DNA from: Patescibacteria group bacterium
Lineage (GTDB): Bacteria > Patescibacteriota > Patescibacteriia > UBA11705 > JABHMO01
Reading direction: 5' to 3'
NCBI GenBank assembly: GCA_018818405.1
Contig: JAHIRY010000024.1
Coordinates: 1-40,606, forward strand
DNA length: 40,606 nt
This document shows positions 1 through 40,606 of this stretch, one piece after another; position 1 is the stretch's first letter; the number at the start of each line of letters is the position of its first letter. The notes below the pieces were generated by a model. The model was not told the origin of the DNA. It did no database searches and saw only the letters and a program-made list of their open reading frames with translations. The position numbers and the translations under genes are program-made.

Positions 1-1127
1 ATTGCTTTTGATGAGAACTTATTTCTGATTACAGAGAAATTGCCGCTGAAATTATATTTATTATCGATAAAATCTTTTACGACCGAGATAAACTCCTCAG
101 TACTTTCTACCAAAACGCCCGTACGATTCTGCAAAACAATATCATTGGGGCCTGAAATATTAAAAGCAATTACAGGCAGATCCAATGCCTGCGCTTCCAA
201 AACAGTATTGGGACAGCCTTCCCAGAGGCTGGTGCTGATATACAAATCATTAGCGGCATAAATACTCGCGATTTCTTCTGTGGAAACTTGATTCAAATGG
301 AAAATATTGGAAAAATTCTCTTTAAGCTTTATTATGAAACGGTCATCTCCCTTTCCGCCGATTATGTTCCACCTCACCATTCCCTCATATCCGCGCATAT
401 TCACAGCTTCAATAATTTCAGCCAATTTATCGATGCCTTTTTGCTCTGTCAATCGGCCGATCCACAATATGTTGAATTTTGTTCTATCAGAAGGAAAATC
501 TACTGCCTCATGCTCCGAATTCCGCAAAAAATCTTCATCAAAAAAATTATATATTTTCACGATTTTTTCTCTAGGAAAAATATTTTCCAGTTTTTTCTGA
601 TCAAGCGAATTTTTTACCTGAAAAAGAGCTGCTTCCTTCGTCAAAAAACGATAAAAGCGTCCGATGTACAACAAATTGTGCAATTTCGCGCGCCAGGAAT
701 TTGCAATCGGATAATAGATAGGCGTGCCGCAGCAAAATATAATCGGCGGCAAATTGCCATAGCCTAAAATTAATTTTATTATCCCCGCCTCCAAAATTTC
801 ATTTTTCGAAAAGATCAAATCATATTTGGAAAGCTCTCGTTTCAACTGTGAAAACGATGAACAATTTATGTATTTTACAAGTTTCAACTGTTTTTTCAGA
901 TCGGATGAGTCGCCCTTCCTCCATTGGCTACAAGCTTTTTTATAAGAATAAAAATAGAAAAAAGATAATAAGAAATGCAATTTTATTGCCATTTTTTCGT
1001 CAAAGGCGACTATGGTAATTTCCAAATCAGGATGATACTCTCTCAGCTTCAAAGCTGTTTTTATGAAAAATTTTTCAAATCCGCCGCCATATTCCAAAAA
1101 TAAAAAACTGAAAAATGCTACTTTCAT
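1..1127 (-). CDS. GT4-family glycosyltransferase, 3' end truncated by window edge
   Basis: Hand translation of the minus strand from ATG at 1127: MKVAFFSFLFLEYGGGFEKFFIKTALKLREYHPD...FNILWIGRLTEQKGIDKLAEII...SLWEGCPNTVLEAQALDLPVIAFNISGPNDIV; open to the window edge; absent from the ORF track. Confidence 0.88.
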   Translation of the reverse strand, partial: MKVAFFSFLFLEYGGGFEKFFIKTALKLREYHPDLEITIVAFDEKMAIKLHFLLSFFYFYSYKKACSQWRKGDSSDLKKQLKLVKYINCSSFSQLKRELSKYDLIFSKNEILEAGIIKLILGYGNLPPIIFCCGTPIYYPIANSWRAKLHNLLYIGRFYRFLTKEAALFQVKNSLDQKKLENIFPREKIVKIYNFFDEDFLRNSEHEAVDFPSDRTKFNILWIGRLTEQKGIDKLAEIIEAVNMRGYEGMVRWNIIGGKGDDRFIIKLKENFSNIFHLNQVSTEEIASIYAANDLYISTSLWEGCPNTVLEAQALDLPVIAFNISGPNDIVLQNRTGVLVESTEEFISVVKDFIDNKYNFSGNFSVIRNKFSSKA

Positions 1128-1272
1128 CCGGTTTTACAACTATTAATTAAATTTACTATTATGTTCACTTGAACTCCCGCCAAATGAGATTTTCGAAACC
1201 AAATATCCTGCCGCGCCAGAGGAGAATTCGCAGGTTTTCATAAAAATACAGCCCAATCCGATAAGAGGATTC

Positions 1273-2019
1273 TCAAATAATTTTTTTTGGTTCTGAAAAA
1301 AATAATTTATAGCGGCTAAAAATACTGGATTGTTTTTTAAAATTATTGCTATTTGATTTTTCTTCCTTGTATGCATCCAGTTTTTTCGCATAATAATACT
1401 TTTTTTTGCATGTCTTCAACAAGCTGAGCCTAAGTTCATTGTGATATATATATTCCTTCACCGCTCTGATGCTGGAATTTCCGTATTTTGACGAGATTCT
1501 TTGGGGCAAATCAAAATCTTCCGTCCCTGTGTTGTTCTCATTGTAGCCTGCCATCTCCTCAAATGTTTGTCTGCGAAAAAATCTGGCCGCTTCCATCCAA
1601 GGAACTCCGACATAAAAACTTCGTTCCAATTTTTTGCACTGAGACCAAAATCCTTCGCCAAAGGATTCTTCCGGAATAATTAAACCTTTAATATCATCAT
1701 TCTGACTGACTTTTTCAACGCAAGCGCTGACGACATTCGGAGACAAATGCATGTCAGAATCGATAATCAAAACAAAATCGCCGGCGCACATTTTCACGCC
1801 GAAATTTCTCTGAGCTGAACGCTCCGGTTCGCGGTTGAACACTTTTTCCGTATATTTTCCGGCGATTCCCTTTGTATTGTCCTTCGAATTATTATCAATA
1901 ACAATCAATTCAATGTTTGCATAAGACTGATTTTTTATCGAATTCAAACAATCATCCAGAAATCCGGCTGAATTATAAGTTGGAATAATAACGGAGATCA
2001 ACGGATTTTCAGCGTTCAT
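1273..2019 (-). CDS. GT2-family glycosyltransferase, probably frame-disrupted at its 3' end (full length would be 1143-2019)
   Basis: SVIIPTYNSAGFLDDCLNSI...VIDNNSKDNT; C-terminal continuation found in an overlapping frame. Confidence 0.85.
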   Translation of the reverse strand: MNAENPLISVIIPTYNSAGFLDDCLNSIKNQSYANIELIVIDNNSKDNTKGIAGKYTEKVFNREPERSAQRNFGVKMCAGDFVLIIDSDMHLSPNVVSACVEKVSQNDDIKGLIIPEESFGEGFWSQCKKLERSFYVGVPWMEAARFFRRQTFEEMAGYNENNTGTEDFDLPQRISSKYGNSSIRAVKEYIYHNELRLSLLKTCKKKYYYAKKLDAYKEEKSNSNNFKKQSSIFSRYKLFFSEPKKII

Positions 2020-2056
2020 AAGCGAATGAATATTTTTTAAATTTTACTGCCGCATC

Positions 2057-3076
2057 TTATTGATTTAATTTCTGCTTTTCGAGTTTGTAATAATTATCAG
2101 TGTCATAATAATTCGAATGGATTTTGTAGCAATTTCCGAATAAATTCGCCCAATTGGAATTTGGCCGAGGATTGTCCGCTTCATCCGCGCTTATTTCTCT
2201 GACCGAATATTTATTTGCCGGGATATGGCTGAAATCAATATTTTCCAGACGAAACAGAAAATCACGAACGGCGAATCCCGCTGTTTTGACATATGAAAAA
2301 TCACGCATTCTCACGCTCAACAGAAAACAGAGAACCACTTTGAAAATGAAATGCAAAAATTGCTTTGGCCGGTAGCGAAATTTGATATCCGTTTCAAGAA
2401 AAACCAGGATCAATAAATTTCTCATAAAAAGGTACATACAGAAATTCTGCCAGTACTTGGGCTTAAATGTGATGTGATAATAAAAAACATCGCCGCAAAT
2501 CAAAACTTTTCCGCAGCTTATAGCTTTTAATGTCAATGCATAATCATCAATCAAAAGGAAATAATTCGGATTTACCGGCGTTATTTTGTCCAAGATAGAT
2601 GTTCTGGCAAAAAAATAATGGTACACGGATGCGCGCGTTGACAGTTTGTCAGTGGAAATTGAATTGTCCGTTTCAATTAATTTCGGCAAAACAACATCAA
2701 TGTCCGCATTTTCTTTAAGACGCTGATGCATTCGGCTCAAACTGTCATTTCCCAATATAATTGAATCATTGTCCGAAAGTATAAAAAATTCATAACCATT
2801 TTGTCTGGCCAATTCCATTCCCAATGAAACAGCGCCGCAAACACCTGTATTTTCGCTTGACAGTACATAATTGATTTCCGGAAAATTTTTTTTCAGTGAG
2901 AGGTAATCTTCGCTCGCATTGTCGACTATCAGAATATCAAAATCAATTCCCGTTTGTTCTCTGAGAACCGGAATCAGACGGCTCGTTATTTCCGCTGAAC
3001 AAAAAGTGGGAATGATAATGACAATATCTGATTTCTTCTCAATATCCGCTTTTACAATATAATCAAGAATGCTCAT
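2057..3076 (-). CDS. GT2-family glycosyltransferase (rhamnosyltransferase-like)
   Basis: VIIIPTFCSAEITSRLIPVL..FDILIVDNASED...FFILSDNDS. Confidence 0.85.
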   Translation of the reverse strand: MSILDYIVKADIEKKSDIVIIIPTFCSAEITSRLIPVLREQTGIDFDILIVDNASEDYLSLKKNFPEINYVLSSENTGVCGAVSLGMELARQNGYEFFILSDNDSIILGNDSLSRMHQRLKENADIDVVLPKLIETDNSISTDKLSTRASVYHYFFARTSILDKITPVNPNYFLLIDDYALTLKAISCGKVLICGDVFYYHITFKPKYWQNFCMYLFMRNLLILVFLETDIKFRYRPKQFLHFIFKVVLCFLLSVRMRDFSYVKTAGFAVRDFLFRLENIDFSHIPANKYSVREISADEADNPRPNSNWANLFGNCYKIHSNYYDTDNYYKLEKQKLNQ

Positions 3077-3807
3077 AAATTTATAATGTAAAAATATCGA
3101 TAGCCGCGTTTATTATTGATGAAAATTGAATTTTTGGCAATCAAAACATTGTAAAACAGTTGCGACAGCCAAGTCGATTCATTGTTCCTCAAAAAAATTG
3201 TGCCCGCGATATGAATCAAATGGTAAAAAGGAGGAAGCTGATATACTTTTTCATAATTTAAATTATTGTCCGCCAAAAATTTTTCAATCAGCTTGTAAGA
3301 ATCATACCGCTGTTTGCGCTGATGGTCAAAAAGCCAAAATGGCGGAGTATAACCGATGATTTTTCCGGGAAACCGGCTGAGCAAGCATAAATAATCAATA
3401 AATCTCGCGTATTTGCCGTTGGGAAATCCCAATATCACATATTTTCTCGCCACTCGCGTCGATTCTTTCAGCAAATTTTCCAGAGTTTCATCATCATTCA
3501 AATGTTCCACTGTGTCCAGCGTGAATATCAAATCAAACTTTTTTTCAGAGAAAGGCAATTTATCTTTAATATTGTATTGTATTGTTTTTTCGGGAAGAAC
3601 AAAATTTTTCTCATTGTCATAATAATATCCGAAATCATCGGCACCCAGATAATCCAGCGCAAGATCTTCAAAATAAAAATTTCCGCCCCGGTGACCGCTG
3701 CCGAGCTCGAGACAATTTTCAATTCCGTGCTCCGAAATAAATTTGCGAACAAAGCCGTACCGCGCATCTTCATCGAAACTGATTGTTTTTTTCAGTAAAT
3801 CGTTCAT
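3073..3807 (-). CDS. class I SAM-dependent methyltransferase
   Basis: ENCLELGSGHRGG, FDLIFTLDTVEHLND; ATGA overlap with the next gene. Confidence 0.8.
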   Translation of the reverse strand: MNDLLKKTISFDEDARYGFVRKFISEHGIENCLELGSGHRGGNFYFEDLALDYLGADDFGYYYDNEKNFVLPEKTIQYNIKDKLPFSEKKFDLIFTLDTVEHLNDDETLENLLKESTRVARKYVILGFPNGKYARFIDYLCLLSRFPGKIIGYTPPFWLFDHQRKQRYDSYKLIEKFLADNNLNYEKVYQLPPFYHLIHIAGTIFLRNNESTWLSQLFYNVLIAKNSIFINNKRGYRYFYIINL

Positions 3808-4919
3808 AAATTAATTTTTCTTTTTATTTTACATCGGAGCAAAATTTCGTCAGCGGTTTCCAGCGCCGAGGCGACGGTTTGATCCATGTTGAAATATTTA
3901 TATTGCCCGAGCCGTCCGGCAAACCAAACATTTTTTAAATTTTTAGCTTCTTTTTCATATCGCCCGTAAATATTGTGATTGGTATCATTGGGAATGGGAT
4001 AACTGGGTTCGCCTCCTTCAATCGGATATTCCCGCGCAATGACTGTTTTTTCGTTTTTTTCGCCGGTGGCGTGCTTGATTTCCGTTATTCTGGTGAATTC
4101 ATATTCATTCGGATAATTTATCAGGCAATATTCTTGAAAAAATTCCCGATCCAGCGTCTCGAATTGAAAATCCAAACTGCGATACGGCAAACGGCCGAAC
4201 TTAAATCCGAAAAATTCATCGATCGGCCCGGTATAAACCATTTTTTCGAATGAAATTTTCTTCACGATATTTTCAAAATTTTCATTCAACTTCACATCAA
4301 CATTTTTCAGCATTGATTCAAACATCTTCGCGTATCCGTTCAGGGGCATTGCCTGATACTTGTCAGTGAAATACCTGTCATCCGTATTTGTTCGAATCGG
4401 AATTCTGGCGGTGACGGAAGCATCCAGATTTTCCGGATCGGTTTTCCATTGTTTGATCGTATAATTTTTGAAAAACGCGTCATATATTTCTCTGCCGATA
4501 GTGGAGAGCACTTGCTGTTTCGCATTTTTCACAATTGAAATTTTTTCTTTTTTCAATTCTATGAATCGAGCCGCTTCATCCTCGGTTCGAAGATTGATTT
4601 TGAAAAATTTATTCAAAGTATCGCGATTGATCGGCAATGGATACAGTTCATTTCCAAGACTGGCGGCAACCCGCAGTTCATACGGCCGCCATTCGGTAAA
4701 TCGAGACAAATATTCATAAACCTTTTTATCATCGGTATGAAAAAGATGCGGACCGTATTTGTGGACGGTCAGACCGTCATCATTGCGAAAATCATAGCAA
4801 TTTCCGCCGATATGATCGCGTTTATCGATTACCAAAACTTTTTCGCCCTGAGAACTCAATCTTTCCGCTATAACCGAGCCGGCCAAGCCGCAACCGACGA
4901 TCAACGAATCATATTTCAT
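3804..4919 (-). CDS. glf: UDP-galactopyranose mutase
   Basis: DSLIVGCGLAGSVIAERL...HIGGNCYD...VHKYGPHLFHT...YTIKQW; C-terminal GRLGQYKYFNMDQTVASAL. Confidence 0.97.
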   Translation of the reverse strand: MKYDSLIVGCGLAGSVIAERLSSQGEKVLVIDKRDHIGGNCYDFRNDDGLTVHKYGPHLFHTDDKKVYEYLSRFTEWRPYELRVAASLGNELYPLPINRDTLNKFFKINLRTEDEAARFIELKKEKISIVKNAKQQVLSTIGREIYDAFFKNYTIKQWKTDPENLDASVTARIPIRTNTDDRYFTDKYQAMPLNGYAKMFESMLKNVDVKLNENFENIVKKISFEKMVYTGPIDEFFGFKFGRLPYRSLDFQFETLDREFFQEYCLINYPNEYEFTRITEIKHATGEKNEKTVIAREYPIEGGEPSYPIPNDTNHNIYGRYEKEAKNLKNVWFAGRLGQYKYFNMDQTVASALETADEILLRCKIKRKINL

Positions 4920-5983
4920 AATTTTATTTTTGAATACAAATTATGCTGGTTATAAATACGGTAAAACTCTTGAGACTTTAAATGAAAATTTTCAATGTCA
5001 AACATTTTCAAGTCTCTCTTGATATTATTATAATCCAATTCGCTGTAGACAACGCCAAGACAATTCTCTTTTACGTGTCCGGCGATTTCCGGCAATGATG
5101 ACATCAAAACCGGCAATCCGCAGGCAATATACTCTGAAACCTTTAATGGCGAACAATAATATGTCCATTTTGAATGTAGATTGTATGGAGCCAAACCAAC
5201 GCCATCAAATTTTTTCATGTAATCAATGACAAATCCGTGATCTTTTTTAAAATAGGTTTCGATTTTTATATTTTTTGCGCGGCAAAGATTTACAACGCGA
5301 TCCCAATCATCGCCATAACCGATTAAAACCAACTTTTTTATTAACGGATGAATCGTTTCCACCAATTCATACAAACCATGCTCTCTTGTCACGGAACCGG
5401 CGAAAATAAAATTATCTTTGCGCAACTCTTTGTCTTGAAATTCTTCTTTTTCCAATAAAACCCCGTTCGGAACAATGATGGATTTTTCTTTCTTTAGACC
5501 GAAATTAAATCGCTTCTCCTCTGCTCTTTTTGTATTGGAAATTACCAGATCGGCATATCGGCAACAAATAAATTCCACCCCATAATAAATTTTGTCCAGC
5601 AACAAATTGTTGAATCGGTCTTCGGAAAAATCACTGCCGAAATATATAATCTTTTCTATTCTTTTCCTGAATATCTTCCTCAAAAATATGCCGGCTAAAA
5701 CATCAAAATTATTGGCTCCGATGAAAATTGTAAAATCGATTTTCAAAGAAAACCTAACAGAAACAAAAAAATCTATAAATAAATTTAAAATACCTAACGA
5801 ATTTGATCTTTTTATTTTTATGGTTTCGTTTTGATTGTAGAAAACAGTGGCTCTTCCCCGATAATTATCAAGCGGATGTTCCACTATTGATACACTGCAG
5901 TCATTTTTTTTCAAATATTTTCGATAATAGTCGATCGGGCCTTGTATCTCGGAAGAATGACTAATTATAAATATGCGTTTCAC
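4916..5983 (-). CDS. GT4-like glycosyltransferase
   Basis: VPNGVLLEKEEF, FIFAGSVTREHGLYELVETI, SPLKVSEYIACGLPVLMSSLPEIAGHV. Confidence 0.8.
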   Translation of the reverse strand: MKRIFIISHSSEIQGPIDYYRKYLKKNDCSVSIVEHPLDNYRGRATVFYNQNETIKIKRSNSLGILNLFIDFFVSVRFSLKIDFTIFIGANNFDVLAGIFLRKIFRKRIEKIIYFGSDFSEDRFNNLLLDKIYYGVEFICCRYADLVISNTKRAEEKRFNFGLKKEKSIIVPNGVLLEKEEFQDKELRKDNFIFAGSVTREHGLYELVETIHPLIKKLVLIGYGDDWDRVVNLCRAKNIKIETYFKKDHGFVIDYMKKFDGVGLAPYNLHSKWTYYCSPLKVSEYIACGLPVLMSSLPEIAGHVKENCLGVVYSELDYNNIKRDLKMFDIENFHLKSQEFYRIYNQHNLYSKIKL

Positions 5984-6671
5984 ATTTTCTAATTTTAAAA
6001 GTTATGAAATGGCTGTGGATTCTGTCAAAACTGCCGAATATTGCAGGGAATGGGAAATACCCGGCGCCTTTAATATTTTCGACTTGAAATCCAAATGCTT
6101 CAAAATATTCTTTCAGACCGCGGATGTTATAAATCCGAACATGCTGCCATGATTCCAGCTCCAGTTTATCATCTCGATGAAGAGAAAACGGATTGCCGAT
6201 TCCCATTTTCTTCCCGGAAAAATTTGTCAGCGAAAAAATTTGCCAGCCAACAACACTGGCAAAAATATTGCACCAACTGCTGGCATTTTCAGTGCTTATT
6301 ATAGCAAAACCTTTTGGCTTTATGACTCTATGTATTTCTGAAAGAAAATTATCGGAATTATAGATATGTTCAATTACTTGATTCGCATGAACAACATCAA
6401 AAAAATCATCGGGGAAATCAAATTTTTCGTTTAAGTTTATCTTTTTGATTTTTACTCCATTTTGTTCAGAAAGTTTTATTCTGGCATCAACGGTTTCCGC
6501 TCCGTAAACATTTTTTGTACCGATTTTATCTGCCAGTTTCATTGTCAACACGCCATCATCGCACCCCAAATCCAAAAATTTCGCATCACTGTTATTTTCC
6601 AGAAGATGAAAAATATTTTCATGGTTTAGTTGTACTGCTTTTTCGAATAATCTATGCAAATATTTTTTCAT
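5961..6671 (-). CDS. class I SAM-dependent methyltransferase
   Basis: AKFLDLGCDDGVLTMKLA, FDVVHANQVIEHIYNSDNFLSEIHRVIKPKG. Confidence 0.85.
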   Translation of the reverse strand: MKKYLHRLFEKAVQLNHENIFHLLENNSDAKFLDLGCDDGVLTMKLADKIGTKNVYGAETVDARIKLSEQNGVKIKKINLNEKFDFPDDFFDVVHANQVIEHIYNSDNFLSEIHRVIKPKGFAIISTENASSWCNIFASVVGWQIFSLTNFSGKKMGIGNPFSLHRDDKLELESWQHVRIYNIRGLKEYFEAFGFQVENIKGAGYFPFPAIFGSFDRIHSHFITFKIRKCETHIYN

Positions 6672-7360
6672 ATCTTTCTCAATTTCATATAAATGTGCGC
6701 AAAACCGTTTGAGGAAAATTCTTCATCTTCTTTTTTATCCAAAAAATCGCTGAACAATGTATTTCTTCTGAATACCCATTTCGAAATATACAAATCAATA
6801 ATTGAAACCAATGACCACCATCGCCCCCCGATCTTTATTTCCAGAATTTGGAACTCGGAATCTTTGGCGAATTCACTCAGATTTTCAAGAGAATAATGCC
6901 GGTGCCCGATCAGCCACCAGGCCGGATCCAGAATATTGGTGAAAAAAGATTTGTGCGGCGTGGATAAATAAAAACACCCTCCTAATTTTAAAACTCTGCT
7001 CGCTTCCCTAAACATGTGCAATTCTGTATTTTTTGGAATATGTTCGATAACGTCCCATGAAACGATGGTATCAAAAGAATTATTGGGAAATGGCAACCTT
7101 GAGGATTTTCCTATTTTTAATCTCAAACGCTCATCCTTTATATTATTTCTAATTGTTTGCAAATCATTTTCGGATATTTCAATCGCCGCCATTTTTTTCA
7201 CGCCTCTATCCAGAAAATTCATTTCACACCAGCCATGGCCACAGCCAATATCAAGAATATCTTTGTTTTTTAAATCATAATCATCAACAAAATTTACGCT
7301 CGCGAGCAATCTGCCGTGAAGTTTTTTACTCGGTTTTTCCTCCAATATATTTTTCATCAA
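6668..7360 (-). CDS. class I SAM-dependent methyltransferase
   Basis: KDILDIGCGHGWCEMNFLDRG, SFDTIVSWDVIEHIP, SRVLKLGGCFYLSTP. Confidence 0.85.
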   Translation of the reverse strand: MMKNILEEKPSKKLHGRLLASVNFVDDYDLKNKDILDIGCGHGWCEMNFLDRGVKKMAAIEISENDLQTIRNNIKDERLRLKIGKSSRLPFPNNSFDTIVSWDVIEHIPKNTELHMFREASRVLKLGGCFYLSTPHKSFFTNILDPAWWLIGHRHYSLENLSEFAKDSEFQILEIKIGGRWWSLVSIIDLYISKWVFRRNTLFSDFLDKKEDEEFSSNGFAHIYMKLRKI

Positions 7361-7368
7361 TCTGAAAA

Positions 7369-8286
7369 TTATTGATTAGAGCGCTGATCCGACGCCCAGC
7401 TCGCTTTATATTTTTCCAGCCATTCTTCCAATTCAACGGTCGGATTCCAGCCGAGCAACTTTTTTGCCAGAGAATTGTCCGCCAGAGTCGCCCGGGGTTC
7501 AACTCGCGGAGGAAGGTTGATTGTCGGTCCGCCAATCATTTTTGCAATTTCATTGACGCTGAAATTTTTTCCTTGTCCGATGTTTATCGCTTCTCCCTTT
7601 CCGACATTATCGCTTTGCGCTGATAATATATTGGCCATAACAACATCTCCGACATAAATAAAATCGCGCCGCTGTTCGCCGTCGCCGACAATGGTCATGG
7701 GTTCTCCGCTGAGCCGTTGATTCTTGAAGATTTCCAATACCAATGCATACGCGCCTTCACTCGTCTGCCCCTCGCCGAAAACATTGAAATAGCGCAATGA
7801 AACCGTCGGCAAATTATAAAGATGACTAAACAAACGGCAATATAATTCGCCCATGTACTTTTGCATTCCATACGGGCTGGAAGGATTTGCCGGAGAATTT
7901 TCCGTTGTCGGCAATTCCAGCTGATCGCCGTAAACAGCGGAAGACGATGTGTAAACTACTTTTTTTACGCCCGCGTCGCGAGACGCAACCAGAACATTGA
8001 GCGTTCCGTCCAGATTAATTCCATTCGCTTCAATCGGATTTTTTATAGACGGCTGAACGCGAGGAAAGGCGGCCAGGTGAAATACGAAATCAACATCTTT
8101 GAATATTGATTTTATTTTTTCAAAATCCCGAATATCTTCCTCGTAAAATTGCGCTTGCGGATTTATATTTTCACGGCGGCCTGATGATAAATTGTCAATC
8201 ACAATAACTTCATCGCCCCTGCGAATCAGCTCATTTACCAAATTCGAACCGATGAATCCGGCTCCGCCAGTGACAATTGTTCTCAT
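7369..8286 (-). CDS. NAD-dependent epimerase/dehydratase (GalE-like extended SDR)
   Basis: [40 protein letters not shown]. Confidence 0.9.
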   Translation of the reverse strand: MRTIVTGGAGFIGSNLVNELIRRGDEVIVIDNLSSGRRENINPQAQFYEEDIRDFEKIKSIFKDVDFVFHLAAFPRVQPSIKNPIEANGINLDGTLNVLVASRDAGVKKVVYTSSSAVYGDQLELPTTENSPANPSSPYGMQKYMGELYCRLFSHLYNLPTVSLRYFNVFGEGQTSEGAYALVLEIFKNQRLSGEPMTIVGDGEQRRDFIYVGDVVMANILSAQSDNVGKGEAINIGQGKNFSVNEIAKMIGGPTINLPPRVEPRATLADNSLAKKLLGWNPTVELEEWLEKYKASWASDQRSNQ

Positions 8287-9404
8287 ATGTTTGAATCTCT
8301 CAGTAATTTTAGAAAATCATGATAACTTTTTTCAAAATTAATCTCTCGGCTCCAGCGCCACGCGTTTGTCTTCAGTTTATCATATTTCAATTTATTTTCA
8401 CACAAGGAAACAATGCTTTTCTCCAAAGAATCCGGATTGTTCGATTTTGCGATCAAGCCGGTTTCATTGTGTCTCACGCTGTCGCGCAGTCCGTCGACAT
8501 TGTAAACAATCGCCGGAGTTCCCTGACTGTTCGCCTCGGTGACTACCAATCCCCAACCTTCTTTTACGGATGTACAACACAACACATGAGATTTGCGCAA
8601 AAGTTTTATTTTTTCTTCGCAACTTACTTTGCCGAGATATTGAATGGATTTTCCGTAATCGGAATTTTTGATTTTTCTCAAAACTTTTTTTCCGTAGCGG
8701 CAGTTCGCGTCCCCTGCAAGAATCAGCCTCAATTCCGGAATTTGTTTCTTGGCTATTTCAAACGCGGAAACAATATGCGCTGTCCGTTTCATTGATCGAA
8801 CGGAACCGAGACTAAGGATCGTAAATTCGCTGAACTTTTCAATATTATCCAATGTTTCCGGCGGTTTGATTTCAATTCCTTCGGAAATAATGCTGATGTT
8901 TTTTTCCGCAAATCCGAATTTCATCAGATCGCGCTTTGTGCTGTTTGAAACGGTGATGACTTTTCGATCATTCAGAAGCAGCAAATAAATCGGTTCGATC
9001 AAATATCCGATGAGATTCAAGGGAAAAAACATTTGGAAAAACCAAATTTCACGGCAGAGCTGATGAACGAACAAAACATTTTTTTCTTTCACAAAAAATT
9101 TGCAGAAAAAAGGAATCGTATTCATTTCATCAATAACCAAATCAGGCCAGCCTTGAAATTTTTCTTTGTAGAGGCGAAACGCTTTCCAATAAATTGTCCA
9201 TTTATTTCCCGGCCGAAAAATTTTATATCCGTTTTTTGTTTCTTCTTTTTCACCGCCCGAAAAATTCGCGACAACAAAAATAATTTCAATTCCGTCTCCC
9301 GCCAATCGCCGCGCCAATTCTTCATTGACTACTTCCGCTCCGCCGGCTGACGGATTTTCCCGGTCTTTCCAGGTAAACCATAATATTTTTTTTATTTCCG
9401 CCAT
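8283..9404 (-). CDS. GT4-family glycosyltransferase
   Basis: ENPSAGGAEVVNEELARRLA, FTILSLGSVRSMKRTAHIVSAF, SVKEGWGLVVTEANSQGTPAIVYNVDGLRDSV. Confidence 0.9.
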   Translation of the reverse strand: MAEIKKILWFTWKDRENPSAGGAEVVNEELARRLAGDGIEIIFVVANFSGGEKEETKNGYKIFRPGNKWTIYWKAFRLYKEKFQGWPDLVIDEMNTIPFFCKFFVKEKNVLFVHQLCREIWFFQMFFPLNLIGYLIEPIYLLLLNDRKVITVSNSTKRDLMKFGFAEKNISIISEGIEIKPPETLDNIEKFSEFTILSLGSVRSMKRTAHIVSAFEIAKKQIPELRLILAGDANCRYGKKVLRKIKNSDYGKSIQYLGKVSCEEKIKLLRKSHVLCCTSVKEGWGLVVTEANSQGTPAIVYNVDGLRDSVRHNETGLIAKSNNPDSLEKSIVSLCENKLKYDKLKTNAWRWSREINFEKSYHDFLKLLRDSNI

Positions 9405-9413
9405 TTGTTTATT

Positions 9414-10703
9414 TTATTTTCCAATGCCTTTATAGATAAATCCATACCGCTTCAATTTAATTTCATCAAGAATGTTTCTTCCATCCAATATCAAATTGCC
9501 TTGCATTGAACTTTTTATCAATTCAAAGTCGAGATCAATAAATTGAGGCCAATCCGTAACAATCATCAGTGCGGATGCATCTTTCACTACAGAATATGGA
9601 TCACTAAAATAACCAATATTCGGAAAAATTTTTTTAAAATTTTCCATTGCCACAGGATCATGTACCTGTATTACCGCATTTTCAGACAACAACTTTTCGA
9701 TAATTACTTGTGCCGGGGAAAAACGGATATCATCAGTATTAGGTTTGAATGCCAGCCCCCAAATCGCAATTTTCTTTCCATTCAAATCCGGCAGACTTTG
9801 TTTTAATTTATGAAAAAGGGAAATTTTCATTTTTTCATTTACATGTTCTACTTCTTCCAAAATATTAAACCTAACACCATGCTGCTGACCGATTTTAATC
9901 AAGGCGTTTACATCCTTTGGAAAACAAGAACCCCCATAACCGCAACCGGCATATAAAAATGCTTGTTTTCCGATTCTTTTATCGAGCATCATGCCCTCGG
10001 CCACACTGGTAATATCAGCTCCGGCGCTTTCGCAAATGCCGGCAATGCTATTTATAAATGAAATACTGGTTGCCAAAAACGCATTGGAAGCATACTTAAT
10101 CATTTCAGCGCTTTTCGTATCTGTAATAAGAATTTGGCTGTTAAAATTCCTAAATACTTCTAGGATTACTTTTTTTGCCCGGTCGCTGTCGTCAATGCCA
10201 ATTACAATTCTATCAGGGCTTAAAAAATCTTTTACCGCCGAACCTTCCCTCAAAAATTCCGGATTTGATATGACATCAAAAAATCCATCGTAATATTGTT
10301 TAATTATTTCTGAAATTTCTCGAGCAGTTCCGATTGGAACAGTACTTTTATTTACGATTACCGAATAATGGCTCAAATTTTTCCCGATCGCATGCGCAGC
10401 AGAAAATACTTGACTTATATCCGCCTCACCATTTTCTTTTGTCGGAGTACCGACAGCAATAAATACAATTGACGCGTCTGCCAGAATTTCTTCCAAATTG
10501 CAGCTAAACTGCAAACGTCCAAGTTTGAAATTGCTTAAAACCAATTCCGACAATATAGGCTCATAAATCGGAATGATTCCGCGATTAAGATTGTTTATTT
10601 TTTCTTCATCAATATCAATACAAGCAACATCATGACCGATATCAGCCAAGCATGCGCCTGTAACTAGTCCCACATATCCAGTTCCTATCACAATAATTTT
10701 CAT
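9414..10703 (-). CDS. ugd: UDP-glucose 6-dehydrogenase
   Basis: [58 protein letters not shown]. Confidence 0.97.
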
Positions 10704-11629
10704 ATTTTATCCTTGAAATACTCAATTGTTTTTTGCAAACCTTGTTCCAGCTGAATTCGCGGTTGCCAGCCCAGCATTTCACGCGCCAGAGAAATTTCGG
10801 GACATCGCTGTTTCGGATCATCAGACGGCAAATCCTTGTAAATCAATCGGCTCTTCGAACCGGTCATCCCAATCGTTTTTTCCGCCAATTGCAAAATGGT
10901 GAATTCATTGGGATTTCCCAAATTAACCGGTCCGATGAAATTAACTTTGTTGTTCATCATGCGGATCATTCCTTCAATCAAATCATCAATATATTGAAAT
11001 GATCTTGACTGCGTTCCTTTGCCGAAAATCGTTATGTCCTCGTTTTTCAGCGCCTGCACAATAAAATTGGACACGACCCGGCCGTCATTGATTTGCATTG
11101 CCGGTCCGTAAGTGTTGAAAATTCTAATGATGCGAATGTCAACTTTGTTCTGGCGATGATAATCCATGAACAATGATTCAGCCGCTCTTTTTCCTTCATC
11201 ATAGCAAGAACGCAAACCGTTCGGATTTACATTGCCCCAATAATATTCGCGCTGAGGATGAATCGCCGGATCGCCGTAAACTTCGGAAGTTGAGGCTTGC
11301 AAAATTCGCGCTTTCACCCGCTTTGCCAATCCAAGCATATTCAGAGAACCGATGACTGAAGCTTTCATTGTTTTTATCGGATTGTATTGATAATGAATCG
11401 GCGATGCCGGGCAAGCCAAATTGTAAATCTGATCAACCTCCAGAAAAATCGGCAGACAAATATCATGCCGGATCATCTCGAAATTATGATTTCCCAATAA
11501 ATCTTTTATATTTTCTTTTGAGCCGGTAAAAAAATTATCCAGACACAAAACTTCATTTCCCTCGGACAAAAGTCTTTTGCACAGATGCGATCCGATGAAT
11601 CCGGCGCCTCCGGTAACAAGAATTCTCAT
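10700..11629 (-). CDS. UDP-glucuronate decarboxylase (UDP-xylose synthase-like)
   Basis: [50 protein letters not shown]; start reset from 11671 to MRILVTGG. Confidence 0.93.
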
Positions 11630-11639
11630 AATTTTTTTG

Positions 11640-12623
11640 TTATTTTTCAAAATTAATTTTTCTGGAAACAATATACAATGGACGATTGGAAACTTCCTGA
11701 TGAATTTTCGCGATATAGAGCGCGATCACGCCGAGACAACTCAACACAATGCCGATGAGAAATAAATTAAAAACCATGAGGATCGCCGTGCCGGAAAAAC
11801 CGAAATTGAACGGATCATGAAAAAAATATTTATCAATAATTATAAACATTCCGATAATCGCGGAAATAAAAGTAATTGCCATTCCCAAATAACCGGCCAA
11901 TTTCAACGGAAGCAGACTGTTGGCCACAAAACTGGACATTGCCAGTTTTATCAATTCCAATTTGCCGTATCTTGGCCGGCCGTACTGCCGAGGAGGCGCG
12001 GAAAAATTAATGAATTCCCTTTTAAATCCGAGCCAAGCGATGAGTCCGCGAGCCATGCGGTTGCGCTCTGTAAGTTTTGCGAATTCATCAATAACTTTTC
12101 GGTCAATCAAACGAAAATCAGTGGAAAACGGAACCAATTTGGTTTCGCCGATCCAATTTGAAATTTGATAAAAAAAATACGAGCCCAGACGCTTGAACAA
12201 ATCATCGCTCGAGTCTTTAGCTCGCACGCCGATGACAACTTCAGCGCCGTTTTCCCATTTTTCGATAAATTCGGGAATCAATTCCGGCGGATGCTGAAGA
12301 TCGGCGTCGAGCATAATGGCCGCGTCGCCCGAAGAATGATGAATGCCGGCTGAAATCGCCACTTCTTTTCCGAAATTTCTGGAAAATTCCAAGTATTTTA
12401 TTTTTTTGTTTGCATTCATCATTTCCTCGATCGCGAATCCGCTCAAATCAGTACTGCCGTCATTGATGAAAATTATTTCATAGTCGCATTTATTGCAAAG
12501 CCCGCCGCAAACATCGACCAGCTTTCGGCTGATAATCGGAAGATTTTCCGCTTCATTGTAGAATGGAACTATTATTGAAATTTTCTTTAGCCAGATTTCT
12601 TGATTTTCCGTTTGTTCGTTCAT
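11640..12623 (-). CDS. GT2 glycosyltransferase, DPM1/ArnC-like with C-terminal TM segments
   Basis: [36 protein letters not shown]; two C-terminal hydrophobic helices. Confidence 0.92.
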
Positions 12624-13915
12624 ATGGACAATTTTTCTTTTTGCAAAACAGTTGTCTTCTTCATTAAATATGTCATTGCCATTATAACAAAATAAATGAA
12701 ATTAGACAGCAGAATGCAATTTACGATTTGTTGAATGTCGGAGTGGAACAAAGCAATCGCAACGATTTGAAAAATCGTCACAAATGTCATCGGATACAAA
12801 TAACTTTTTGTATTCAATGCCATGTAATAATTCAAAAATGCCTGTCCCAGCACGCCGAACAGCATTGCCAGACTGAACAAACCGAGATATGGCGCTATTG
12901 CCAAATAAGCTGAACCGAAAAAGATTTTTACGATCAATTCAGGGAAAAGGCTGAAAACAATGGCGACCGCTCCGGAAGTTGAACCGACAAGCAACAGTGA
13001 AATTTTCAAAAACAGTTTTTCCCGTCCGTCGCCATTGACTTGCGCAGTTGAAACCTTTGGGAAAATAATCGTAAAAAACGAACCGGAACAAAAAATCACG
13101 ATTTTCCCCAGCACGGACAGCGCGGCGTATTTTCCGGCCAGATCGGGAACAAGATAATGCTTTGCCAGAATCACATCAATATTGGTAAAGAAAATCATTA
13201 TCAATGTTGTCCAAAACATTATTCCCGCGTAATTGGATATTTCTTTTCGCTTTAGCAGATTTTCCACTTTTTCTCCGAGCAATTTCTTCATTTCCAGGAA
13301 CGGTTTTATTTTACGCAATCCGTAAGCGGTTGACAGGAAGCCGGCAATGACAAAGGCGGCCACAACGCCGGAAACGGAATAACCCGACAAAACGAATATA
13401 ATCGCCAAAAGCAATTTTGCGGCTGAAGCGATAATGTTCGCTATTGAAAACGGAACAAATTTCAAGAGCCCCTGAAGCATGCCCTGACTGACGGAAAAAA
13501 CAAGAGCCAGCGGCAAAATTAGAACAAAAATATAAAACGGCAATCTTTCAATGTGCAAATATGATGAAATCAGCGGAATTAAAACCAAAAAAGCCAAGAC
13601 TAAAATCAAACTTAAGAAAATGCTCCAACGCATTATGGCTGAAAGCAATTGTTTGATTTTTTCTTTTTCATTTTTCGCATGGAACGCGGCAACATATCTG
13701 GCCATTATTTTCATGATTGCGGCTGAAGGAACACTGACAATAACCGCCAGACCCATGAGCGCGGCCACTTCGCCGAATTTTTCCGGCGAAAGCATGCGTC
13801 CCATGGTTAAATTGAAAAGATAATTCAAAAAATTTACCAAAAAAGAACCGATCAAAACAACTGAGCCGGTTTTCACAAAATTGTGCCGCAAAATCTTTAA
13901 TATTTTTTCACCCAT
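12620..13915 (-). CDS. oligosaccharide flippase / Wzx-like polysaccharide export protein
   Basis: Multiple hydrophobic helices; SPEKFGEVAALMGLAVIVSVPSAAI motif typical of MOP-family flippases. Confidence 0.85.
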   Translation of the reverse strand: MGEKILKILRHNFVKTGSVVLIGSFLVNFLNYLFNLTMGRMLSPEKFGEVAALMGLAVIVSVPSAAIMKIMARYVAAFHAKNEKEKIKQLLSAIMRWSIFLSLILVLAFLVLIPLISSYLHIERLPFYIFVLILPLALVFSVSQGMLQGLLKFVPFSIANIIASAAKLLLAIIFVLSGYSVSGVVAAFVIAGFLSTAYGLRKIKPFLEMKKLLGEKVENLLKRKEISNYAGIMFWTTLIMIFFTNIDVILAKHYLVPDLAGKYAALSVLGKIVIFCSGSFFTIIFPKVSTAQVNGDGREKLFLKISLLLVGSTSGAVAIVFSLFPELIVKIFFGSAYLAIAPYLGLFSLAMLFGVLGQAFLNYYMALNTKSYLYPMTFVTIFQIVAIALFHSDIQQIVNCILLSNFIYFVIMAMTYLMKKTTVLQKEKLSI

Positions 13916-13990
13916 TTTTTTAATTTAATCTTAGCCGTGATTAACGCTTAAAATAAAACGATTAGGTGTATTATATCAAGAAAACCGGAA

Positions 13991-14021
13991 TAAAAATAGC
14001 CGGGACGCGTTGCGTCCGGCT
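13991..14021 (-). terminator. Rho-independent terminator downstream of the 14034-14306 ORF
   Basis: Minus strand AGCCGGACGC-AAC-GCGTCCCGGCT followed by ATTTTTA. Confidence 0.65.
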
Positions 14022-14033
14022 GAAGTCCGACGG

Positions 14034-14306
14034 CTAATTGCCTTCGTAAATGTCAATATCTTCCGGTTGACAGCTATTCAGATTTGCGAGAACTTTTCTG
14101 GCTATTTCCATTGTGACCGATTCTTTCACATAAACAACGATCCACTTGCCGCTTACTTTCAATTTCACGGGCGCGGAAAATTCATCACTCAAGGGAATTT
14201 TTTCCGGCGCTGTTCTAATTGTTACCATTGGCAATTCCGTATTTTCCGGCCAAAAATCTTCCCATTCTTTCGAAAAAGAATGCAGTCTTATCTTATAACG
14301 AATCAT
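14034..14306 (-). CDS. hypothetical protein (90 aa)
   Basis: Isolated ORF with its own terminator; MIRYKIRLHSFSKEWEDFWPENTELP. Confidence 0.6.
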   Translation of the reverse strand: MIRYKIRLHSFSKEWEDFWPENTELPMVTIRTAPEKIPLSDEFSAPVKLKVSGKWIVVYVKESVTMEIARKVLANLNSCQPEDIDIYEGN

Positions 14307-14378
14307 CTGATCTGCCCTCCTTTTTCCGATAGTTGATATTTTTCAAAAAACACTGTTTCGTTTTCGTTAAATCCCCCC

Positions 14379-16163
14379 TTATTTGCCCAGAGCTTTGATT
14401 CGTTCATTTTCCGTCAGATATTGTTTTCTGATGCGCAGGCTCTTTGGAGTAATTTCCATATATTCGTCACCTGCCATTATTTCAAGACCGCGCTCCAGCG
14501 TAATTTCAAGCGGAGGCGTGAGATGAATCGCTTCGTCCGCGCCGCTGGCTCGCATATTGGTCAAATTTTTTCCTTTTGTCGGATTGACAGTCATATCATC
14601 GCCTCGGCTGACATTTCCTATTACCATTCCTTCATAAACCTCTGTTCCCGGACCAACATAAAGAGTTCCTCTCAACTGTAAATTGTCGAGGGAAAATGCC
14701 ACAACAGTTCCCTTTGCCATGGAAATCATTGAACCGACTTCTCTCTTTTCAATTTCCCCGACAAACGGTTTGAATCCGATCACTCGCTGGCACAAAATTC
14801 CTTCGCCGCGAGTATCCATGACAAATTGTCCGCGATAACCGAGCAAGCCGCGCGTCGGAATTTCAAAAATCAACCGAGTGTGGCTGTTCTCCGGTTTCAT
14901 CATTGTCATTGTTCCTTTTCTTTTTGAAATTTTTTCAACAATCGTGCCGACAAATTCGGTCGGTATGTCAATCGTCAATTCTTCAAACGGTTCCAGCTTT
15001 TGTCCGTTTTCTTCTTTGATAATTACGGTCGGCTGGGAAATTTGCAGTTCATAACCTTCTCTTCGCATATTTTCCAGGAGAATGGCCAAATGCATTTCTC
15101 CGCGTCCGTAAACTCGATAACGGTCAATCGCGGAAAAATCGATTTTCAATCCAACATTCACTTCCAATTCTTTTTCCAATCGCTCCTTGATTTGTCTGGT
15201 TGTCACATATTTTCCTTCTCTTCCGGCAAAAGGAGAATTGTTCACAAGAAAATCCATGGAAATGGTCGGCTCGTCAACTGAAATTGCCGGCAATGCTTCC
15301 TGCGAATCATTCTGACAAAGCGTCTCTCCGATATAAATATCGGGAATTCCGGCAATCATGACAATGTCGCCGGAAACAGCTTCTTTGACTTCTTTTTTAT
15401 TGAATCCTTCAAATGTAAATATTTTTGTAATATTGGCGGAACGGATTTCATTGTTCGCGGTTTTCACGAAAACCTTGCTCGCGCTTTTCATTGTTCCTTC
15501 ATAAACGCGACCGATGGCCATTCTGCCCAGATAATTATCATAAGCCAGATTGAACGGCTGAAATCTGAACGGCACAGCCAATTCAGCATTCGCGACCGGA
15601 ACTTTTTCCAGAATAACATCCAGCAATGGAGTCAAATCAGTTGATTCATCTTCCAAATGGCTCTTTGCAATTCCGGCGCGTCCGTTCGCGTAAATTGTTG
15701 TAAAATCCATTTGTTCATCAGTGGCGCCCAAATCCATGAACAATTCCAATACAGCTTCTTCGACTTCATGAGGCCGAGCAGCCGGCTTGTCGATCTTGTT
15801 GATCACGACAATCGGGCGAAGGCCCAATTCCAATGATTTTTTCAAAACGAATTTTGTCTGAGGCATCGGACCTTCCTGAGCGTCAACGATCAGCAAAACC
15901 GAATCAATGGAACGCAAAACGCGCTCGACCTCGGAACCGAAATCAGCGTGGCCCGGAGTGTCCACTATATTTATCTTTGTGTCTTTGTAAAACACTGAAG
16001 CGTTTTTCGAATAAATTGTGATGCCGCGCTCGAGTTCCAATGCGTTTGAATCCATGCTGACATTGGCGTCTGTCACCATGCCGGTCTGACGCATCAGCAT
16101 ATCAGTCAAAGTTGTCTTCCCATGATCCACATGAGCGATGATGGCAATATTACGAATTTCCAT
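14379..16163 (-). CDS. typA: translational GTPase TypA/BipA
   Basis: MEIRNIAIIAHVDHGKTTLTDMLMRQ, NIVDTPGHADFGSEVERVL, VINKIDKP, GRGEMHLAIL. Confidence 0.97.
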   Translation of the reverse strand: MEIRNIAIIAHVDHGKTTLTDMLMRQTGMVTDANVSMDSNALELERGITIYSKNASVFYKDTKINIVDTPGHADFGSEVERVLRSIDSVLLIVDAQEGPMPQTKFVLKKSLELGLRPIVVINKIDKPAARPHEVEEAVLELFMDLGATDEQMDFTTIYANGRAGIAKSHLEDESTDLTPLLDVILEKVPVANAELAVPFRFQPFNLAYDNYLGRMAIGRVYEGTMKSASKVFVKTANNEIRSANITKIFTFEGFNKKEVKEAVSGDIVMIAGIPDIYIGETLCQNDSQEALPAISVDEPTISMDFLVNNSPFAGREGKYVTTRQIKERLEKELEVNVGLKIDFSAIDRYRVYGRGEMHLAILLENMRREGYELQISQPTVIIKEENGQKLEPFEELTIDIPTEFVGTIVEKISKRKGTMTMMKPENSHTRLIFEIPTRGLLGYRGQFVMDTRGEGILCQRVIGFKPFVGEIEKREVGSMISMAKGTVVAFSLDNLQLRGTLYVGPGTEVYEGMVIGNVSRGDDMTVNPTKGKNLTNMRASGADEAIHLTPPLEITLERGLEIMAGDEYMEITPKSLRIRKQYLTENERIKALGK

Positions 16164-16273
16164 AAATTTAGATAATAAATAACGAGGTTAAGTATATCAG
16201 ATTTATAATTTTTGTCAATTCCGACAATTCAATGCGCTAAATAAGGCTAAACTCAATTCAAAAAGATTAAAAT

Positions 16274-16301
16274 AAAAAAACGAGCACAGCGCAAATGCTC
16301 G
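16274..16301 (-). terminator. Rho-independent terminator of the PAP2-LssY gene
   Basis: CGAGCA/TGCTCG stem followed on the minus strand by TTTTTTT. Confidence 0.65.
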
Positions 16302-16313
16302 AAATTTTTTCTC

Positions 16314-17927
16314 TTATTTCAATTCAAGCAAATAAACCGAACCGTCGGTAAAAAACATGTCGCCGACAAAATTTTTTCCCAAAAAAGGCTCGACTAATTT
16401 TTCTTTTTTCGAATCAACGATTTCATTTGCCGCGGACAAATCGTTGAACAGCAAATCTCGGTCGCCATCAATATTCGGATCTATCCGATGAACAAGCGCC
16501 CATTTTATTCCCACATCCAGACTGACTGTGCCGACATAAATACTTTTTCCGTCCCGCGTTCGCAGATTGGTCTTCCAAAATCTGGCGTGATGCCGCGAAC
16601 GAACGGAATCAGCCGCTGTTGATTTTTCAAATCCGAAATCATGAACTTCCGCGTTCCAAAATGAAGGCGTCATTGGCGCTGAATCATAACTTTTGTTCAA
16701 AAGCGCCGCATAACCCATATCAACAGCCGTGGAAAAATTTATGGGCGCTGCCGCTTGCCAGCCGGCTGATTCAAAATCCCTGACCAAACTTTCATCATCT
16801 CTCGCAGACAAAACAATGCTGATGGGTTCTTGCGAAATGCCTGTCAATGTTTCAGTATACTTCGGCAATTTGAACCGCTCAAAAATATCTTGCGACAAAT
16901 AATCGATTTGCTTTACATTCGCCTGTCCCAAAATATTATATTCAGGCTGATAGAGGCTGATCTGAAAAACGAAAAAGATCAGGAAAATTATCACCAAGCA
17001 GACAGACCGAATTTTCGCTTTGCGGCTGAGATGAATCGCCGTGGCTTCGCCGCGGCGGAAATAATGGTATTTCAAAATCATTATGCCGATAATAAACCAG
17101 CACAAACCCAGCAGATAACCGCCCCAGACATCAGTGAAAAAATGAACGCCCAAATACAGCCGGCTAAATCCGATTAACAATGATAAAATCAAAAAGGAAA
17201 AAAATATATTCAATTTAACTTTCCATTTTTTTGCATTTGCGATAAAAAAATACGCGATAAAACCGTAAAGAGCGATGGAAGTCAGCGCGTGAGCGCTCGG
17301 GAAAGCGGATGATTTTTCAATGTAAAAAGCCACATCCGGCCGCGGCCGATCAATCCAAAGTTTGATCAAAAAATTCGCCGCCTCACTGCCGATAATTGTA
17401 ACGCCAAACGGCAAAAGGTATTCCTTCTTTTTCCAAATAACCAAAATCGCGCAAAAAACGATTGTCGCGGGAACAACCATGATCACAGAACCGAGCAAAG
17501 TAATGGAAAGGAATAATTTCGTTAAAATAACATTTCTGAATGAGAACAATAAACTGGCGATGTGAATGTCAGTGTCTTTGATAATTTGCGTATTCATGAC
17601 ATCGAAAAGTACGCCGGCAAATGAAATCGCGAAATAAATCAAAGCGATTGACAGCAAAGTCAGAGTTAATCCGGAAAAATTTTTTCTGCTCAGTCGATGT
17701 TTGACAAAAGTGAAAAAGCGCGGATGCTTGTTCAAAATCCTCCGAACATCTTCATTGCGGATAAATCCGTCGAGCATTGAGAAAAAAACCGATTTCAAAA
17801 AGGCAAACCATTTTTTCCCGTACTTGATCAGAAAAAATTTGATCAAAAGTATAATGCTCAAAATCGCGCCGAAAATAATCAGCAAAAATTCCAATCGGCC
17901 GTCGCCAAACCACGCCAGTATTTTCAT
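16314..17927 (-). CDS. PAP2-family phosphatase fused to LssY-like C-terminal domain
   Basis: KLWIDRPRP ... SFPSAHALTS ... SRLYLGVHFFTDVWGGYLLG (PAP2 signature); C-terminal region resembling LssY-C; start reset to MKILAWF. Confidence 0.88.
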   Translation of the reverse strand: MKILAWFGDGRLEFLLIIFGAILSIILLIKFFLIKYGKKWFAFLKSVFFSMLDGFIRNEDVRRILNKHPRFFTFVKHRLSRKNFSGLTLTLLSIALIYFAISFAGVLFDVMNTQIIKDTDIHIASLLFSFRNVILTKLFLSITLLGSVIMVVPATIVFCAILVIWKKKEYLLPFGVTIIGSEAANFLIKLWIDRPRPDVAFYIEKSSAFPSAHALTSIALYGFIAYFFIANAKKWKVKLNIFFSFLILSLLIGFSRLYLGVHFFTDVWGGYLLGLCWFIIGIMILKYHYFRRGEATAIHLSRKAKIRSVCLVIIFLIFFVFQISLYQPEYNILGQANVKQIDYLSQDIFERFKLPKYTETLTGISQEPISIVLSARDDESLVRDFESAGWQAAAPINFSTAVDMGYAALLNKSYDSAPMTPSFWNAEVHDFGFEKSTAADSVRSRHHARFWKTNLRTRDGKSIYVGTVSLDVGIKWALVHRIDPNIDGDRDLLFNDLSAANEIVDSKKEKLVEPFLGKNFVGDMFFTDGSVYLLELK

Positions 17928-18007
17928 ATTTAATAAATTTAAAACAAAAAATTCATTCCACCTATAAACTCTTGATAAATTATAACTCAAAAAAGTTGAA
18001 TTTTCAA

Positions 18008-18832
18008 TTAAAAAGAAAACGGATTCGTCTTTTCAAAGTCAGGAACAAATGTTTCACTGCTCCCCCGCTCCTGAACCCAGCCATTGTTCAATCCCGATTC
18101 CGATTGTTTATCAAAAACTTTTTCAAAATCAGATTCATCCAAAGTTTTGTTTATTTCCGAAAAATCTCCGGCATTGAAAACCGGAAAATATTGATTCATC
18201 AGACTGACATGAATTTCTTTGTCAATATTTGAAATGATTTGCAAAGCTTTAAAACTGTTTTCCAAATTATCAGGCAATACCAAATGGCGGACGATGATTC
18301 CGGTTTTCGCGATTCCATTTTCATCGAGTTGAAGATTTCCCTTTTGCCGAAACATTTCTCGTAGCGCTGACTCGGCAACCGCCGGATAATTTTTCACTTG
18401 CGAATATTTTTCCGCGATTTTTTCATCGCCGTATTTAAAATCCGGCAGATAAATATCAACAACATCTTCAATTTGCTGCAACATTTCCACGCTTTCAAAC
18501 GCGTTTGAATTCCAGACAATCGGCAGATTCAATCCTTTTTCACGCGCCAATAAAATTGATTGCCTTATTAACTGCCACCAAATCGTCGGCGTCACCAAAT
18601 CAATGCAAACCGCGCCGGCGCGCTGTAATTCCAACATTATTTCCGACAATTCTTCAACCGAAAAATATTTTCCCAGCGAATTCTGCGAAATCTGAAAATT
18701 CTGGCAAAAAACGCAATGCAAATTACAGCCGCTGAAAAATATCGCGCCCGCGCCTTGATTTTCACTTCCTGAAATCGGCGGTTCTTCGCCGAAATGTTTT
18801 CCAAACCAAGCGATTTTAATTTTTTCATTCAT
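18008..18832 (-). CDS. radical SAM protein, PflX/COG1313-like (pyruvate formate-lyase-activating enzyme-related)
   Basis: EEPPISGSENQGAGAIFFSGCNLHCVFCQNFQISQ (CxxxCxxC), DLVTPTIWW; start reset to MNEKIKI. Confidence 0.88.
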   Translation of the reverse strand: MNEKIKIAWFGKHFGEEPPISGSENQGAGAIFFSGCNLHCVFCQNFQISQNSLGKYFSVEELSEIMLELQRAGAVCIDLVTPTIWWQLIRQSILLAREKGLNLPIVWNSNAFESVEMLQQIEDVVDIYLPDFKYGDEKIAEKYSQVKNYPAVAESALREMFRQKGNLQLDENGIAKTGIIVRHLVLPDNLENSFKALQIISNIDKEIHVSLMNQYFPVFNAGDFSEINKTLDESDFEKVFDKQSESGLNNGWVQERGSSETFVPDFEKTNPFSF

Positions 18833-18870
18833 AAAAGAAAAGCAGACCCGATGCAGGCCTGCGATAAATT

Positions 18871-19215
18871 TCACACCTCGGAACTGGCAAAGCCTTCTTC
18901 CATATTGAACGGCTCAACGAAACATTCAACAAAATCATTGGGGGAAAATTGCTTTATCACCGCCACAATCGCTCGCGCCATCATACTCCGAACTTCCGGA
19001 GTTCTCTCCGCTCGAGCAAACAAACCGCGGACAAAAACGATTTTCTCAAAAAGAAACGGCGGTCTCGCGTATTCAGCCGGAAAAATACAGGAAATTTGAT
19101 TTTCCGAAAGCTTCAATTCTTCGATATTCGCGATGTTTTCTCGCAGTTTTTTCCGCAATTCGGGAATGTCCAGTTCCTCCCCTTCCCTAATTCCGTATAC
19201 AATGATAACCGGCAT
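18871..19215 (-). CDS. small 4-oxalocrotonate tautomerase-like protein
   Basis: Starts Met-Pro (MPVIIVYGI), compact 114 aa; remote similarity judged by eye. Confidence 0.5.
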   Translation of the reverse strand: MPVIIVYGIREGEELDIPELRKKLRENIANIEELKLSENQISCIFPAEYARPPFLFEKIVFVRGLFARAERTPEVRSMMARAIVAVIKQFSPNDFVECFVEPFNMEEGFASSEV

Positions 19216-19253
19216 GGCTGGCCTCCTTGTTCAAAGCGGTTGCGCGGCAAAAC

Positions 19254-19820
19254 TCATTCATTGACTCGCTCGCAGTATTCTCCGTTGGTTGTATTTACCA
19301 GCAATGTGTCGTTTTCCTTGATAAACATGGGCGCGCGGATTTTCAGACCGTTTTCCAGAGTCACTTCTTTCATTACTTTTCCGCTGGCTGTGTCGCCTTT
19401 TACGGCCGGCGGCGCTTCTATCACTTTGTACTGAATTTTTCTCGGCAATTCGATCGCCACCACCGATCCATTGTAAATAATCGCGTCAACATCAATTCCT
19501 TCTTTTAAATATTTCGCGTCATCTCCCAGATCTTCTTCGCTCAGATCAAACATTTCATAAGTTTCCTGATTCATAAAAGAATACATGGCGCCGCTCTTGT
19601 ACAAGTACTGCACTTTTTGGCGGCTGACTTCAACAATATCAATGTTTTCTCCGCTTTTGTATGTCACTTCAACGGTTTTTCCGCTGGTGATGCTTTTCAT
19701 TTTTGTTCTGGCGAATGCTGAACCTTTGCCCGGATTGACAAATTCCATTCCCTTTACCACATACAAATCATTTTGATGTTTTATAACCGCGCCCTTTTTC
19801 AAGTCTGATGTGCTTGCCAT
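19254..19820 (-). CDS. efp: elongation factor P
   Basis: VKGMEFVNPGKGSAFARTKMKSITSGKTVEVTYKSGE; KGDTASG; C-terminal NTTNGEYCERV; modifiable Lys present in PGKG loop. Confidence 0.97.
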   Translation of the reverse strand: MASTSDLKKGAVIKHQNDLYVVKGMEFVNPGKGSAFARTKMKSITSGKTVEVTYKSGENIDIVEVSRQKVQYLYKSGAMYSFMNQETYEMFDLSEEDLGDDAKYLKEGIDVDAIIYNGSVVAIELPRKIQYKVIEAPPAVKGDTASGKVMKEVTLENGLKIRAPMFIKENDTLLVNTTNGEYCERVNE

Positions 19821-19837
19821 ATTCTTTTCTTATTAAA

Positions 19838-20857
19838 TTAAAATAATTTTGACATTGGTAATGTTATCACATTGTCGATTTCTTGGCAACCGGTGAACAG
19901 CATTGCCATTCGATCAATGCCGAGCGCGATTCCCGCGGATTCCGGCATTCCGGCTCGCAACGCGCCAATGAATTCTTGATCAATATCATAAACATCTTTT
20001 CCTGTTTTCTCCCGAAAATTCCGTTCTTCCCGCAATCTTGATTCCTGTTCATCCGCGTCTGTCAGCTCGGAAAAAGCGTTTGCCAATTCCAGTCCGTTGA
20101 AATAAACTTCAAACCGTTCCGCGTAGCGGCTGTCTTTTTCCAACAGTTTCGCGAGCGAAGCCATTTGCGCGGGATATTCATGAACAATCAGAGGAACATC
20201 AATTCCCAATTTCGATTCGATTTCATTCAGAAAAATGCGATAAAACAATTCCTCATAACTTTCTTCTTTGGAAACATTGTATTTTTTTCCCACGCACAGT
20301 TCGAACATTTTTTCTTGAGTAAGAAAATCATCCAGATTGATTTGCAAAAATTCATGCCACAAACTTTTCATTGTTTTTCGCTGCCATTGTTTTTTTATTT
20401 TCGCCAAATTAATTTTATCAATTCCATTGTGTCCCTCTGTTTTTTCCGCAATGAAATGAAACAGATTTTCCGCGTCATTCATAATATCAACATAATTTTT
20501 CCCGACGCGATACCATTCCATCATGGTAAATTCCGGATTGTGCGATCCGCCGAAACTTTCGCGGTCGCGAAAACATTTTCCCAGATAAAAAATATTTTCA
20601 AATCCGGCTGCCAGCATTTTTTTCATCGCATATTCGGGCGAAGTGTGAAGGAATCCGCTGAATTCAACAATTTTTTCATTGTGAATATTTATTTTCATGG
20701 GAACGATATTCGGTTCTTGACCGGGAACATTCACAATCAACGGAGTTTCCACTTCAGTAAAATTTTCTTTCCAAAAAAATTCCCGAACCAGCCGGAGAAT
20801 GAAAAACCTTGTTTCCAATAATTCTTTGTTCGTTTGGATGTGCGTCAGATGGTTCAT
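19838..20857 (-). CDS. epmA: EF-P lysine ligase EpmA/GenX-like (class II LysRS paralogue without anticodon-binding domain)
   Basis: LHTSPEYAMKKMLAAG, IFYLGKCFRDRE, HNPEFTMMEWYR, EYPAQMASLAK, YFNGLELANAFSELTDADEQ, GIALGIDRMAMLFTG; no N-terminal OB domain; start reset to MNHLTHIQ. Confidence 0.93.
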   Translation of the reverse strand: MNHLTHIQTNKELLETRFFILRLVREFFWKENFTEVETPLIVNVPGQEPNIVPMKINIHNEKIVEFSGFLHTSPEYAMKKMLAAGFENIFYLGKCFRDRESFGGSHNPEFTMMEWYRVGKNYVDIMNDAENLFHFIAEKTEGHNGIDKINLAKIKKQWQRKTMKSLWHEFLQINLDDFLTQEKMFELCVGKKYNVSKEESYEELFYRIFLNEIESKLGIDVPLIVHEYPAQMASLAKLLEKDSRYAERFEVYFNGLELANAFSELTDADEQESRLREERNFREKTGKDVYDIDQEFIGALRAGMPESAGIALGIDRMAMLFTGCQEIDNVITLPMSKLF

Positions 20858-20866
20858 GTTTTTTTT

Positions 20867-21129
20867 AAAGCGAGTTAAGCGAGAAAGCGAGACAAGCGAA
20901 TGCGTAGAGGCGGGTTGCACCCGCCTAATTTTTTCATTTTACCGGATGCGATTCGAAACATTTTCGTTTATCGTTTGCAATTCGATATTTGAAGCGAGAA
21001 AGCGAGATAAGCGAGTTAAGTTTATCCCGCCCGCAGCGGTGCGAGTTAAGTAATTTGTGAAATATAGCGGCACAAAATATTGCGTCAATACTTAACTTGT
21101 TTAACTCGCTTTCTTGCTTATCTCGCTTA
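20867..21129. repeat. cluster of short direct/inverted repeats, core GCGAGATAAGCGAGTTAAG
   Basis: AAGCGAGTTAAGCGAGAAAGCGAGACAAGCGA (20867-20899), GAAGCGAGAAAGCGAGATAAGCGAGTTAAG (20991-21020), GCGAGTTAAG (21041-21050), inverted CTTAACTTGTTTAACTCGCTTTCTTGCTTATCTCGCTTAA (21091-21130). Confidence 0.85.
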
Positions 21130-21781
21130 AATCTTGATACGGAAATTCGATTTGAATTTTTTTTCGTTCATCTTTTGCCGCCAGATTGAATTCCAATTCA
21201 ACCGCGCAAAGCGCGATTAAATTATTAGGCAATAATTTTTTACTGCCGTATTTCACATCGCCGACGATCGGGTGTCCCATGGCAGAGAGCTGAACACGGA
21301 TTTGATGCGGACGGCCGGTGGCGAGTTTTATTTCCAGCAACGAATAATCGTCTTGCGTTTTTAAAACTTTGAAGCTCAATTCCGCGCGCATTGCGCCGGC
21401 GGTATTTTCTTTTACGATTTCAACAAAATTGTTTTTTTTATTTTTCAGCAAATAATGAATCAATGTCGCTTGATCTTCAATCATCCGGCCGCTCACCCAC
21501 GCCATGTATTTTTTTTCAATCGTTCTTTCCCTGAATTGCGCTGACAATCTGCTGGCGCCTTTTCCGGTTTTCGCGAATAAAACGATACCGCAAACATTTC
21601 TGTCCAAACGATGAAGCAATCCGAGAAAAACTTTTCCCGGCTTTTCATATTTTTCTTTCAAATACAATTTCACTTCATCCATCAAACATGAACTGTCGCT
21701 CTTGTCCGCTTGCACCAAAATTCCGGCCGGTTTGAAAACGGCTATCAAATGATTGTCTTCGTACAAAACTTTCAATTTCAT
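21101..21781 (-). CDS. RluA-family pseudouridine synthase
   Basis: VLYEDNHLIAVFKPAGILVQ, LLHRLDRNVCGIVLFAKT, ATGRPHQIRVQL; start reset to MKLKVLYEDN. Confidence 0.95.
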   Translation of the reverse strand: MKLKVLYEDNHLIAVFKPAGILVQADKSDSSCLMDEVKLYLKEKYEKPGKVFLGLLHRLDRNVCGIVLFAKTGKGASRLSAQFRERTIEKKYMAWVSGRMIEDQATLIHYLLKNKKNNFVEIVKENTAGAMRAELSFKVLKTQDDYSLLEIKLATGRPHQIRVQLSAMGHPIVGDVKYGSKKLLPNNLIALCAVELEFNLAAKDERKKIQIEFPYQDLSEISKKAS

Positions 21782-22656
21782 ACATTTTTCCAGCGAGCGA
21801 AAATTCCGCAAGGCAGGAGACGCTCTCCGTCCGTTTCGGCAATGGTTAATTCGCCGATTTCAATTTCCCCTGAATTTCCCACGACTTCGCGCAAACTGTT
21901 CTCATACGCGATCGCCGAATAACCGGCGACATAACCGTTGACCAAGAAAAACAGCGGATTGTCGGATAATAAATCTTTGCTCAAACTCATTAATTCCAAA
22001 AAATTTTCTTCAATTTTCCATTTTTCGCTTTTCGGTCCGCGTCCGAAGCTCGGCGGATCCATAATAATTCCGTCATATCGCCGGCCTCGGCGCAATTCTT
22101 TTTTCATAAATGAAATCACATCATCCAGAATCCAGCGAATCGGCTTTGCATCCAAATTTGAAAGCTCGGCGTTTTCGCGCGCCCAGTCGATCGCTTTTTT
22201 CGAGCCGTCAACATGGCAAACTTCCGCGCCCGCGCGAGCTGCTGAGAGCGTCGCTCCGCCGGTGTAAGCGAACAAATTCAAAACCGAAATTTTTCTTTTT
22301 TCCGATTTCAAACAATCTTCAATCCATTGCCAATTTGAAAGCTGTTCCGGAAATAATCCGGTATGTTTGAATGAAGTCGGCTTGATCCGGAGAGAAAGTT
22401 CGCCGAAATTAATTTGCCATTTGCCAGGAACATGGGATTTTATTTCCCATTCGGTTTCATTTCCTTCGCGATGAAAAATCGCGTCCGCATTTTCCCAGAC
22501 GGATGATTCCTTGCGTTTCGGCCAGAGAGCTTGCGGATCAGGACGGGAGAGAACAAATTTTCCGAATCGCTCCAGCTTTTCGCCGTTGCCGCTGTCAATG
22601 AGTTCATAATCCGCGGAAGACTCTGTCACTTGTGTTTTCGGCTGATTGATTTTCAT
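21778..22656 (-). CDS. class I SAM-dependent methyltransferase, COG1092-like
   Basis: SVLNLFAYTGGATLSAARAGAEVCHVDGSKKAIDWARENAELS, GIIMDPPSFGRGPKSEKW. Confidence 0.88.
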   Translation of the reverse strand: MKINQPKTQVTESSADYELIDSGNGEKLERFGKFVLSRPDPQALWPKRKESSVWENADAIFHREGNETEWEIKSHVPGKWQINFGELSLRIKPTSFKHTGLFPEQLSNWQWIEDCLKSEKRKISVLNLFAYTGGATLSAARAGAEVCHVDGSKKAIDWARENAELSNLDAKPIRWILDDVISFMKKELRRGRRYDGIIMDPPSFGRGPKSEKWKIEENFLELMSLSKDLLSDNPLFFLVNGYVAGYSAIAYENSLREVVGNSGEIEIGELTIAETDGERLLPCGIFARWKNV

Positions 22657-22664
22657 ATAATTTT

Positions 22665-23837
22665 TTATTGAACTTTAATAAAACAACATTTCAAATATTC
22701 AGACTCCAAAAACGGAACCGATTCGAGATGATCGAGGCTGTGAGTGAATGTTTCCAGCAACTGCAATGACCGGCCGGTGCGGCCGCCGGCTTCGGACAAA
22801 ATATAGCGAAAATCATTTAAACTCAGATGAGCTGAGCAAGAACAAGAAACGAGAATTCCCGCCGGCGCCAAAACGCGCATGGCTGATTCATTTATTTTTT
22901 TGTAGCCGGAAATTCCTTGGTTTTTCTTTTTTCTTTCTTTGATAAATGCCGGAGGATCGAGAATTATCAAATCGAATTTTTCAGGTTCCGCATTTCTCAA
23001 ATATTCTTTCACATCCGCGCAAACGAATTCGCATTTTTTCAAATCAAGTTTGTTCAATTTAACATTTTCCCGCGCCAATTCCAGCGCGCTCTCGGAAACA
23101 TCAACGCTCGTCACTTTTTTCGCTCCGGCCGCGAGAGCGTAAACGGAAAATCCGCCGGAATAAGAAAAACAATTTAAAACATTTTTTCCTTTGGCATATT
23201 TTTGCAATGCCAGCCGTTTGTCGCGCTGATCCAGGAAAAATCCGGTTTTCTGGCCTTTTTTAATATCAACATAAAATTTCAAACCGTTTTCTTTGATAAT
23301 GACTTGATCCGGAATTTCTCCGGCCAGCAATCCGGTATTGTTTTCGTCTTTTTTACGCGACGCCGTATCCGATCGCTCAAAAATTCCTTTGGGATTTATT
23401 TTTTCTTGCAAGGCTGACACAATTTCATTTTTCCATTTTTCAATTCCTCTCGTATGAAACTGAACAACCAGATAATCAGCGTATTGGTCGACAATCAATC
23501 CGGGCAAAAAATCATTTTCCGCATTTATCAAGCGAAAAGCGTTTGTCTGCATCTGATCCAAATAATTTTTTCTGATTTCAAAAGCATTTTCAATTCTTCT
23601 CCGGAAAAAATCAGCGTTCACTTCTTCTTTTTCATCATAACTCCAAATGCGAACCGCGATTTGCGAATAGGAATTAAAATATCCTTGCGCCAAAAAATTT
23701 CCGTTTGGATCAAACAGTTTAACCGGCTCTCCGGATTTCAATTTTTCGGGAATGTTTTCCAGCGCGCCGGAAAAAACCCACGGATGACGGCCGATGACCG
23801 GACCGGATTTGTTTTGTCTGACTTTTAGATATATCAT
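22665..23837 (-). CDS. RlmI-like 23S rRNA (cytosine-C5)-methyltransferase
   Basis: N-terminal PUA-like HPWVFSGAL; NCFSYSGGFSVYALAAGAKKVTSVDVSESAL; LDPPAF. Confidence 0.9.
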   Translation of the reverse strand: MIYLKVRQNKSGPVIGRHPWVFSGALENIPEKLKSGEPVKLFDPNGNFLAQGYFNSYSQIAVRIWSYDEKEEVNADFFRRRIENAFEIRKNYLDQMQTNAFRLINAENDFLPGLIVDQYADYLVVQFHTRGIEKWKNEIVSALQEKINPKGIFERSDTASRKKDENNTGLLAGEIPDQVIIKENGLKFYVDIKKGQKTGFFLDQRDKRLALQKYAKGKNVLNCFSYSGGFSVYALAAGAKKVTSVDVSESALELARENVKLNKLDLKKCEFVCADVKEYLRNAEPEKFDLIILDPPAFIKERKKKNQGISGYKKINESAMRVLAPAGILVSCSCSAHLSLNDFRYILSEAGGRTGRSLQLLETFTHSLDHLESVPFLESEYLKCCFIKVQ

Positions 23838-23978
23838 AATTTTTCAATAAAAGCATATCACGGATTCTCCGTTTTGTCACTGATGAATTCGGTTGGCGCA
23901 ATTGTCAACTTGTTCGTTTTCAATTTCATTCCGAATTTGTTATCATATAATCAGAATAAAAAAGTAAAATAAAAAACT

Positions 23979-24290
23979 ATGGACAATCAGGAACCAAAAA
24001 AAACAAATGTCGCCATGATAATCGCTTTTATGATTATTGCGGGAATATTGGGAGTTGTCACGTCTCTTTACATTATAACAACACGAAACATGCAACAGCC
24101 GAGTGAAGCTCTTTACACTGAAACACCGACGGCTGAGATCAATTACTTGGAACCGATTCCGCCGGATGTGATAGAGAGAGAAGCGCTGGATGCCGGACAT
24201 CTCGTGCCCGGAGCGGATGGCATGGAGTGCGTCAAAGGATTCAAAACTGACGCGCAATCATGCAAATTCATTCCGCCGGTCGGCAGATAA
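23979..24290 (+). CDS. small single-pass membrane protein, hypothetical
   Basis: N-terminal TM AMIIAFMIIAGILGVVTSLYII then a short Pro-rich soluble domain; terminator follows. Confidence 0.75.
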   Translation: MDNQEPKKTNVAMIIAFMIIAGILGVVTSLYIITTRNMQQPSEALYTETPTAEINYLEPIPPDVIEREALDAGHLVPGADGMECVKGFKTDAQSCKFIPPVGR

Positions 24291-24326
24291 TTCGCGTATT
24301 TTGAAAAACAGCTCTTGAACCAACTG

Positions 24327-24357
24327 AAAAAATTCTCGCCATCTTCGAGAATTTTTT
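24327..24357 (+). terminator. Rho-independent (possibly bidirectional) terminator
   Basis: AAAAAATTCTCG-CCATCTT-CGAGAATTTTTT, perfect 12-bp arms. Confidence 0.85.
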
Positions 24358-24423
24358 AATATCAACCATATTGAAAAATTTTAAGAATCGGATTATTATT
24401 GTTTATATAATTCAAGAAAAATT

Positions 24424-24921
24424 ATGAGAGTCCCAACCAGAAAATCAGAAAATTACGCGCGGCCGAAACGCGATCCGTTCATTACGCAAAATAAATTCAA
24501 CGAATTGCAAACGAAATTGGAAAAAATAAAAAAATCACTGCCGGCATTGATCGAGGAAGTGCAACGGTTGGCGCAAATGGGAGATTTTTCCGAGAATGTT
24601 CCATATCAAATGGCAAAGGGAAAGTTAAGAGGATTGAACCGAAGAATTTTGGAAATTGAAGATCAATTGAAACATTCTCAAATAATTGAACTGCCGCAAG
24701 ATGCGGGAAAAGTCAGCGTCGGACATTTTGTGACAATTGAAATCAATGGCAAAAGAAAAAAATATCAAATTCTCGGCTCGGAAGAAACAAATCCGTCGCT
24801 GGGAATAATCTCGCGCAATTCCCCGCTCGGATCGGCACTGCTCGGCAGGCGCGCGGGCGAAACATTTGAATTGCGGCTGGCGGGGAAAATTGTTGAATGT
24901 AAGATAATTGAAATCGAGTAA
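24424..24921 (+). CDS. greA: transcription elongation factor GreA/GreB family
   Basis: EVQRLAQMGDFSENVPYQMAKGKLRGLNRRILEIEDQL; ISRNSPLGSALLGRRAGE. Confidence 0.93.
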   Translation: MRVPTRKSENYARPKRDPFITQNKFNELQTKLEKIKKSLPALIEEVQRLAQMGDFSENVPYQMAKGKLRGLNRRILEIEDQLKHSQIIELPQDAGKVSVGHFVTIEINGKRKKYQILGSEETNPSLGIISRNSPLGSALLGRRAGETFELRLAGKIVECKIIEIE

Positions 24922-24942
24922 TCGCTTTTTCGCTGAGAAAAT

Positions 24943-24976
24943 AAAACCGACTCCGCATTTGCGGGGCTGGTTTTTT
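24943..24976 (+). terminator. terminator of greA
   Basis: AACCGACTCCGC-ATTT-GCGGGGCTGGTTTTTT. Confidence 0.75.
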
Positions 24977-24995
24977 GAATAGAATCCGCGATCTT

Positions 24996-25349
24996 TCAGA
25001 CATTTTTTAAATATTTTTTTATTCTTCCCTTATCCTCATTTTGTTTGTTGCCCTTAAAATAAATTTCTATAAATTCGATTCCAATCATTTCAACTACCTG
25101 ATAATCTTCAATATATGCGTAAATCATTCTTAAATCTTTCTTTTTTAAATTCCGGCAAAAAAATCTGGCCTTAACGATATAGATTGAACCTGACCTCGTA
25201 ATAATATTAAAATGTTTCCCAATACCCAACGGAAATTCACTCAAGATTTTTTTAAACTCAAATAAATCATTATCCAACATAATAAATTTTTTGGATAATT
25301 TTTTAAAATCTTTTAAAAATTCTTTGGTGCACCTAAAGTTCATCTTCAT
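24996..25349 (-). CDS. putative RelE/ParE-superfamily toxin
   Basis: CTKEFLKDFKKLSKKF...IYIVKARFFCRNLKKKDLRMIYAYIEDYQVVEMIGIEFIEIYFKGNK: small basic protein in RelE/ParE layout, overlapping the upstream antitoxin-like gene. Confidence 0.65.
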   Translation of the reverse strand: MKMNFRCTKEFLKDFKKLSKKFIMLDNDLFEFKKILSEFPLGIGKHFNIITRSGSIYIVKARFFCRNLKKKDLRMIYAYIEDYQVVEMIGIEFIEIYFKGNKQNEDKGRIKKYLKNV

Positions 25350-26109
25350 AGTTTCTTACCGAGTGATCATCATCGCGGTAAAAAACAGTTTCGTAGCTAA
25401 TTTCTTCTCCTACTTGATGAACTCTCCATGGGGTATCGGAATGTGAATAATTACTTAATTCCGTGGCATTTTTCCATGCTAACCGCGCTAAAACTTCATC
25501 TATATGCTGAATCTCTTGAGCCGACAAAATCTTTAAATCAGCTTGTCGGCGAGGCAAGTATTTTTTTTGCTCATGCTGGAAATAAGTGCTTTTAACCTTT
25601 TCCAGCTCTCCATCATTTATCATTTCATCCGTTATTTTTTTAAATTCAACCGGAGTAGGACCAAAATGATTTTTGATATATCGCGCGCCAATCAGTTGCT
25701 CTTCAAATTTTTCATAGTAGTCAAAATCTATAAAATAAAGTAATTTATAAATGGCAGTCTCGCCAATGTTTGGTCTGGCACCGACTTTTTCCAAAACATA
25801 AAGCAAAACCTCCTTAAACTTTTCAAGATTTTCCTGCGGAACATTGATGCGCAATTCCGGTTTTTCTTTTTTAATTTTGTTTTTTCCTTTTTCAATTTTC
25901 ACAATCGCGGAATTTTCCTTGCCCTGCAAAAAACCATTAAAACCAATGCAAAAAAAACCGGCCAGCTTTTTTGCTTCGGTAATGGTTAAATCCCGTTCGC
26001 CCGCCTCTATCTGAACATAGGTCGGACGAGAAACACCAATAATGGACGCCAGAAATTCCTGCGTCAATTTTTGTTTTTTTCGTTGTTCCAAAATAAATTT
26101 GCCGAGCAT
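25333..26109 (-). CDS. XRE HTH + Panacea (DUF4065/SocA-like) domain antitoxin
   Basis: HTH: LGKFILEQRKKQKLTQEFLASIIGVSRPTYVQIEAGER; Panacea-like: ETAIYKLLYFIDFDYYEKFEEQLIGARYIKNHFGPTPVEF...YLPRRQADLKILSAQEIQHIDEVLARL...ATELSNYSHSDTPW; start reset to MLGKFIL. Confidence 0.85.
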   Translation of the reverse strand: MLGKFILEQRKKQKLTQEFLASIIGVSRPTYVQIEAGERDLTITEAKKLAGFFCIGFNGFLQGKENSAIVKIEKGKNKIKKEKPELRINVPQENLEKFKEVLLYVLEKVGARPNIGETAIYKLLYFIDFDYYEKFEEQLIGARYIKNHFGPTPVEFKKITDEMINDGELEKVKSTYFQHEQKKYLPRRQADLKILSAQEIQHIDEVLARLAWKNATELSNYSHSDTPWRVHQVGEEISYETVFYRDDDHSVRNYEDEL

Positions 26110-26197
26110 ATATCTATTTACAGAATAAGTCTTGTAAATTTTTTTGTCAATTATAATGTTAATAATTTTAACAATCATCAACTCTATTGCTTTATCT

Positions 26198-26223
26198 CAA
26201 AAAAACTCCCACTTTCGTGGGAA
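26198..26223 (-). terminator. terminator downstream of the GIY-YIG gene
   Basis: Minus strand TTCCCACGAAAGTGGGAGTTTTTTT. Confidence 0.75.
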
Positions 26224-26225
26224 TT

Positions 26226-26501
26226 TCAGAAAATCTTGTTCTTTGGCAACTCCAAATATTCTTTCAACATGCTCCGCAGGGTTGTTCGCCCCTTTGACGT
26301 CTTTAGATATTTTTCCCGGCGCAAAGCATCATATTTATTTAAATACGCTTCGTAAAAAATTAATTTTAAAGGCAACCTAGGTTTTGTTGCAAAAACCTCT
26401 CCGCGAAAATGGCTACCGATTCGTTGCCTCAAGTCTCCTGTAAAACCGACATAAAAACCATTGTCCTTTTCACTTAATAATATATAGACATAATAAAACA
26501 T
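26226..26501 (-). CDS. single-domain GIY-YIG nuclease-family protein
   Basis: MFYYVYILLSEKDNGFYVGFTGDLRQRIGSH...RPLPLKLIFYEAY-like order, ALRREKYLKTSKGR. Confidence 0.9.
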   Translation of the reverse strand: MFYYVYILLSEKDNGFYVGFTGDLRQRIGSHFRGEVFATKPRLPLKLIFYEAYLNKYDALRREKYLKTSKGRTTLRSMLKEYLELPKNKIF

Positions 26502-26517
26502 ATACATTAAGTATAAC

Positions 26518-26546
26518 AAAAAACAGTGTTTAAAACACTGTTTTTT
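26518..26546. terminator. near-perfect palindrome, likely terminator or insulator
   Basis: AAAAAACAGTGTTT-A-AAACACTGTTTTTT, 14-bp arms. Confidence 0.6.
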
Positions 26547-26584
26547 GGGCACAATCTCGTACTGCCGGCGAAGCGCTTGGCTCC

Positions 26585-26608
26585 GCCAGGCACCAGACGG
26601 TGCCTGGC
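26585..26608 (-). other. hairpin immediately 3' of tRNA-Asn
   Basis: Minus strand GCCAGGCACC-GTCT-GGTGCCTGGC; 5' arm starts with tRNA discriminator G and CCA. Confidence 0.8.
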
Positions 26609-26679
26609 TCCGCGGGTGGGGTTCGAACCCACGACCAATGGATTAACAGTCCACTGCTCTACCGCTGAGCTACCGCGGA
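26605..26679 (-). tRNA. tRNA-Asn (anticodon GTT), CCA encoded
   Basis: Minus strand TCCGCGGTAGCTCAGCGGTAGAGCAGTGGACTGTTAATCCATTGGTCGTGGGTTCGAACCCCACCCGCGGAGCCA; 7-bp acceptor stem, GTGGA/TCCAT anticodon arm, GGTTCGAACC T-arm. Confidence 0.97.
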
Positions 26680-26708
26680 ACACAGTCCGTCAGAGACGGA
26701 CTTTTTGT

Positions 26709-26736
26709 ATTATAGCAGAAAATTTTAATAATTCAA
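26709..26736 (-). promoter_or_regulatory. sigma70-type promoter for tRNA-Asn
   Basis: Minus strand TTGAAT (26736-26731), 16-bp spacer, TATAAT (26714-26709). Confidence 0.65.
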
Positions 26737-26737
26737 G

Positions 26738-28075
26738 CTAGTAATCTCGCAACCTTTCAATGCCCGGCAATTGCTGAATTTTCTCCAAAGATTTGGCTTC
26801 AATCTGGCGGATGCGCTCGCGAGTGACATCGAATTCCTGGCCGACCTCTTCCAAAGTGTGCGCCACGCCGTCAATCAAGCCGAAACGCATTTCCAGAATT
26901 TTTTGCTCGCGCGGAGAAAGTTCTCTGATGATTTGCTTCACATAATCCTTTAACAATTGCAGAGCGGCCGAACGGTCGGGACTGACATTTTTCACATCTT
27001 CGATAAAATCTTCCAGCGTGCTGTCCTCGTCTTCATCGCCGACAGATGTTTCGAGAGAAATCGTTTCCTGCGAAATTTTCATGATATAGCGGACTTTTGC
27101 AACCTCTTCATCCATTTCCGCGGCAATTTCCTCGGGCAACGGTTCTCGTCCCAAATCCTGAATCAATCGTCGCTCGATCTGCTGAAACTTGTTGATCGTC
27201 TCCACCATGTGAACCGGAATTCTGATTGTTCTCGACTGATCAGCCAGCGCGCGCGTGATCGCCTGCCGGATCCACCAAGTGGCGTAAGTGGAAAATTTGT
27301 AGCCTTTTCTGTATTCGAATTTTTCAACCGCTCGAAACAATCCGATGTTTCCTTCCTGAATCAAATCCAGCAAAGACAAACTCTTGCCCACAAACCTCTT
27401 TGCAATGGAAACAACCAAACGAAGATTCGCTTCGATCAGCCTAGACCTGGCTTCCTGCTCTCCTTTTTCATTTCTCTTTGCCAGAGCCAGCTCTTCATCT
27501 CCTTTCAAAAGAGGAACTTTGCCGATCTCGCGCAAATACATCTGAATGGAATCAGCGGACAATTCCGGAACTTCCATTCGCAATCTGTCCTGCGAAGTAA
27601 TGCCGACTTTGGCCAAAATTTTCTCGCGATCTTCCTGGCGGCCGAGAATTCCGCCGCGCACTTCCACGATCTGAATGCCCAAACCGTCCAGATCATCCAG
27701 AAATTCTTCGTAGTTGTCCGCGTAATCCTCGACATTTTGAAAAACATGAATCACTTCTTCTTCGGTCAAAAATCCGCGCTGTTTTCCTTTTTCAACCAGC
27801 CGCTTTACCAACAATTCTTCCGGCGGTTCCGCTTTGACGCGGCGAACGCGCGGTTCGACTTTTCTCGCTTTTGGCGCCGGTTTTTGCTTTTTCCCTCTGA
27901 CAATTTTTCTGGAAGAAGCTCTTGGAGCTCTTCTAGCTGTCTTTGTGACACGCTTTGAAACAGCTTTGGCAGCTGTTTTTTTTGCGCCCGAACTTCTGTT
28001 GGAAACTCGAGCTTTCACGGTTTTAACCGCTTTTTTAATTGTCCGCTTAGCCTGAGAGGCTCTTTTCTTTATCAT
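26738..28075 (-). CDS. rpoD: RNA polymerase primary sigma factor with basic Ala/Lys/Arg-rich N-terminal extension
   Basis: [120 protein letters not shown]. Confidence 0.98.
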
Positions 28076-28077
28076 AA

Positions 28078-29865
28078 TTATTTTAAATCCGACAATTGTT
28101 CTGAAAAATATTGGATTTGTTTCAATAAAGTCTGTTCCAATTCCCTGTCATTGCTCTTTTCCGCGGTTGCCAATAATTGATTCGCTTCTTTCATTTTCCT
28201 ATGCAAAAAATTGATTTTAAAAGTTTTTATCAGAGCGCCCAATTCGAGCCGAAGCGTTTCCGCGTCAAATCCTTCGTAAATTTTATCAATATAAATAATA
28301 AGACTATTAAGATAGCTTTGGTTCAACCCTAATTCTTTTTTTGATAACTCATCGATTAAAACATTTTTGTTTAGATCGTCCTTGAATTTATTATACAAGA
28401 TAATCAAATTCTTGTAAATATCCCGATGTTCGGGCTCGGCAAAAACTTCTCCATTCAAATAGTCCTGAGAATAAGCGATCAATTGCGGAAAATTGAAAAG
28501 AATCGTCAAAATTCTCTGGCCGTGCAATTTTTCCTTTGAACTGATTTCCGGTTTTGCCGGAGGAAGCGGTTTATTCTGATTCGCCGTTTTCGCGGGAAGC
28601 TGATTATTTTTTCGAATGCCTTCGCGCAAAATATTTTCGGAAATATCCAGTTTTGACGCCAATTTCTTCAGCCAATGTTCATGCTCGATTTTATTTTTCA
28701 ATTTTGAAATTTCACTCATTATCTTTTCCGCCGATTTCTTTTTCTTGTTAATATCAGCGAGAGCTTCGTCCGTCAAATATCTGTCAAAATAAAATTGCAT
28801 TGCCAGCTTTGCCTGTTTCAAGGACGCGCTCCAGAGCGCCGGATCTTTTTTGATGCATTCATCCGGATCTTTCCCGAAAATCACTTTCACCACTTTTATA
28901 TTCATTTCCGCGGCAAATAGCAAATCAATCGTTCGTTCAGCCGCGATCTGTCCGGCGGAATCCTGATCAAAACAAAGCGCGATATTTTCCGTATATCTTT
29001 TTATCATGTTGATCTGGTCAACGGAAAGCGCGGTTCCGGAACAAGCGACAACATTTTTACTGCCAGCTTCGTGGCATGTCACAGCATCCATGTTTCCTTC
29101 CACCACAATCGCGTAATTCTGCCGGCGAATCGCTTGTTTTGCTTTGTCGAGCGCGTACAATATTTCTCCTTTGTGATAAATCGGACTTTCCGGCGTATTC
29201 ACATATTTGGCTGCTTCGTCTTTTTTCATTGTTCTGCCGGTGAAGCCGACGACATTGCCGTGAACATTTTGAATCGGAAACATCAGGCGATCGCGAAATC
29301 GATCGTAATAGCCGCGGCCGTTTTCTTTTTTTACGGTGAGTCCGGCTTGGAATATTTCGGTTTCAGTAAATCCCCTGTCCGACAAAAATTTTGACAAATC
29401 ATCCCATGAATCAACCGCGTAGCCGATTTTAAAAGTTTGCAAAGTTTCCGGCAAAATTTTCCTATTGTTCACATATTCCAATGCATTCTTCCCACAGTCA
29501 GAATGCAAACATTTCTGCCAATACGCTGATGTAATATCGCAAATATCAATCAGCCTATTTTTTATATTGCTGACGCGCGGATCAAATCGTTCCAATTGCA
29601 CGCCCGCTTTTTGCGCCAAAATTTTCAGGGCTTCGGCAAATTCGATATTTTCCATTTTCTGAATAAAAGTAAAAATATCTCCGCCTTCATTGCAACCGAA
29701 ACAATGCCAAAACTGCCGATCCGGATTGACCATGAACGAAGGCGTTTTTTCATTATGAAAAGGACAACAGCCTTTCCAATTAACGCCGGCTTTTTTCAAT
29801 GGAACATATTCCATGATAACGGAAATAATATCCAGTTTTTGTTTTATTTCTTCTACATTGTCCAT
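28078..29865 (-). CDS. dnaG: DNA primase
   Basis: CHC2 zinc finger [69 protein letters not shown]. Confidence 0.97.
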
Positions 29866-29975
29866 TTTAAAATTTGAAAATTTTTAATCGGAAATCAATA
29901 TCATAATTTAATCCACAATTACAGCGCGATTATAATGTGTTATAATTTTAACAGAAATAATGCTTAAATCAACCG

Positions 29976-30398
29976 ATGCAAAAATCAAACATTCCAAATA
30001 AATTAAAAAATGCCAAGTGTTCGCAGAAAAGCGGACAACCGCAAATGCCGAGAGAAAAATTGACAGTCGGACAAAAAGCGGCTGATGTTATTACAACTTT
30101 TGGAGGAAGCTGGAAATTCATCATTATTGTTCTGAGTTATATCGGACTCTGGATTGTGGTAAATTCAATTCCCTGGGAATACAAATGGGACAAGTGGCCG
30201 TTCATCATGCTAAATTTGACTTTGTCCTGCCTGGCCGCTATGCAAGCGCCGATCATTCTCATGAGCCAGAAACGAGGCAATGAACGCGACCGGCTGAATC
30301 AACGCTATGATTATCTGGTGAACAGAAAAGCGGAACGGGAAATAAGCACTATAATGAAAGACCTGAAAAAAATAAAAAAGCGGCTTGATCTCACTTAA
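29976..30398 (+). CDS. DUF1003-like membrane protein
   Basis: ADVITTFGGSWKFIIIVLSYIGLWIVVNSI...WDKWPFIMLNLTLSCLAAMQAPIILMSQKRGNERDR. Confidence 0.88.
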   Translation: MQKSNIPNKLKNAKCSQKSGQPQMPREKLTVGQKAADVITTFGGSWKFIIIVLSYIGLWIVVNSIPWEYKWDKWPFIMLNLTLSCLAAMQAPIILMSQKRGNERDRLNQRYDYLVNRKAEREISTIMKDLKKIKKRLDLT

Positions 30399-30709
30399 TT
30401 TTTTGAATCAAAAATTTGTTTTATCATTGAAGTGATTCGGCGCGCTTCATTTTCCACGGTTTCACCGTCATATTCTCCCGCGTGCGCGGACGAGCCTTCA
30501 TACGAAGGCTTTTTTTGATCAAGATGCAGATTGACTTCAAAATAATTTTCAAAATCATTGAGATACGCGTGAAAGCGCGGATAAAAACCCGAACCCAGCC
30601 GGCGGGCATAGCTCAATTCCGTCGCATTCGGATCGCGCACTTCGCCATAACCGCAACGCCGAATTAATTCTCCGGCTTTGAATCCATTGTAAGGAAATTT
30701 AAATTTCAT
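30395..30709 (-). CDS. conserved-looking hypothetical protein (104 aa)
   Basis: MKFKFPYNGFKAGELIRRCGYGEVRDPNATELSYARRLGSGFYPRFHAYLNDFENYFEVNLHLDQKKPSY; convergent 4-nt overlap with DUF1003 gene. Confidence 0.75.
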   Translation of the reverse strand: MKFKFPYNGFKAGELIRRCGYGEVRDPNATELSYARRLGSGFYPRFHAYLNDFENYFEVNLHLDQKKPSYEGSSAHAGEYDGETVENEARRITSMIKQIFDSKN

Positions 30710-30802
30710 AAAAAAATTGATTAATATTGCAAATAAATAATTGACATTCGCGATTCTATAGAGGAATATATTATTGTAATCAAAGGCAAAAGGAGAAAAG
30801 CG

Positions 30803-31087
30803 ATGACTGAATCAACGGATAAAAAGTCATGGAAACGATTTATTCCGGGCTGGTCATATCTCAAACGGCGCAAGGAGGAAAAAGAACTGGCGGGAAAAAG
30901 GGCGGATGAAGCGAGTGAGATGGAAATCGCCAGGCAACAAAAAGAGAATAATGAAATGCGCAAAAAGTTGCATTGGTTCAAACTGCAAATCAGACTGGCA
31001 AACAACCGCGGCGATTCGGAAAAAGTGGCTGAACTGGAAAAACAGCAAAGACTGTTTTTTGAAAAAGCGCTGGGAAAATTGAAATGA
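30803..31087 (+). CDS. small charged hypothetical protein (coiled-coil-like)
   Basis: KEEKELAGKRADEASEMEIARQQKENNEMRKKLHWFKLQIRLANNRGDSEKVAELEKQQR; purine-rich AAAAGGAGAAAAGCG just upstream of ATG. Confidence 0.65.
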   Translation: MTESTDKKSWKRFIPGWSYLKRRKEEKELAGKRADEASEMEIARQQKENNEMRKKLHWFKLQIRLANNRGDSEKVAELEKQQRLFFEKALGKLK

Positions 31088-31100
31088 CCGCAAAAAATCG

Positions 31101-31129
31101 AGCGCGCTTACATGTAGGCGCGCTTTTTT
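31101..31129 (+). terminator. Rho-independent terminator
   Basis: AGCGCGC-TTACATGTAG-GCGCGCTTTTTTC. Confidence 0.8.
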
Positions 31130-31131
31130 CA

Positions 31132-31305
31132 TTATTTCAGGCAAGGAGTTTCCGGCTGAGGCGCAGACGGATGTCCGTGTTTTATCCACTCGCCGTTCTT
31201 GCAGATCCAAGTATCCTCTCCGGTCACAAATCGAACTGTGATCAAAATTCCGAAAAGAAGGATGACGGAGAAAATTATTATTAAAACCAAATGTCTTTTT
31301 GTCAT
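31132..31305 (-). CDS. small single-pass membrane protein (57 aa), absent from ORF track
   Basis: Hand translation: MTKRHLVLIIIFSVILLFGILITVRFVTGEDTWICKNGEWIKHGHPSAPQPETPCLK*. Confidence 0.75.
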   Translation of the reverse strand: MTKRHLVLIIIFSVILLFGILITVRFVTGEDTWICKNGEWIKHGHPSAPQPETPCLK

Positions 31306-31315
31306 ATTATTTTTT

Positions 31316-32443
31316 TTATTCTATTGCCTGCAAATATTCAAAACTTTTTCCTTCGTAATTTTTCAATTTCACTTTTTCCTCGCTTATTTCTTCAATGTAT
31401 TTCGGCATGGCCGGGATTTTTCCTCCGCCGCCGGTCGAATCAATCACATAAGTCGGCACGCCGAGACCGGAAGTAAATCCGCGCAAGGATTTATATATTT
31501 CCAATCCTTTTTCAACTCGCGTGCGGAAATGGTTTGTTCCTTTTACCAAATCAGCCTGGAAAATATAATAAGGCCGAACTCGCATTGACAAAAGTCCTTG
31601 CATCAATTCTTTCATTGTCTGCGGATCATCGTTCACTCCGCGCAATAAAACCGTCTGACAGCCGAGAGGAATTCCCGCGTCAGCCAGCAGAGCGCAGGCG
31701 CGCCGGCTCTCCGCTGTAATTTCATTCGGATGATTGAAATGAGTATTTATGAACAAGGGATGATATTTTTTCAATATTTTGCACAACTCCGGAGAAATTC
31801 TCTGCGGCAAAACACAGGGAATGCGAGTGCCGATGCGAATAATTCCATTTCTCGGATTGATAATTTTAAATACGGCGCTTAAAATCTTTTCCAGCTGATC
31901 ATTCGAAAGCATCAGAGGATCGCCGCCGGAGAGAATAACATCGCGCAATTCGGAATGCCGGGAAATATATTCGAGAGCTTCATTGATTTCCTCATCTGTC
32001 GGCTGTTTTTGCGGATCGCCGACTTTTCTCTTTCTGGTGCAAAATCTGCAATACATGGCGCACCTGTTTGATACTCTAAACAGCACTCGATCAGGATAGC
32101 GATGAGTGAGTAGAGCAGGAATTCCCTCGCGCGATTGGTGTTCAGGCTCTTCATGCAGAGGATCTTCCAGACCGACCTCATCAGTCAATTCTTCGGCGGA
32201 AGGAACGCATTGTTTGTAAATGCCGTCGCCTTTTTCTCTAATCAATGACAAATAATATGAGCTGATGATTGCCGGATATTTCTCGCAAATTTTTGCAATC
32301 TCTAACTTATCAAGGCCGAATTGCTCGGCGATTTCAACTGGAGAGCTTATTGTTTTCGTAACCGTTTCCTGAGCAGGGGAAGGGTCATCTTCGTCTTCTG
32401 AACCCGATTCCGCACAATCCTTTCTTTCAAAGAAAGAAAACAT
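31316..32443 (-). CDS. lysine 2,3-aminomutase (KamA-like radical SAM)
   Basis: HRYPDRVLFRVSNRCAMYCRFCTRKRKVGDP (CxxxCxxC), LRDVILSGGDPLMLSND, RIGTRIPCVLPQRI. Confidence 0.93.
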   Translation of the reverse strand: MFSFFERKDCAESGSEDEDDPSPAQETVTKTISSPVEIAEQFGLDKLEIAKICEKYPAIISSYYLSLIREKGDGIYKQCVPSAEELTDEVGLEDPLHEEPEHQSREGIPALLTHRYPDRVLFRVSNRCAMYCRFCTRKRKVGDPQKQPTDEEINEALEYISRHSELRDVILSGGDPLMLSNDQLEKILSAVFKIINPRNGIIRIGTRIPCVLPQRISPELCKILKKYHPLFINTHFNHPNEITAESRRACALLADAGIPLGCQTVLLRGVNDDPQTMKELMQGLLSMRVRPYYIFQADLVKGTNHFRTRVEKGLEIYKSLRGFTSGLGVPTYVIDSTGGGGKIPAMPKYIEEISEEKVKLKNYEGKSFEYLQAIE

Positions 32444-32554
32444 ACTTGTGATTGAATTTACCGCGTAAAGTAAATTGTTTAGTGACGCCGAAAGCGTGTC
32501 AATTCCAATTATATTATATTCTATCGAATTTACCAGAGGCTCGCTGTTATTATC

Positions 32555-33040
32555 TTAATTCATTGCGATTCCCCTCGCCCACTCGGCCGCGCGCTTCGCT
32601 TCAGCTTCTTTGTCGTGTTTTAGCGGTTCGCGAAAATCAATCGCTCCGACAAATTCATTTCCCGCCAATCGCTTTTTCATTTTGTTCAATGTTCCGCCCG
32701 GCGCGCCGCCATGACAGCAAAAAAGAGCGATTTTTTTATTTTCCAATTTTACATTTGAAAAAAATGTATTCACCGGCGGAGCATATTTTAAAGCCCAGAC
32801 CGGAGTTCCAAGAAAAACAAGATCATAATCAGCGCAATTTTTTTCCAAAGATTCCAGTTCCGGTTTTCCGCCCATGATCGCTTGTCTGCCGCCCCAAAAA
32901 TATCTGAGAAAACCGCTTGCGGGAACTAATTCTTTTTTTGGTTTCAATTCCAGAATATCAGCGCCGATCGACTCTGCGATTTTTTCTGAAATAAATTTCG
33001 TGTTTCCGTCGAGGGAATAATAAATTACAAGAATTTTCAT
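32555..33040 (-). CDS. flavodoxin-family protein
   Basis: MKILVIYYSLDGNTKFISEKIAESIGAD..DYDLVFLGTPVWALKYAPPVNTF. Confidence 0.9.
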   Translation of the reverse strand: MKILVIYYSLDGNTKFISEKIAESIGADILELKPKKELVPASGFLRYFWGGRQAIMGGKPELESLEKNCADYDLVFLGTPVWALKYAPPVNTFFSNVKLENKKIALFCCHGGAPGGTLNKMKKRLAGNEFVGAIDFREPLKHDKEAEAKRAAEWARGIAMN

Positions 33041-33041
33041 A

Positions 33042-33623
33042 TTATAAAATGTCGTATTTTACTTCTTGCGGAAAAAGCAGAAGAAACGGATAGCCGACAT
33101 AATTTCTTTTTATTTTTCCACAGCCGATTTTTTTCAGGAGCTCAACCATTTCATCGGTGGTTTTTATCGGATCAACTTTATCATCCTTGCCGATGTATTC
33201 AATCTCCGCGAAATCTCCGAGATTTTTCACTGAATCCATGGTGATTGCAAAATCATTGTAAGTCCAAGTTTTTCTGACTTTTTCCACGACAACCAAAGAT
33301 TTGAAATTCAACGCGGAAAAAATTTTTCGCATTTGTTCCGAACTTTCCACAACCGTTTCATATTCATCGCAATAATCGCTTTTGCCCGCTTCATCAAAAT
33401 ACCAATTTTTGTAATTGATCGAACAATTGCCGTCCGCGTCGCGCAGTCTCAGCCATTCTTTTGCCGGACGCGCTTCGATAAAATCGCGATGCGGCGGAGT
33501 GAAATATTCATCGATCTGGCGCTTTTCTCCGCGAAACACGGCATTGTCTTTCAAAAACAAAAGCAAAGCATCCGGATTTTCAATGTTTACTTGAATTTCT
33601 ATTTCAATATTATTGTTTGCCAT
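33042..33623 (-). CDS. CYTH-domain protein (CyaB / class IV adenylate cyclase-like)
   Basis: IEIEIQVNIENPDAL...QIDEYFTPP...EWLRLRDADGNCSINYKNW...FAEIEYIG. Confidence 0.85.
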   Translation of the reverse strand: MANNNIEIEIQVNIENPDALLLFLKDNAVFRGEKRQIDEYFTPPHRDFIEARPAKEWLRLRDADGNCSINYKNWYFDEAGKSDYCDEYETVVESSEQMRKIFSALNFKSLVVVEKVRKTWTYNDFAITMDSVKNLGDFAEIEYIGKDDKVDPIKTTDEMVELLKKIGCGKIKRNYVGYPFLLLFPQEVKYDIL

Positions 33624-33639
33624 ATTGTTTTATGAATAA

Positions 33640-34161
33640 TCACTTTTCAATCAATTTTTTCGCTTTTAACAAAAAAATCAAATCCCGTTCTTTTATAAAC
33701 TTTCCAATATAATTATCAGGCCGGTCTTGGCGCAATGTGTTGATCGCCTCGTTCAAGCTCATCCATCGAAGCTCAAAACCATCTGCCAATTCTTCTTCCG
33801 TAAAACCAGGAACGCCCGGTTCGCCGACAAGATTCGTCAAAAAACAATAGGATATTTGCAATTGCTGAAATTGATCGCGATATTCTATGACAACGCCGAA
33901 ACCTTCCGATTGCGATTCAATCTCGCAGCCGGTTTCTTCGCGCGATTCCCTTTTCAACGCAGCGGTAAGATCTTCATTTTCTTCCACTCCGCCGCCGGGC
34001 AATTTGTGATAATTATTTTTTGACACGAAGAGCAAAGCGATTTGATTTTTTTCATTAAACAAAACCGCGCGAACTGCATTCCGCAATTTGTAAACAACTT
34101 CCTTTTTCGTTTCAGGAGCAATGCCAATGTCTTCCTCTGAAATTTCCCGCAATAATTCCAT
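33640..34161 (-). CDS. NUDIX hydrolase
   Basis: LPGGGVEENEDLTAALKRESREETGCEIES (Nudix box). Confidence 0.95.
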   Translation of the reverse strand: MELLREISEEDIGIAPETKKEVVYKLRNAVRAVLFNEKNQIALLFVSKNNYHKLPGGGVEENEDLTAALKRESREETGCEIESQSEGFGVVIEYRDQFQQLQISYCFLTNLVGEPGVPGFTEEELADGFELRWMSLNEAINTLRQDRPDNYIGKFIKERDLIFLLKAKKLIEK

Positions 34162-34174
34162 ACGAATGAAAATT

Positions 34175-34534
34175 TTATTTTTTCAGCAAATCTCTGATTT
34201 CAGTGAGCAATTCCACTTCTTTTGAAGTTTTGACCTGCTCTTTTTCTTCTTTCTTTCGGAAAACATTGATTGTTTTGATGAACAGAAAAATTATAAAAGC
34301 AATGATAATAAAATCAATTGTCGCCTGAATGAAATTTCCGATCGCCACCGATCCGATCTTGAGTCCGGTGAGATTTATTTTTCCCAGAATCAATCCGAGC
34401 AAAGGCATGACAACATCGCCGACCAAGGCTGAGACAATTTTTCCAAACGCTCCGCCGATGATAACGCCGACAGCCAGATCAATGACACTGCCGCGCATGA
34501 CGAATTTTTTGAATTCATTGATGAATTTTTTCAT
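34175..34534 (-). CDS. mscL: large-conductance mechanosensitive channel
   Basis: [44 protein letters not shown]. Confidence 0.98.
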
Positions 34535-34626
34535 AATAAAACTTTTTTATCTGGAAAAATAAATAAATTAAAAATTATTGACTTTTTCGCTGTTGGAATT
34601 TTTCATGCCAACGATCTTGGCGCCGT

Positions 34627-35322
34627 CTATTTTTTTTTGCAAATCAACAAAGCGGTATTAAATCGTAAAAACTTTTTATCAACCTTAAAACCGATTTTTT
34701 TTAACCAATCAATTTGATCTTCAATCGGCGATAAATCATTCAAAAATTGATGATGATAGGACCAATCTGCTAAAGTTTTTTCATCAGTCACCATGTCCAC
34801 AAGATATTTATAATGTTTAGCGGTATTTAGGGCGGCTTGCCGTTCATTTTTATATGTAACCAAATCACCAAACACAAAAACTCCGCCGAATTTTAGCATT
34901 CCAAAAATCTTCTTAAATAATTTTTTCTTGCCAATGGCATTTTGATGATGTATTCCAATTACGGAAACTATGATGTCGTATTTTTTATTGAATCTTAATT
35001 TTGAATAATCTCCAAAAATATAATTCACTCTATCCTTGCCCATTTTCTTTTTCGCGCCAATAAGCATTTGGTGTGAAAAATCCACAAGATCAAATTCTGC
35101 TTTGGGTAAAATATCTTTAATAATTTGACTCGTTATGGCAGTTCCAACGCCTAAATCAAGGATTTTGTATTCTTTTTTTGGATTGAACTTTTTTACAAAT
35201 TCTACTATCAAATCGTGAATTTCTCGATGAAATGGGATTGAATTAATAATATCCTGATCATATTTATCAGAAGTATATTTATCATAATTGAGCTGAGATG
35301 GTTTTACATTTGTTGTTTCCAT
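34627..35322 (-). CDS. class I SAM-dependent methyltransferase
   Basis: YKILDLGVGTAITSQIIKDILP, FDLVDFSHQMLIGAKKKM, YDIIVSVIGIHHQ. Confidence 0.9.
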   Translation of the reverse strand: METTNVKPSQLNYDKYTSDKYDQDIINSIPFHREIHDLIVEFVKKFNPKKEYKILDLGVGTAITSQIIKDILPKAEFDLVDFSHQMLIGAKKKMGKDRVNYIFGDYSKLRFNKKYDIIVSVIGIHHQNAIGKKKLFKKIFGMLKFGGVFVFGDLVTYKNERQAALNTAKHYKYLVDMVTDEKTLADWSYHHQFLNDLSPIEDQIDWLKKIGFKVDKKFLRFNTALLICKKK

Positions 35323-35327
35323 ATTTT

Positions 35328-36680
35328 TTATTTTGTTAATTTCTCTAATGCGGCGATAATTCTATCAATATCTTGTTCGTTATTACACAAACTAATTGAG
35401 GCGCGAACCAATGCGGGAACTTTTTCCGATTCACCGCATTTGATGGATTTGATTATATCTTTTTCGTCTGTTATTTTTAATAATTTTCTGACTACTTGAT
35501 AAACGCAAAAACTGCCGGCTCTTACGCCGATGCCGTAATCCGAATTCAATTTTTCCGCAACTTCAATCGGATTTTTCCCTTTAATATTGAATGGCAATAC
35601 AGTGCTTAAATGTTCTTTGCGAACATAAAGCTGGATTTTAGGATTTTTACTTAAATAATCAAATAATCTTTCTGATAATTTTCTTTCGAACTTTTCAATA
35701 TTTTTCAGCCCCAGTTTCTCCATTACTTCTATGGCGTACATCATCGCAACCGCCCCGACCGCATTCGGGGTTCCCGGATCGTGAGCCATTTGATTTTTAT
35801 ATCTGAAAAATTCGCCTTGTTCAGTGATATAAGGCAAATTTCCACCACCGATCTGATAAGGCAAAAATTCATCTAAAAATTTCTTTGGTCCTATCAAAAA
35901 TCCACCGCCATAAGGCGCATAAAATTTATGCCCGGAAGCAATAAGAAAATCTATGCCCATTTCCTGCATATCAATTTTATGATGTTGCAAAAATTGACAA
36001 GCATCAACTAAAAAGTATGCGCCGTATTTATGGGCTAACTTTCCAACCGATTTAATATCCGGACAATAGCCGGTTATATTTGACGAAGCTGTCAAAACAA
36101 CAACTTTTATCTTATTTTCTTTTAATTCTCTTTCAATATCAGGTAAATCAAATTCAAAATTTTTATTGACATCGTATTGTATAACTTGCGAACGACCTAA
36201 TTTTTGAATTTGATTATTTATTTTTTCCATTTCACTGAGAGTATTTTGTTTTTCACCAAGCAATTTTACTCCCTCTGTTTTTATCCATGGCAACCAAGAC
36301 GAACTGTGTTCAACGGAAGAAACCATAATTTTGCCTGCCAAAAAAGAAAAAAAATACGCCGCGGTATTTATACCGCCGGTTGTGTTGCCGCAAAAAATAA
36401 CATAATCATCTATTTTAGAATTTACAAATTTTTTAATTACATTTCTGCTTCTTTCATAAATATCAGTGGAAATTTTTGATTTTGTTCCAGCGCCGCGATG
36501 AACCGAGCCGTAACCAGTGAGATATTTTTTAACTCCGTTCTCAACTCCCAATAATGGCGGGGTTGTAGCCGCATTATCCAAATTAACATAATTAATCAGA
36601 CCAAGTTTTTTGGTTTTAACTTGATAATCTAAAATTTCTTGAGAAAATAATTTTTTGGGATTTATTTTATTCCAAAACAT
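35328..36680 (-). CDS. class V aminotransferase (cysteine desulfurase/selenocysteine lyase-like)
   Basis: YVNLDNAATTPP, SVEHSSSWLPW, FLVDACQFLQHHKIDMQEMGIDFLIASGHKFYAPYGGGFLI (PLP Lys), GVRAGSFCVYQ; upstream start reset because of DUF5652 overlap. Confidence 0.9.
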   Translation of the reverse strand: MFWNKINPKKLFSQEILDYQVKTKKLGLINYVNLDNAATTPPLLGVENGVKKYLTGYGSVHRGAGTKSKISTDIYERSRNVIKKFVNSKIDDYVIFCGNTTGGINTAAYFFSFLAGKIMVSSVEHSSSWLPWIKTEGVKLLGEKQNTLSEMEKINNQIQKLGRSQVIQYDVNKNFEFDLPDIERELKENKIKVVVLTASSNITGYCPDIKSVGKLAHKYGAYFLVDACQFLQHHKIDMQEMGIDFLIASGHKFYAPYGGGFLIGPKKFLDEFLPYQIGGGNLPYITEQGEFFRYKNQMAHDPGTPNAVGAVAMMYAIEVMEKLGLKNIEKFERKLSERLFDYLSKNPKIQLYVRKEHLSTVLPFNIKGKNPIEVAEKLNSDYGIGVRAGSFCVYQVVRKLLKITDEKDIIKSIKCGESEKVPALVRASISLCNNEQDIDRIIAALEKLTK

Positions 36681-36718
36681 ATGATTATTTTTTAACAAAT
36701 CATCTAATCGCGCCGGAT

Positions 36719-36916
36719 TTATTTTGTTTTTCGCTTGCTCCAAATGAAAATGTAGAGAATTTCCAGAATGGCCAATGTATTTATCAAGAAAATGGCGATA
36801 AACCACCATTTGTCTTTTCGCCGGGCGGCCTTCCACAGAGCCACGCCCTTCCACGGCATTGTCCACAGCGCCAACAAAATCAAAATCCAAGAATTTTGCA
36901 ATAAAATTTGATCCAT
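36719..36916 (-). CDS. DUF5652-like small membrane protein
   Basis: MDQILLQNSWILILLALWTMPWKGVALWKAARRKDKWWFIAIFLINTLAILEILYIFIW. Confidence 0.9.
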   Translation of the reverse strand: MDQILLQNSWILILLALWTMPWKGVALWKAARRKDKWWFIAIFLINTLAILEILYIFIWSKRKTK

Positions 36917-37053
36917 AGTTTATTTTGATTATATAAAGATAATATCATTTCACGATGAAATAATCAAAAAAACAGTCGTTTTCAGACCGTTTCCCATGAA
37001 ATTAATCAACGCAATCCTGAGTACATCCACGTCATGCGAAACTAATGGCTTGC

Positions 37054-37084
37054 CATGAAGTCATGCCGCGCATGTACTTCATGG
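37054..37084 (-). other. hairpin immediately 3' of tRNA-Ser
   Basis: + strand CATGAAGT-CATGC-CGC-GCATG-T-ACTTCATG(G); on the minus strand the 5' arm begins at the tRNA CCA. Confidence 0.75.
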
Positions 37085-37169
37085 CGGAAGGAGAGGGATT
37101 CGAACCCTCGATACCTTTCGGTATACACGCTTTCCAAGCGTGCGCACTCGACCACTATGCGATCCTTCC
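37082..37169 (-). tRNA. tRNA-Ser (anticodon GGA), CCA encoded, long variable arm
   Basis: Minus strand GGAAGGATCGCATAGTGGTCGAGTGCGCACGCTTGGAAAGCGTGTATACCGAAAGGTATCGAGGGTTCGAATCCCTCTCCTTCCGCCA. Confidence 0.96.
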
Positions 37170-37346
37170 ATGCAATTTAATAAACGCCAGACGGCTGTCT
37201 ATAAAATAGCAGATATCTTGGTTTTATACAAGTTGAATTTTAAATGGGAAAAACACAAAACCGGAGCTTTTCGTCCCGGTTTCGCCTGTGATTGTTGTTG
37301 GATTCGATATAATTAGTTATGTGATGTGGTAAAATTTTATTCGTCG

Positions 37347-38294
37347 TTAATCGTTAATCCATTTTATAAACTCCTGCCTTACTTTATCAAGATTTTGAAA
37401 CCCCGTCACTTCAAGCAACGCTACTTCAAATTGTTTTCCTTCCCAAACCGTTGCTTTTTTAACAACTTCTTCAAAAGGTTCATTGGCTGTATTTACTACT
37501 ATAGCACTATATTCATCATTTAATTTATGTAAGCCTGGATTTATACCGCCAGTGTCAGGGATTTCTGAATCATCGTTCCTCCTCGATTTTTCGGGCGATT
37601 TTTTAATTAACTCAATCATTTTCGCATTTCCCTTTAGTTCTCGAATCCACATAAGTAAAGCTCTGCCAACAATATATTCGGCCTCATTAAGATTTTCAGT
37701 TTCACCATTGATTGGTTTTAAGAAATTTAGACATCTTTCATAATACTCTTGTTCGTTTTCAAATCCCTCTTTTGCTTTACGTTTAGTTTCCTCAATTGGT
37801 AATTCTGTGTCGGTATGTTCAACTAAACTAGCAAACCCCTCATCTATAAGTCTAGTCGCTGGTTGTCGTTGCAGGGCAGTAACCGACCACATGGCGACAT
37901 GAGCCAGTTCGTGTTTAAGTGTTTGCTGCATACCTGGATAATCATTTCCTGCCTGTCTTAGTTCTTCAACTAATGTCGCCTCTGATTCTGGTGAAGAAAA
38001 TCTTTGATCGTATATTATTTCAACGCTATCATTGTGTACTTCAACTCGGCCAAGCGCTGCTTCGTCTTTTGATTCGACAAACTTGACTTTAATCTCTGGT
38101 AATTTCCAATTTTCAATACCTAAAGTTTGGAAAGCAGTCTTTAATTCAAAAATCGCCCGATTAGCAACTTCTTGTCGTTCAGGACATTCAATCTTAGTCT
38201 CAGCTTCTGGTGTCTGTGTAAGCTCCGGGCTTTCTGCGCCAGAATACTTTTCTTTTTCAGGAACCTTTGGTGTTTTAGGGGTTTCAAAATCCAT
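37347..38294 (-). CDS. hypothetical protein with HExxH gluzincin-like metallopeptidase signature
   Basis: QTLKHELAHVAMWSV (HExxH) followed by RLIDEGFASLVEH. Confidence 0.8.
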   Translation of the reverse strand: MDFETPKTPKVPEKEKYSGAESPELTQTPEAETKIECPERQEVANRAIFELKTAFQTLGIENWKLPEIKVKFVESKDEAALGRVEVHNDSVEIIYDQRFSSPESEATLVEELRQAGNDYPGMQQTLKHELAHVAMWSVTALQRQPATRLIDEGFASLVEHTDTELPIEETKRKAKEGFENEQEYYERCLNFLKPINGETENLNEAEYIVGRALLMWIRELKGNAKMIELIKKSPEKSRRNDDSEIPDTGGINPGLHKLNDEYSAIVVNTANEPFEEVVKKATVWEGKQFEVALLEVTGFQNLDKVRQEFIKWIND

Positions 38295-38328
38295 TTTAGT
38301 AGAGGTTAATAAAATTTTACCATTTCAC

Positions 38329-38424
38329 ATAACGTCAGGGATATACGAAGTTTTTCTGGAACGAAGTGGAAGAAAAATTTGGTTGAGGGGAGAGCCGAGC
38401 CCCGAACCGTATATCCCTTGTTAT
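38329..38424 (-). other. attC-like structured recombination-site candidate (three-way-junction palindrome)
   Basis: ATAAC..GGGATATACG at 38329-38347 pairs with CGTATATCCC..GTTAT at 38408-38424; two internal hairpins. Confidence 0.55.
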
Positions 38425-38456
38425 ACGAGGGGTGAATTGCTAAAAATAAAAACTCC

Positions 38457-39479
38457 TTATTTGTTTCCAATTGGCAAAGATTTTACAAATTTGTCAAAAT
38501 CAGATTCTATTTTTTGCGTTTTGTTGTATTCATCATATTCTTGAAAAGCTTTTTGTTCTGCCTGAGCGTGGGAAATTGTGCCTTTTCCTTCAAGCACTTC
38601 ATACTTATTAAACTCTAGGAAGTTATTTACGGATTCCGCTAACTTTTCCATCGTGAGAGCGGTACGATTTTCAATTAGTCTTTCGATGTAGTCAAAATAT
38701 CCGACAATGCTTCTTTCTAGCTTTTTTATTTTATCCTCATTAAGATAATTTTTGGCGATAACTGTGTCAGATTTAAGAATTCTGCCCTTTGGTGAATTTT
38801 TCCAAGTCTTAAGACCCATAAACGGCTTTTGCTTGTCCGCTGTTTCATAAATAATTTCAGCTGCGGTTTTGCCAGTAATGGCAAAATGAAATTTATTTTG
38901 AATCATTGAGTAAAAATTTTTAGCAATTTCTGATGTGGGGCTATAATCTAGACTGCATTCAGCAAAAATATCCGTAATTTGCTGATAAATTTTTCTTTCA
39001 CTGGCGCGAATTGAGCGAACTCTTTCCAGGAGTTCGAGAAAGTAGTCTTTGTCAAAATATTTTCCGTTTTTTAATCTCTCATCATCCATGGTAAAACCCT
39101 TGATGATATACTCCTTAAGCCTTTCAGTAGCCCAAATACGGAACTGGGTGGCTTGCGCTGAATTAACCCGATAGCCAACGGAAATTATGGCGTCAAGGTT
39201 GTAAAATTTTGTTTGATACTTTTTGCCGTCACTGGCAGTATATTCCAAAATGGAATGAACTGAATTTTCAAGCAATTCACCGCTTTCAAAAATATTTTTC
39301 AAGTGCTTGGCAATAGCAGGCTGTTGCACGCCGAACAATTTGGCCATTTTGTCTTGAGTCAGCCAAATATTTTCGTCATGAAAGTAAATTTCTACTTTTA
39401 CCTTACCGCTTGGAGCTGTATACAGCAGAAATTCCGTCAGCTCGTCTTTGATAGTGATTTTGTGGTTATTTTCCGTCAT
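38457..39479 (-). CDS. RhuM-family protein
   Basis: VKVEIYFHDENIWLTQDKMAKLFGVQQPAIAKHLKNIFESGEL...KFYNLDAIISVGYRVNSAQATQFRIWATERLKEYIIKGFTMDDERLKNG. Confidence 0.93.
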   Translation of the reverse strand: MTENNHKITIKDELTEFLLYTAPSGKVKVEIYFHDENIWLTQDKMAKLFGVQQPAIAKHLKNIFESGELLENSVHSILEYTASDGKKYQTKFYNLDAIISVGYRVNSAQATQFRIWATERLKEYIIKGFTMDDERLKNGKYFDKDYFLELLERVRSIRASERKIYQQITDIFAECSLDYSPTSEIAKNFYSMIQNKFHFAITGKTAAEIIYETADKQKPFMGLKTWKNSPKGRILKSDTVIAKNYLNEDKIKKLERSIVGYFDYIERLIENRTALTMEKLAESVNNFLEFNKYEVLEGKGTISHAQAEQKAFQEYDEYNKTQKIESDFDKFVKSLPIGNK

Positions 39480-39525
39480 ATTTTTTTTGAAACAAAACTC
39501 CTTGCTCCGCGGAAGAAAAAAATAC

Positions 39526-40326
39526 TTAATGATTTGTTTTTTGTGCGATAAATAGTCCCGTATCTATTGTGATTTCTAGTTGCTTATTCTCTTTAAAATA
39601 TTTATCAAAAAAATTACGAACTGCCATTGTTTGTTCTTCGCTTAAATTATCATTTGTAGATAAAATATGGTCGGCGAGTGGTTCTGCTTCGGTAACCAAT
39701 AAAGAATCTCCCTTACGGAATAACTCAACCTTAGAAAAATATGGGGAAAGCAAATCTTTGCCGTTATCTAAAGAAAAAGAATATTTAGTATAATTTCTAT
39801 GCACTGGAAGATCTGCTTTTATGATTAAATCTTCAATTTCTTTCATGTATTTGCTGCCACTGGTTGAGGCAATTAGAATCCCTCCGGGCTTAATAATACG
39901 GGCTATTTCTTTTATCGCTTTTTCCAAATCAGGAACGAGGTAAAGCAATCCATTTGCAATCACCGCATCGAAATTTGCATCCGCATACGGTATGTTTTGC
40001 ACATTTATCAATTGAAAATTAAACAGGTGGTCTACTTCTCTAATGTTTTCCCTTGTTTTATCTAACATCTCTTGAGAAAAGTCTGACAATGTAATGTTCC
40101 AATGCTTCTAAATTTTTTCTTGATTATTGAGCCACAGTGGCCCCAAACCAGAACCAAGCTCCAAAATTTTGCACTTTGTGGGAAAATTAAAATGATCAAA
40201 CACCCATTTATACCAATCATATTTATTGGTGCTAAATTTTTCGTGCAAAACTCTTCGCTTAGCAAAATTAGAAGGATTTTTGTATTGCTGCTCAACAAAT
40301 ATTCCTTGATTTATTTTTTTGCTCAT
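39526..40326 (-). pseudogene. class I SAM-dependent methyltransferase interrupted by one in-frame TAG (40108-40110)
   Basis: N-terminal part (KYDWYKWVFDHFNFPTKCKILELGSGLGPLWLNNQEKI) and C-terminal part (KHWNITLSDFSQEMLDKTRENI...) lie in the same frame on either side of TAG. Confidence 0.8.
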
Positions 40327-40420
40327 ATTTTAATTTAGATTTTTACAACTTTATCTTACCACAAAAAGTTCTATCATTCTACTTGGGTATAAAAAATAAT
40401 CCTATTAATAATAAATTTAA

Positions 40421-40449
40421 TTTTTTCTGCTCTGTAGGAGCAGAAAAAA
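40421..40449. terminator. perfect 12-bp-arm hairpin, likely bidirectional terminator
   Basis: TTTTTTCTGCTC-TGTAG-GAGCAGAAAAAA. Confidence 0.75.
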
Positions 40450-40606
40450 CACCTTGTTCCCCCTCTTTAAATAAATAAAAAATCAAATTTTCGCCTTAGT
40501 TTAACGCATTAAACTTTGAAATTTATGCTAAGATAAAAAATTCATTTCGTACAATGTTTAGTTGTATCTGAAGTTTCTATTTTTCTTCCTTATTAATAAT
40601 TATAAA

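Follow-up and report, generated by a model that had tools for sequence, protein, structure and literature searches.

The patescibacterial DNA analyzed here, a stretch of 40,606 nucleotides referred to below as the window, probably encodes a module for the (beta-)lysylation of EF-P. It pairs EpmA with EF-P and would be supplied by a KamA-type aminomutase; a tautomerase-fold protein would be a chance neighbor and a radical SAM protein a neighbor at the level of one family. KamA would convert L-lysine to beta-lysine, standing in for EpmB, as its residues and its co-occurrence with EpmA across the phylum suggest. By the established chemistry of its family, EpmA would then activate the lysine isomer and ligate it to the PGKG Lys of the adjacent EF-P, and the lysylated EF-P would help the ribosome through proline runs. 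More interesting than the locus itself is the phylum-wide want of a recognizable substrate-making enzyme in genomes that carry EpmA.

EpmA and its adjacent EF-P

ORF inspection found four genes head to tail on the minus strand, in the order epmA, efp, tautomerase-fold gene and radical SAM gene (Table 1). These are the same four close-set genes that a sequence-only reading of this DNA had described, on one strand and in that order. The gap between epmA and efp is 17 nt and that between efp and the tautomerase gene is 38 nt. The ORF listed for the radical SAM gene starts at GTG 18874 and overlaps the tautomerase stop; this start is probably wrong, because relatives start at the equivalent of ATG 18832, and alignment with them places the probable start at that ATG, which would leave a gap of 38 nt after the tautomerase stop. 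The interval contains the strongest hairpin in the scan, with 9 pairs (6 of them G-C), possibly a terminator or leader structure, though as evidence it is weak, since its folding energy is unremarkable (z = -1.3). After this GC-rich hairpin comes TTTTCTTTT, which ends at the likely start codon of the radical SAM gene.

Table 1. Features of the four-gene run and of the kamA region in the window
Feature	Coordinates	Strand	Details
epmA	19838..20857	-	ATG 20857, stop 19838; 339 aa; TIGR00462, 3a5z, Ala pocket residue
efp	19254..19820	-	188 aa; NPGKG loop; TIGR00038/PRK00529 above cut-off
Tautomerase-fold protein gene	18871..19215	-	114 aa; Met-Pro start; AlphaFold2 model
PflA-like radical SAM gene (presumed PflX/COG1313 type)	18008..18832	-	PF04055, invariant CX3CX2C, model; probable start
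Terminator-like hairpin and T-rich tail	18842..18862	-	Between tautomerase stop and likely radical SAM start
kamA (L-lysine 2,3-aminomutase-like)	31316..32443	-	375 aa; TIGR03820 439 bits; 2a5h E=6e-105
Flavodoxin-like gene	32555..33040	-	PRK07116 65.7 bits, below cut-off

Elsewhere in the window, 24996-26181 holds what seems to be a toxin-antitoxin pair: a 117-aa protein of no family (24996-25349) and, next to it, a helix-turn-helix protein that has a SocA/Panacea antitoxin domain (25333-26181). A fusion of a PAP2 phosphatase with an LssY C-terminal domain is encoded at 16314-17990, downstream of the radical SAM gene, and a homologue of it is found directly downstream of efp in a sister genome (G002).

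The first gene of the run encodes a LysRS catalytic core without the anticodon-binding domain, PF00152 being its sole Pfam match. It passes the curated TIGR00462 cut-off (336 against 286.9 bits), and among solved structures it matches E. coli EpmA/GenX (3a5z) best, with an alignment spanning nearly the full length; the EpmA-like ligase of the earlier reading is confirmed by both. Members of the EpmA family activate a lysine isomer and ligate it to a Lys of EF-P, which helps the ribosome pass proline runs. One pocket position, presumed to set the preference for beta-lysine, is Ala in the window's EpmA (A311) and Gly in LysRS. Across the surveyed genomes it was found to be Ala in 68 of 71 EpmAs and Gly in all 11 LysRS.

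The adjacent gene encodes the single EF-P found in the window's genome. It passes TIGR00038 and PRK00529 and, as the earlier reading had it, carries the target Lys in NPGKG, at the tip of the beta3-beta4 loop. Eleven genomes of the window's order were surveyed (G000 being that of the window), and EpmA was over the cut-off in G000, G002, G005, and G006 only. All four of these genomes have Lys at the EF-P modification site; the six EpmA-less genomes with an EF-P have Arg (G003, G004, G009, and G010), Gln (G001), or Met (G007) there. Among these six EF-Ps (L062-L067, from G004, G010, G003, G009, G001, and G007, respectively) the Arg type has a GRGG loop, and neither lysylation nor rhamnosylation by the known routes is possible for the Gln and Met types.

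The linkage of the two genes extends through the phylum. efp accompanies epmA at about 39 of the 43 EpmA loci from Patescibacteria, and in nearly all of 40 further EpmA loci (about 5-6 kb on each side, as far as the contig allowed) efp adjoins epmA or is at most about 2.5 kb away. In the EF-P tree the four EpmA-linked EF-Ps of the order group together (100/96), beside the EpmA-linked EF-Ps of family f8, in one clade with EpmA-linked EF-Ps from other families of the class, and stand well apart from the order's other EF-Ps. The tree fits a cassette inherited or transferred as a unit. EpmA and EF-P are well supported as a modification pair. In several families of the class (L107, L112, L118, L120, L125, and L127) epmA-efp is found directly downstream of rpsF-ssb-rpsR. 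This conserved trio was considered as the missing beta-lysine enzyme and rejected, as it consists of ordinary genes.

KamA and the probable supply of beta-lysine

The cluster had looked odd because the beta-lysine enzyme seemed absent. The sequence-only reading had missed a lysine 2,3-aminomutase-like gene in the same window, kamA, 11 kb upstream of epmA. KamA passes the subfamily model TIGR00238 (265 against 199), and its best-scoring equivalog is AblA (TIGR03820), whose cut-off of 525 bits lies above its score; against EpmB (TIGR03821) it scores 206 bits, under a cut-off of 369. Compared with the solved Clostridium enzyme 2a5h, it retains the equivalents of the cluster cysteines C125/C129/C132, of R134, of D293 and D330, which hold the substrate side chain, and of the PLP lysine K337. 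The window's KamA may work like EpmB though it is filed outside EpmB. The flavodoxin-like gene is directly upstream of kamA, and its product is a possible electron donor for the radical SAM enzymes.

Of the 382 genomes in the phylum sample, 18 have a KamA-family protein, and 15 of the 18 also have EpmA, which itself occurs in 46 of the 382 (Fisher p=1e-12). In three genomes (G040, G167, and G383) kamA adjoins the epmA-efp genes or is within about 1.5 kb of them. Because this association is so strong in the phylum, beta-lysylation is the best explanation for the window. Several points count against supply by KamA. It was not detected in the EpmA-bearing sister genomes G002, G005, and G006, and given this absence it may have been added late and serve a different purpose. 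Moreover, clostridial KamA makes the (S)-isomer and E. coli EpmA prefers the (R)-isomer, and the scores of the window's KamA, nearer to AblA than to EpmB, speak against a stand-in for EpmB. KamA-like proteins at three loci (L163, L164, and L172, from G297, G383, and G322) have Glu aligned at the PLP-lysine position (GKVE, not GGGGK); these may represent another aminomutase subfamily or an alignment shift.

Patescibacteria mostly have small genomes and are thought to be host-dwelling. When the phylum and class samples were joined, 117 genomes were found to carry EpmA and 21 of these a KamA/EpmB-family protein. In the other 96 such a homologue was undetected at the thresholds used (phylum sample, 1e-30; order, 1e-20; 80 further or repeated genomes, 1e-10), in a sample where many genomes are in numerous contigs and by a search that a wholly unrelated beta-lysine synthase would escape. 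Controls, E. coli and B. subtilis among them, behaved as expected, and the absence holds in one-contig genomes that are 97-100% complete (G217, G227, G330, and G448). Where examined, EF-Ps of KamA-less EpmA genomes (loci among L068-L096 and L214-L238) keep PGKG.

A survey in 2010 found yjeA without yjeK in two organisms only, against 200 with both (PMC2821294). A comment of 2015 listed no identified partial systems other than those of Buchnera and Micavibrio, and raised the question of a trend among obligate symbionts (PMC5354580). The Patescibacteria bear on that question, as the EpmA ligase is kept and the substrate enzyme seemingly lost in about four-fifths of their EpmA genomes. Our literature search found no paper on a missing aminomutase in Patescibacteria, or on EpmA together with the Candidate Phyla Radiation, though papers beyond those searched may exist. 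Uptake of beta-lysine, use of alpha-lysine, and an unknown beta-lysine synthase become directly testable options.

Two of these options have also to be weighed for the window itself. EpmA might attach plain alpha-lysine, or an isomer taken from the host or surroundings, with KamA serving another purpose such as lysine catabolism or an osmolyte. This is rather unlikely here, since the window genome does have KamA and the association of KamA with EpmA is strong; no AblB-like acetyltransferase gene was recognized beside kamA in the window. Furthermore, the pocket Ala is kept in 53 of 55 EpmAs of genomes without KamA, which, if the residue has the role we presume, argues that beta-lysine is still the substrate. 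On the other side stand the 96 EpmA genomes without KamA/EpmB, near-complete one-contig genomes included, and what is known of PoxA, which also accepts alpha-lysine though beta-lysine is preferred (PMC9437257) and which is present without YjeK in Buchnera APS (PMC5354580). Supply of beta-lysine by KamA is the preferred reading for the window.

The tautomerase-fold and radical SAM neighbors

The 114-aa protein encoded downstream of efp matched no Pfam or NCBIfam family, and a PDB sequence search gave only leucine-rich-repeat noise, which was discarded. Its AlphaFold2 model (pLDDT 79) is built of two beta-alpha-beta units, and Foldseek matched the model to MIF, 4-OT, cis-CaaD, and DUF1904 structures with probability 1.0, at E-values of only 1e-4 to 1e-2. 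All four aligned sequences share Met1-Pro2. By its modeled fold and N-terminal Pro, the protein is assigned to the tautomerase superfamily, in agreement with the Met-Pro tautomerase-like label it had been given. Weak homologues (25-38% identity) were found in G002, G003, G005, G007, and G009 by the search of the order, and none of those inspected is near efp or the radical SAM gene. Among the genomes surveyed the tautomerase gene adjoins efp in the window only, and neither it nor the radical SAM gene occurs in any of the 40 further EpmA loci, within flanks of about 5-6 kb. It is probably a passenger or chance neighbor at the locus, although the packing of all four genes like one operon counts against a bystander reading of the two extra ones.

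The last gene of the run encodes a protein that matches PF04055 and has a CX3CX2C motif, invariant in the family alignment. Its model (pLDDT 85) is nearest to pyruvate formate-lyase activating enzyme (3cb8/3c8f). The glycyl-radical activase equivalogs are far under their cut-offs (NrdG2 42 against 131 bits, PflA 25 against 232), and no glycyl radical enzyme partner was recognized among the window ORFs. The COG1313/PflX label comes from the earlier reading and from the family motif; of that description the radical SAM assignment and the PflA-likeness of the model stand, and for the name the family libraries yield only PflA- or NrdG2-like hits far under their cut-offs. The literature search found no paper linking COG1313 with radical SAM. 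The family reaches Bacillota, Planctomycetota, Lentisphaeria, and haloarchaea.

Within the order, close homologues (53-57% identity) are found in the same four genomes that carry EpmA. The gene order is epmA-efp-tautomerase-radical SAM in G000, epmA-efp-radical SAM in G005, and radical SAM-epmA-efp in G006; in G002 epmA-efp is on one contig and the radical SAM gene on another, beside rlmI. The window's family thus has the gene in all four EpmA-bearing genomes, linked to epmA-efp in three, and in neither of the two without EpmA. Co-occurrence in the order gives p=0.003, with four genomes that may share ancestry, as the LysRS tree lacks resolution. Such company at the family level exceeds easy drift and is suggestive (4/4 against 0/2, in six genomes).

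The wider samples give a different picture. In the phylum sample the radical SAM profile was found in 10 of 382 genomes, of which two carry EpmA. In the class sample it was found in 25 of 326, five of them with EpmA, four of which are of the window's family; 85 of the 90 EpmA genomes of the class are without it. EpmA thus occurs in 5 of 25 carriers against 90 of 326 genomes overall (Fisher p=0.49, the 90 having been counted after removal of three genomes with a LysRS-length match only). When the window's family is left out, 1 of 21 carriers has EpmA, fewer than expected (p=0.02), and in that sole genome the two genes are about 295 kb apart. The units of these tests are genomes, not independent events. 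Since there is no class-wide co-occurrence, the association of the radical SAM protein with EpmA is a property of one family.

An all-against-all comparison of 34 radical SAM loci found no recurrent neighbor except an ABC-transporter-like gene in 5-6 loci; apparent neighbor clusters on the opposite strand were rejected as shadow ORFs. In other phyla EpmA was not found near the radical SAM gene within the 3-15 kb of sequence examined, and an EpmA-length match was present elsewhere in 3 of 9 genomes. The radical SAM protein is a family-level neighbor, and EpmA function does not in general depend on it. The sequence-only reading had proposed that both extra proteins may take part in a new EF-P modification, to be checked by gene neighborhoods. 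The neighborhoods revealed no conserved linkage for the tautomerase, an efp neighbor only here, and a new modification route involving it is unlikely. For the radical SAM protein the proposal keeps its footing within the family, through the linkage in G000, G005, and G006, and loses it class-wide.

What survives of that proposal is a radical SAM protein dedicated to EF-P modification in this family, altering the substrate of EpmA or EF-P once it is modified, and perhaps making up for the lack of KamA/EpmB in three of the four genomes. We consider this improbable. Its presence in every EpmA-bearing genome of the family and in neither EpmA-less one, its linkage in differing gene orders, and its occurrence in G002, G005, and G006, which lack KamA, fit a dedicated part. 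However, 20 of the 25 carriers of the class have the gene without EpmA, among them G294 and G482 with close orthologues, and a Parcubacteria genome with a 57%-identical orthologue (L022) has no EpmA. Nearly all EpmA genomes of the class do without the gene, as do f6 and f8, the families with the nearest EF-Ps. In addition, the modeled fold is PflA-like, not of the PLP-binding aminomutase type, and the terminator-like hairpin separates the gene from those upstream. If true, a radical SAM protein replacing or adding to EpmB-type chemistry would be an undescribed EF-P modification. Lastly, that the run is accidental packing of a compact genome, with even EpmA, EF-P, and KamA not cooperating, is barely credible: gene order around epmA-efp does vary among relatives, and the tautomerase and radical SAM genes are not conserved, but epmA and efp adjoin each other across the phylum, and Lys34 follows the presence of EpmA.

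Comparison with known systems

The proposed KamA-supplied module is closest to the E. coli EpmA-EpmB-EF-P pathway (PoxA/YjeA and YjeK), with which it shares an EpmA above the cut-off, an adjacent efp, the PGKG Lys, and an aminomutase family member in the genome (PMC2821294). In contrast to that pathway, the window's aminomutase is of the KamA/AblA type, falls short of the EpmB cut-off, and is encoded 11 kb away; the window showed no EpmC (YfcM) hydroxylase, and two extra genes are found downstream of efp. The partial systems of Buchnera and Micavibrio (PMC5354580), with ligase and EF-P and no substrate enzyme, resemble 96 of the 117 patescibacterial genomes, three of the window's family included. 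The window genome differs from them in having an aminomutase, and the patescibacterial pattern is phylum-wide rather than one of single eroded genomes.

Of the two radical SAM enzymes, the window's KamA shares with KamA/AblA of 2a5h the CX3CX2C motif, R134, D293, D330, and K337; it is shorter (375 against 416 aa), with most of the C-terminal part missing, and has no recognized AblB gene beside it. The second shares core fold and cluster motif with PflA/PflX (COG1313) proteins, and a HFGEEPP...GCNLxCVFCQN signature is common to it and its Bacillota, Planctomycetota, and haloarchaeal relatives. Unlike PflA/PflX, it has no recognized glycyl radical enzyme beside it and scores far below the cut-offs of the activase families. 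The EpmA-EF-P pathway is known already; what differs here is that EpmB's place seems to be taken by an enzyme of the KamA type.
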